64,000 nt of DNA from Gossypium raimondii (lineage: Eukaryota; Streptophyta; Magnoliopsida; Malvales; Malvaceae): positions 3,765,362 to 3,829,361 of the forward strand of contig NC_068566.1 in assembly GCF_025698545.1 (NCBI RefSeq), read 5' to 3'. Under the pieces are notes generated by a model that saw nothing but the letters and a program-made list of their open reading frames with translations, searched no databases and was not told the DNA's origin. A program made the position numbers and the translations under genes. Of the stretch, positions 1 to 64,000 are shown one piece after another (position 1 is the stretch's first letter; each line of letters opens with the position of its first letter).

Positions 1-483
1 TATGGGCAAACGATAAATATTATGAAATATAAATGTGTATATATATGTATAAAAAATATGAAAATATAATAATAATAAAGTATGTATATAATATGTATAT
101 ATATTAAAACGTTTAAAATATATATGTATATATATTAACATGCATATGCACACATATATGTAGGTATAATAATAATAATATATAATATAATAATAATAAT
201 AATAACAAAATTAATAAAATAGACTAAAAACCTAAAATAAAATATTAAGGATTAAATTGAAAATCAACAGAATAAAAAAAATGAAGGGCCCAATTAAAAG
301 GCGCGAATAACTCATAGGACTCGAATGGGAAAATATCTCCATCCTTTGAAATGCGTCACTTTATTAGGGTTAAATAAAATAAATAAATAAAATTCGTAGT
401 GGTATCACCTTCTCCCTTTTTTAAAATCGTAAATAAGTAAAAAATAATCGAAAAAGAAAAAAAAAGAAAACAGTAAGCCACCT

Positions 484-591
484 TTAAAAAACTGCCAATC
501 GTTCTCCCTTTTTTTATTCTTTCTTTTCTTTTTTTTTAAAAACTGCCAATCGTTCTCCCTTTTTTTATTCTTTTCTTTTTTTCTTTTTTTT
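484..591. repeat. Tandem duplication, about 52-bp unit
   Basis: Two adjacent copies of a unit containing AACTGCCAATCGTTCTCCCT followed by a pyrimidine run. The second copy starts near 537. On the minus strand this would be a purine-rich tract just downstream of the TATA-like site at 612-621. Confidence 0.85.
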
Positions 592-611
592 TCGACAATG
601 AAGAGAGGCCT

Positions 612-621
612 CTATTTATAG
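612..621 (-). promoter_or_regulatory. Putative TATA box of an LTR-like fragment
   Basis: Read on the minus strand this is CTATAAATAG followed by AGGCCTCTCTTC. That arrangement is common in plant LTR promoters. No coding region lies downstream on this strand, so it is probably the relic of a retrotransposon LTR, not a gene promoter. Confidence 0.35.
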
Positions 622-695
622 CTGAGCCTCCCCAAATCCAACAGTATAGATCAATTACATCAACGGCTAAGATTAAAGGGTATCTACAAATTAAA

Positions 696-817
696 TCTCT
701 AAGATTACAAAATCATATCTTCTAAGATTGTATATATCATATCTAAGATTGCATATATCATATCTAAGATTACATATATCATATCTAAGATTGTATATCA
801 TATCTAAGATTGTATAT
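696..817. repeat. Short tandem array, about 21-bp unit
   Basis: About five to six imperfect copies of a unit with core ATATCTAAGATTGTATATC. The array lies inside the LTR-like fragment. Such arrays are common in LTR U3 regions, but no partner LTR is visible. Confidence 0.8.
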
Positions 818-1291
818 CCTCGAAAATTATGTTTCCATATGTGAGCCCGAGCTAAAATTGGGTATTATACTATGCAAAAGTTTTTATTTAACTTGCTAGG
901 TTATTAAGTTTTTTTTTTTGTTTTTAAAGTCTGGCTAGCGAGCTCTAAGTAATGATTCGATGACTAGTACAGTGGATTAATACCTATCAAGGTGTAGAAC
1001 ATACATTAGATCCAAGTTAACCTAACAATCAGTGTCAAAGATCGAAAAAGAAAGTTGTGTGAATTTTAATTTACAAATTTGTGACATTCAAAACTATTTC
1101 ATGAAAAAAATGAATTGTAGAAGAGAAGAGAAAAAAGAGCTTTCGATTGGTGCAGACAATGCAAACAGATAAGGCCACATAATTGTTATTTTAACAGTTC
1201 AATAACTTAAATGAAAATTTTTAAATATTGTAATTTTTTAAAATTAAGCAAGTAAAACATGAATTTACTATAGTTTAACTATTATGGGTGC

Positions 1292-1300
1292 AATTTCTTT
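1292..1300. repeat. Left 9-bp target-site duplication of the MULE
   Basis: AATTTCTTT directly precedes the left terminal inverted repeat and is repeated exactly at 8255-8263, directly after the right one. A 9-bp duplication is the usual mark of Mutator-superfamily insertion. Confidence 0.95.
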
Positions 1301-1560
1301 GGCTATTTTACCAAACTGAGCCAAAAAAATTTGATATTTATAAAAATGACCCAGGTTTTAAAAAATCACCAAAATAACCTAAAACGAACAATAAAAAAGG
1401 GTTTTGGCATGTCAATGGCCGGCACCACCTGGTATTTTGGACCCATGATTGCCTGATGATTGTGTCACACTTTAAAAAATTAAATTTTTTGGTTCTGGCC
1501 TGTCAATGGCTGGCACCAGTGTATTTTTTTTAAATTGTATCATATTGGTATACACAAATT
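1301..1560 (+). repeat. Left terminal inverted repeat of the MULE
   Basis: Matches the reverse complement of 7996-8254 almost throughout. Shared landmarks are GGCTATTTTACCAAA, the run ATTTGATATTTATAAAAAT, GGACCCATG, GCCTGATGATTGTGTCA and GTATCATA. Differences are scattered substitutions and small indels. Confidence 0.9.
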
Positions 1561-1589
1561 AAAAAAAATTGCACCAAAGAATCTGAAAA

Positions 1590-2010
1590 AAACTTTTAGG
1601 TGTTGGCTCATCAATAACTTTGTACCAAAGAAGAAAAAAATTAGGGTGCTAGCTTGTCAATGACCGACACCAGCAATACGAAAATAAAAAATTGGGTGCT
1701 GGCTTGTTAATGACCCGTACCACCAGCATGAAAAAAAAAATTTGGGTGCTGGCCTGTTAATGGCCGGCACCACTAATACGAAAAAAAAATTGGGTGCTGG
1801 CCTGTCAATGGCTGGCATCACCAGTACAAAAAAAATTTGGGTGCCGGCCTATCAATGGCCGTCACCAATATACGAAAAAAAAATTTGGGTGCTGGCCTGT
1901 CAATAGTTGGCACTAGGATACGAAAAAAAAAATTAGGTGCGAACCTGTCAATGGCTAGCACCAACAGTACAAAAAAAAATTTGGTGCTGGCGTGTCAATG
2001 GCTGACACCA
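1590..2010 (+). repeat. Left subterminal array of about 48-bp hairpin repeats
   Basis: About nine degenerate units of form GGTGCTGGCCTGTCAATGG then CCGGCACCA, separated by A-rich spacers. Two further units lie within the terminal repeat at about 1398 and 1491. Inside each unit GGTGCTGGCC and GGCCGGCACC are near-perfect inverted repeats around the loop TGTCAAT. Spacing is 47-50 bp between about 1650 and 2005. Open frames running through the array are by-products of the repeat and not genes. Confidence 0.9.
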
Positions 2011-2103
2011 AATTTATCAAATATATATAGGTATTTTATCTTCCATTTTATTTGGTTTGAATTTTTTTTTCCTTTGTTTAGAAGAAATCAATTTTTTTTT
2101 AAA
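2011..2103 (+). other. Short spacer before the transposase gene
   Basis: AT-rich sequence between the left repeat array and the first plausible transposase ATG. It includes a TATATATAG string at about 2022-2030 that could have been a promoter element, but nothing else supports that. Confidence 0.3.
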
Positions 2104-4835
2104 ATGAGATCCCAAATGTTGTTTGTTTATGTTCATTTCGATGGAGAAATGATAAATACAACTGAAGAAGGCTGTGTATTTCGAAGCCGAAAAAAAATAG
2201 GAATGAGATTCAACAAACGGATTTCGCGGTCAGATTTAAAACGAAAACCAGTACAAAGATAGCAACCCGTTGCGGAAAGCAAATGTTGAAAATGTTTTAC
2301 AAATTTCCGATTTCAACTGATCCGCTAAAGTTCTCAGAAATGGAGCTTGAAGATGATGATGATTTAGGGACAATGATAGCAATTTATTGCCCCCTAAGAT
2401 AGAAAATCTCAACCCGGTTGAGTTGTTCGCGGAGATAACTGAACCGAATCCCATTCAAGTGGTAATTCCAGCAAGCCAGTGCTCCAGATTTGATTTTGAT
2501 CTTAACGTCTCTTGGGAAGATCAATCGGGTTTTGGACGGTCAACGCCAACTCTTGAAAATTCAAAAACCGGTGGATGTTCGTATAACACCCCAGACTCGT
2601 GTCTTCATATAGAGATCTATCCAGAGGTGTTGGCCACCATAGAAGATAGTGATAAAGGGTCCGATAATAATGATCAGTCCCACCGTGATCCCAACAATGA
2701 TTTTAGTGACCCCGATTTGGATGACATCCCTGAAGACATAGACGATGAAGGGCCAGTAGAGGGTGAAAATACAAACCCCCATTCAGCCAGAAACACAGGC
2801 TCTGGTATAGTTATAAGAAATAATCCAGGGTCCTTCATGACCGACGTGGATCCTGATGCGACTCTTGTACACGAGTTCCCCGAATATACAAATATTGTGC
2901 TGGCTCACCTAGTTGACAATGAATTCGACGAAGAAGAGTTGTTTGTAGGACAACAATTTGATAACAAAAAAGACTGTTTACATGCTGTAAAACAACTTAG
3001 CTTGAAGTTAGGTGTGGATTATAAAGTAACGAAGTCGACGCAGTCTTTGCACGTAAGAGAATGTTGGAAAGTGTCAAGTGGTTGTAAACGGTGTGTCCGA
3101 GACGCGTTAATGCAGTAGATACAGATGTGGATGATAAGGAAACTAGAAGGTCCACACACATGCACGTCCGCTCATATGTCGCAAGACCATGGAAAGTTAG
3201 ATGCAAAAACTATATGCAACTGCATCATCCCTTTGGTGAAAGAGTCGCCCACCATTCAAGTGTCGGTCCTTATTGCGGATATGCAAGCTCGATTCAAGTA
3301 CAAAGTGTCGTACCGAAAGGCATGGTGGGCAAAGCAAATGGCAATGTGAGAGTTGTATGGTGACTGAGATGCGTCATACAACGAGCTTCAAGGGTGGATA
3401 GCTAGGATGCAGGAGTATGTACCGGGGACAGTGACTGATTTGCAAACACTGTTGTATAAAGGCCCTGACCGGGAGATACAACCGGGGAAACAAGTTTTTC
3501 ACCGATTGTTTTGGACGTTCGAGTCGTGTGTTAGGGCCTTCCCTCAGTGCAAGCCGATGGTACAGGTGGACGAGACATGGTTGTATGGAAAATACACGCA
3601 AATCCTCCTGATTGTTGTTGCACAAGACAGCAATCGAAATGTACTTCTGATCACTTTCGCCATCGTGGAGCATGAGTGCTTTGAGTCTTGAGAATTTTTC
3701 CTCACAAATCTGTGGAGGCACATTGTCAGAGAAGACAAAATTTTCCTTATATCAGATAGATCAAAATGATTACTTGCTACGATAAAGCGATCGGAGGTTC
3801 CGTGGAGGTCTATTTATTGCATCTGGCACATCGCGGCAAACTTTCATAGAGATTATAAAAATAAATATTGGAAAAAAGAACTCGTGAACATGGGTAAAAA
3901 AAATTTGTTTGTATTTATTTCAAAAATTACTTTTCAAATTTTTTGTTGTTTTTAAATTGGTGATTTCAAATTAAATATGCAGCCCATGAGTTAGAACTGA
4001 GAAGATTTAGGCAAAGGTTCTCAAGGCTTGAATCTCAGATGTCATCTTTACCAACAAATCTCCAGACATGGTTGGGCAGCATGGAGAACTGGTAATAGAC
4101 TCAAAGTTACAATGAGGGGTTTCGGTATGGGCAGATGACGACTAACTTGGTAGAGACGGTCAACTCTGTATTGAGGCACACACGCCATCTCCCGATTTAT
4201 GTTGTATTCTCAGCAACATTCTATAGGTTGGCGACATTGATGCCTAAGATGGGGTTGAGACAAGCTAAGCAAATTGAGGCCGGGCACGTGTACGTAGAGG
4301 CCGTCCGAAAGGCCATGGCGATAAATAGTGGAAAGGCACAAACAATGAACGCAGAATTGTATTCGCGCGACTTGGAGACTTTTCGAGTTCAGGAGTACAT
4401 CGACCGTCATTCGGGTCTTCCACCTAGGTCGTAGCAGTTGATCTGCGAAACAGGCAATGCGAGTGAAGGATATTTTAGACTCTTCGATATCCATGTGCGC
4501 ATGTTCATGCAGCGTGTGCGAGAGCAAACTTAAATGTTGAACAATTCATAGACGAGATCTACATGTTGCAACACACATTACGTATATGGGGGAACGAATT
4601 TCCTGTAATGCCCGATGTCTCAAACTAGGAAGTTTCACTGCCGGTTATTGAGATGGTGCCTGACTGTAGTCTCCGTAGACATCCTAAAGGTCGACCACAA
4701 TCGACGAGAATTCGAAATGACATGGATGTTAGGGAGACAAGTGAACCCAAACTGTGCACTGCGTGTCGAATATCCGGACACAACCTATCAACATGCTCAC
4801 TTCGTGTCTACGTTTTCGGTTAATCGTCTCGTAAT
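2104..4835 (+). pseudogene. MuDR-type MULE transposase, inactivated
   Basis: Translation from 2104 begins with a FVYVHFDGE-type N-terminus typical of plant MULE transposases and continues, after frameshifts near 2240 and 2390, into an acidic linker (about 2640-2780). Then come a MuDR DNA-binding domain (about 2935-3110, FVGQQFDNKKDCLHAVKQ), the MULE catalytic region (about 3150-3890, including VQVDETWLYGKYTQ), an intron (3894-3982, GT/AG), a C-terminal helical part (about 3983-4434), a SWIM-like zinc motif (about 4465-4515, ending YPCAH) and a CX2CX4HX4C knuckle (about 4755-4796, CTACRISGHNLSTC). From 2390 to 4434 the frame is preserved but broken by stop codons at 3116, 3347, 3365, 3689, 3767, 4093 and 4096. 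A further frameshift lies near 4435, with more stops after it. The order of domains is that of an autonomous MuDR-like element, but this copy cannot make a full protein. Confidence 0.92.
3894..3982 (+). other. Transposase intron
   Basis: GTAAAA donor and ATATGCAG acceptor. Joining the flanks restores a continuous family-like reading (ATG-G/CC-CAT-GAG, M-A-H-E). The DNA between is AT-rich and stop-filled. Confidence 0.7.
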
Positions 4836-5066
4836 GCTGGACTCCAAGATGTCGAGTGTTGGCATGCTTATGCCGCGAGCTTGCCGGAAGATTTAGTTGG
4901 GGATCTGCAGTGTTTGCATGTTTATACCGCAAGCTTTGTCGAACGACAAAGCCGTCTATGAAAACAATGGGCGGTTGCTGCCTTTTACTGCAGTCTTGGG
5001 CATTATACGAATGTCATTTCTGGCATCAGTGAGCCACCAACCGTATGTCTGGCCACTCGTTAATAG

Positions 5067-5168
5067 GTAAATATGTAGTTCAATTTTGCCATCTATTTTT
5101 TTATTGTATACTATAATATACTTATTTTTTGCATGGGAAAAATAATTTGGTAATTTTTCTTTTTTTAG
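5067..5168 (+). other. PMD pseudogene intron 1
   Basis: Donor GTAAATATG and acceptor TTTTTTTAG. Joining gives PLVNR-WVNVPGIGR, the expected PMD order. Confidence 0.75.
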
Positions 5169-5250
5169 ATGGGTAAATGTACCGGGAATCGGGCGATCGT
5201 TCACCATACCTATGTACCGTATGATGATAGAGACTCATTTCGGGGATGGC

Positions 5251-5331
5251 GTAAAATACGATTCTGAATATTTCTTTTTTAAATACAATAATTGTACAAT
5301 AAAAAAATAATGTGTTGTCTTTATTTTGTAG
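5251..5331 (+). other. PMD pseudogene intron 2
   Basis: Donor GTAAAATAC and acceptor TTATTTTGTAG. Joining gives HFGDG-FIWMSY in one frame. Confidence 0.75.
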
Positions 5332-6249
5332 TTTATATGGATGTCATATAATAAGGAAGATATCGCGGCGCTCATACCATCATGGGTTATCGAGCAACAA
5401 CAGTTGTTCGTGTCAAATGTGCCATTGATTCATTTCTATATGGTGGAATGGCACGATGGAAGTCAGATTTTAATGCAGTTCGGTTGCGCACAACCTATCC
5501 TGAACCCTCCCGTCGACATCAAAGAAGTCCATGGAATGGATAAAAAAGGTTCGGGTCGGGACGCTTTAAATTGGGCTCAAAAACATGAACCGTATATCTT
5601 TCTGTAGAATCAGCGACATTCGAGGCGCCCTTCTTTGTATGTCGTAGACCCTCCTACGCCCAAGTACGCAACATGATATATGGCATACGGGAAACCCTTT
5701 ATATTCCAAGGTCAGTACATGTTGATCCAAAGAGACACGCAACTTGAATATTCTCGATGGCAACCAAAGAACGCACAACCGTGCAACAACTGAGTTCCGC
5801 CATTCGGGAACATCGAGTCTGATACTGCCTCAAACCCCAATCTCAAGGCCCAATATGAAGCATCCTACTCATCATCACACAACATGGATCCGGATCTGCT
5901 GCATGAAATTTCTTCATCGTTCGAAGATATTTTTGGTGACGACCTCGAACCCCAACATTCAACACGATCCGGATCATCCTCATACCACCTGGAGTTTCAT
6001 TCCGAAGCACATACACCCACCACTGAGAATATTTTTCCATCGACACCTCCGATCACGCAATACCAATTAACTATCGATTATAGTGCATATGATTATTCTA
6101 CATTTCTAAGTACACCGGACGGGACACCGGACCGAACGCCGAACCAAGCAATAATCAAACGCCTCAACAAGGTGCACGACATCACCGACGGAGGCATCCG
6201 AACCGTTACACGCCAGCACCAGGGACATCACTGGGAACGCGACATTTTG

Positions 6250-7240
6250 AATTTTTTTATGTTAATTTTTACTTTATTTTAAAATTATTCTGTAAATATT
6301 TCTTTTATTTTTAAATTTTTCTATTTTAAATATTAATTTAATTTCTGTAAAATAATAATTTGTTTGAGTAAATGACTTCGTAATATTTAAAAATAATAAT
6401 TCAAATGAGTAATACTACACAATAAATTAAATTTATATACACAATAAAATACAATCATTCTACAATATTAATACAAAAAAGTTCAAACAAAATAATATGC
6501 ACTATATTAAATTTAAACACTCAATGAACTACAAGCAGATGGGTAAAATTAATACACCAAAATTTAATTCTCAAACTTTATATATTACAGATTAAATTAA
6601 ATTTACATATAAAATATAAATATTCTAAGAAATTTTTACGAAAATATAAAAATGAAAACTTTAAATCCTAAACAACTATATTAAATTTACAGATATAAAA
6701 AAAATACAAACATTCTTAAGAAATAATACAATTATTTTCAATACTAGTTTCTTCACAATTAATCGCTTTCTGCTTGAATCAGGTCTATGTTGCATCGGTA
6801 CTAGTTTCTTCACAATTAATCGTAATCTGCTCTAGACATTTTCTTCTTCCATTGTCCCATGAGATACCTTTGCATGGAGACTCTACCAATCAGTTCCAAC
6901 CACAACCTAGTTGCGGAATAAATATTATTGCACCATAGATAATGCTCATCTGTGTTGGACAACTCGATTAGCCATCTACGGTGCAAATAATCATCCAACC
7001 CTTAATGGCATAACCTTTAGGGTGGACATGACAGTATATAATTCAACTCCATTAAAATATGACAGTATATAATTCAACCCCAAATTTGGTTGCACACTAC
7101 GAAAAACTCCATATACAATCCACTCTAAAAAAACTCATTTGATGATATACTACAAAACACTCTCATTTTGATGGCTTTCTCAAAATATTTTTTCTCATTC
7201 CATTTACACTATCAGAACCCAAACCACCCACTATATATAA
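6250..7240. other. AT-rich non-coding interior of the MULE
   Basis: No gene supported. It holds a 24-bp exact direct repeat (6742-6765 and 6799-6822). A 60-codon minus-strand open frame (6816-6998) lacks an ATG and resembles nothing I recognise. Confidence 0.6.
6742..6822. repeat. 24-bp direct repeat pair
   Basis: TACTAGTTTCTTCACAATTA plus four more bases occurs at 6742-6765 and again at 6799-6822. This is a local duplication of 57 bp period. Confidence 0.85.
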
Positions 7241-7244
7241 AGTT

Positions 7245-7975
7245 TAATGTCGGCCATTAGAAGGTCAATACCTAAAATTATTTTTTTCAGTGCCTTTGGT
7301 GCCGCCATTGTGACCAACACCAAAAAAAAAAAATTAAATGCAGTGGTGCCGACCATTGACAAGCCAAAGACCCAAAAAAAATTTTCATACCGGTTGTGCC
7401 AGTCATTGACAAGCCAACACCAAAAAAAAAAATTGTACTGGTGGTGTCAGCCATTGACAAGCCAGCACCCAAAAAATATTTTTTTTCCTACTGGTGGTGC
7501 TAGCCATTAATAGGCTAGCTCCAAAAAAAAAAATTTTGTACTGGAGTTACCGACCATTGACAGCCAAAGACCCAAAAAATTATTTTTTTCTTGCTTTCGT
7601 GTCGGTTCACGAGCCAACACCCAAAAAAATTTTTCAGATATCGGTGTTGACCATTGACAAAGCCAAAGACAAAAAAAATTTTCATCTTCTTTGTGCGAGG
7701 CCATTAATGAGCCAACACCCAAAAAAAACTTTTTTTTCGTATAATGGTACCGGCCATTGACAGGCCAGAACCCCAAAAAAAATTTCGTATTGGTGATGCC
7801 GACCATTGATAGGCCATTACCCAAAAAAAAATTTTCGTACTGGTGGTGCCGACCATTGACAAGCCAGCACCCAAAAAAAAAATTTTCGTACTACTGGTGC
7901 TGGTCATTGACAGGTCAGCACCCAAAAAAAAAATTTTTTGTACTGCTGGTGTCAGCTATTGACAGGCTAGCACCC
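7245..7975 (-). repeat. Right subterminal array of hairpin repeats, inverted to the left array
   Basis: About 15 degenerate units of form CCATTGACAGGCCAGCACC separated by A-rich spacers. They are the reverse complement of the left-array unit. Two more units lie in the right terminal repeat (about 8040 and 8135). The least degenerate units are nearest the end of the element (about 7745-7970), and units become more diverged toward the interior. Confidence 0.9.
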
Positions 7976-7995
7976 AAATTTTTTTTGTTTTTTTT

Positions 7996-8254
7996 ATTTT
8001 TGTATACCAGTATGATACGATTTAAAAAAATACACTAGTGTCAACCATTGACAAGCCAAAACCAAAAAAATTCAATTTTTTAAAGTCTGACACAATCATC
8101 AGGCAACCATGGGTCCAAAATATCAAGTGATGTCGGCCATTGACAGGCCAAAACCCCTTTTTATTGTTCATTTCAGGTTATTTTAGTGATTACTTTTAAA
8201 CCTGAGTAATTTTTATAAATATCAAATTTTTTGGGTCAATTTGGTAAAATAGCC
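7996..8254 (-). repeat. Right terminal inverted repeat of the MULE
   Basis: Reverse complement of the left terminus (1301-1560). The last 12 bases are GGTAAAATAGCC. Confidence 0.9.
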
Positions 8255-8263
8255 AATTTCTTT
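8255..8263. repeat. Right 9-bp target-site duplication of the MULE
   Basis: AATTTCTTT, identical to 1292-1300. Confidence 0.95.
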
Positions 8264-9889
8264 CTTCTTCATTGTTTTTTAAATTTTCTTGCTCAGTCTT
8301 ACTGATATGCCATATTGGAAATTGACAATCCACCAAAAAGGAAAAAGGAAAATATTTTTGTTGTCGTAAGTAATGATTATAAACTAGATGTTTTGTCTTG
8401 TACCCAGAACATAAATAATAATAATAATAAAACAAATTAGGTGTTGATTGCCATAATCAAAGAAAAAGTAAAACCAGATATGTTTCATGTTCATATTCCT
8501 ATTCCTACTCTTTTTCTGAAAGAATTTGTCATTCAGAGATAAATATTCCCCGGAAACATTGATGGAATCCATTAATTGGTGACTGCTTTTGACGAATGAG
8601 GAATTTAAGGTGAGTAGGTACTAACAGATTTTTTATTGCACTTAAATAATACTTTAACAAAGTAATTAGTATTATTCGGTGGGATTGTTATTGTAACAAT
8701 TAAAAGGTTGGAGAATTAACGATGAGTTATGACTAAAAATAGGTATTTTGTCAAAAAACAAACGAATAAGTATTAAACATAAGTTGAGTTTATAAATGGC
8801 ATTGACGACATGCATAATTACTTAAATTTAGTTTAGTTTGAAATATGGATCTCAAAATTTATCAAAACATATTTATATTTGTAAAGGCTAATTCAAACTC
8901 ATTTAGACTTGTCTGTTTTTTCAATTGAGACTTAACTCGATTGACATGAGTATTGTTGTCAATATAGGAAGATGTAGATTCAAATTTTAAATATAAATCA
9001 TTTAAGTTTTTTTTAAATTTAGCAATGTTTTTAGAACCAAACGATGGTCGATCAATCAAGTCATCAATTCCTTATCCGATTGATCCAAAAAATATATATA
9101 TAATTCTAAAAAATAAGTAAAAATAAGGAAATTTAAAAATAAAAATTATAAACACAAATAAATGACAATAATGACATAAACATCAATTATACACTTTGAT
9201 TTACGTTATTTTTTTCTCTTTTTTCTTATTTTCAATCATTTTTTAGTATTTGTATAGATTGGACCAGTTAAGTTTTTTTCCCTGAATTGGGCCATCAATT
9301 TCCACTAAAAACATTTTTTTTTTAAAAACAGTTCACAGTTTACGGTTCAATCCTGATTATGAGCAAGTCACTCTAAATCCATTCTATTCCTTTTGTCCGG
9401 ACTCGTATATTGATCAGTTCCTGATTCGATCTAATTGTCTGCACAATCCAATCTTATTTACACAATATTGATATTTGCATTATAATATTTTATATTTAAT
9501 ATATAATTAAATTAGATAATATATAAAATTAAAAATAATATATTATGAAATTAAAAAAGGTGTTGAGTAGGACTTGTGCTTTGAATTTTAAAATCTAAGC
9601 TGACCATAATTTAATTTTTTTTTAATATTCGTTTTTCAAATTTGATATTTTATCTAAAACCACTTAAATATCAAACCAATGTTTAAATTTAGATAGATAA
9701 CCTGACCTTAAAAAGAGAAATCATCCATAGTTTGATTTTTGGTGCCCATTTGGATCCTTAAATTGGGGAGGGTAAGAGAAACATGAAAAAATTTGGCAAA
9801 GCCATCATAAAGAGGGTTTCAACTTTCAACCATTGAATAGCCCTTGAGATAGGGATATTCGTGAAATGTATTGTTATGGTTATCAGAAC
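8264..9889. other. AT-rich intergenic DNA, no gene
   Basis: Scattered stops in all frames. A segment at about 9240-9460 rich in GATC/AATCGATT-like words resembles similar stretches at 11.9-12.2 kb and 22.0-22.2 kb, probably a dispersed repeat. Nothing else is seen. Confidence 0.6.
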
Positions 9890-10466
9890 TAGGGATTGTA
9901 AAAACTCAAATTTAATAGGTTTCAATTTGACTTAATTTTTTAAGGTCGATTTTTTGAAAAAAATCGAGTTTAGGTGAATTGATTTGGGTAAAATTAAAGA
10001 AATAGTTCAGTTGGGTTGTGGTCGGGTTTGAGGTAAATTTGGCTCAACCGTTTCAAGACATTTACAAAAATGTCCCTAATATATATAAAGTTTTTGCTTT
10101 CAATATATATATATATATCTATCTATCTAAACTAAAAATAATAATCTTATTTGCTTCAAATAAGAATGGCTTAAGGGTGTAAAAAGCCCTCAAACTTTTT
10201 CAAAAAAAAATCAATTAAGCCCCCCCTTTTTTTTGCACTCAATTAGGTATTTGAACTTTCAAAATGCATCAAAAAGGCCCTCAAACTTTCTCAAAAAAGC
10301 AATTAAGCCCCTGTTTCTTCTTCTTCTTCTTTTTGCACTCAATTGAGTATTTGAACTGCCAAAATGCATTAAAAGGACCCTCAAACTTTTTCAAAAAATG
10401 CAATTAAACCCCTGCTCCTTTTTTTGCAATAATTGGGTACTTGAATATCCCAAATGCATCAAAAAG

Positions 10467-10773
10467 GCCGGGGGCGAATCTAGGGAGGTTGACAAGGGCC
10501 CTGACCCCCCTACAATGGAAAATTTTTCATTTAGGCCCTTTATAATTTGTAAAATTTTAAATTAGTAATGGTAAAATTGCACTTTGACCCCCAAAATCAT
10601 AAAAAATTTGATTTAATCCTCCAAAAGTTATAAAGATATAGGCTATTAGAATGACGAAATTGTATTTTTACTATCATAAAAATATATAATTTAATTCTAC
10701 CCAAAAAAATTTTCTAACTTCACCCCTGGCCCCCCCCCCCCAAGGCATATTTTTGGATCCCCCACTAAAAAAG
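10467..10773. mobile_element. hAT-like MITE copy in the left arm
   Basis: Homologous to 44183-44442 and, inverted, to 31429-31653. Shared words are AATTTTTCATTTA, GTAATGGTAAAATT(G/A)CACTTTGA and TTTTACTATCATAAAA. It is interrupted near its right end by a C-rich run (about 10728-10742). Confidence 0.75.
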
Positions 10774-11176
10774 GCCCTTTGACCGTTAACTTTAACGATT
10801 GACCATTAACTTTAACGGTTGACCATTAAAGTTAGTTGCCCCTAATTTTTTCAGTTAAAGGCACCACGTGTCACAATCATGACGTGACATATGGCAAAAA
10901 ATGATAAAAATAAATAAAAATTATTAAATTTTAATAAAAATGTAAAAAATATAAATTTTATTAAAATAGTACAAAATTATAAAAATTGTAAAATTTTATA
11001 AAAATCGTAAAAAAATATAAAATATATAGAAATGTAGAAAAAAAATTATAAAATTTTATAAAGTCATAAGAAAATTAAAAAAATGTAAAGAAATATAAAA
11101 TTCGTAAAAAATTATAAAACTTATCAGACCAAAAAAAGCATTTTATAATTTTTCTAAACGATAAAATGGCTTTTTT

Positions 11177-11464
11177 AGTGGCGGATCCAAAAATACGACT
11201 TAGGGGCAGGGGCAAAGTCGAAAATATTTTGGGGGCAGAATTAAATTATATATTTTTATGATAGTAAAAATGCAATTTTATCATTTTAATAGTCTATATC
11301 TTTATAACTTTTAGAATATTAAATCATTTTTTATCATTTGGGGGGCAAAGTGCAATTTTACCATTGCTAATTTAAAATTTTATAAATTATAAAGGGCCTA
11401 AATGAAATTTTTTCTATTTTAGGGTGGGTCAAGGTCCCTGCCAGCCCCCTAGATCCACCCATAG
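11177..11464. mobile_element. hAT-like MITE copy in the right arm, inverted
   Basis: Begins TAGTGGCGGATCC and is the reverse complement of the left-arm copy. It shares TTTTATGATAGTAAAAATG and TTGCTAATTTAAAATTTTAT with the family. Confidence 0.75.
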
Positions 11465-11935
11465 CCTTTTTGATGCATTTTGGCAATTCAAGTATCCAAT
11501 TAAGTGCAAAAAAAAAGGGGGACTTAATTGCTTTTTTTGAAAAGTTTGAGGGCATTTTTGATGCATTTTGGTAGTTCAAGCACCTAATTGAATGAAAAAA
11601 AAAGCAGGGGCTTAATTGCTTCTTTTTTTTTTTTTTGAAAAAGGTCTTTTTTATGCATATTGAAAGTTCAAGTACCCAATTGAATGCAACAAAAAAAATA
11701 GGGGCTTAATTGCTTTTTTTGAAAAAGTTTGAAGGCTTTTTACACCCTCAAGCCAATAAAAAATAAAACAATTAAACTAAATTTGGGTTGGAGTCTGTTC
11801 TCCTATTAAATTTTGAGTTCGAGGTAGATTTTTTTCTTAAAAATCGAGGTCAAGGTGAATTGGTCAAGCTTTGGGTCAGGGTCAGAGCAGGCAAAAATCT
11901 GCCTTGCCACGCTCCATTGCCATCCCTATTCAAAA

Positions 11936-13387
11936 TCAATTTTGTGGTTGAATCAATCAAGTCATTGGTTCGTCGATCCAATCGGTTTGAAAAATCTATC
12001 CGATTTGATTAAACAAATTTTTATAAATTAAAAAAAATGAAAACACATTTAAAAAATAAATAAATAATCATGTTCAACTACTTGTTTCAATTGGTTTTTT
12101 GTCTGATCCATACTGGTTTTCGAATCAATCGATCTAATAGCTTTCTTTAAACTAATACTTCAATCGATTTTCAATCTAATCAATCTGATCAAACGATCCA
12201 ATCCAATTCAAACAACATTGGGTATCCACAATTTCATTTTAGTTAATGTACAAAAAAAAAATCAATCCATGGGATAGTTTTAATATATGGGCCTGGTAGT
12301 TGAATTAAGTAAGTTGGGGTTTGCTATTGGTTGGGTTTATAAGTCCATTGGGTGTAACAGTAATAATGCACATAGAAACAAGTGTCGGAGTTTAGGGCCA
12401 ATTTTCACAAACACTAAACTCTTTGGACTCACCCTCTAGTAAATGTGTCAACTTTGAGTTCCTGAACCATAATGCTGAATATCAAAAACACAATAATATA
12501 AGGCCCACTATTAACAATTTTATATATATAATTGCCCTCTCTATATAACAACATTTCATTATAACAATTAAATTTTTCGTAGATACAATTTTTTATGTTT
12601 TATTTTAAATATTTATAACAGTTATTCACTTATAACAGCAACAACAATAGTCATAAAATATTTTATTTATTAAATTAATTCTCTATAACAGTATATTAGT
12701 GAAAATTTTAAATAAAAGCTGTAGTTATTTCATTTAGGCAAGTCTATTCATTATAATTTATTAAATGAAAATGACCTTAATTAAAATATTATTTAATAAA
12801 ATATTCATATTTCACATGAAAAATTATTAATCATATTTTATTAAATAAAATAATCTTCAATGAGTGGAATTAAAATATCAATACAATAAACTATTAAGTT
12901 CCTTATTAAATATTCTGCTATGAATTTAATAAATCATGATAAATTAATTAGTTTAATTTAATAACTCGTGCCGACTAATTGAATTTGTTAGATTTATGAA
13001 TTTTATTATTAATCATGTGAAAGAATATAAAATAAAATATGCATAAAAGCAATAATTTTGTTGATTTAATTCCTATATTTTTAATACAATTTCCACTTTC
13101 TTTATTTGATGAAAAATCATGATATAAAATTCATTGTAAGTTTATTATAATTATCCCTATATAATAATACTTACTTTGCAAAATTTTGATAGATAAATGA
13201 AATTGTTATAAATAAGGATAATATATAAGTGGCAATGGTTATGTGGTTGAGAAAGGTATAGACTCAATTGTATTAAACAAGAGAACATGTTACATGCAAT
13301 AACAACATATCGCAATCTAATTTCTTATTGTACACAAAGGAACTCTAAGTTTAAAGTATTAAAGTAGAAATTGGAGAAGAAAGGTTG

Positions 13388-13431
<44 letters not shown>

Positions 13432-14096
13432 AAATAACTTGAATTATAATTCATTATTAAAAGTATAGAATTGAATAATTAATTAAGTAATTGGATTCAT
13501 TAATAGTGGACGAGAATGATTGGTCGGTCTAAATATTAAGGTACTTGTTAGTTTCTCTTGTTATGGGGATGATTCAAATTAATTTCTTTACATTAATTTA
13601 ATCTTTATATGAGCAATACAATCAAATATGATAAATTTTAATAGGGTATATATTTATTAATTAAAAATAATACGATTTTTAAAAAAAAATAGTTCAACTC
13701 CAAAAAAATGTTTGATTAATAAAACCATAAGCTTTAAAATTATTATTTTTAGCAAACAATAAATAGCATTTAATCAATAACAGATAGCTTTATTAAAATT
13801 TGATATTATTTGATTCTTTTTATTAGTGTAAGGATTAAATTAATATATTTAATAGTATAAGGATTAATTTGAACCATTCTCTATAACGAAAGGGACTACA
13901 ATATAATTCACCCATAAATTATTCACCTCGAATTTGTACACTCAATGTCCCAAGATGTCAACTACACAACTAAAACCTGAAAAGCTTGATTTTCATCATT
14001 TTGTTTACTTCTACTATAGCAAAAAGATTGCGGTTTCTAATAAAAAATATGTGCGAAACTATTAAATAAACAAGGGATAATCACCATTATTATTAT
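11936..14096. other. AT-rich intergenic DNA, no gene
   Basis: No coding region seen. It contains CTCTATATAACAACA/CTCTATAACAG motifs (about 12538-12705) typical of small plant MITEs, a TA microsatellite (13392-13430), and a TAT/ATT-rich end (14083-14100) abutting the copia LTR. Confidence 0.6.
13392..13430. repeat. (TA)n microsatellite
   Basis: About 19-20 uninterrupted TA dinucleotides. Confidence 0.95.
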
Positions 14097-14336
14097 TATT
14101 ATAAAACAAGAAAAATAAATAAAAGATAGATATAAGAATAGCGGGAATTTTATTGCATTCTATTATTTTTATCGTTATCAGTAGTATATTCATATATATA
14201 TATATATATAGGGAGATTAGACTCTTCATTTTCCTAATACATAAATAGAAAAAGGTTACAAGAAAATGAAAGGTGAAGTGTTAAGGAAGGTGAAAGGTTG
14301 ATTATAATAAACATCTACTTAATAACATTCATAACA
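14097..14336 (-). repeat. 3' LTR of the minus-strand copia element
   Basis: Homologous to 20047-20285. It is followed on its inner side (plus-strand right) by CTTCCCTTGG. Read on the minus strand this is the polypurine tract CCAAGGGAAG directly before TGTTATG. Confidence 0.85.
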
Positions 14337-14381
14337 CTTCCCTTGGATGTTCATTGTATAAAGGATATGCTTCATTAAAAT

Positions 14382-14743
14382 CATCATCATTAGTAGTATA
14401 TTCCTATATATATAGGGAGTTAGACTCCTCATTTTCTAATACATAAATAGTAAAAGAGTTACAAGAAGATGAAAGGTGAAAGGTTGATTATAATGAACAT
14501 ACACTTAATAGCATTCATAACACTCCCTTTGGATGTTCATTGTATAAATGATATGTCTCATTAAAATAATCATCATTAGTAGTATATTCCTATATATATA
14601 TATATATATAGGAGATTAGACTCCTTATTTTTCTAATACATAAATAGTAAAAGAGTTACAAGGAGACGAAAGGTGAAGAGTTAATGAAGATGAAAGGTTA
14701 AAGGTTGATTATAATGAACATCCACTTAATAGCATTCATAACA
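14382..14743 (-). repeat. Two extra tandem copies of LTR end plus polypurine tract
   Basis: After the full 3' LTR, the segment from within the LTR through its TGTTATG end, the polypurine tract and about 40 bp of internal sequence is repeated twice in tandem. The LTR ends fall at about 14522 and 14743. The junctions lie at CATTAAAA-type words. The last copy reads on into the genuine internal region (AAAACCTTACTAGG). Confidence 0.8.
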
Positions 14744-14879
14744 CTCCCCTTGGATGTTTATTCTATAAAGGATATGCCTCATTAAAAACCTTACTAGGAA
14801 AAATCCTATGAGACAAAAAACCTAGTGAAGGAAAAAAGAGTACATAATCTTTTGATACACAGTATGTCACAACCTAAAA

Positions 14880-15165
14880 ATATGTAGGGCGAATTTACTC
14901 CCCCTCATTTAAACATCACTTAAGAACTTTGAAACAACACAATCCAATGTTGAAAATTAACTTCTCAAATGTAATGATAGGGAGTGTCTTAGTAAAAATA
15001 TCTGTCAAATTCTCACTTAACGAATCTGTTGAATATTTATATCTCCATTCTTTTGTAGATCATGAGTGAAGAAAATTTTTGATGATGTATGTTTTATTCT
15101 ATCACCCTTAATATATCATTTTTTAAGTTGTGCAATGCAAGTTGTATTATCTTCTTCTTCTTTTT
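14880..15165 (-). pseudogene. copia RNase H C-terminal fragment
   Basis: The minus-strand translation carries the KFFFTHDLQKNGDINIQQI and LTDIFTKTLP pieces that end copia Pol proteins, then a stop near the GGGGGAG tract. The RNase H N-terminus is missing where the LINE fragment begins. Confidence 0.8.
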
Positions 15166-15890
15166 TGACAGAAATGGGCCCGAAGGCCACTACCTCAATT
15201 AAAATGAATCAAGAATTACAACATTATGGATATTGTTGGGATACACCATACCAAAATACACGTTATAATAATTATTCAAAGCAAAATTACAGAGTTTATC
15301 CATAACTTTGTTACTATCGCGACTTATCCACTTAACATTGGCTTCGGTGAAAAGCTCAATCATGCCTCTAGTTTCTTTGATCCGATGGCCCGAAATTGTA
15401 ATGTCTTCACGATGTTTCTAAAATTGGTTAACTCAACTCTCACAATCAGACTCAAAGATTACCTTGTCGAAGTTGAGCGAGCGAACCAAAGTGATGCCTT
15501 CAATGAACGCACTTAGCTCCTCCCACTCCATACTCATGTGATCCTATTTGTAACCCGCACTGCCACCGACAACGAAACCATCACTAATCTGATCCCCCTT
15601 GTAGCCTGCACTGCCACCGAGAACGAAACCATCACTATCTCGAATAATAACCCCAAAACTAGTTTTATTATCAACCACAGCAGCATCCACATTAACCTTA
15701 ACAAAATTGATCAGGACTTTTCCCATTTTTAGGGGGCTAAGACTCAAAGAAAGAATAGGCTTGTTCGTAAGGTAATGGATTCGGAAGTCATCACTAAGAG
15801 TTTTAGCCCTCTCTCATACGACCCTAACCTCCTTATCCTTCCCACAGAAGATAGTATTGTTACGACTATTCCACCCGTTCCAAAGAATTA
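15166..15890 (-). pseudogene. LINE (non-LTR) RNase H-domain fragment inside the copia element
   Basis: Its base composition is more balanced than the flanks. The minus strand reads VKVNVDAAV, GVIIRDSDGFVLGG and EWEELSAFIEG pieces, the RVT_3/RNase H-like domain found at the 3' end of plant L1-type LINEs. Upstream is a WNSRNNTIFCG-type zf-RVT piece. A short internal duplication (two GSAGYK segments) and stops are present. It lies exactly where copia RT and RNase H sequence is missing. Confidence 0.75.
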
Positions 15891-15897
15891 GTTGCCT

Positions 15898-16600
15898 CTA
15901 ACAGTTTAAAACATTCTGAGAGTTTAATGAAAATGTCATTATCAAGTAAGTCATAGAAATAGGCTGAACTATATCCATTAGGCATAAATCAAGCCCCTTT
16001 CTTATTGTCAAACTAATTAAGAACCTAAAAGTAGTGTTATCCACCATAGGAGAGTATGTCTCTTCATAATCAATATCAGGTCTATGTGAAAATCCTTGTG
16101 CAACCAAACGCGCTTTATATCTCACAATTTCTCCTTTTTCATTTCTCTTTCTTGCAAAAACTCATTTATATCCCACAGGTTTTACACCTTCAGGTGTACG
16201 AAATACATGTCTGAACATCTATCTTCGTAAGAGATTTTAATTAGAGTTTGTCTTTCAGTGACATCAATTTTGATTGGAGCATTTACAGTTGGTATATGTG
16301 ATTTTGTCACTCTTTTTGGATCAGTAAATGTGTCTGACAATTGATTTACTAAACTTTGTAAATGAATTATCCTTTGAACCTCCAGTTCACATTATTGCAT
16401 ACGAGGATCAAGGTGAGATAATGATAATTTATTTCAATCTATTTCTTTTTCAAGCTGTTTATTTTCTCCCCCTAACGTTGAAAAAATTGACTCATTAAAA
16501 TGATAGTCAGCAAATCGAGTTGTAAATAAATTCCCCGTTGATGGCTCGAGATATTTAACTATTCACAATGATTCATATCCAACATATATTTCTAACCTCT
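15898..16600 (-). pseudogene. copia reverse transcriptase fragment
   Basis: The minus strand gives RYKARLVAQGFSHRPDID and YEETYSPMVDNTTFRFLISL, the start of the RVT_2 domain. A connector with lesions lies upstream to 16600. It stops shortly after a damaged LMDIV-type motif. The catalytic YVDD region is absent. Confidence 0.88.
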
Positions 16601-17190
16601 TTTGAGGACCCATCTTAGACCGTTTTGGTGGAGAATCAAAACATATACAGCATATCTAAAAATTCTCAAATGGAAAATATTTAGTTTCTGACCAAAAACC
16701 ATTTGCAACGAAGAGAACTTATGATAACTTCTTGGCCTGACTCGAATTAATGATGCTTCATTTAGTATGGCATGCCCCCAAGCAGAAATTGGAAGTTTTG
16801 ACTTCATAAGTACGTTTCTGCAATCAATTGAAGACGTTTGATTAATGATTCAGCAATATCGTTTTGTGTATGAACATGTGCTACAAGATGTTCAAAACAT
16901 ATTCCAATAGACATACAAAAATCATTGAAAGCTTTAGAAGTAAATCCACCAGTATTGTCAAGACAAATTGTCTTGATAAGGAAATCTGAAAAATGTGCTC
17001 GTAATTTGATCAACTAAACACGTAACCTCACAAATGACAGGTTACGAGTTGATAACAAGGATACATGTGACCATCTAGTCGAAGCATCGAGTAAAACCAT
17101 AAAATATCTAAATGGTCCAGACGGAGGGTTTATTGATCCACATATATCTCCTTGTATCTGTTCTAGAAAAGTGATAGATTCATAGTTTAT
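16600..17190 (-). pseudogene. copia integrase, main part
   Basis: Minus-strand pieces include DICGSINPPSGPFRYFMVLL, DASTRWSHVSLLSTRN, LDNTGGFTSKAFNDFCMSIG and AHVHTQNDIAESLIKRLQ, then an integrase-tail-like segment. Stops and frameshifts are present (for example near 16805 and 17015). Confidence 0.88.
17186..17190. repeat. 5-bp target-site duplication, left
   Basis: TTTAT directly before the solo LTR. The identical copy is at 18469-18473. Confidence 0.9.
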
Positions 17191-18468
17191 TGATAAATGA
17201 TAAAACTAACATATTTTAATCACGTTATTAATGCGTTTTTAGATGATTATTTATGCAAACTGGTGAATTTGATGCTCCTAATCCTTTAAATTTCTGTTCA
17301 TATACTTATGTGAGCATTTGGGAGCAAAAGGAGTAAGAAACGAGCAAAAATTAGTCAAAAAGAGTATATTTCAAGAGCCACACAGGCCAGGCCTTCCCAC
17401 AAGGGCTGGGCACACGACCATGTGAGCCACACGTGCTGGATACATAGTCATGTGCCAGGCCGTGTCGATTTCGCAACCTGCTTCTCAAACACGCAGAAAA
17501 ACACAATTTTTAGGCTTTCTAAGCATTTTAAAGTCTATAAATACCAAATAGAAGAAGAGATATAAGTGCATCAAGGAAGATCGAAGAAAACAACTCGAAG
17601 AACACCATTTGAGCCAACTCTAAAGTAGATTGCCATCAAGATAGAAGACCTCTTTTTAATTTCTTTTGAAGTTTTTATGAGTTTCTTTATTTCTTGTGGT
17701 TTTTCTAACTTTGAGATGTTTTTATTTAGAATTATGAACTAATTCCCTAGATATCTAGGGAAGATGAAACCTATGATGAATTTTATTATTTAATTTCTAT
17801 TATACGCGATAAATATTTGATTCTTGTTCTCAATTATGTGTGTTTATTTCTTGTTTTAATATTTTTAGGATATTAATTCATGTTTAATGTGCTTAATTCA
17901 ATAGAGGAAAAGTCCCTATTTAATAGTATATATAGCATAATTGAGTGGAGTTGTATGCAATCCTAAAAATAGGATGACATAAATCTACCGGATTAGAGTC
18001 AAATCTAATAGGGGAATCCATAGATCGAGTTAATGCGATGATAGGGGTTTTAATTAGAAAGAGATTTCAATTAATCAACCTAGAGTCAGTTGTCCTTACT
18101 CTCGAAATAGATATTAACATAATTTAGAGATTTCTACAGATCAAGACACTAAGTGAATAAATCGTTTAATTCAGATTCATAATAATAGATGAAGTCTAGG
18201 TGAATTCTTTCCTGGGTATTGTCTCTCTCATTAGTTATTGTTCGATTATTTTCCTTATTCATTCTCTGTTGAGTCCTTAGTTAAATTAGTTTAGTAATTT
18301 TAGCTTAAAACCAATCACTCCAAATTGTTGGCTAAATAATAGAAAAATGGTAATTACTAACATTTTTAGTCCTTGTGGATATGATATCTCTACTCACCAT
18401 ATCTATACTATTTATCGATAGGTGCATTTGCCTTAGTTGTATTTTAGTTAGTCACGTTAGACGCATCA
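17191..18468 (+). mobile_element. Solo LTR of a Ty3/gypsy-type retrotransposon
   Basis: Begins TGATAA and ends GCATCA (TG...CA with matching TGAT/ATCA ends), is 1,278 bp long and is flanked by exact TTTAT duplications. There is no internal coding sequence. It has a TATAAATACC promoter motif (about 17537) and the CACACG/CCATGTG-rich segment (about 17400-17465) often seen in long gypsy LTRs. It splits the integrase of the copia element, so it inserted after copia and then lost its body by LTR-LTR recombination. The superfamily is inferred from LTR length and style. The 5-bp duplication also fits copia. Confidence 0.88.
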
Positions 18469-18473
18469 TTTAT

Positions 18474-18914
18474 CTTGGCTGGTGATGGCCTAATGATTAA
18501 TTTGCCTTGAGAGCAAGCATCACATGAAAAATTATTAACTCGAAGAATTTGTTGGCTCTTCCATGAGTGCCCATGTGAATTGTCAATAACTTTTCACATC
18601 ATAATTGAACCGAGATGGCCTAACCGTTCATGCCAAATAATAAAGTCATCAGTAAATTTCTGATTTATTATAACATGTGTTTCAATTGTACTAATTCTCA
18701 TGTAATACAAACCAGAGGAGAGTGTGGACAATTTCTCCAAAACATGTTTATTTCCTTGAATTATACTCGTAATGTGAAGATATTCATCATTCACTTCTCT
18801 TATTGTCTCAATATGATATTCATTATGGCGAATATCTTTAAAACTTAATAAATTTCTTTGAGACTTAGGAGAGTATAACACATCATTAGTTTGAAACTTA
18901 GTTCCTCTAGGCAA
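18474..18914 (-). pseudogene. copia GAG-pre-integrase and start of integrase
   Basis: The minus strand gives TKFQTNDVLYSPKSQRNLLS, IIWHERLGHLGSIMM, then a CDACSQGKLIIRPSP zinc-type segment that continues across the solo LTR into the main integrase part. Confidence 0.88.
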
Positions 18915-19259
18915 TAATATATTTGCTCTTCTGAAGCCTTCTATAATTTTGGTACTACCGATATTATACTCACACTAGCTTTTTGTATTGTCAAATGAGA
19001 AAAATATTTATTATTCTTAAGTATAGTATGAGTAGTTGCAATCGTCTGCTAAGCATAAGTCCTCACCATTTATCGCTAATTGAATTTGAGAGGTATTCAT
19101 ATTCTTCAAAGAAAATAAATAGATGTCACATAAATTTTCAAATATATAAAATTTTTACGTAGATAGTTCAAAACATAATACAATAACCATCAAATATTGC
19201 TAAGCATAAGTCTTCACCATTTATTGCTAAGATTTATTTTTAATTTTGTCCATCTTAGT
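18915..19259. repeat. Decayed gag-pol junction with a duplicated segment
   Basis: The segment GCTAAGCATAAGTC(C/T)TCACC occurs at about 19049 and again at about 19199, a local duplication of about 150 bp period. The CCHC gag zinc finger expected here is not recognisable. Confidence 0.6.
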
Positions 19260-19792
19260 TATTTTGTAATAAAATTACAAAATTTGCTATCAAAACACTC
19301 AAAATTTACATGAATTACTAGTTAGAAGATCTTTGAAAAAGTCTATATAATTTAGAGTTATCAATATTTTTTTTTGTAACATATCCTCATAAGTTATTTT
19401 CTCTCCATATAATTTCAATTGGGAAGTGATTCTAAACATTGTTGAGCTATATTCACACACAGATTTAAAATCTTGTAATCTCAAATGCAGCCAATCATAA
19501 CGAGCTTTAGGAAGTATTATTATTTTCTGGTGGTCATATATATTTTTTAACTATTCCAAAGGACAAGTGGATCTTTAACAGTCAAATATTCAGTTTTTAG
19601 TCCCTCGTGAAGGTGATGGCAAAGAAATATCATAGATTTGGTCTTATCTTGACTAGATGCTCCATATCATTCATTAATAGTTTCACCAAAGCCTTTTGCA
19701 TCTAAGTGCATTTCAGCATCTAACATCCAGGATAAATAATTCTTTCCAGTAATATCAAGAGCCACAAATTTAAGTTTTGCAATGTTTGACAT
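19260..19792 (-). pseudogene. copia gag (UBN2-type) fragment
   Basis: The ATG at 19792 on the minus strand starts MSNIAKLKFVALDITGKNYL. An in-frame stop follows (about residue 40), then segments including DWLHLRLQDFKSVCEYSS and KLYGEKITYEDML. This is the typical plant copia gag. Confidence 0.85.
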
Positions 19793-20046
19793 TGATGATA
19801 CAACTACAATGCAAATTTAATATAAACACAAGTAGTCCCTTAACAAACTTTCAAGCATAACATAATAGAAGAGTACTCAGGCGATTACAACAATTTAGTC
19901 ACAAAATAAATTACAAGTAAATTGGCTATGTTAGAAGATTTAATAAATTACGGGGTTAGTGGAACTTTTAACAATGCAAATATACATTGATCCAAACTAA
20001 CAAAAAATGCAAGACTCTTGGATTTAAGTGTTCGTGCTCATAACGT

Positions 20047-20285
20047 ATTATAAAACAAGAATAATGTATAAAAGATAGATATGAGAATAGGGGATTTCTA
20101 TTGCATTCTATTATTTTCATCATCAGCAGCAACAATATATTCCTATATATATTAAACTCCTTATTTTCTAATACATAAATAGGAAATGGGTTACAAAGAG
20201 ATAAAAGATGAAGAGTTAAGAAATATAAAAGATAAAAGGTGAAAGGTTGATTATAATGAACATCCACTTAATAACATTCATAACA
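20047..20285 (-). repeat. 5' LTR of the minus-strand copia element
   Basis: Homologous to 14097-14336. On the minus strand it begins TGTTATGAATG. The inner border reads ATACGTTATGAGCACGAACA, where a primer-binding site would lie. The tRNA used was not identified. Confidence 0.85.

Positions 20286-20341
<56 letters not shown>
20286..20341. repeat. (ATT)n microsatellite
   Basis: About 19 ATT units directly abutting the outer end of the copia 5' LTR. Confidence 0.95.
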
Positions 20342-20343
<2 letters not shown>

Positions 20344-23300
20344 TTGACATATTAAATAAACATATCATATTATTATATCTTATTATAATAATTACCAAAT
20401 TAGAACAAAAAATTTCTACCCCTTTTATTTACGGTGTTTAAATTAACCGATAAAATAGAACTAATTCGGTTAATCGATCTAATTCGGTCGGAGGTCGTTT
20501 AATGATTTTTTAAAATTTTGATTATCGATTAATTCGGTTCGAAACCGAAAAATTAATCGAATTAACCGAACTTTCAAAAAACCAATATTAAAAGATTATA
20601 TATATTAAGCTTAGCTAGCCCACCCAAGCCCCAACCACCAGCCCACCCAATAAACCCAATCCAATATTAAAAATCCATAACTTACTAACCCTAATCCAAT
20701 AACCTTAACCCAACCCAAAAATCCCTAACCAAAAATTAAATTAAAAAAAAACACAAAAATCCCCAATCCTACAACCCTAATCACTAATCTATAAATTGAA
20801 ACTCATTCTCATTCATCTTCATTCTTCATCGTCAATTCATGGAGATCTTTCATTATATAACCAAAATCAGGTTGATGTATATAATATAAGCAACACCCCT
20901 ATCATCATTCATACACGTTATCCTTCTCAATTTCCCTTTTATTTTATATTTTATTTCATCTTGCTTGTTTGCTTTTTTCTAGAAACAAAACACTCTTTTC
21001 TCTCTTTGATGACACCCATTTGCTTTGCTTCTTTTCAGACTTTGGTCCCTTTTTCTATTTATTTTTCTAGGTTTTGTTTATTTTTTCAGAGTGATATTTT
21101 GTTTGGTGATTAAATATTAAGCGATTTAAAAAACATAAAAACTTCAGTTAATACTAGTTCGGTTCAATTAACCGATTGAATACCCCTACTTGTACTTGTT
21201 CCGATTTGTACCCCACTAATATTAGTGATTTACGTGTAAGATTAACTCTATGTTTTATTTTTATGTTAACACTGAAAAAAAAAATTCCTCCTAAAATTTC
21301 ATTTACTTTCATTATCGAAAAAGATGTTTCTTTTAACTTCTACGAATTTGTTGAGATTCAAAGTTTTTAGCTTTGAATTTCAAAAACTCAACCAAATTTG
21401 CCTATTTCTATACATTTTTCCTTTTACAAGTCCACACATTTAGTGGAGCCTTTACATTCATGAGATTGTTACTTAAAATGACAGTCTGAACATCTGATTA
21501 AATGGATTGAAAATTTGGCAATACTGATGTTTTATATTAATCAAGTAATTACTAAAATTTTTGAAAAAAAGCTTAATCAGAAAAGGGTTCAAATTAAAGG
21601 TAATCCAAAAAGAGTAGGCAGATTTCAAATAACGAAGCTTAAAAGAATTACCATCAGTACCGATGGTATCAAGAGTAGAACCTGAAGTGAAACATGACGG
21701 ACAATAGGCATCTCCAACATACTCCCTTCACTTTCTCCAAATCCATACATAGTGATCTTCTATCGCCTTTTAACTTGATAACCAGCATTGCCCAGTCACT
21801 CTCCTCAATATAATTGGTGGGGCACTAGTAGCAAGCAAAAGGGGCCAAAGATTTTTGTTCGCGAAGATCACTATAACTAACTGGATTTTATCGCTCACTG
21901 TACCAACTTATGTAAAAGAAAACAATTTTAGAATGAAAGTATGGGTATAAAAAATAGTGAGCATTCTTTTAAAAAAATAAGGTTGATTGGATCGGTGAAA
22001 TCGATCCGGGTATTAAATCAGTTGTTATAGATTAGTTGAATTAAATTTTTAATTTTTTTTTTATTTTTTTTTATTTTTTTAATAATTTATTTAATAGAAT
22101 TGAATGAACTGGTCGAATCGGTGAAATAAATGAACTGACGGTGTAATTAATTCAATCACCAGTCTAGTTCTGAAAATCTTTAAAAAAAAAGTGTGCATTA
22201 TTTCTTTTATACAAAATTCAAATTATTTGGGTAATTCCTTTTATACAATTTCTAAATTATTCAAAAAATTTCAATTCTTAACATAAAAGGTATCACGTGT
22301 TTAATTATATTTTAGCTCATGATTTATAGATTGGTGTGTAACAACAACGATACCATTTGAGTTGAAATTTGAGAAATCCATTGAAGACCATTATCGATTT
22401 ATAAATAAAAATAATATAAGCTTTATAAAAATTATAAATTGTATAATAACTTTCATAACATTTTTATAAATAATATATATTTTTCATAATTTAAAAATTT
22501 ATTTTTATAAATAAATTATGATAAAAATTATAACATTTTTAATGAATAACTATATTATTTTTATAATGTATAGTATGAACGCATGATTAAATTATATCTA
22601 TACTTCTTAACCCATAAATTTTTATAAATAAATATATTATAATATTTTTATAATATGTAAAGTAATTTTTATAATAAACTTTTTAACCATAACTTTAGAA
22701 ATTTTTAAGATTTAAATAGTATAATTTTAAGACTTATAATACAAGAAATTTTTTGTCGTAATTATCTTGAACACTTATACATATTCATGTCTATAATATA
22801 ATTTTTAATATAAAATAATTTTTAAAATTTGGCTTTGAGTGTAATTGGGACCCAATTCAAGAGAACCCATCTTAACTAAATATACGATCTTGTGTAATTA
22901 CAAACAATTACACCCAAATCTAATTATTAGGTGGCTTTTCAAACACTACCTTAAATATTCTTAATTTGATATGTTTTAGATTTAAATTTCATTTTACTCA
23001 CAATTTAATATGTTTTCTTTTATTTTAATACCGTATATATTGTGTTACTATTAATTGATTTTAAATTATATTTATTATTTATTATATATCATTTTAAAAT
23101 AACTTTTTAAATACTAATTTTACACGCATATGTAATAATTTTCTTAGTATTGATAAAACATTCAAAAAAGAAAAGAACAAAAAATACTACATAGAATATT
23201 AGTATAAGAAAATAATAATTTTTAGTTTTATGGTCGGTAAAGAGTACAGTTTTTTCAGGTCATAATTTTTTCCCCCTTCCATAATAGCTGATTCACTCAA

Positions 23301-23404
23301 GTCCGCCACCCTCCACCGTACCGTCATCGTCACGCTAGAAAAAAAAAGAAAGAAAGGTAAAGAAAAATATTCGCGTCGCCGGAATCCGCCGCAAGTCACC
23401 GGCG
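20342..23404. other. AT-rich intergenic DNA, no gene
   Basis: Contains a candidate hAT-like element (20430-21190), an unexplained more GC-balanced patch (about 21640-21870), a dispersed-repeat segment at about 21980-22170, and otherwise AT-rich sequence up to the glycosyltransferase gene. The purine/pyrimidine tracts at 23330-23370 are probably its 5' leader. Confidence 0.6.
20430..21190. mobile_element. Possible non-autonomous hAT-like element
   Basis: The left part is rich in CGGTTAA/TTAACCG words (GGTGTTTAAATTAACCGA at about 20432). The right end reads TTAACCGATTGAATACCCCT. These form a degraded inverted repeat of the (T)AGGGGTATTCA...CGGTTAA type common in plant genomes. No target duplication could be assigned. 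Confidence 0.35.
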
Positions 23405-25948
23405 ATGATAGCCGGAAAGCCACCGTTACAGCAATCTCAGCTGTTTTCTTTAAAGGGATCCGTTCTCACTCTCTCTATTCTGACCCTAATTTCATTCACT
23501 TACTTCTCCTTCAAATCCCTTCGTCCTCCTCTTCCGTTCTCCCCTCCCACTCCTCAGATCACTCTCCTCCCTTCCTCCGCCACCGGCACCAACACCACAA
23601 CTCCTTCTCAGCCTCGTATCGTCGCCGAGAAAAAAGAAGGCAATGTCGGCGAAGAACAAGAAGACAACGACGACGATTTTTTTACCGATATTTATCACTC
23701 TCCGAAGCTTTTCAAGTTGAATTTCGAAGAAATGGAGAAGAAATTCAAGATCTACATTTACCCCGACGGCGATCCGAAAACTTTCTACCAAACTCCCCGG
23801 AAACTGACCGGTAAATACGCCAGCGAAGGTTACTTTTTCCAGAATATTCGCGAGAGTCGGTTTCGTACGGAAGATCCAGATCAAGCTCACCTCTTCTTTA
23901 TCCCAATCTCTTGTCACAAAATGCGCGGCAAGGTATACATTATCTTCTTCTTCTTCTTCTTTTTTAAATTAGATCTACACAAATTAGTTAAATTCAGAAA
24001 CTTATTTTCATTGAAATTATTAATGCAGGGAACGTCGTATGAGAATATGACAATAATTGTTCAGAATTATCTAGATGGTTTGATAGCTAAATATCCTTAT
24101 TGGAATAGAACACTAGGTGCCGATCATTTCTTCGTTACTTGTCATGATGTCGGTGTTCGTGCAACGGAAGGGGTTCCATTTCTTGTAAAGAACGCCATTC
24201 GTGTTGTTTGTTCTCCGAGCTATGATGTTGGGTTTATTCCACATAAAGATGTTGCTCTCCCTCAAGTTTTGCAGCCCTTTGCTCTTCCTGCTGGTGGAAA
24301 TGATGTTGAAAATAGGTAGAACTGAAATCCTCTGTTTTTATATATGGATGTTAGATTCAATGCGTTGTTATTTTGTAGAATAGCTTGTATTCAGTGGTTA
24401 TAAATACGCACTTGTTAGGGAAACTCTTTTGTTTTAATTGTTGGGAATGTAAGTTTGTAGCTTCATAATGACTAAGAGGCATGTTTTTGTAGGACGTCGC
24501 TTGGTTTTTGGGCTGGTCATAGGAACTCGAAGATTAGGGTGATACTGGCTCGTGTGTGGGAGAATGATACTGAGCTTGACATTTCAAATAATAGAATAAG
24601 CAGGGCTACTGGACATTTAGTGTACCAGAAGAGGTTTTATAGAACTAAATTCTGCATATGCCCTGGTGGCTCCCAGGTCAACAGTGCTCGCATAACTGAT
24701 TCAATCCATTATGGATGTGTTCCTGGTAAGCATTCTCAAGTGTCGACTTCTTGTGATTGATACAATGAACAACGTTTCAAGAATTTCTATTTCATTTGTT
24801 GCTTTTGTTTGGTTAGTGGTTTATGTGGACTGCTAAGTTATAGGATATGCTAGCTATAATAGAAAGGACAATCCTAGAACTACAAATAAAAATAGGAGTG
24901 ATTATTTTTAAACAAAATACACAAACTGAATAAGCTTATCAAATTGGCTATTAGCTATGCTTTAGAGGAGGCTATGAGACTCCAATTTCATGACATAGAT
25001 TCCAGATGTACTAGTGACAGAATTGCTCTTAAAGGCTGGACATATGTAAGAAAGTGTGCTTCTTTTAGGCACCCCTTTGGAGTGCAGAAAAAGTATTACA
25101 TTTTTATTCACATAAAAACCTGGGAATATCTCTGTTACTTTCAGAGATAGTGTGAAACTTGGTAGCTTCCCAGCATAATCCGAGTCTGATGATTCTGTAG
25201 GCTGTCACAAAGTATGAGTCAGATTCAATCTTACCTAGTTTTCAGCAGCTTTAATATCTCCTGAATTTTAATTTTCTTAAGATTTGGACATAAGATTTTA
25301 TCCATAACTATACCTTGACTGTATCATATCTATCAGAACACGAGATGCATTGTCTGTTATCAATAATTTATTCTGGGAAGATTTGTGAAACTTAAGAATT
25401 AGTTTGGAGTAAGGGCTATAGTATTTTCAACGGATCCTCATTTTGAGGCACAAGTTTTTGCACACTGCTGTGCATTTTTATTTTCCATGTCAACAGCTGA
25501 ACCAGAGAGAGAGAAATGATTAAAAATGTTTCCCTTAACCTATTTGGCTGCTTTTGTTGCAGTAATATTATCCAACTATTATGACCTGCCATTCAACGAC
25601 ATTCTCGATTGGCAAAAATTTGCTGTCATCCTTAGAGAGAGTGATGTTTACCAGCTGAAGCAGATCCTGAAGAGCATATCCCATGAGGAATTTGTTTCAC
25701 TACATAACAACTTGGTTAAGGTAGTCGTCCTTTCTGCAATACTATTTCTTTTTTTTTTCTCACTAAAATCGAAGTTCATGTAAATAACAATTTGCAGCAG
25801 TACTCATTGATGAGAATTTCTGATGCTATTTATCTTCTTTTACCAGGTTCAGAAGCATTTCCAATGGAATACACCCCCGGTAAAGTTCGATGCATTCCAC
25901 ATGGTTATTTACGAACTTTGGTTGCGCCACCATGTAATCAAATACTAA
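23405..25948 (+). CDS. Exostosin-family (GT47) glycosyltransferase
   Basis: Five exons: 23405-23932, 24029-24315, 24493-24725, 25563-25720 and 25847-25948. All introns have GT/AG borders and the phases join cleanly to 435 aa. It is a type II membrane protein: a short basic N-terminus, one hydrophobic segment (about residues 17-37), a Pro/Ser/Thr-rich stem and an acidic stretch (about 75-95), then the exostosin domain. Family landmarks are KFKIYIYPDGDPK (about 112), DQAHLFFIPIS (about 158), GADHFFVTCHDVG (about 203), WAGHRNSK (about 275), FCICPGGSQVNSARITDSI (about 323) and GCVPVILSNYYDLPF. Length and layout match plant GT47 enzymes that act in the Golgi on cell-wall polysaccharides or glycoproteins. 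Donor and acceptor cannot be read from the sequence. The ATG at 23405 is the first in frame and sits just upstream of the membrane anchor. The function beyond family is inferred. Confidence 0.93.
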
Positions 25949-27674
25949 AATTTTGTTGATTTATTTAGCTAATGTAAGTTCTTCTTCGCTTTTATATATG
26001 TTCAAAGGTTGATTTCTATTTTCTAACAACCAAAAGTTTGTATTTTATGTGCATAATGCTCAAAATTATTAAGTCCCAAAGATCAACTATTTGTTTATTC
26101 TTCCGATTACTCTTTTGCATTTTAGTACAGACTGCTTCACTTTATATGCAGACATGATGAAGATAGAGTTGGTTTTGTAAACAATGTTATTCAAAGGCAT
26201 GTATAACTCAAATTTAATTATGATTTTTAGGTTAATGGCCAAAAATAGTGATGTCTATGGTTATGGATTATATCTGGCAATTTATGTCATGTTTCATGTT
26301 TGTGATGCTTTTTTATCATCATCATATTTAAAGTGTTCATTATAGAAAATATTGACATGAATGATTTTTGTTAAATAGGTTTTGACACAATTGTGTGTTC
26401 TTGTCTATGTTTATGTTTATGTTCATTTTTCCATATGGTGTGTGTTTTGTTTTGGTTGTTTTATCTTAATCGTGAAACATTTATTAGATGGCATTCATTA
26501 TTTTTAAATTCGAATATTATAAGAATAATTTTCAGTTGCTTTATATATATTAGAAATTGTGGGGTTGGATTGATATCATTTGTTTTAGGGTGAATATTTG
26601 ATACGATATGTATCTTTTTATTCCACAAGCAGCTTTAAAAATTAACATGATTTTTTTTAAATATTTATTTTTTAATATCTTTTATATTCTGATAGGGTAT
26701 TTTTAACTTCTAACTTTATTTGTGGAGTTTAAAACTCTATTGTTTCATAATAAAATAATAATTAAATAATTAAAAAGACACTTGGCATCATTTTAGATTG
26801 GCTTGTGGAGTGGATAGTATAATTACTCATTAATAATAGGGAAAATATTTGGTACATTGCCAATAGAGTTTTTAGATTATGGTCAATATATAGGGGTATA
26901 GTAAAATATTTAAAATAATAGAAAATTTAATTTTTAATGTTGTTTGTGGAAAAAATCATGCACTACCAGTTTATTAATATTAATCTTAATAATAACATTA
27001 TTTAAATGAATGTAAAAATTAAAAGTAAATCTTTGATTGATGATAAATTTAAAGGTTTATCATAATCTTTATTGTTTTTAAATAAAGAGATTAAAATACA
27101 TTTAAATAATGACTTATTTTAAATGTTAAAAAGTATTTTATAGTTTTACTAATTAAATTAATATTCGGTTGATTCATGACATCAATTTAATCAAAGGATT
27201 AAATAATAATACATATTATTAGAATGATCAAGCGGTTGCATTTCTGCTTATGATCAAGCTGAAATGTTCCAAAAGTATAGAGTTAATTACTCTAAACGTC
27301 CCTCAACTATGACATCATTTTAAGTTGGTTCAATAACTTTGAATCATTTTAATTGTATATATCAAAAGATTATTTTGTTATTAAAATCGTTAATTAACTA
27401 TTAAATGATACATTTCGTGTCATAATTTAAAATAAAATTAAAAATTGAATATTATAAAAGTAAATGTTTTCAAAATCTTAGTTTTAAAGTTTTCATGTTA
27501 AAGTTTTATTTTATTTTTTAAAATTTTTACTTTTAAAAATAAATATGTGACTTAATTGATATATTATTAATAATTTGAAAATCAATTTAAAATAAAAATT
27601 ATAATTTAAAAATATTTGGTGCAATTAACTCAAAATTTAATTACATGGTTTTTTTAATCATATCCAAAAGTTTA
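25949..27674. other. 3' flank of the glycosyltransferase and AT-rich intergenic DNA
   Basis: Probably includes a 3' UTR of a few hundred bases after 25948. From about 26.6 kb it is strongly AT-rich with no gene. A segment at about 27280-27480 resembles a MITE family also present at 55.4-55.9 kb (shared TTTTGTTATTAAAATCGTTAA-like words). Confidence 0.55.
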
Positions 27675-27747
27675 CGCGCCAGGTAGGGGTCGAACCTACG
27701 GCCTTCTGCTTAGGAAACAGACGCTCTATCCACTGAGCTACAAGCGC
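27675..27747 (-). tRNA. tRNA-Arg, anticodon CCU
   Basis: The minus strand gives a 73-nt cloverleaf starting GCGCTTGTAGCTCAGTGGAT and ending CTGGCGCG. The anticodon loop is TTTCCTAAG, the T arm GGTTCGACC. There is no intron and CCA is not encoded, as expected for a nuclear gene. The T5-G68 and T6-T67 acceptor positions are weak. The A box (TAGCTCAGTGG) and B box (GGTTCGACC) are intact, so it should be transcribed by RNA polymerase III. Confidence 0.96.
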
Positions 27748-28582
27748 CAGTTGACATCTTTATACTACTATCCTTACTTAACTCTAAATCTCTGACCTTT
27801 TTCTTCTTTAACTTTAAACTTATATTTAACAATAAAAAGAAAGTCAGAAGGAAATTACATAAAAAGAGATGGGCTCAAAAAACTGAGATTCATTCTGAAG
27901 TGTGATTATTTTAGTGCAAAATATTATTCCCTACGTTTGACTTGAGTTTGGCTAAAACTACCATACTCCATAAATTATTACAGAGGTTTTATATTAATAA
28001 ACGAATTATAATTTAATATTTCTATTAAAAAATAAGTAAATTAGTTATTATGTTTTAAAATAAAAAAGGTAAATCGATCATTTTATTAAAATTAATTCAT
28101 ATACATCAAAATAAAATGCATATACTACACCACGTGTAATTATTTAATTATTTTATTAACTACCTTAACTTTTAATGATTAAAAAAAAGAAATTAACAAA
28201 ATTATCAATTTTATCCAATATTTTACGGGATATGGAATCCTCAGCAAATAAAAAAAATTCCTAAATTCTATAATACCTAAATCACCCTCAAATAAGTTTA
28301 CAAATTACCAACCGTGGGTCGGTTCGTTACTCTGCTTTTCAGAAGCGTAAAGCGTTAGTTGCGTGTAAATCTCGAGCGCCAAAAACCAACGGTCAAGATT
28401 TCATCAACACATGAATATCGTTAATTATTTAATCTTTATACTTTAATTTAACATAGTTTAATCATTTTACTTCTTTTTCTAATATCGTTATCTAAAATTA
28501 TTAATTATTTTAGTTAAAACAAGAATCAAATTTAGTAATTTTTTATTTTAATGGATATTTAGAAGGAAAAGAAAAAAGAGTG
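27748..28582. other. Intergenic DNA upstream of the kinase gene
   Basis: AT-rich, no gene. A GC-richer patch (about 28310-28400) with GGTCGGTTCG and CTCGAGCG words lies 200-250 bp before the TATA box and may be promoter sequence. Confidence 0.5.
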
Positions 28583-28590
28583 TATAAATA
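28583..28590 (+). promoter_or_regulatory. Putative TATA box of the RBK-like kinase gene
   Basis: TATAAATA at 28583-28590, about 420 bp before the ATG. This implies a leader of roughly 390 nt. No other TATA-like motif of this quality lies between it and the start codon. Confidence 0.5.
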
Positions 28591-29004
28591 TAGGAGAAAT
28601 TCCAAAACAATTTCATGAAGCTGGTTGTTAGCAATTGCTTTGATCTTCCCTAAGAATAACCAATTTCCAAAGATAAACCATTATTTTTCTTCAAATCCAC
28701 TCTGTATATCTAAAATTCCATTGGTTAATAATCATTCTTTGGTAAAAAAAATTGGGGATTGGGATTTGTAAATCTCCACCCTCAAAACATGAATATGGAA
28801 GAACTTTAGTTGATTCATTCTATTGTGGGGAGGTGGAATAATTTTCAACTTTTTTTTTCATTATCCAAGAACTTTTCAAGTTTAATGTTGAAGAGGAATT
28901 GAAAAAAAAAAAACAATCAAAACCCAAAAAAATTCATAAAAAACCCAAACTTTTTTCTTCTTTCTTTTTAGGAACTTGAAAAGCCTTGGATAATAATAAC
29001 AATA

Positions 29005-30893
29005 ATGGCTGCTGAAGGTATTCAAGTTTGCTCTTTTTTTAATAAAAAAAATGGGTTCTTTTTGGATAAAGATTTTATTTTTCTTTTTTTAAATGCAGGG
29101 ATAAAATCAGACAAGGAATCTCCAAGGGGTGTATTGGAAAACCATGGGGTTGGATCAGATTCAGATAGCAGCACTTGCAGCAGCAGCAGTTCAAGCTTGA
29201 GTTTACAAGAGAAACCGGTTCCTTCTTTATCTTCTTCTTCTACATCCAATAAGAACAACCTGGATTTCAATGGTTTACAATGGAAGAGTATATTTGGGAC
29301 TTTCAAGAAAAAATCCCCCATAAGTTTCTCAATCTTCCCTTTGGTTACTAGTTATGAGATTTCTAGGAAGAATTTTATGAAGAAAATTGCTAAACTTTAT
29401 GGTTCTGAGGAAGATGATGATTGTATCCCACAAGTTAAACCTTCATGGAAGAATTTTTCTTACGCTGACCTAGCTGCTGCTACTGATAATTTCAGTCAAA
29501 GTAAGCTATTTTAATTAATTTACATCATTAATGAATGATTAATCCCCGTTTTTGTTTTTTGTATTATAGAGAATTTGCTTGGAGAAGGTGGAAGTGCTGA
29601 AGTGTATAAAGGGATATTATCTGATGGTAAAGTTGTGGCAGTGAAGAAGTTTATTAAAAATGACAAGGAAACTGAAGAGAGAGCCGGTGATTTATTATCG
29701 GAACTCGGGATTATTACGCATATTAATCATCCGAATGCCGCTCATTTGATCGGTTATAGCATCGATCGCGGCTTGATTTTAGTCCTCGAGTTTTCGCCTC
29801 ATGGCAGCCTCGCTTCTGTGCTTTTTGGTAACCATCTGTGATTACCATTGCCATTGCCAAGCTCTGTTGGAGACTAATGAGGATATTGTTGATGCATTTG
29901 CAGGTTCAATTGAGCAGTCCCTTGATTGGAAGAGAAGGTTTAAGGTTGTTCTGGGGATAGCCGAAGGATTGAAATACCTGCATCATGAATGTCCGAGACG
30001 GATTATTCATCGAGACATCAAAGCGTCCAACATATTGCTCACCGAAGATTACCAAGCTCAGGTACTTCCGACGTGCACTTGATGATTATTTTTCATTCAA
30101 TTGGCTCACATTGGCATTTCGTTTATAGATATCCGATTTCGGTCTTGCGAAATGGCTCCCGGAGAACTGGGAACACCATGTTGTCCACCCCATCGAAGGA
30201 ACATTCGGGTAATACCATCCATCGTCTTTTAAATTCTTCAATTAACTTCGGTCATCATACTCATAACGTTGCCTTCAGGTATTTAGCTCCAGAGTATTTC
30301 ATGCACGGAATTGTCGATGAAAAAACCGATGTATTCGCGTTTGGAGTTTTATTATTGGAGATATTAACAGGTCGCCGTGCCGTCGATTCATCGTCGAGAC
30401 AAAGTCTTGTCATTTGGGTACACCTTCTCCACTTAAATATCATCAAAACACGATACATAAACAAAGGAACTTAATCTCATTGTCTTGTAACAGGCAAAAC
30501 CACTTCTTGAATCAAATAATGTCGAAGAATTAGTAGATCCTAGACTTGGAGACAATTATAATCCAACTGAACTAAAAAGAGCAATGCTAACAGCTTCTCT
30601 CTGCATTAGCCACTTATCCACCATGCGACCGAGCATGATGAAGGTAAACATAACATCGATACTAACATGTTGTTCGATGTCTCCCACCCGGAAATTCACG
30701 CCGATTACCTTTTTCTTTTTCTTTTTTTCAGGTCGTAGATATGCTTAAAAACGGAGAACAAGGTCTTCTAGAGTATCAACCTAAGTCATCCGGAGAAAAA
30801 GCGATGATCATAGACAACTGTGACTCCCAAGCTTATAATCGAACCACCTACCAAAATGACTTAAACCGTCATATGCAGCTGGTTATGGAGTAA
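29005..30893 (+). CDS. Receptor-like cytoplasmic Ser/Thr kinase, RBK1/RBK2 type (RLCK VI)
   Basis: Eight exons: 29005-29017, 29099-29500, 29570-29827, 29904-30061, 30129-30208, 30279-30417, 30494-30643 and 30732-30893. They join to 453 aa. The N-terminal third is Ser-rich and non-catalytic, ending in [17 protein letters not shown]. The kinase domain has [11 protein letters not shown] (about residue 141), the ATP-binding Lys in VAVKKF (about 162), [11 protein letters not shown] (about 259), [16 protein letters not shown] (about 277) and [20 protein letters not shown] (about 305). All catalytic residues are present, so it should be active. There is no signal peptide or membrane segment. RBK proteins in Arabidopsis bind ROP GTPases and act in growth and defence signalling; that role here is by homology. 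The first exon codes for only four residues plus one base. Its 81-nt intron is in frame and stop-free, so retention would simply add 27 residues. Confidence 0.93.
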
Positions 30894-31420
30894 GTAAGGA
30901 TTGATGTTGCTGCTGCTACTAATTTTTTTGTTAGTTGTTTGTGTGAGAAAAAATTCCGAGCTGTACAGAGTATACTGTCGGCCTCGTCGATAAAAAACAG
31001 TGTTCTTCAGGATATTTTTTTTCTTTCAGCTTTTACTATAAAACTGGCTTTTAATTCTTCAAAAAAACAACCATTTGAGAAACCTGCAATGATCTCAGAA
31101 GAAAATTATATCAGAAAAATCCATATGCAATGAGGTCAAAATATTGTACTCATTTTTCTTTTCTAAAAAAAAGATTAGTTCTTGTTTCTCAAAGAATGTA
31201 ACACCTAGCATATAAGATTGTCGCAGCAACAACAACAAAAAAAAATGTAATTCGTATCGTTACCATATTTTGTCTGGGTCAAACTCGAATCGGGTGCGAA
31301 TTTCATTTTTTTATTATCATGTCATATGTTTATTAATTTATTTATAAATATTATTTATTAGTACTACAATTTGTTTTCTTAAAAAATTTAGAATGATGAT
31401 TAATCTGATTGAGTTGTGGG
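30894..31420. other. 3' flank of the kinase gene
   Basis: Probably the 3' UTR (a TGTAATTCG/AATGTAA-rich stretch to about 31250), then AT-rich DNA. A 64-codon frame at 30939-31133 is not supported as a gene. Confidence 0.5.
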
Positions 31421-31428
31421 GCAGTATA

Positions 31429-31653
31429 CAGTGGCGAAGCTAGAAAATTTATTGTAGGGCGTCGGAATTAAATTGTATATTTTTATGATAGTAAAAATAT
31501 AATTTCATCATTTTAATAGTCTATTACATATTTATAATTTTAAGAGATTAAATTAATTTTTATCATTTTGGAAGTTAAAGTGTAATTTTACCATTACTAA
31601 TTTAAAATTTTATAAATTATAAATGACCTAAATGAAAAATCTCTTGGCTCCTG
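31429..31653. mobile_element. hAT-like MITE with 8-bp target duplication
   Basis: Begins CAGTGGCGAAGC and ends TTGGCTCCTG. It is flanked by GCAGTATA (31421-31428) and GCAATATA (31654-31661), seven of eight identical. It is homologous to 44183-44442 (inverted) and to the inner arms of the fold-back element. An 8-bp duplication and CAGTG-type ends point to hAT. The right terminus appears to have lost about five bases. Confidence 0.8.
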
Positions 31654-31661
31654 GCAATATA

Positions 31662-31874
31662 CTAATTTTAAATATTGAAATAGTAGAACAGTGTACAATT
31701 TTTAAATATTGGAACGATGAATAAGAGGTTGTAATAATAAGTTGATATTAGTTAGAGATCTTGTTTCATGAAATTATATCGATAACTGCTCTAACGATTT
31801 ATGAAAACTAAATTAAGTTAAATTAATATATAAGCTATAACATTATATATTAGATCAAAATTCATAAAGGAAAT

Positions 31875-31905
<31 letters not shown>

Positions 31906-33904
31906 GTCTTCCATGAAAATTCATACACATTAAGATTCATAGGACGAAAAGAGCATTTTTGAAGTCCTTATACTCATTATGCCTAGCATTGAATAGACCG
32001 GGTATTCACCCTATCAATATTTCAAATCAATGATGGGTTCGATTCGGATCTTGCCTAAACAGCACCCGAATCGGACCGAACCATTTGTCAAGCTATTGTT
32101 CTCTTGTTTTGTTCCTTCAAAGTAATGGAGTAAGACATTGATTTCTCTCAAAAAGATCAATTCTTTTGTCAATTTTTTCTCCTGGAACTGGTGTGACAAA
32201 GACATGCAAAAATAATTTTATATGATATCAGATTATTAAATGAAACCATAACTAATAATGTCATTACACAAATAAAAAAAGATGGAACTATCTGACAATC
32301 CCTCACTGTATGTAAAATAGTTTCCAACACTTTCCGCATAATCGACAATGCTATTCACATGAAATGCCTTCAAGGGCAAAGCTAAAAGAGATAAACAAAA
32401 GCAAAATTGATTCTACGTCTTCTCAATATCAATCTTAACAGTCGTCTCATAAATTTTTTTAGCAATCAAAATAGTATCAATAATAAAGCTGACTTGTTTT
32501 CATAATCTTCCTCAATCCGTTGGAGTAGAGTTTTAGCGACAAGCTCATAAGCTTAAACTGAGTTAAAGATTCAAGTGCCGTCGCCATTGACACCATAAGC
32601 GTGTAATTAAGTTCTGGGTCCAGCCCAACCCCGTAACAGACAGAGTATAGTGTTCTATAGAAAGAGTCGCCCAGCAAATCCTATCTAAACAACTGTGCCT
32701 AAGACTCAATAACTCCAGGCTCTTTCTAAAATGAAGTTTTAAAATATAGAATTTCAAAAAGAACAAAAGGATAAATGACACAAGGGTACAAATGGTCAAA
32801 ATTGAATGGGGCAGAAAAGTTGGAAATGTGCACCTTCTGCTGCTTTTTACCCCCATTCTTTTCAGACTTGTCATGTCTTTAAACCCCTTTATATATTTTG
32901 TTTTTGGTCCTCACTCACTTTTGCTATAAGCCTACAACCAAAAAGCCAATTAATTAATCCTCCTTTTCAGCTTACCTGCTCCAAGTTTAGATGATTAGGT
33001 ACCAATTCAAGCATCCATGTTCTCATTAGAGACCAAGTAATGAATGAAAAAGATTATGGCATTGGCAACTAAGATTTTTACTTCATGATAGGGATAACAG
33101 AAATTGGTTGGAGAAATTTTACCCAGAGGAGCAAAATGGACTACTTTTTGGATAATAAATATAAAGTAATTGTATCCAAAAATATAAAATAGTTGTGATA
33201 ATTGCTTGTTCCATCTCAACTCCCTCTATTATAATTAAAACTTAATTATGTTCAAATCTTTTTAAAAATTTATATTTAAATATTCACCTATTTTTTTAAA
33301 AATAAAAACAATAATGGACTAACGTGAAGCGTCAATAGAAATAGTGAAACAAGACGGGAGGCGGAGAAAAACAGGCTCGTTGTGAAGCACTGATAGATTT
33401 CACAACACCAACCCTAGTCTTCTCCATTGCCATCCCTAAACGTTAAACTACTAAATTTCATTTGATATTCTGTGTGGCATTCTTCATTTTTGTGAGTCCT
33501 CGAATGGCCTGTTATTTTTTTATGATTAAAATATCCTTCATATCCAGTTCTTCCCCATATATGAGGACTTCCATAACGACTCATCCGCAAAATTTGAACC
33601 TTGGAGCCAGTGGTTGGACTTTGATGAAAAACTTTGGAAGACATTTTTTCGCAAGAAAATGGAATTGATTTTGCCTATTTCAGCATGTCTCTCATCTCTA
33701 ACATATGAAGATAAGATACTTTACAAAATCCAGCCTTCAAAACCAGAAAAAAAAAACCCTCAACCCAAAAGGTAGATCAGATTGGTGATGGTTAGATTAT
33801 GGGGTCAGCTGGGAAACATGGTTGCTTCTTGCTACTAATGTTAGCTGAATTGCAAAACTACTCCTTGTTAAATAAATAAATAAAAACCTGATTTAAGGGT
33901 CATT
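31662..33904. other. Intergenic DNA between the kinase and AIL genes
   Basis: No gene supported. It has a TA microsatellite (about 31880-31904). The region 32300-32900 is less AT-rich than its surroundings but has no sustained frame in either strand and was not recognised. The GGTCATTTCAG/TTAAATAAATAAATAAA region before 33905 is the likely AIL 3' UTR (minus strand). Confidence 0.5.
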
Positions 33905-36826
33905 TCAGTAAGACTGGTGAGGCCATAAGAAAAACTGATCCGCTGTTGGTTGCGACATTAAGGTCGTTGGAGTTGTGGTCATCGTTGAGGAAGAACCGGG
34001 GAGATCAGAGATGCTGATATTGGAAGCCTGAAGGTGGTGGTAGAGATTATGCTGATAAAATGCCGCTGCATCAAACGGGATTCCACAAGGGATAGTAGAT
34101 ATCGACTGCTGCATGGGGGCAAAACTTATGTTGCTGTTAGAGCTGCACTGGGGTTGTTGTTCGTGGTTTACTACTGCTGGTTTTTGCTCCGACTCGAGTG
34201 AGATCTTTAGCCGCTTAGCTGCTCCACCGATGGGGAGAGAACTCTTGGCGATTGCTTCGACGTCGTAGCGGCTCATCTCAAAGTTGGTCACCGCATTTAT
34301 GCCCCTAAACTTGATGGCCGCTATATCGTAGGCCTCTGCTGCCTCCTCTTCGGTAGCTGTCATCATACATATGATTATTATTATTAGATATCAATAGTTA
34401 CCCTTACAATAAGGTATCGGATCATCATCACACGCATTTGCAGCCTTACCAAAAGTCCCCAGGTAAAGGTCCTTGTTTCCAGCAACACGACCGATCCTTG
34501 CTTGCCATCGACCTTGTTGATGATGCCTGCCAAAATTAAGTTGATAATTCAAGCATTAGTCTTGGTTTGTAATAATAGAAAATAATCCGGAGTGCATAAT
34601 TCAAAATCTAACCTTGTGACACCTCTGTAAATTGATGCTCCCCTTGAAAATCCGCTGCTCTTCCTATTAAATTTCAATCGAGACGAACAATACATTAAAT
34701 CACCGCAATTAACCAAGAAAATAAGGAATCACAAACTGATTAAGAATACTATGCTTTTACCTCCTTAAAGAAGCAATAAATTCTTGCTTTGTCACATGTT
34801 TCATCTCCTCCAACTCTTTCGAATAGTTTGTAATCTAAACCAAGCATAAGATCGAACAATTAAACGAGTTCACACATAAAATATCATTCAGCAACAAAAA
34901 GGACCTTGAAATCATATATACCGGAAAGTTGGTGGTTGCAGTAGGACCCCAGTATTTCAGCGCAGCCAAATCGTAAGCCCGAGCTGCCTTTTCTTCTTTA
35001 TCATATCCACCTGAGGAAAATTACAAAATCTCACATTATCGGCCTACAAACTTAAAACTAAATACAACAAAATATGAAACTGTATTGAGTTTTCTTACCT
35101 AAGTACACTGTTGAAAACAAATATCGGCCACGATCCCGCATTTTCATGCAAAAAAGTAGGAAAAAATTGTCAATATCAGGCAATAAATTTAGTCAAAATT
35201 TTCTGCTTCCAATCATTCATACAAAGCAATGCAAAGCCAAAATATAACAATCATTTTTTATACTGTTCAATTCTTGCACTTCACTATTATTTTACCCTTT
35301 AATTAAACTTCAAAAATTACATTAGGTTAAATATTTTAAAAAAAGTACAACTATGGCTAGATTATTAAGCTTGAGTGTGAACCAGAACATAGCCCACATT
35401 ATCAGCTTTTTTAGCCAAGAGGCACTGTCAATAAGTTTAGGCTATAAAAGTGGGGGTTTCACACATACTTTTTTTTTAATCTTTCATATAAAATAAACCC
35501 AATGGGTAGTTTGGTCAAACCCAGACCTTCTCTCTCACAGACCCTGGGGACTGAACCAGTGGGTGTGTGGGTGTGGGACGTTTCAAACACAGGGTGCTAA
35601 AATGGCGGCATATCTGATCAAATCAATCAAAGAAGGAAAAAATAAAAAAAAAAATGTGTTTTGTTTGGCTGTAAAGAAAAAGTAATATTTGTACATTATA
35701 TATAACATCAGTCATTCAATCATAAAAAAAAGGCTGACAACAAATGGCTATCATTTGAATGCATGCAAGTTTCTTTTCACTGTCAAACAGTGTATATATA
35801 ACCATATATGTATGTATTTATGTACCTTGACGCCCTTTCCGAGCTTGACCTTCTCTCCTACAGCTGTTATCCCATAGATGAGCTTCGTATCTACCCGTCC
35901 ATCGGTGTCTGTATTTACCATTGCCATGTAAGTAACCCCCATTAAAAAAAATTAAAAATTTTTCGGGAAAAAATAGTTAAATGAAGTTGTATACCTGGTG
36001 ACACCCCTGTAAATTGAAGTTCGCTGACCAAAAGTATCAACGATTTTCTTTGAACAATCGGAGTCAACTGAAACGACGGCTTTATTGGTGGTGGTGGTGT
36101 TAATTTCGGAGGTTTGGTTAACACCTAGGGATAAGGAACCGGCGGTGGGACAATTTGAGTGGCCAGGAAACTCAACAGCAGCTAACTGAGTTCGTCCCAT
36201 TGAAGCTGAGTCATCAACTTCAGACCCCGAGTTAGTCGAAAACGCTTGAAACCCAGTAATGGCTTTGAGATCTTGGTGGTCGTTGAAGTAAGCAGCAGCA
36301 CCGACGTGGTGGTGATCGTAGATTTGAGTTAAATGAGTTAAGGACGAGTCCTGGGTTTCGGTTTGGCTATTATCTGAATATCTAACGATTGACGAGGAAT
36401 CTCCGAGGAAATCTTCGAGTTTCGGAACTTGATGATGGTGAAAGCTTGAGAGAATGGATGACTCATCGGCCGCCATGGCTGGTTGTTGAGTTTGATGTTT
36501 TGGATTCGTCCATTCTATTAAAGAAAACCAAAAATGCACATAAAACGAGTCAACTCAGTATGCCTTTCTGGGTTTATTTTATATGTAACAGTAAACAACA
36601 CCCTATATTTTCTCGGCAACCAAACAGAAACCATGAAAAGAAAAGAAAGAAAGAAAAGATTACCATTGGCATAGAAGTTATCGATCAAGTAATGAGGAGA
36701 AGCAGCAGAAGCAGTAGCAGCTGAGGATCCTTCATATGACACGAACTGAGGCTCAGATGAAGACCTCAACATCTCCATCGGGGATAGTGAAAAGGAAAGC
36801 CAGTTACTCACTGTTGCTGGTGCCAT
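33905..36826 (-). CDS. AINTEGUMENTA-like AP2 transcription factor (AIL6/AIL7, PLETHORA3/7 type)
   Basis: Nine exons on the minus strand: 36826-36664, 36514-35995, 35908-35826, 35107-35099, 35010-34922, 34834-34761, 34663-34613, 34526-34450 and 34356-33905. They join to 505 aa. Exon 4 is a 9-nt microexon (TGTACTTAG) coding the V-Y-L-G junction, typical of this family. The N-terminus has [15 protein letters not shown] and the [10 protein letters not shown] motif. AP2 repeat 1 is about residues 220-288 ([20 protein letters not shown]), followed by the linker, then AP2 repeat 2 at about 322-390 ([20 protein letters not shown] and [18 protein letters not shown]). The C-terminus has [11 protein letters not shown] and ends FFLWPHQSY. 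The C-terminal motif and the PMEMLRSS start point to AIL6/AIL7 rather than ANT or BBM; length is closer to AIL7. These factors act in the nucleus to maintain meristem and organ-primordium identity. The function is inferred by family. Confidence 0.95.
35099..35107 (-). other. 9-nt microexon of the AIL gene
   Basis: TGTACTTAG with CAG before and GT after on the minus strand. It is needed to keep frame between exon 3 (ending CGTCAAG) and exon 5 (starting GTGGATATG). Automated predictors often miss such exons, which would break AP2 repeat 1. Confidence 0.9.
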
Positions 36827-37270
36827 TTAATACTTGTAAAAAACCAACACTAAAAACCAAAACTGTTTTTTTTCTCAGGAAACAAACAAAAAAAAACTAT
36901 CTCAAACTTTTTTAACCTCGAATCATAAGCTGAGAAAATAAAACTGATCATGTACTTAATCGTTACTTAAAAACTGCCCCCCTTTACGATAATCACGAAG
37001 CTTAAAACTAAGAAAAATGGGCAAAAGAATCTTTTCTAAAAGCTTAAAAAGAGGGTTAAATGCATGCAGAACTGGTCTGGGATTTCTTTGAAATTGGTTT
37101 AGCCTTTTGGTTAAGAGAGAAAGGAAACTAGGAAAAAGGAAAATAGAGAGAAGAGGTGTTCGGGTTTTTAAAGGGATCGAGAAATAGAGAATAAAGGGCA
37201 AAACTATTAATGCCAACTAGAGAGAAGCCGCATTCAAAAGGAACTTGTTTGAGTGATTTTTAAAATCGAA

Positions 37271-37280
37271 ATATATATAG
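37271..37280 (-). promoter_or_regulatory. Putative TATA box of the AIL gene
   Basis: CTATATATAT on the minus strand about 450 bp upstream of the ATG at 36826. It would give a leader of roughly 400 nt, in keeping with the pyrimidine-rich sequence (minus strand) at 37080-37170. Confidence 0.4.
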
Positions 37281-38215
37281 GTTTAATTTTCCAAAAGACC
37301 TTCTACTCTTTGGATTTTTTTAATTTAGTCCTTTGTCGACTGAAATTAATTATTACAATCACTAAATTGAATAAACTAAACTAAACTAACCGACTAAACT
37401 TAACTAATTATTTTACTTGTCTTACGTAAAAATTAAAGTCTTAATTTTAAAACTTTTAATAAATTTCTGTTAAATTAAAATATGTGGTATTTTAATATTT
37501 CAAATAATGAGTTAAAAAATTAAAATTCAATTGATAATACACATTCAAATTAAAGAAGTCAGTTAACAGTATTATCGATCCGACCTTAATTTTTAAATTT
37601 AACAAGTAGATTAAATATAAAAAATTAAAATTTATAAGGATTCAAAACAAAATTATACCCAAAATAATTAAAAAAAAATAAGAGGCAATGTGAGGGTGAC
37701 TTTTAGCTCTGCGCGGTGAAGAAAATTTGTCTGGAACAGCGTCGCGAAAGATCCGGGCTAGGTGGGTTAGAATTTTTTAGGGTTAATATTTTTAAAAAAA
37801 ATTTATTTCGTTTGTATTATTTGTAAAGAGATTATATATTTTAATTAATTAATTAATAAAAGGGAAGTGAGGGGTTTTTTTAATGTAATGTAATGTTCTC
37901 GATTTTACACACTTGTCCGACATGCAGCTTTGTTTCCCAACCTTTTATTACCCATTGGCTGTTTCTTTAAGGGTCGGTTAGGTTTATGTATTTATTCTCC
38001 CTTCATCTCTTTTTTGTAATATTTAGTTCCATAAATTTAACTAAATTTATTATCCACGAAAATAAAATCCATTTTTAATTATAATTCAAATATTCAAATA
38101 TAATTTTACCCAAACTTAAAATATTTATAACAAAAGAATGTGTAAGACAAACATGTCTACATTCTATATTTAGTTAAAATTAATATTATTAAGCTAAGTT
38201 GGGATGTATAAAAAC

Positions 38216-38247
<32 letters not shown>

Positions 38248-40446
38248 CAATTTTTTCCACTCTAAAGCTTTTGATTGGAAAAAGAAAAAAAGTTTGTCTC
38301 TCGTGCCATGGCGCGCCCAAAACTATGACTCTTTTTCCAACTCCTTTTACGCCTCAGTTGGCAAAACAAAGAGGAATTAACAAAAGAATTTAATCAAATC
38401 ATAAAATACCCAACAAATGGAAAAAGAAAAAAAAGTAGAAGGATAAAGATAAAGGTGAAAATGACGAAAGCTTGAATGTATAAGATAAATCCAAAAGATG
38501 TTGCACCACGCAATATGGAGATGAAAATTAAAATAAAATGGTTCAATTTTGTTTTTTGCTTATAATATTTATGTAATTTGTTAAGGAAATATATAAGGTG
38601 TGATTTATGTTCGTTTGTCGAAATTTATGTTATCTCCTTTGAACAATGTCATTTTAAGAACGGTAAAATAGATGAAAACATCTACCATTATATATTATTT
38701 AGGCTCATCGTGATTATGATTTATAAGTTGGACACAATTATGTTTGATGGTTTTAAGTTATTAAAACTATATTCATTTTTGTATATGATCTCATTTTATG
38801 ATACACTCAACCCTTCTTATAATAACATATTTTATCTGTTAAAATTATGAATATTATAGATTATATTTGATTTTTTCATTTTAAGTTTAAAATTATAATA
38901 TATCAATAACATTAATTACTAATATCTAGATAATATTTTTAATAAAATATTTCTACCTAGATTATATTTAATTATCTAATCTCACTATTCTGGAAACAAT
39001 TTAAATTTTTTTAACTTAATAAAATATGATTAACAGAGAAATTTTCATATGAAAAATAAATCAATTTTACAATAAAATTAACCGTTACAGTTACAATATT
39101 ATAAAGAAAGGTAATTGTATACATAAGAATGCAGTAAATAACATAGTAAGCACTAAGAAAAGCCAAAAATGAGAAAGTAAAAGTAAAAGTGGGGGAGAAA
39201 AGAAAATGAAAACACTAAGTTGAACACTTAGATTTACATGAGATTCGGTCAAAGGAATATTGAATGCGTAGGTAAAAAAAATTTTGCTTTTATTTTTTGC
39301 TTTGAAAGTGCAGAAAGAAGAAGCCAAAAAAAAAAAAAGTTAAGGATTGGGGTAGGGGAAACCAATGAAGTGCGAGACCAAAAAGCTAGAAAACCAGGAA
39401 ACAGTGAGGCGGCCACCCATCACCATTCACCACCTTCAACCCTTTTAATTTGTATTGGTTTCCTTAGTTAAATCGAAACAAACAACCCCATCAATTTAAG
39501 GCAATGTTTGATTTTTGCCATAATTTGCGTACCCCATATGAGCTAAGTTAAGCTATACCCTCTATAGCCTCTAACTCATGCATGTTTTCCGTAATTTGTA
39601 ATCCCGGCGAGTGAAAATCCGACGTATTCTACTGCTTATTTACGAGTGTAATGGAGTTTGATATTTGGATGAAGCTTGATTGAATATTTTTATTTTTTAA
39701 ATTTGAATTTAAGTTCGATTAATCATATTTATTAATTTTCATAATCGTTAAACATAGAGTTAATAAAATTATTTAATAAAATTTTGTAGAGTTTACCCTA
39801 TGCATGCATATGAAATTGTTTTCAGAGTTGAAATTAAAGGAAAATGGGCGTTTGAATTATCTTTTCCGTGAATATTCCGACAGTGTGCGTAGAATAATTA
39901 ATGTTGGGAGTCTGAAACGATCTGAAATGTATAAAAATTGAAAGTTTGGACCGATCATTGATTGATTCAACACGAAGATGTAGATTTGAAAGCGGGCGGC
40001 AGCGTCGAGTTTGTAAAATAATTTTTATTGTAAGGTATAATTATATAGTCATAAGACACGTTGCTGGAAGGCCATTTGTTGAAAGCTTCGGTGCCCAACA
40101 GACTGTATAGCAGCAACAGCGGCTGCTACGCAACCGCAACGCCAGTAGTAGGTTTGGTTCATTTGGACGCCTTTCTTTTCTTCTTTCTTTGTTTCGTACT
40201 CCATCACCATCAGGGATAGTAAAATCCCAATTACTCAATGGTTTCGGTGAATGTATCCAACAACTCCTTTTATTGTAGAGATATAACTAAATTAATTTTA
40301 GAATAAACTTAATATTTATTGTTTGAAAATTATTTATACTTATTTTTAAGTATTTATTTTCAAAATATAATTATGTTTAAATATTAAATATAAAACAAAA
40401 TTTTGTTACCACCCACGGGTGGAAGGTAATTTAAGAAAAATAATAA
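37281..40446. other. Intergenic DNA upstream of the AIL gene
   Basis: AT-rich with no gene. It holds a TTAT microsatellite (38217-38247). Small open frames at 38199-38393, 38578-38850 and 39091-39471 have no family features. A patch at about 40040-40240 with CAGCAACAGCGGCTGCTACG is more GC-rich and unexplained. The 3' portion of this span may contain AIL regulatory DNA. Confidence 0.5.
38217..38247. repeat. (TTAT)n microsatellite
   Basis: About seven to eight tetranucleotide units. Confidence 0.95.
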
Positions 40447-40598
40447 AGGCGGGTTTAGATGGGCAGTACGTTTACTTACGATTAGTGTAAAAATAACAGT
40501 GGCGATAAGATTAGATACTATAACGATATTGTAGCGTGAAACAAAAAGTGAACTAAACATACCAAATTGCACCCTACCGCTTATCCAAACTCACCCCC
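40447..40598. mobile_element. Small MITE, probable
   Basis: The left end AGGCGGGTTTAGATGGGCAG and the right end (reverse complement) GGGGTGAGTTTGGATAAGCG are an imperfect terminal inverted repeat. TAA flanks both sides, which would fit a PIF/Harbinger-type 3-bp duplication. No coding capacity. Confidence 0.5.
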
Positions 40599-43500
40599 TA
40601 AGTCTAACATTTAGCCATGACTCTAATGTTGTCAATTTAGAAACAATACTATAATTAAACAAAAATTTTCGGAAAAATTTCAAAAAGGATATAGTACGGA
40701 TGTTTGACAAAATTACATAAATATAAGAAGTTTAATGTTAAAACTAATTCTATGTATATAATTAAATTAAAATTAAATATATTGATTGAACTTCAATTTA
40801 CTTGATATTGTTTTCTAAAATCACTCATAAAACTACTATTATATATATAATAAGCAAGACTAAAAAACGTACTACAAGAATAGACAAAAAATTTTAAAAC
40901 TGAAGACTTGTTAAACAATAGAAAAACAAACAAAAAAACATATAAAGTTTAAGATAACACGGATCTAAATCGACATGTGAAATCATTTATTATTCTAAAA
41001 TACTCTCAAAACAAAAACAGATTAAGAAGTTGACGAAAAGTTACCGACATTTCAATAAAAATTACTGGTGGCCGATAGAGTTTTAGCGAATGACGAGCAC
41101 CATCATCTATCCATTATAACTTGTTTAGACATGTGTAATGAATAAAAAGAATAAAGAAAAAAAGGATTGATGAAAGAGAAAAAAAGCAGGTAATAACTAA
41201 CTCGAAAACTGATACTGTCGCTAAGTAATACAGAAGATAAGAAGCAAACGACTTAGAAAAAAAAATTAGAGTTTTTCGCCAAATAATATAAATTTTAGTA
41301 TTTATAATCTAAATTAATGGCTATAAAAACATATTTTTAAGACACCAACATGATTTAAATGGCTTTAGTTTCACACTTTGCATCTTTTGCTGACTTTTGA
41401 ATTGATAATATATGCATCATTTAACGGCATGTGACATCACACGTGATAATGACTAACCCATGCAAAACGGAATTACAATATTATATTTTAATTATCTATT
41501 TTTCTACCTATAAATACATCATGAAAAAAAAAAAAAAGCGGCTGATGAGAAATATCCTACTATTCATCCATATATCACAAGACACGTGGCGAATACGTGG
41601 CACCCCACGTTGTCTTCTTTTAAAATAGTAACATGTTGGCAACTTTGCATCATGATATCTTTACGACTTAAACTTGATTTCGATCATTATCAATATTTTA
41701 CACGTCATCTGCAATGTATATATATATATGCGAGTTTAGTATTTTTATTTAAATAAAAATATCAACCCTAAGAATATTTGTTTTCTTAATTTGATAAATT
41801 TTTGTTATACACTTGGCACAAGTTGACTGCTTTAATTAAGTCACGTCCCACATTGAGATTTTATTTCTACCATGTTTAATATATGTATAAACCCCTGTCC
41901 ACGTCGGATTTTACTTTACAAATTAAAAAAAAAAGTCTTCAAAATATCATTCAACAAAAAATTAGTTAGATTCCCAATAATATAAGATATTGTTCCTCCT
42001 AAGGAGTTTTATACTTGATTCTGTAAGAAGTTTGAGTATAGCTCGTGTTATGGTGCTCGTAAGTATGTAGCCTATATGTCTTAGGTTGATGGCTCGAGTC
42101 TCCTCGTATTGGTGACTTTTATAATTAACATTACGTACAATACTGACACGTTATCCACTAATTAAAACGCTCTCAATTTTATACACTCGAACCTACATCA
42201 GACCTTTTAAGATAATCTTTACACAAACAAAATCTCATCATGGAAACAATACCTTTAATTATTCAGCATGAAGTTCCATTATTAGGACAAAACCCTCAAC
42301 ACGTATCAACAAATTAAAATATTTAAATATCAAAATAGGTATAAAATAAATCACATCATGCATTATAGGTAAAGTAAAAATAAAAGTGCATTAAATAATA
42401 TTGTCCATGACTTGAAAAAAATCAAGTGGTGATGATGAAGGGCTTAGATTCCATAGAAGAGATCCTAATCATCGTTCTTATCTTGGCTTCATCTTGGGAT
42501 ATCTTTTCCTTTTTAATAAAAAAATGATAATTAGTACTTTAATATAGTAATAATTAAATTTTATATGATAAGATTAAAAGACTGGTGGTGTAATCACTGC
42601 CTCTGACCATTGACTGAAAAGCACGTGCGCTGCATCTTTTAATTCAAATGTTTTCGGTCGACGATTTCGGTGACGCACGTGCATTCTCTGTCCCCGACAA
42701 CTTATAATAATCATGTCTTCCATGTTTATTGTTTCTACTAATATTTAATTACACATTTCTTAATCATTTTTTAATTTAATTTAACTTTTCTTTTTATTTT
42801 TATAATGCATTAGTAAGCTTTAAATCTTACATTTATATTATTTCTATATAAAATAACAAAGACACTCTTAAAATTAATAATATAATTTACTTTATAAATC
42901 GAGAGTAGTTTCGTCTTTTCCTCAACTAAGTTGATATCCGACTAACCCATAACATCGACTCAATCAAAGTTTACTTTAACAACAGCAGCTTCTGGTTGAT
43001 AAAGCAAATTACATCAAATTAGAGAAGGACTAAACTATAATTAGAACAATGTTTCTTTTTTATAGTACTTACTACTTAGCTGTAAAAATGGATCTAAATT
43101 GGGGGGCAAAAAAAGTGATTCTTTTTTTCCCTTTCTTGTGAAGTATCCAAAGCAAGTTGGAGGCATAGACTTTGATCTAAAGTTTTCATTGCATTTTTAA
43201 TAGATAAATAAAAAAAGCCAAAGCTTTTACCATTTGACCATGCTTGTTGTATGCATTTGTATAAGGATTGTACTCTCTAAATCAAACAATTTTGATGTCA
43301 AGTTTGAAATTTGCAATTCCTTTTGTCGGTTTTGGAGCATTTTGTAATTTAAAATTGTTATATCACGTGAGATTTCAAGAGATTAATAATAATTTATAGC
43401 TTGTGATTACAATTACAATCATAAAAAAATAGAGTACATCGATGAATTTTAAATCAGAATAAATTTAAACAACATTAACATATGATTTACGTAAATGAGA

Positions 43501-43859
43501 CTCAAACTCGAGCTTTTAATATTTGAGGTATCGGTGGTTACTAATTATTTCAAGATTTTTATTAGATTAATTGGTGTTATTTATGTTAAATAGATTTTAT
43601 ATTTGATGTCCTTGTAATTTACACAATGTATTCATGGTGGATAAATTTATACAATTAACAAAATAATGAAAATAATTAAATTTAAGTGTCTTCATTTTAT
43701 ATTCATTAGCAAAAGATTGAAGTGGGCTTTCTTTTTTCTTAAATCGTTTAAAAGTGAGTTAATGGACGAAACTATATTGCTGATTTGGGCCGAACCTCTA
43801 AAAACAATTCAGTCAAGTTCGTTAGGGCTTGTTTGAGAGCCCATAAAATAATTAAGTGT
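40599..43859. other. Long AT-rich intergenic DNA, no gene
   Basis: No coding region seen. It contains four exact CACGTG (G-box) sites at 41440, 41583, 42622 and 42676, a related TACGTGG at 41594, and short TA runs (about 41719). Whether these belong to a distant promoter, a MITE or an unannotated RNA gene cannot be told. Confidence 0.5.
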
Positions 43860-43932
43860 TGGAGATGCGGGGAATCGAACCCCGTGCCTCTCGCATGCGA
43901 AGCGAGCGCTCTACCATATGAGCTACATCCCC
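43860..43932 (-). tRNA. tRNA-Ala, anticodon CGC
   Basis: The minus strand gives a 73-nt cloverleaf starting GGGGATGTAGCTCATATGGT and ending CCGCATCTCCA. The anticodon loop is TTCGCAT with stems CTCGC/GCGAG. The A box and B box (GGTTCGATTCC) are intact. There is no intron. Confidence 0.96.
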
Positions 43933-44182
43933 GAGATTACAATATTTATTTAAATATAACATTTTTAATATGTTAATAATATCGCACTATATAAAAACTA
44001 AAACTACAAAATATTATATTTAATTAATTTTAATATATAATGTTTTATATTATTTTTATTTAATATAATTATTCTTCTTTTATCAATTTTAAAAAAATAG
44101 TTACAAATACAGATATTTTGAAACAATGTATTTTAAAAATCTCTAAAATATCCAAACCAACCTTTATATATATTCATTCATA
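43933..44182. other. AT-rich spacer
   Basis: No feature seen between the tRNA and the MITE. Confidence 0.5.
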
Positions 44183-44442
44183 CAATGGCGGAGCCAATGA
44201 AGGTTGGCAGGGGCCCTGGTCTCCTGTAAAATAAAAAAAATTCATTTAAACTTTTTATAGTTTATAAATTTTTAAATTAATAATGGTAAAATTACACTTT
44301 GACTTTCCAAAAATAATAAAATTTTGATTTAATCATTTAAAATTATAAATATATAAACTATTAAAATGATAAAATTACATTTTACTATCATAAAATTTAC
44401 AATTTAATTTCCACCCAAAATAAGTTTCTAACCCTACCACTG
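44183..44442. mobile_element. hAT-like MITE
   Basis: Begins CAATGGCGGAGCC and ends CCTACCACTG, giving CA(A/G)TGG-type inverted termini. It is flanked by CATTCATA (44175-44182) and TGTTCATA (44443-44450), six of eight identical. It is homologous to 31429-31653 (inverted) and to the two copies in the fold-back element. It is the fullest copy in the window. Confidence 0.8.
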
Positions 44443-45524
44443 TGTTCATAAAAGATGTTACAAGAAATATTGTTAGATAAATATATTAGAAGAATCGTAT
44501 GTCTATTTCCGGATCTTCCAAATAACACTTGTTTTCTAGCTTCAATATATTTTGAATACTGGGAATTGCCCTTATACTTTACTTTTATTGATTTTTTATT
44601 ATATTTTGAAAAATAATAAATTTCTCACTCATGATTGGACTTTACAACTAAAAATAATCAATGGAGCTTTTAGACTCCATAAATAAAGTTAGGGATTGAT
44701 AAGTGTCCTATAAGGAGTATAGTTAAATATTTTTCTTTAAAATGAGACATTTGACAGTTTTTAAAATTGCTTGTGGAATAAAAAAATACATTGTCGAGTA
44801 TTAAATACTAACTCTTATTATTTGGTCCAAATTCAAAAAAATCATAATTTAAAAACTCGAAAATATATAAAAGACATTTAAATATAAAATATTATAAAAT
44901 TTTTGAATTTTTTGAATTTGGACTGAGTTGACAAAATGTGCAAACATTGAGAATTAAATTTGTTGAATATTTTTAAAATTAGGACCAACCTGACAGAATG
45001 TGTAAAGTGTTAATAGCTAAATTTGTTATTATACCAATCAAAAGATTGCCACATCAGCATTTCGTTTAGTGACCAATGCATTTTATCGGTGGAGTGATTA
45101 AAATTGATAATTAATATAATGGAAGTGACTAAATTAACAAAAAAAAATTCGTTGGCCAAAATAGGAATGCATTAAAACTTAGTGACTTTCTAAGTAGTTT
45201 AACCTTTAAATTTTTTAAGAATTATTATTAAGAAAAAAATTAAAAGTATCAAATTGATATTTTGGTTATTAACCTTTAAATTAACATGCCGCATCATCCT
45301 ATGAACGTACGTTAACGAATGAGTGACCAAAATGTAACATTTCTATAACTTAAGTGACAATTATATAACTTTTGAAAGTTGGGTGACCGAAATGTAATTT
45401 TAATCAATGGTTAGGGACAATTGGTGTAGTTTATCCTTAAAATATTAAGACAAAATTAACTCTATTTTATATTGATTTAGGGTATTACTCTATTAATAAA
45501 CGTAAAAAAGAAGTTATTGCCTTC

Positions 45525-46150
45525 TTCCTAGAGGTGCTCATGGGCCAGGTTCGAGCCACTTCCATGCAAGGTGTCTAGACCAATTTTCTAAGCTCAAGCT
45601 CGGCTCGACTCAAAAAATGGGCTTAATTTTTTGCCCATGTTTGACCGAAATTAAGAAAGGTAATCCTAGACTCGTGTCTCCCATATTTGATTTTTTAGAT
45701 TAGTTTTTATTTAAAAATATATTTTTTAAAAAATATAATACACTAAATGCACTAAAAAACACTAAAATAAAGGTTTTCTTACACATTAAAATTATTTATA
45801 TTAAAAACACTACCAAAAAAAATAAATGTTTTATTATATTAAAACACAAATAAATATAATAAATATGTTATTGTATTAAATATATTTATTAAAATTTTAT
45901 ATTTTGGGTTGTGTTATTTAGTTGGGTAAGATTTTGGGTAATGAGTTTAATTGTTATTGGGTTAGTAATTTAATATAAATATATATAATTATTTTATTTC
46001 TTATAACATAATATATTCAAGTCGAAGTCGAACTAAAAAAATCTTGCCCAAGGTCCGACCTATATATAAAACGGGTCTTAAATTTTATCCAAACCCATTT
46101 TTTAAGCGAACCATTGGACCTGGACAAGTGGCCTGGCCCAGAAGAATATA
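45525..46150 (+). repeat. Dispersed repeat, copy A
   Basis: Starts near TAGAGGTGCTCATGGGCC and ends near GGCCTGGCCCAG. Its interior (TTTTGGGTTGTGTTATTTAG to AATGAGTTTAATTGTTATTG) recurs in reverse complement at 47640-48240. The GGGCC-rich ends resemble those of the hAT MITE at 58538-58929. Right boundary uncertain. Confidence 0.6.
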
Positions 46151-47135
46151 CATGATTATATATACATTTTTTTTAAATTATTCAAAACCAAGTTTTATAT
46201 ATACATGATTTTATATGTGCATTATTATTACAAAATATATGTAGGAAAATTTTGATATAATTAAAAAATTAAAAATATCAATTAAAATTTATTTTAAATA
46301 TTTAATTCAAATAATTGTTAAGAATAAAGTTTATTATAAAAATTAAGCTTGTTGGACGTGTTTGTTTTAATTTACTAATATTACTTAAAAATATATTATG
46401 GTATTTCACTTCTGTTTAACTTCACTCATAGTGTATTAAATAATATTTTTATAAATTATTATAGTTTATAAATCAGGGTAGCCAAGACTGTTTTTCTACT
46501 AGTACTGATACGTACTGGTATCGATCTGTTCTATTGTACGGTTTCAAGTTTATCGCTATTTTATATATGTGTATAAAAGTATTTACAAATATCAAATAAT
46601 GAGGTTAAAGAAATTTAGTTAAATTGATAAAGAAAAGATTTTAAAAATGTTTGTGGCATAGGTTCAAATATCACCGCACAAAATTTTAAGATAAAAGAAC
46701 TCATTAATTATATAAAATATTCTTTAATAAACTTTGCAAATGCAATCCATCATTAAATAAACTCAGATTAAACAACGAAAAAATATATTCCATAAATAAT
46801 TCAACAAATTCAAATAAATAATAAAAATTTAAAATATATTTTAAATTGATATTTTTTATAAAAAATAAATAATAAAAAAGTAAATTTAAAATTAAAATTA
46901 TTTTTACGAATAAATAATAAATTTTAAAATATATTTTAAAAGAAATTTTTTTAGTACTGACTGATACACCATATTCCGGTCGATACGAGTGAAATCAACT
47001 AGTACGACCGGTACCGATTAGAATTTGCACCAGAATGAAACTTAAAGTTTATTGTTCCGATTTATTACCGAAACAGAGCGTTTCGGTCGATATGGGATGC
47101 ACCAAAACGATACTGACTAACATGTTATAAATAAT

Positions 47136-47615
47136 AGGCATAATGACTTATTTAACCCTCCAACTTTATAAAAAAAAGTCATTTTAACCCTCCATTTAAT
47201 ATTTCTCCTCTTTTAGCCTTGACTTATTTGACTTTTTTTGGTTAAAAAGTCATTTTAACATGGCAAATACATGAATTGCCACGTGGATGACACATCAACA
47301 TTTAACTAATTTTTTAAAAAATTATAAAAAATATTTTTCTTATAATTTTATACTTTTTAATAATTTTAATAATTTTTAATTTTTAAAAATAAATTTTATA
47401 TTTTTAAAATTTTAAAACCTTGAATTAAATGATGGCGTGGCAACCCACTCAGATATCACATTAACAAAGTTAAAAAAGATTAACTTTTCCATCCATTTTG
47501 AGGTGGTTTGATAAAAAAAATATATGTTTAAGGGCTAAAAAAAAGCAGAAAAATAAATGGAGGGCTAAAATGATTTTTTTTATAAAGTTGGAAGTCCAAA
47601 TAAATCATTATGCCT
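47136..47615. mobile_element. MITE with about 65-bp terminal inverted repeats
   Basis: The left end AGGCATAATGACTTATTTAA mirrors the right end (reverse complement AGGCATAATGATTTATTTGG). Both continue through CCAACTTTATAAAAAAA and CATTTTA(A/G)CCCTCCATTTA. It is flanked by identical AAATAAT (47129-47135 and 47616-47622). It contains CCACGTGG at about 47280. Non-coding. The superfamily is unclear. Confidence 0.75.
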
Positions 47616-47639
47616 AAATAATAAATATTAATTTAGCTA

Positions 47640-48240
47640 AGTGATATGAGATAAAACCTCCTCATGGGCTAAGCCACTGGTCTAGGCCCGAAGGCCTATA
47701 TGAAAAATGGGAGTGTCTTCTATATGAAAAATGGGCTTAAGTAAAATTTAAGGTCTATTTTTTATATGGGCCGAACCTTGGGTAAATTTTTTTGACCCGA
47801 CCCCAGCCCAACATGAATAATATGTTATAAAATAATATTATATTAATTATATATGTTAAATAATTATTATTTATATTTATATTAAATCACTAATTTAATA
47901 ACAATTAAACTCATCGCCCAAGACCTAATAAAACTTACCTAACTAAATAACCTAACCCAAAGTATAAAATTTTAAAATTTATATTTAACATAATAAAACA
48001 TTTATTATATTTATTTGTGTTTTTAATATAACAAAACATTCATTATATTTATGATAGTGTTTTTAATATAAATATATTTGAACGTGGTAGAGAACTTTTA
48101 TTTTAGTGTATTTAATGTATTATATTTTTAAAAAATAATTTTTAATAAAAATAATCTAAAAAATCAAATATGGAGGAATTGGGTCGGATTTTAAATCATG
48201 CCGGACTTAGATAAAAGAAGAAACCATTTTTCGAACAAGA
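47640..48240 (-). repeat. Dispersed repeat, copy B, inverted to copy A
   Basis: The reverse complement matches 45525-46150 over several hundred bases, including the GGGTTAGGTTATTTAG and GATGAGTTTAATTGTTATT segments. Confidence 0.6.
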
Positions 48241-48726
48241 CGAATGTAGAATAAAAAATAAAAATAAAAATCCCAAGACTTGAAATATTGGCTTCCAACA
48301 AATTTCCATTCTCATTTCGTGTTCTTTTAAATTGATGAATAAATCTTTGATTATTATATAGATAATTACAATTTTATTTAAAAATATATATTTTATACAT
48401 TGTTTGCTTACAATTGGTGCTTAATTAGACAGCAATTAAAATTTTCATTAAATCCATACAACAAGCTCCAAACTAGCCGTCCTACCTTCTCATTCAACGC
48501 TCCTAATTTTCTGTTCTTCTTTGAAAACATCTATAACTTGACAACAACCCCTTTCAGTGTTTTTCACAAAATTCAACTTAATCCAATTTCCTTCAATTCC
48601 ATTTCCAATCATTTTTTTTTTCAAATTAATCCTTTGACAACCCTTTATTGCTTTATATTTCCATGGATGTTCACTGAGTCTTGAAAAAAAAAAAAAAACC
48701 CTACTGTTTGAAAGCTAAGATCACCA

Positions 48727-51700
48727 ATGGAAACACAAGTGGAGAAGGTCTATGTTGCAGTTGGGAACGATGTAAGAGATGGATATAAAACGTTGGCTTG
48801 GACGCTAAGAAGATGGAGTTTTCAACCATTCACCATAGTCCTCCTTCATGTTACTTACAACATTTCCACTGATTTTGTTTATACCCCATGTAAGTTCAAT
48901 CATCAAACACTTAGGGTTCATGTATATATTTTCGGTTTTATCTCTCTACTCTACCGAGAACTTTAACTGATTCACATCATGAACGCATCTCGGAGTGCTT
49001 GAACTTGCAGAACCATGATAAACCGAAGAGTTTGTTCATGGTCTGACTCGACCCTAACATTTTTTTTTCACCTTCTATATAGTTGGAAAACTTCCAGCAA
49101 GTGCAGTGAGTGAAGAGAAGCTGGAAATATTGAAGAAATATGAGCAAGAAAAGACTGAAAAGTTAATGTCCAAGTACATAGCTTTTTGTGGAAAGGTTCT
49201 TTCTTTTTTTTTTTTAAATGGCTTTGGTGGTTGATGAGATTAGTTTTTTTTACTTTGTTGCCATTGATCTGATTATAATAGTTTTTTTTTCATAGGTAAA
49301 AGCTGAGATATTAAAAGTTGAGAAATATGATCAACCTATCCACAAGCTCATAGTAGATTTGATGTCAGGTCTTGAAATTGGCAAACTTGTAATGGGAATC
49401 ACATTCATGAAATCCTCATCATGGTATGCGATTATATAGATCTTATATTCAAGTTGAATCTTTCTACTATTAAATTTAAGAATTCTGATGTTTCGAATTA
49501 ACTTATTCCTTTCAACATCAGAATTAATTTATTCCTTTCATAGGAGATCAAAGAGTGCAATAAGTGGAGCATTCTATGTTCATCAATATAAACCTGATTT
49601 TAGTGAGCTATACATTATATGTGGGGGAAAACTAGTGGTCCTCAATGGGAACATCAATGAAGGGTTGATGGAAGATGATGGAGGAGGGTTCATGGTCGCA
49701 AAAATAAAAGAAAAACCAAGCATTAAAAGCTTGTTAGGAAGAATTTTCTGCGAACGCCGAAAATGTTCGTCCCTTCCGTCAACAAACCAAGATTCGGTGA
49801 AGGATCGGTGGGACAATAATGTGGAAGAGCTTGAAAGCTATTTCCAGCAATTGTTGTCTTTGAATTTGGATGAAGAGAGTGATATGTTACAAGCTAATCC
49901 AATGGAGTCAGATACACCAGAAAGCACTAATTCCAACATGGTGAGATAAGAACCATTTTAAAATGTTTGCAGCAGGTAGAAATTTTTTGTTGTTTATGAC
50001 TAACTAAATCCTGTTTTGCCAACAATTATCTATGTTCATTTCTTGACTCTAGAGGCATATGACAGGGACAGGATGTTTAATTATGTTTGGTCCCTTGTCT
50101 AGATTTGAATGTCTTGTCATTTACCTAATTCTATAATTATTGAGCATCCATCATTCCATTTCCATGCCATAAGGAAAATGGTTGCATGTGGTAGAATTCC
50201 AACCCCAAAGCTGCTAAATGTCTACATGAATCAACTGAACTAAACACGCATTTAAGACAGTGATTTTCTGACAATTATGTTGATGAGTAATTGGACAAAA
50301 GCATTGTCTTATTGACAGAATGATGAAGAAAAAATGGAAGCTGTGCAATGTAAGATAGATGAAGCACATGAGGCTATTCTTTTGAAGAAGAAAGAAGCTA
50401 AGGCTGATGTTGAAAGACATGCAAAAGCTAAATCGGCTATAGATTTATGCAATGCCAAGGTATTTTTTCAAGCTCTTTTGATTTTGTTTCGTGTGTGTTT
50501 GGAGCCTTAAATTCATTTATTTTCTTTTAGGCTGAGGAACTCGAAACTCAGATAAAAGAAGAGGTCACCCACCGGTTAGAGATTAAGAACGTATTGGACA
50601 TTGAAAAAGAGAAACTCTTTGAAGTTAAAAGAGAAGTTGAAGAGAGCAAAAATAGGCTTAATTCACTTAAGGAACTTCAAGTTGAACTATCAAATAAACT
50701 TCAGAAATCAAGTCAAGCAAGAGCAAATGCTGTGGCTCAGTTAGAAATGGCTGCAGTTACAAGAGCTAAGATGGTGATGGAAATCGAGGAATTGAGGCGA
50801 CAAAGGGATGTTTTTCAACGTAGGATTGAGTTTTGTAGAGAGAAAGATGCACTCAGAATGGTTGCACGATCAAACGAGTTAAGATGTGGTTACAGAGAGT
50901 ATATGGCCGAGGATATTAGATTGGCAACTGATGATTTTTCGGAGCGTTTGCGATTAAAAGTGAGTGGAGATTGGTCGAATGTTTATCGAGGACGAATCAA
51001 TCATTCAACGGTTGCGATCAAGATGCTCAATTCTGTTAATGGAATGTCCCAAGAAGACTTTCAAGCTAAGGTATGAATGAGGAATGACTACTTGTTTTAG
51101 TTAAAGTAGTTGTATCTAATCAGACAGATAGTCACATATATCTGAATAAATGTCCAACGTGAATATTTGTAGGTGAGGCTTCTTAATGACTTAAGACATC
51201 CACATTTGGTTGCTCTAACGGGATTCTGCTCGGAGCTGACATGCATAATCTATGAATACATGCACAATGGTAGCTTGAGAGACATTTTATTTACCCCCCA
51301 AAGGAGCTGTAGGAAAATAAACAGAAACCGAGTCCTTTGTTGGTATGGACGGATCCGAATAGCTTCCGAGGTTTGCTCGGGCTTGGGCTACTTGCACTCG
51401 GCAAAGCCAAGGCCCATAGTTCACGGTCATCTAACCACATCCAACATCCTCCTAGACCGCGACCTAGTTGCAAAGATTAGCGGCTTTGGCTTGAGACAGC
51501 ACCATGATCACTATGATATAAGATTGGATATTCGAGCTTTTGGGGTTTTATTGATGCATATGTTAACTGGGAGGAATTGGGCGGGCCTGATCGAAGATGC
51601 GACAGTGGAGGACCAGGCAGCACTCATTAAGGTCTTGGATGAGAAAGCAGGGAAATGGCCTTCGGACTTGGCAGTAGAACTTGCAAAAATATCTATGAAA

Positions 51701-52546
51701 TGCATGTCGGTGTGCCGAGGGGCGAACCCAGATTTGCAGATTGCAACAGTAATGGAAGAACTACATGAGCTGAAAAAGAAAGCTGATGAACTGAGGGCTA
51801 GAGGGGGATTTGAAGTGGTAAGCAATGAGAACGTAAACAGTGAAGACTCAAATGAGGCACCAAGTGTTTTCCTCTGCCCCATAATCCAGGTTTGACTTTA
51901 ATGGCAAATCCCTAAGAAAAAAAAAACTCTATTCATTGCAATTAGACATTTCAATCCTACCCAACACAATTTGACCATAGAAAAGCAAACCCGAGTTCAT
52001 TCAACCCATACCCGAGTTGACTTGAACTTAAAACCAATTCAAACCCAAAAACAATTTGAAAGTAATTTGAAATGATGCATACCTAAAATAACCAAAACCC
52101 AAATGATCCATCCCACAATAACCCAAATTAAGAAAAAACCAAACTTCGCAACCAAATGACCTGAACTCGAAATTGACCAAACCCAAAATGATACAAACCT
52201 GAAATTCACCAACCAAAATGGAATGGAAATTTTAAAACACAAATTGACTCAACCTAGATTCACCCAACCCACATCCAATTGACAAGTCCAATTACAATGA
52301 GATTTTGGTTATGGTTTTGATATGTTTGAATGGCATTTGTGGGTGCAGGAAGTGATGAAAAATCCACATGTGGCAGCTGATGGGTTTTCATATGAATTGG
52401 AAGCCATAGAAGAATGGCTGAAGATGGGGCATGATACTTCTCCCATGACAAATTTGTGTCTTAAGCACACATTCCTGACCCCAAATCACACCCTTCGTTC
52501 CCTCATCCATGAATGGCAGAACAAAGGAGCAAATTTGCCTTGTTGA
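48727..52546 (+). CDS. U-box protein with USP-like, coiled-coil and kinase-like domains (PUB33 type)
   Basis: Eight exons: 48727-48889, 49083-49195, 49296-49423, 49544-49940, 50319-50459, 50531-51070, 51173-51889 and 52349-52546. They join to 798 aa. The N-terminus (about 1-170) is the USP-like part (KVYVAVGNDVRDGYKTLAWT, TPFGKLPAS, LVMGITFM). Exons 5-6 (about 268-430) are a charged coiled coil. The kinase-like domain runs from about 445 to 705 (NVYRGRINHSTVAIKML). The C-terminal U-box (about 726-795) has FLCPIIQEVMKNPHVAADG and SYELEAIEEWL. Plant U-box kinases of this build act as E3 ubiquitin ligases. The kinase part is unusual: the catalytic loop reads HGHLTTSNILL where HxDL is expected, the DFG motif reads GFG, and the activation segment is shortened to REHHD-like residues without an APE motif. 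It is therefore probably a pseudokinase with an intact U-box. The ATG choice is supported by the family-like start. Confidence 0.92.
51890..52348 (+). other. Last intron of the U-box gene, A/C-rich
   Basis: 459 nt, GT/AG. It splits the U-box after SVFLCPIIQ. It is dominated by imperfect AACCCAAA-type words on the plus strand, with no regular period. Confidence 0.7.
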
Positions 52547-54069
52547 ATTAAAGATATTTCCTTGAGAAGATTTAAGGATTTGGCGTTTGAGTTTCTTCAT
52601 AGGTTATTTATTGCTTTTGCCTATGACCCAAGTAACAGTGCTATCATCACATAGCCTAGCCTCGTTATCCAATAAGTTTGATATTTGAATCTCGCAATCC
52701 CGAGCGGCGAACTCCTTTGTATAATAAATCAATGTAAACAATATCAAATATAGATATAGAGTTCAAGCTGTTTGATATGTTTCTCTTGTGCAGCTCTTTG
52801 GATCAGTCATTGCTATTGTTATAAAAAATACGCATGCTTTTCATTTTTACCATTTTGCTAGCATACAGTCCAATCATGTTCATCCCAATCAGTACATAAT
52901 ATAGGAAGTAATTATTCGAAGTTTCAGCACAAGACAGCAAAGGAAAACGAATAATTTGACCATATTTGCTCATGAAAATACGACCATTACCTCTTAGAGA
53001 ACACCTGGGTAACTTCTTGCAATTATTTGGATATCTTTGCCATGTAACTATGATGCCTTCTACAATTCCATTCAACTCAATACAACCTGAAACTAGAACA
53101 CAACAAATACTGCAATTATACTGGGATCTTTGAGCATGCAACTCTTATGCCTTCAATGGCCTCATTCAACTCAATAGAACCTGAAAACTAGAATGCAGAA
53201 AACATATTGCCACGCTTGCTCTTTTTCCCTTCTAGCTCTGCTAAAAGGCCTAAATGATCACAAATTAAGTAGTAATCAAAGAATATGATATAGCCCTCTA
53301 ATGACAGAAAACTTCCACTTGATATGAGGCTTCTCAAATCAATATAAATGAGATTAAAAAGGATTAATCACAAAGACAAAACACCAATTTCTAGAACTCA
53401 TTCAACTAAGCAACTCCAAAGAGTATTATACTTAGATCTCTGCCTCTTAAGCCTTCAACGACTCCGTTCAACTTGATACAACCTGAAACTGAAATGCAAC
53501 AAACACCTTGCCGCGCTATCCACTTTCCCTTTCTCTCTTTTCTTCTCACTTAGCTAATGCCTAAATTTGCACAACTTAAACACATAATCAGAAAAACATA
53601 ATTTAGCCCTCTAATGCCAGAAACTTCCACTTAATATGAGGATTCTCAAATCAATATCAATTAAGAAATTAATTGAGATTAAAAAGGATTAATCACAATG
53701 AAAAAAGAGCAATTAGTAAAACTCAATCAACTAAGCAGCTCCAAAGAGAGTTTAATTTTAAGCCTTCAATTTAACCACAAACAAACATAATTAACATCTA
53801 CTTAAACAATTTAACACAAAAAAGGAGCAAAATAACTATTTTCCGTAAAATACCAACAAATTTTTGAGCTCCCCAAACCCTAAGAGCAAGAAACAGAAAC
53901 CTTTTACAATTTCAAATCAGTTAAAATGTAATTCCTTCTATCTATCAAACATGATCAACACTCACAAAACAACACCATCACCACCAACAACAAAATATTC
54001 TAAAAGGAAATATTAACAAAAAGGTATTTTTGTTAAAATCGCCGAAGGAAAAGCTGTTTCTTTTGTTTT
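52547..54069. other. Intergenic DNA between two convergent genes
   Basis: The 3' flanks of the U-box gene (+) and of the SKIP34-like gene (-). It contains a two- to three-copy tandem duplication (about 53040-53770). No gene was supported. Confidence 0.5.
53040..53770. repeat. Tandem duplication, about 305-bp period
   Basis: A unit with GCCTTCAA, TTCAACT(C/T)(A/G)ATA(C/G)AACC, TAGCCCTCTAATG(A/C)CAGAAA and GATTAAAAAGGATTAATCAC occurs at about 53143-53445 and again at about 53446-53770. A third partial copy (about 53048-53110) precedes them. Confidence 0.8.
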
Positions 54070-54348
54070 TCATTTAGCAGGAAGCGAAGAGAAGAAGCGC
54101 GCCACGTATTCTTGCTGCTCGCGGAACCGTTGTTTGAGGTAAGATTCGAGGATCTCCATGACGGAAACGAAACGCTTCATTTCCTCGAGTCGGCGAGTGA
54201 GTTCGGCTTCTCGAGCCCTGGCTCGTTCGAGTCGAGCCTCCGTCTCGGCTAACCGGACTCGGAGCGTATTCACCACCAATGCGTTGTTGTTGTTGTTCCG
54301 CGGCGGACGGTCCGGTGAGAGAGATCGTCGGTGATGACCGTAACACAT
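54070..54348 (-). CDS. Small coiled-coil protein, SKIP34-like
   Basis: A single exon of 92 aa on the minus strand. Starts MCYGHHRRSLS, followed by a Pro/Asn-rich stretch, then an Arg/Glu-rich helical region with LRVRLAETEARLERARAREA and RRLEEMKRFVSVMEILESYL, ending SSLPAK. The heptad pattern suggests a coiled coil. There is no signal peptide or membrane segment. I recall very similar small plant proteins annotated as SKIP34 (SKP1-interacting partner 34), which would tie it to SCF ubiquitin ligases; this rests on memory of the family and not on a known catalytic motif. GC content is well above the flanks and codon use looks coding. An overlapping open frame on the same strand (54074-54346) is a shadow. 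Confidence 0.85.
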   Translation of the reverse strand: MCYGHHRRSLSPDRPPRNNNNNALVVNTLRVRLAETEARLERARAREAELTRRLEEMKRFVSVMEILESYLKQRFREQQEYVARFFSSLPAK

Positions 54349-56379
54349 TTTCTCTTCAGAGAATTTTTTTTGTCTGTGGAGATCGAAACGTTTGTCGTTT
54401 CGAAGGATGGAAGAATGAAGGAAAAGAAAGTTTTGGTTGCAGAGTTATTGCGAGCGAAAAAGGTTTGGTTACAGCACGTTTGGGATCAATGATGGATGTG
54501 CTCATCGTTTGATCTGGACCGTTGGCTGAGATTCCTGGATTTGGTATCGTCTTTTGATGGGTCGGGTTGACCGGTCCAATGTTGGATTGATTGAATCGAA
54601 CGGCTTGAAGAAAGCATACGTGGTGGGCAGATCAAATCTTAGAATAATCGTAAATGTTTTTTTAAAAGGGTAAACTACACCATTAGACTAATCTATGTGA
54701 TAAGTTTTTGTTTCGGTCATTTAACTAAAAAGAGTTACAATTTGGTTACTGAACTATTTAAAAGTTTTCATTTAAGTCATTGGGTTGTTAAAATCGATGC
54801 TATATGACTTCCTCTATCTGCACTATCAGCACCAATCAAAAGTTATATTTTCCTTTCTTTTGTACAGTCCAATTATTTTTCATGAAACAACTTTAGACGT
54901 CATAAATTTGTGAACCAAAATTCAAACAGTTTTTTTCTCCGATCTATGACACTGACCATCAAATTGATTTAGATTTAAGGTATGTTTTTTTACTTGTCGA
55001 TGGGTACTGATCTATTATATCGATCACCAAATTGTCACTTTGAGTTCACTAGCGGAACTTTTTAATTAAAAAAAACTTAACAGTCTAGTGACTTGGATAC
55101 AATTTTTTGAATAGTACAATAACTTAAATGAAAACTTTCAAATAAATTAGTAACTAAATTGTAACTTTTTTAAATTAAGTGGCCAAAATAAAAATAAATA
55201 AAAAAATAAATAAGATGAGAATTAGAAAACTATGTTTTTTAATAAATTGAAAATTTAAATTTGTATGTACATAAATTATGCTAAATATTAAATATTAAAT
55301 GAATTGATCCATTCCAAGAACACAATATAAGAAATATACAAAAATGCACTAAAATATACAAAAAAATGCACTAAGTACAAATAAATATATCAAAACGTTT
55401 TGATAAATATACACAATATGAGTTAATTATGATACATGTGTCTAAATTAATATTTCCATTTTAAACTAGTCTCGAGACTTTAAAACGTATTATTGAGATT
55501 ATATTAATAATGTCTTTTCGTTATTAAAATCATTAATTTAACCATTAAATGAAACAATAAATTTTATAAAATTTAAAGAAAACACCAAATGGAAAAGATG
55601 GAAATTTTAAAATGAAATTGAAAAGAAGGGTAAAAGTTATGCTAGAATGTTTTAGTTTTCTTTTAATCATTCATTTATCTTTTTATTTAAATATTTTATT
55701 TTTTAAGAAAATCATTTAAAATTATGTCATATAAGATCTGTCATGTTACTTAATAATTAAATTAATGGTTTTAATAACAAAATGACGTAATTAATATAAT
55801 CTCGATAGTTTATGATGTAGATAGAATGTTTTCAAATTTATGGACCAATTTAGAATGAGGTTGTAGTTTGGGGGACCTATAGTGCAATTAACTTTGGGCT
55901 TCAACCAACATCCCCACACAAATAAACATCCGTAGTGTATGTTTCTCCCTCCATTCTTTATGTTTCTTTATGGAAGTAAAATTATTATTTATTATTCTAA
56001 GTTTTCTTTTGAAATGGGGTTTTTATGGATGATATTTAAATGATTAAAGATTATTGTTATTGAATATGTTTGAAATTTGATTAAAATAGTGATAGAATGT
56101 GTTACTAATTTATTGTTGCTGATTATCGAGTTTTATTAATTTATTATTGTTGAACGCTTGGATTAAACGTTTTAAATTGAATTACAAATTTTAAATAATT
56201 TATTGTCATAATAATCCATAACATATATTGGGTATTGGAATTTGGTACAATGTATATCGGATAACTTTCAAGCATTGTACGAAAAAATGATTGTTTTATA
56301 AATAGTTTTTACTATTAATTTATAAACGCTAGAAAACAAAATTGTTTTAGTACTTGTAATACCGCTTTCGTGATAATAA
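54349..56379. other. Intergenic DNA with MITE fragments
   Basis: 54349-54540 is the leader/promoter side of the SKIP34-like gene (minus). A TIR-type MITE relic lies at 54668-55195. A second MITE-like segment at about 55440-55890 shares words with 27.3-27.5 kb. No gene. Confidence 0.55.
54668..55195. mobile_element. Degraded MITE of the GGGTAAACTACACC family
   Basis: The left part (GGGTAAACTACACC, then GAGTTACAATTTGGTTACTGA, AAAGTTTTCATTTAAGTCAT) is mirrored on the right (AATAACTTAAATGAAAACTTT, TAGTAACTAAATTGTAACTT). The right terminus is worn, so no duplication could be read. It is related in style to the MITE at 61228-61626. Confidence 0.6.
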
Positions 56380-59300
56380 CCAGGATGATGACCATGATGT
56401 TAATAGTTTTCATGTATATTTTACTATGATTTTTTTTATTGTAGCGTATGTATTGTAATTGGAGACTAACCATGGCAATAACATGAACGGATAGATTTTG
56501 AATTGAAATTCATTCATGTTTACGATGGTGGCTATGAAAAAGAATTATGTTAGATTTTTATATTTTAGATGTGAGCTTTATTCATGCAAATGTTTAACTC
56601 TGAAAGATATGACCATTAGAATATGATAATTTTATGCACCTGAAGTTGCAATATCACCTATCTAAAACTCATTGTGATCAAATGCACCTGAAGTTGTAAG
56701 ATTTTAAAATTGTAAGTGAGTATAATTCTGCAATAATTAAGATAGGTTCTCAATTAAATTAATGTGGAAAGAATATTACTAATGAGAATTAGTTATAGAA
56801 TTTGTTTTAGCTTTTCATGTTTCAAATATGCTCCTACAGTAGCAATATCGTGAATTAAGATATATCCTGAATGCTTACCTATGCTTGAATAAAATAACAA
56901 GCTATTAATGAAAATCATGAAGCCCTTCCTGTTAAATTTGTTCCATTCCTTGAAGTGAATGCAACAATACATGATAAATCCAAAAAATGTAATTCTTTTC
57001 ACCACCAAAAGTGGAAAAATAAAAATAAGGAAAAGATGAATAAGAATTCCCGAGAGAACCCTTCAAGGAGTGGAGATAACTTATATTATCGAAGGTCATT
57101 GGTCACGTACCTGTTGTATGCCTAAACATTTAGTTAAACTCTATCAAGATTCCATCAAATGGAAGGGAGACAATGCAGAAACGAATAATAAAAATGATGT
57201 TAAATCAAATTTGACATGCTAGATTGATGATCGTGATGAAATTAAATAATAAAGGGATATTGGCAGTGTCTCTATGATGGGGATCATTTTAGATGTTAGC
57301 TTGTCAGTTTTTAAGATTTCTATAATCTATATCGAGGAACTTGTTGTTGTAATCTATTCTCTATTCATTATTAGCTTAAGTATATTATTTTATTTTAATA
57401 TTTATATAAAATCTTACTGCCATATTTCTTAGGATTGTATGTTTTTTGTTAAAACAAAATTTCTAAAAGTGTGAGTTGCATCCTTTTTATGAATTGTAGA
57501 ACTTATTGTTTGGTTCTTGGATATTTTATTAGTAATAACTCTTCTTACCACAAGAAGTGAGAATATAAAGATAACAACAAAAATTCTCAATATAACCTTT
57601 CAAAGAAGAGAGACAACTTATGAAAAGTTGTTGGATATGTACCTATCGTATCGCATAATTGTATCCAATAGATAATACAACAATGCATACTATCATTAAG
57701 GATAAAAGACATTTTTCTTGTTTGGTAATGAAACAAACCAACCTTTGGTGATACATTAATTTAAGGCTCCAAAAGAGCTAATATATTATTAACTTATGTT
57801 CAATGTGGTAATAAAACATGTTAATATTTCATGGAACAAAATTAATTTAAGGCTCCGAAGAGCTAATACATTATTATCTCAAGAAACAAAAGGATAATTA
57901 ATGTATAATGTCTTAGTCGATCTCAAAGAAATTATTATCTTTTAAAAGGGCATACGTTGTAACAGATACAATATTGAGACTATGGATGAGGAGGTGATTA
58001 ATTTTCATACATTAAATTTATTCATTGGGTAAGAATTTTGTATTGGAAATTATCGATTTGCTCTAGTTTGTACTATGTATATATTAGCATGGTTAAATCA
58101 CACAAGATTGTAAACTAAAAGTTTACATTAGTATTGTTGAATAACATGCATAGTAAACAAGAAGTTTACTAGTCCAAATATACAAATTAGTTGGCATGAT
58201 CGGTTAACCATCCCGATCAATATGATGCGACAAGATAAAAATTTGTATGTATATTTATTAAAGAACATAAAGATTCTTCATTTATCAAGTGTTGCTTATT
58301 CTCAGTGAAGATTTATTAAACCTTACTAGCAAAGTTGAGATTGAATCTCTTGCATTTTTGAAAGAAATATGAGCTTATTTATCCAACAAGTGAATATTTT
58401 GATATGATTTTAGTAGATGCATCTATAAGATAATCACATGTGAGTTATCAAATCACAACCTGTAGTTTGTGAGATTACTTGTTTAATAATTTGTTTAAGA
58501 ACAAAACTTTAGATTATGCAATCGAGACAATTATTACTAGACCTGTTCATGGGCCGGGCCCAGAAAAAATTTTCGGCCCGCCTCCTAGACCCGGCCTGGC
58601 CGGCCCAAATATAGGCTCGAATTTTGCCCAGCCCGCCCGAAAAATATCATAAGCCCGAGTCTACCGCCCATTTTTAATAAACATTAAAAAATTATTTTAA
58701 AAATAATAAAAATAAAAATAAAAATATTTTAAAAGTATTTTAAAATTAAAAAATTAAAATAAAAATTATATATTTATTATATTCGGGCCGGGCCCGGGCC
58801 AAAAAAGTGGTGCCCGAGGCCCGACCCGTTTTTTAGCCCAAGCCCATATTTCGGGCCTATATTTTTACCCGAACCCTCCCATATTTCTAAGGGCCGTCGG
58901 GTTTCAGTCCGCCATACCATGGATGTCTAATTATTACTAATGTTGGTGAATTTATTTCTCAAGTTTTCAATGATCATTGTATGTTAGATTGTCAACGCGA
59001 GTAAATATCGTAAAGCTTGATGCTTATGTATGTAAAATGGTTTAGCAAAATTAATGATTCAATGCCTCCAGTTAATAGCTAAAGCATCACTTTTGAGAAC
59101 AAATCTTTTTGTATAAGGATATGATATTTTATATGAATATACACTTGCACACATCATGTTAATGAGTTATGACAAATACTCTCCATTACAATTGGATTTG
59201 GTCAATAGCCAAATACAATCCATTTTAGAATTTTGTGAATGTGCAGTATATGTTTAAGTCACTTCACCACAACGCACAAAATGGGTATTTAAAGGAAATT

Positions 59301-60760
59301 GAGAATGTATATTAATTATGAATTTCCTTGTATTATTGGATGTTTTAAACAAATTAAAGTTCAATTATGACATGAATTTATTACTATTTTGATTTGACAA
59401 GTTTTCCTAACATCGGGGGAGAAATAATACCAGGTGGATGAAATAATTACTTAGAATGAATTATCATTATTTGGATCATCTTAGAAAGCAATTTGAACTA
59501 GAAGTTCAAAAGATGATTCACTTTATTACAAATTAATTGCCAAACGCATTCATTGACCTGATAAGAATAACCAAGTATTACGTAGTAGCTAATGTTTTAA
59601 AGTCCCAATAGGACAACCTGTTTAAATAAATGAAAGTAATGCATGCCTAAAGCATGGTAATTTGATTGGTTCCAACTGGTGAAAATTATTGTAAAAGATA
59701 AATTAAGATGATCATATAGTGGAGGCAGGTACTCTTGAAGATACCCAAGACATAACTAATTATTAAAACTTCAAAAGAGATTCAGGTACCTCAATATGTA
59801 AATGATAAAAATAAAGAGATCTTGATAAGTTATGTCAGTACGAGAAAATATGAAACCGTGGAAATAAAAAGTTGTTGACAATGATTTTGCAGTGATGAAA
59901 TAATGAGAGAAAATGAGGGTCTTGAATAAATATGTTGAGAAATATAGAGATAGAATAAATTGGCCAAATGGAAAGGCACAATTCAAGTAAAATTAAATTT
60001 GTAAAGTTTTTAGACCAGTAGTCCAAACATCTAAAGGTACAAATGAGAATATTTGCAAAAACATAATAAGAAATATGAAGCTTTTTACTAAGTCCTAGTA
60101 TTGCTTATGAAAATATATTCATTTGTCGTGAATGCAATAATATTTAAATATCTTATTAGTTTTGACAAATTATGAAAATTTGATATGTGTCTAATGATTA
60201 TTGTTACGGTTTTATATGGATCACTATATAGTAAAGCTTATATTAAAATCCTTGAAGGATTTAGAATGCTAGAAGTATATGTTTATGTAAATATTTATAC
60301 TAATTGAAATGATTTGAACATATGTGTTAAATTCGACTTAGTGAATATTTGTTGAAGGAAGATTATAAAATGATCCAAAATACCCATATGTATTTTTATA
60401 GAAATATTGTGATCAAAATATATTTTCCTAAAATGCTCCCTCACTCATGACTTTCGAATAATGATGATATAAACGCTTATCAAATCCATTCAAGTGATTA
60501 TTTGAAAACTAATATATAAAATTAAATACGTAAAATATGAGATACCATGTAATGTTGTCATGAAAGGAATAAAGATGTGATGTACTAATTTTCCTTTAAT
60601 TAAGGATTTGTACCATAATCAAGTGTAATGCATACATAAATGCATAAAAGCAACAAGCAGATGGAAAGAGCAAGCCATGGAGAACAATACAATCAAGTTA
60701 GCTTTAAGGAGTTTACTTAATACATTTTAAGTATTTGTAATTTCTTTCTATTAAATAGAA
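56380..60760 (+). mobile_element. Badly decayed Ty1/copia element, plus strand
   Basis: No long open frame survives, but plus-strand fragments follow copia order. There is a gag piece (about 56815-56870, reading SNMLLQ-like), a gag zinc-finger relic (about 57085-57150, GHWSRTCCMPKHLVKLYQDS), pre-integrase (about 57990-58230, WHDRLTIPINMMR), integrase (about 58930-59000, NVGEFISQVFNDHCM), a connector with FPNIGGEI (about 59405) and an EAGTLEDTQDIT segment (about 59725), and an RT piece (about 60330-60420, RLSEYLLKEDYKMIQ). LTRs were not identified. Stop density and loss of segments suggest it is older than the minus-strand copia element at 14-20 kb. It is interrupted by a hAT MITE at 58538. 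Confidence 0.75.
58538..58929. mobile_element. hAT-type MITE with perfect 8-bp target duplication
   Basis: Begins TAGACCTGTTCATGGGCC and ends CCATACCATGGATGTCTA. It is flanked by ATTATTAC on both sides (58530-58537 and 58930-58937). It is 392 bp long, with GGGCC-rich ends and an AT-rich centre, and no coding capacity. It splits the integrase relic of the copia element, so it inserted later. Confidence 0.92.
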
Positions 60761-61218
60761 TAGATTTGTTTTTTTTTTTATAAAATTTTTATGTTATTTT
60801 TAAAGCAATTAATGTCTTTATTATTTACCAATTATCTATTTCTGTTTATTATATATGAAGTGTTTTTATTTATTTTAATATTAATATCTTTGAACAAATA
60901 AAATAATATTTCTATTTTTATTTATACACATCTAAATCTACACTTACTATTATACGTATTTCGCTATGAGAAATGCTTAATGTATTTGTAATTTAACGTA
61001 TTACACCTTCTATGTAACTATATATTAATATTATGATGATTATTTCCAAAATTTTTATTACTAAATTATTTGATAATAATGGGATGGTTCTTCACTGCTT
61101 GACACATTTAATTTTATCTTAAAAATATATCATTTTATAAATAATTTATAATATATCCTATTTTCATAATTAATTTTTTATTATTTAGGTAAAAAATCAT
61201 TTTTTAATTATTTAATAA
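60761..61218. other. AT-rich intergenic DNA
   Basis: T- and A-rich, no features recognised. Confidence 0.55.
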
Positions 61219-61227
61219 TATTTTTAT

Positions 61228-61626
61228 GGGTAAATTATAAAAATAGTCATTTTTGTTTGTCTTAAATTACATTTTAGTCACTTATGTTTGAAATGTTACG
61301 TTTTAGTCACTTACGTTATCGTTCTGTTACGAAGTGGTCACTCTACCTTTAAAATCTAGTATCTCCCTAATGGCAGTCCTACGTGGCAATCCAAATGGAT
61401 TTTAAATGCCTACTTGGATGTTCAGTTGCTGGGATGAAAATAGGTTTTTAATTAAATAAATTTAATTTGGACTACCATATAGGACATCCAAGTTGGCATT
61501 TAAAACCAATTTAGACTGCCACGTAGGACCGTCATTGGAGGTAATAGAAATTAACGTAACATTTCAACATAAGTGACTAAAATATAATTTGAAGCAAACA
61601 AAAATGACTATCTTTATAGTTTAGCC
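61228..61626. mobile_element. Mutator-type MITE with perfect 9-bp target duplication
   Basis: Begins GGGTAAATTATAAAAATAGT and ends (reverse complement) GGCTAAACTATAAAGATAGT. The inverted termini continue about 75 bp through CATTTTTGTTTG and TTTTAGTCACTTATGTT. TATTTTTAT lies directly on both sides (61219-61227 and 61627-61635). It is 399 bp and non-coding. It sits 45 bp upstream of the TATA box of the ecdysoneless gene. Confidence 0.92.
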
Positions 61627-61671
61627 TATTTTTATTCAGAAAACCTGAAAAATGGGCTTTAGCCCGCGTAG

Positions 61672-61679
61672 TATAAATA
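61672..61679 (+). promoter_or_regulatory. TATA box of the ecdysoneless-like gene, with adjacent GGGC motifs
   Basis: TATAAATA at 61672-61679, 117 bp before the ATG at 61796. Just upstream is AATGGGCTTTAGCCC (about 61651-61665), an inverted pair of GGGCT words resembling site II motifs of housekeeping promoters. A longer in-frame ATG at 61652 lies upstream of the TATA box and is therefore not the likely start. Confidence 0.6.
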
Positions 61680-61795
61680 TATTGGTAACTCGAACTCTCT
61701 ACTTCACAAGCACACTTCAAGAACATTCAGCGGGTTCTCGAAGTGTAATAACCAAAACAACTCAGCCGTTTCAACCACCGCATACACCGCCGTCC

Positions 61796-63585
61796 ATGGC
61801 GACTCCGCCACCATTCATGAACTCAAACAACCTCAATCCCTTAACTCAAGGCTCCTCTCGCCTCCCGGAGGACACTGTGATCTACTCCATATACCCAGAC
61901 AATCCCCTTTCCCAAGACTCCCTTCAATCGCTCCACCTCCAAATCCTCAACGCCGTTTCCCCTTTCACTACCTCTTACATTTGGCAGCACGAGCCTTTCA
62001 CCCTCTCCATTGCCTTCCACCCTTTCCCTCACCTCAAAGGTCACCTCCGTTTCGGTGACAATTTAAACGACGAATGGTTCACTGTTTTCCTCCTCTTTCG
62101 AATCTCCGTCGCTTTCCCCTCTGTTTCCATCCAAGTTCACGATTCTGATGGCGATTTTCTTTTGATTGAAGCGGCTTACCATCTCCCTCGTTGGCTAAAC
62201 CCCGAGAACTCTCAAAATCGCTCGTTTATCCGACGCGGGAAGCTCCATATCATCCCCCAAAGCGCCCTTCCTAACCCGACTCTAACCGAATCCCTAAATT
62301 TCTTAATAGAAAATGAACAAGCAGCGGTGGCGCCGGATTCCATGCAATCCGTCATCCAGAATAGAATCGCTGGTTATCCGGAGAAGGCGAAACTGAATAC
62401 CCATTCCGTGAGAGTTCGGGTCCCGGTTTCGGTAGCACGAGTGTTTAAACACGCTCCGTCTTTGATTTCGTTAGCGGTGGAAGGGTTCTACGACCGGGAC
62501 ATGGATTCGATGAAACACGCGGCGAAGATGGAACGGTTTTTGAAGGGAGGGAAAGGAGGAGAAGAGGAGATGGTTACAGTGGCAGTTAAGATGTCGAGGG
62601 CAATGTACGCGCAGCTGATGCAGCAGAGGTTTCAGGCGCCGAAGTGTTATCCTATGCCGCCGAAGAAGGGTGACTTGGAGGCGGAGCTGGGGATGAAGAT
62701 AGCTTGTGGGTTTGAGATGATGTATCAAGAAAAGAAGAAAGAAGGGGAAGAAGGGAAAGGGAGTGGCTGGAAAAAGTACAAAGAGAGTTTGGAGAAGAGC
62801 GGGTATTTCAAGGGCTTGATTCCTGGGTCTAATGAGTATAAAAGGTTAATGGAGAATGCTGAAGAGTATTACAAGAACAGTTCTTTGTTTTCCAAGACCC
62901 GGTATGTCATTTAGTTTCTTACCTTAATCGAATTGAATTTATGTTTATTAGTTCTTTGACTGAGCCTGAGCTTGTGGTTATTGTTGCAGTGAAATGTTGA
63001 ATGCTCCTGTGAGACAAATAGATGAGATTCTTTCATTACCATATTCAGCTGATGAATTTAAGAACGAGGATGCTCCACCTTCAGATGACGATTCTTGGCT
63101 TTACAGTGGAGAAGATGAGTTGAACTCTGCTCTACAGGATAGACAAAAGGAGATGGAACTTTACGAGCTTAAACGTAAAAAGAAGAAGTCGAAAGAGCAA
63201 AAGGATACTGGTGCGTCATCCAGCTTGAAAGGCGAAGATTTTGATCTTAGTGAGCTTGTGAAAACCATGCAAGGCTTTATCCATAAGATGTCAAGCTATG
63301 AGGGAGCTGAGGTTCCTAATGACAGGTTGGTGGAGCTTTTAATTAAAGCTAATTCTGCTATGATATGTTCCTAATTTGATTTTTAATGTAGGGATATGTT
63401 ATGATCCACTGCTAATTCTGTCAAGTTAAAATAACATTTTACCTCTTTATGCAGGGATCCTAAAGAGGTGGAACTTGATGTGGAGCGCTTTATGAAGGAT
63501 GTGGAGTCGGTGATGAAATACCAAGGTGATGAAAATGTGACTCGTGATATGGATGATGACGGAGGTTCTTCGGACATGGATTTTG
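61796..63585 (+). CDS. Ecdysoneless/SGT1 homologue, 5' part
   Basis: Exons 61796-62901, 62990-63325 and 63455-63585 join in phase to 524 codons, and the gene runs on past the window. The start at 61796 (GTCCATGGCG) is chosen because it follows the TATA box and matches where family members begin. The protein has a Pro/Ser-rich start, then LPEDTVIYSIYPDNPL and the ECD/SGT1 domain (SLHLQILNAVSPFTTSYIW, FGDNLNDEWF, WLNPENSQNRSF, PVSVARVFKHAPSLISLAVE), a YKRLMENAEEYYKN segment and an acidic C-terminal part (PSDDDSWLYSGEDEL, a Lys-rich run, LDVERFMKDVESVM). The plant protein is a putative transcription/splicing-related regulator related to animal Ecdysoneless. This SGT1 is unrelated to the HSP90 co-chaperone. 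The role is inferred by family. The next exon border is unclear: candidate acceptors are at 63660, 63842 and 63997. Confidence 0.92.
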
Positions 63586-64000
63586 GTATGAACCCTTTAT
63601 CACTGACAAGTGACAGTTCATATTTTTATAGGATTTGCCTAATTGCAATTTTTTGAGCAGACAATGTTAGCTAGTCATAGAAACGTATACGAGCTAACTA
63701 GATATCTCACACAGAAAAACTATTATATCTCTAGTGCAAACAGGATACATACATGATTGCTTTCTTCGTGATCTTTGTGGAACATATATGTATGGTAGAC
63801 TTCCTTTTTTGGCCTGAAACTTCATGGATTATTTGTAATTCAGATATGGTAAATTTCATGTCTACCAAAACACCTTAATATCTCAATATATGTCTAAATC
63901 TATATGATTTAATACCTGAGAGACATATTTCTCTACGTGTTCTAGGATATTATTTTTGGGAATGAGTGAAATTTTGCTGACGGTTTATCTTTTGTAGTTC
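63586..64000 (+). other. Intron of the ecdysoneless-like gene reaching the window end
   Basis: Starts GTATGA. AT-rich, without a convincing complete exon. TTTTGTAG ends at 63997 and could open the next exon. Confidence 0.5.

Follow-up and report, generated by a model that had tools for sequence, protein, structure and literature searches.

Oriented Tandem Arrays at Both Ends of a Decayed Gossypium raimondii MULE as Putative Protein-Binding Half-Sites

The analyzed window, a stretch of 64,000 nucleotides from Gossypium raimondii, contains a decayed MULE whose two ends carry tandem arrays of a short unit in opposite orientations. These arrays may be oriented, iterated binding half-sites, most likely for the MULE transposase; judging from the sequence, the chance that this assumption is correct is slightly below even. 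Conservation of the unit is highest in a short one-sided sequence and not in the hairpin; this points more to rows of docking sites for a protein than to RNA hairpins.

The Element and Its Arrays

The element is 6954 bp long and its ends (window positions 1301 and 8254) were determined using the TIR alignment and the TSD. The span initially given by the sequence-only reading, 1590–7975, lies inside these ends. Two more units per end were found outside it, in the outer TIR (at 1400, 1491, 8037 and 8129). The following features were identified.

1301..8254, plus strand: whole MULE, 6954 bp, tips GGCTATTTTACC...GGTAAAATAGCC, based on TIR alignment and TSD
1292..1300, no strand: left copy of the TSD, AATTTCTTT, perfect over 9 bp, identical to 8255–8263
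8255..8263, no strand: right copy of the TSD, AATTTCTTT, matching 1292–1300
1301..1560, plus strand: left outer TIR, among 44 aligned intact-tip TIRs from the examined loci
7995..8254, minus strand: right outer TIR, 89% identity to the left outer TIR (~260 bp)
1400..1426, plus strand: left tip unit 1, GGTTTTGGC..., with unit positions 4–5 reading TT in 20 of 26 arms
1491..1517, plus strand: left tip unit 2, GGTTCTGGC..., with unit positions 4–5 reading TC in 18 of 26 arms
1595..2010, plus strand: left array, nine HMM units (a degenerate one at ~1595, cores at 1645, 1695, 1745, 1793, 1840, 1888, 1936 and 1983)
7247..7978, minus strand: right array, 14 HMM units including degenerate ones
7246, 7345, 7395, 7443, 7496, 7546, 7693, 7746, 7795, 7845, 7896 and 7948, minus strand: core matches of the right array
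8037..8063, minus strand: right tip unit 2, core match and HMM
8129..8155, minus strand: right tip unit 1, core match and HMM
2363..3118, plus strand: ORF with a partial MuDR DNA-binding domain (PF03108, E 2.2e-4, below the curated cutoff)
3368..3691, plus strand: ORF with a partial MULE domain, broken transposase (PF10551, E 1.3e-3, below the cutoff)
5332..5607, plus strand: ORF with a partial plant mobile domain, PMD (PF10536, E 5.6e-7, below the cutoff)

The earlier assignment to MULEs was supported by the 9-bp TSD and by broken frames whose matches to PF03108 and PF10551 do not reach the curated Pfam cutoffs. The element thus has a TSD within the 8–11 bp range, long TIRs and a MULE/MuDR transposase, the latter in broken frames with below-cutoff matches; like foldback-type elements, it has TIRs with tandem repeats of variable number. 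Apart from one noise match, a Pfam scan of seven ORFs of the element returned pieces of the DNA-binding, MULE and PMD domains, and pieces similar to the broken transposase occur in longer ORFs elsewhere in the genome. The arms of the element (1299–1860 and 7699–8256) align with 77% identity over 580 columns, so they are able to pair with each other, as had been proposed.

Repeat, core and HMM searches all confirmed arrays of ~48-bp units in opposite orientation at both MULE ends. Tandem arrays with a period of ~48–51 bp were located at 1634–2010 and 7343–7978. The 27-bp unit core, GGTGCTGGCCTGTCAATGGCCGGCACC, was found at 10 left positions with at most 5 mismatches, while the chance level was a mean of 0.33 matches (one strand, at most 10 mismatches, three mono-shuffles of the window). 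The unit HMM detected 11 left units (plus strand) and 16 right units (minus strand); in shuffled sequence totaling 193 kb it gave 0 matches of at least 5 bits. Inside 1590–7975 the HMM counts are 9 and 14, in good agreement with the nine left and about fifteen right units noticed by eye.

Copies of the Family in the Genome

A test set in advance was whether the arrays are incidental, i.e., absent from other family copies, and the copies examined do not bear this out. Units were present behind the tip at 15 of 15 further outer-TIR matches, with 3–14 units in the same orientation; these tips were all the remaining full-length matches to an outer-TIR query that included the two tip units and no array. 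Loci that had been picked by an array match provide no test of this kind. The scored candidates were 40 of 248 in the array search and 40 of 506 in the outer-TIR search, so that the copy numbers are lower bounds. In the 44 aligned TIRs the tip units are located at columns 101 and 192, and they carry position-specific letters (26 of 28 arms, two arms without tips being excluded and a few of the 26 having damaged tips). Among the 15 loci with paired ends, six have a TSD that matches at 9 of 9 bases, in one of them shifted by 1 base. One more locus matches at 8 of 9, and the remaining eight have no good TSD.

Array length, which the sequence-only reading had proposed to compare between copies, indeed varies widely, from 3 units per end in the copy C10_5.97 to 24 at one end of C12_34.2, and a few family ends have just one unit beyond the two tip units. 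In C8_58.33 and C9_41.66 the spacings alternate between ~51 and ~60 bp, showing local duplication. Homogenization of units within an arm is real but weak (similarity 0.749 vs. 0.724, 0 of 500 permutations; the comparison covered arms of at least 6 units and units of at most 10 mismatches). Strong local homogenization was rejected, as neighboring units are no more alike than distant ones (0.724 vs. 0.754), perhaps because the spacings alternate.

The varying length, the local duplication, the weak homogenization and the amplification of the unit in a satellite of ~24 kb would fit arrays that are a functionless by-product, with replication slippage having duplicated units in tandem inside a long TIR. 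Slippage, one of the proposals of the sequence-only reading, is plausible for array length, but it does not explain why the core is sharper than the trailing spacer. In addition, units occur at 15 of 15 tips, a sister family has arrays too, and a more distant family has arrays built around a similar core. A purely neutral origin is considered unlikely.

The satellite is a single cluster on C6 with a higher-order repeat of ~591 bp and about four units per repeat, and for this reason it looks derived. Among the BLAST matches listed, the unit-bearing part alone matched the examined elements. The unit does exist in a satellite, but a satellite origin was rejected, the better reading being that the satellite was derived from a TIR array. 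Units were not found mainly as long, element-independent head-to-tail arrays; in most other loci they adjoin a TIR tip. C8_58.33 (14 units) and a 24-unit run in C12_56.97 had no adjoining tip within the stretch examined.

Hairpin Pairing of the Unit

The units had been described as having a near-perfect stem. They do pair, but most copies have an imperfect stem, and even the consensus has a T-G pair, at positions 6/22, that is kept in 297 of 361 units. This set was obtained from 545 units by removing 91 with more than 9 mismatches (leaving 454) and then 93 satellite units. Stem pairing in the 361 units was 0.819 compared with 0.816 ± 0.002 for shuffled partners, and 46 of 500 within-locus permutations of the halves reached the observed value. 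The mean fold energy was −10.8 kcal/mol, compared with −10.5 for half-swapped and −5.2 for mono-shuffled units. Compensated double changes were slightly above expectation (64 vs. 55), and this small excess does not go beyond chance; neither column shuffles nor half swaps of the 361 units revealed significant covariation of the stem halves.

These results bear on the proposal that the arrays are a source of RNA, with read-through transcripts folding as single units or arm on arm and giving rise to small RNAs by which the family is silenced or regulated. The units fold better than mono-shuffles, the arms are 77% alike, and siRNAs have been linked to long MULE TIRs in the text available for PMC6446971. 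Sister-family units also retain 6.8 of 10 pairs compared with 4.0 when the left half is shuffled, 10 of 26 of them having at least 8. Nevertheless, the halves do not covary significantly, and pairing in the sister family is weaker (6.8 vs. 8.2 of 10 stem pairs) while the right half is retained. Moreover, long arms suffice for double-stranded RNA, which leaves the unit structure unexplained. Although some sister units still fold, the proposal is weakened and is considered improbable; the column shuffles and half swaps gave no support for a function of the unit as an RNA hairpin, with pairing partly kept in the sister family. A hairpin-shaped repeat should not be equated with an RNA structure: here the fold is plain by eye, and the halves do not co-evolve.

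Conservation of the Core and Related Families

The best-kept part of the unit is the right half-site TGGCCGGCACCA, with the core CGGCACC. Mean conservation was 0.866 in the right half and 0.799 in the left half (column counts of 361 units). In 204 array units, with units of more than 8 mismatches left out, the core and the next A are conserved at 0.58–0.99, and the next 8 columns drop to 0.31–0.66. The T-run to the left of the core is also well kept (0.83–0.93), so the edge of conservation is sharp on one side only. Because resemblance to the core or half-site was the basis on which units were gathered, the apparent conservation of the core is inflated. Conservation is also partly due to descent, as unit columns of the outer TIR have only a small lead over non-unit columns (0.966 vs. 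0.943 for A/T and 0.858 vs. 0.834 for G/C).

The sister family retains the right half-site ATGGCCGGCACC, and its left half drifts. At one cutoff, the sister family gave 26 right-half and 10 left-half matches, compared with 0.5 and 0.65 in shuffles; the 26 include a probably spurious match at position 476 of L052. The arms of the window element gave 25 and 24. In the more distant MULE family, the arrays are 27-bp ones based on GGCGGCACC. Three of its elements, with ends tied by a TSD (9 of 9, 8 of 9 and 9 of 10 bases), have arrays at both ends with identical or similar unit variants. In L051 and L054/L068, whose ends are tied by no TSD, the right region contains a single site. Among 11 left-end regions an array was not seen in L053 (no match to the left-end query) or L057 (weak match), and among six right-end regions the motif was not found in L065 and L066, where the ends were not located. 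CGGCACC words also occur in isolation inside L050 and L051.

Proposed Function of the Arrays

Multimerized transposase-binding sites are the best supported of the three original proposals, with indirect evidence from conservation. The arrays would be rows of oriented sites for a protein acting on the element ends. The likeliest candidate is the MULE transposase, whose MuDR-type DNA-binding domain would make the contact. The two tip sites, 101 and 192 bp from the end, and a third at ~280–300 bp could be the basic recognition sites, which the inner array would multiply while growing and shrinking by slippage or unequal exchange. In the window family the unit carries an inverted left half and hence resembles a hairpin; this half could suit a dimer and is less strictly kept in relatives. 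Protein binding, the transposase as the binder and an effect of copy number on mobility are all inferred here from sequence.

A broader and doubtful possibility is that several MULE-PMD families of this genome share the recognition core CGGCACC and that each has amplified it into an array of a distinct type at either end. The two ends would change together, and the rest of the unit, hairpins included, would turn over freely. If so, the ends would be evolving docking platforms whose copy number and unit variant adjust them to one transposase or anti-silencing protein as opposed to related ones. Between the arrays of the three related families, unit, period and pairing vary and the short core is common to all, so the idea can be tested directly. 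The case bears on why MULE ends are so long and variable and why foldback-type ends recur across unrelated transposons.

Comparison with Known Elements

Foldback elements named FARE were reportedly described in Arabidopsis by Windsor and Waddell in 2000. As described in citing papers, FARE are plant foldback MULEs with long palindromic repeats at both ends, like the element studied here, and with a reported MULE-domain transposase. The sequence-only reading gave this exact layout as not known from a described MULE, but the parts of the sources available report tandem repeats in the TIRs of Muta1, Tm1 and Galileo. Foldback-type MULEs with TIR arrays are already known (Muta1, Tm1), and the present layout is a variant of them.

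According to the available text of PMC5225508, Muta1 and other type 2 foldback MULEs of Aedes aegypti likewise have an 8–9 bp TSD and a complex TIR that combines a terminal motif with tandem repeats in subterminal position (a 12-bp repeat in 9 copies, the number varying among derivatives). The element described here differs in its 27-bp core repeated every ~48–60 bp, its plant host, its PMD fragment and its tip units 91 bp apart. Tm1 of root-knot nematodes also has a 9-bp TSD, composite TIRs, a MULE-domain transposase and MITE-like copies, but its TIR motif, variable in number, is short (~14 bp) and its transposase is of the Phantom type (PMC3169594, in part). Galileo of Drosophila has long TIRs with tandem repeats, and its transposase DNA-binding domain binds sites within them; unlike the window element, it belongs to the P superfamily, with three sites identified and no dense array in the passages concerned (PMC3688188). 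Plant MULEs with tandem TIRs also have duplicated TIR material, for which slippage was proposed, but there entire TIRs are duplicated and no many-fold short unit is described in the part available (PMC3310237). The window family was not recognized among the titles and abstract openings listed in searches of open-licence papers, and the unit had no match in the viral contigs scanned.

VANDAL elements of Arabidopsis are MULEs with a short tandem-repeated motif that differs among related elements and is bound by VANC proteins. In the passages available, this motif is 8–9 bp long and lies in non-coding regions (PMC5735166), and the TIRs are absent or short (PMC6446971). By analogy, the arrays could be targets of an element-encoded accessory protein, possibly the PMD protein, that binds the motif and lifts host silencing. 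A PMD fragment is present in the window element, VANC motifs form fast-changing tandem repeats (PMC5735166, PMC10398659, in part), and Ikeda et al. speculated on anti-silencing by MULE-captured PMD (PMC5418596, in part). The agreement of unit variants between both ends of distant-family elements would fit as well, and so would the C-to-T change in TIR columns, which is lower inside units (0.104) than outside them (0.151). On the other hand, C-to-T and G-to-A are the dominant changes in the units, so these are not spared methylation damage; such a target would not need its units to lie in the two TIRs with a fixed placing of the tip units, and literature passages on the PMD mention no DNA-binding function. 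This role has a small probability. In the whole element, the VANC21/VANC6 target motifs (as given in the available part of PMC5735166) are not iterated in arrays and AGTTGTAC is absent; one YAGTATTAY (6409) and one AGTTGTCC (6957) were found, each on the minus strand and neither of them within an array.

Organization of the window element

The element in the window is a decayed MULE of the foldback type, whose terminal inverted repeats (TIRs) contain arrays of a palindrome-like 27-bp unit:

1301–8254: whole decayed MULE, 6,954 bp, both ends starting with GGCTATTTTACC
1292–1300 and 8255–8263: perfect 9-bp target duplication AATTTCTTT flanking the MULE

In a Pfam scan, internal open pieces gave partial matches to the MuDR DNA-binding, MULE and plant mobile (PMD) domains, each under the curated cutoff, as is expected because the frames are broken. 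Tandem Repeats Finder located arrays with a 48–51 bp period at 1634–2010 and 7343–7978. Using an HMM of the unit, 11 units were found at the left end and 16 at the right end in opposed orientations, and no units were found in 193 kb of shuffled DNA. The repeated-unit arrays proposed in the sequence-only reading are thus real and its description of the sequence holds; the interval assigned to them (1590–7975) misses two units per end, which lie in the outer TIR. Over 580 columns, the left arm shares 77% identity with the right.

Both the presence of PMDs in plant MULEs (PMC6446971) and the MULE–PMD association (PMC6446971, PMC5418596) are already known from plants. At several places in the genome, MULE and PMD matches lie about 2–3 kb apart, some on opposite strands.

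Units at other ends of the family

In the same genome, at least 91 array matches (unit-array search) and at least 55 outer-TIR matches were found, both being lower bounds with 40 candidates scored in each search. All 15 loci with two pairable ends have units at each end, oppositely oriented; the number ranges from 3 per end at C10_5.97 to 24 at one end of C12_34.2. An array match was the reason for picking most of these loci, so their arrays prove little. The 15 remaining full-length outer-TIR matches provided a fairer sample, and about 0.9–1.1 kb behind each was examined. All 15 have both tip units (the outermost two), which the query itself included, and, farther in, one or more extra units oriented the same way, which argues against the arrays being incidental and lacking in other family copies. 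The same-orientation units at these ends number 3 to 14, with at least 5 in 12 of the 15. At three loci (L042, L047 and L049), 3, 4 and 4 such units are followed by units in the opposite orientation, and at L040 the third unit is followed by a 680-bp gap.

In 44 aligned TIRs whose tips are intact, the tip units begin at columns 101 and 192. Unit positions 4–5 are TT in tip unit 1 (20 of 26 arms), TC in tip unit 2 (18/26) and GC in the third unit (21/26). These fixed columns and position-specific letters indicate that the ends combine a fixed portion with a variable one. Two copies with 9/9 target site duplications, C4_12.6 (1,418 bp) and C9_41.66 (3,015 bp), are too small to hold the full gene region and have moved with their arrays.

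Some loci have a complex structure. At L022 (C5:30.834–30.837 Mb), two short element copies abut in opposite orientations, with an 8/9 target duplication at the outermost ends. L009 and L032 (C12:34.207–34.218 Mb) together have a single left TIR and a pair of right TIRs, and past each right TIR the left flank recurs in reverse complement (53/60 bases), as if host flank had been copied inverted along with the arm; such a copy was absent from the other nine loci compared. The region C8:58.3195–58.3319 Mb contains a TIR tip with an array (L048), a 14-unit array with spacing alternating between about 51 and 57–62 bp (L026, where no right TIR tip was found) and, at 58323544, an open frame of 377 aa with a transposase match.

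Pairing, conservation and putative function of the unit

The mean fold energy of the units is -10.8 kcal/mol versus -5.2 for mono-shuffles, which favors the earlier proposal that the arrays are a source of hairpin RNAs. Under selection on pairing, the halves of one unit should match better than halves across units. Among 361 non-satellite units, the paired fraction of stem cells was 0.819 versus 0.816 ± 0.002 with shuffled partners, and 0.643 versus 0.637 ± 0.003 when only Watson–Crick pairs were counted. When right halves were permuted within a locus, 46 of 500 permutations reached the observed pairing; the fold energy after half-swapping was -10.5 kcal/mol, near that observed. Compensated double changes numbered 64 versus 55 expected, most of them in two pairs; this slight excess could be explained by shared descent. 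The hairpin-RNA proposal is weakened by this closeness to shuffled partners.

Mean conservation is 0.866 in the right half and 0.799 in the left half (column counts, 361 units). In 204 array units, the core and the next A show conservation of 0.58–0.99 and the eight columns after them 0.31–0.66, a contrast that is partly built in because the units were collected by core similarity; the T-run before the core is likewise well kept.

The location of the units at both ends in inverted orientation, the fixed tip sites with a multiplied inner set, and a core kept better than the spacer or the pairing suggest that the arrays are most likely iterated protein-binding half-sites. This is the best supported of the readings, including those proposed earlier. 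The oriented core of each unit would be a half-site for a protein acting at the element ends. The transposase would be the first candidate, since end recognition is its job and the two short copies, under full-gene length, moved with arrays. A precedent is Galileo: its DNA-binding domain binds sites in the tandem repeats of its TIR (PMC3688188). Muta1, an active mosquito MULE, has nine 12-bp subterminal repeats in each TIR (PMC5225508).

The main rival is that the arrays are an anti-silencing target, as for VANC, the anti-silencing protein of VANDAL MULEs. VANC motifs likewise form tandem repeats (PMC5735166), and Ikeda et al. speculated that a MULE-captured PMD serves anti-silencing (PMC5418596). 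VANC motifs are not iterated in the window element.

Related families

A sister family is represented by L050 (C3:39.68 Mb) and the related L052. The MULE piece of L050 is 77% identical in protein, and the ends of L050, at 1652 and 8644, show the same arrangement as the window element. Typical sister units (GGTTTTGGGACACTGATGGCCGGCACC) keep the right half-site, but not the inner left half and loop: at one cutoff, the sister arms contain 26 right and 10 left half-site matches, and the window arms 25 and 24. Of 10 stem pairs, an average of 6.8 are formed in sister units, 8.2 in window-arm units under the same detection and 4.0 with the left half shuffled; at least 8 are formed in 10 of 26 sister units. 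Pairing in the sister family is weakened, not lost. Distances from the end to the starts of the first three sister units are about 100, 191 and 280 bp, close to the 101 and 192 of the window family.

L051 and its relatives form a more distant family with MULE pieces 68–75% identical and, in several elements, the PMD on the opposite strand. 27-bp arrays based on GGCGGCACC were found behind the left end in L051 and in 8 of 11 left-end regions. The ends of the C7:47.36 Mb element are tied by the target duplication CTCTTTATC (9/9), and those of the C5:43.70 and C9:3.60 elements by duplications of 8/9 and 9/10, found by eye. All three have inverted arrays at both ends, and the unit variants of the two ends are identical or closely alike. 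L051 and L054/L068 contain a single site in the right region, and a target duplication tying their ends was not seen; these right regions may not be the true partners of the left ends. The motif was not found in the right-end regions L065 and L066. Outside GGCGGCACC, the unit varies among elements, with GGCACCAATGGTGCC palindromes in some and GGGAACCC in others. The word CGGCACC, usually followed by A, is common to the window and distant families, a likeness in sequence that is suggestive, though not proof, of homology. Lone CGGCACC words are present inside elements, and two occur in the 56 kb of the window outside the element.

Array turnover and other repeats

Unit likeness is 0.749 for units of one arm, 0.754 for units in opposite arms of the same element and 0.724 for units of different elements, and none of 500 permutations reached the observed within-arm value. 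Homogenisation within arms is thus real but weak; therefore, the window arrays look old rather than recently burst. Slippage, also proposed earlier, would make array length drift, which is supported by the alternating spacings of some arrays.

A satellite of about 24 kb with a higher-order repeat of about 591 bp was found at L023–L025 (C6:4,899,000–4,926,500). Each repeat contains about four MULE-array units in a single orientation and about 400 bp of other sequence. A comparable case is the foldback element Tetris, where repeats of the TIR gave rise to a satellite (PMC4079207).

The window also contains a different foldback-like structure (10167–11755), around which no target duplication was clear by eye. 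It consists of inverted tandem arrays of about 88–100 bp units with a middle of about 1 kb, and its left tip is TGGCTTAAGGGTGTAAAAAGCCC.
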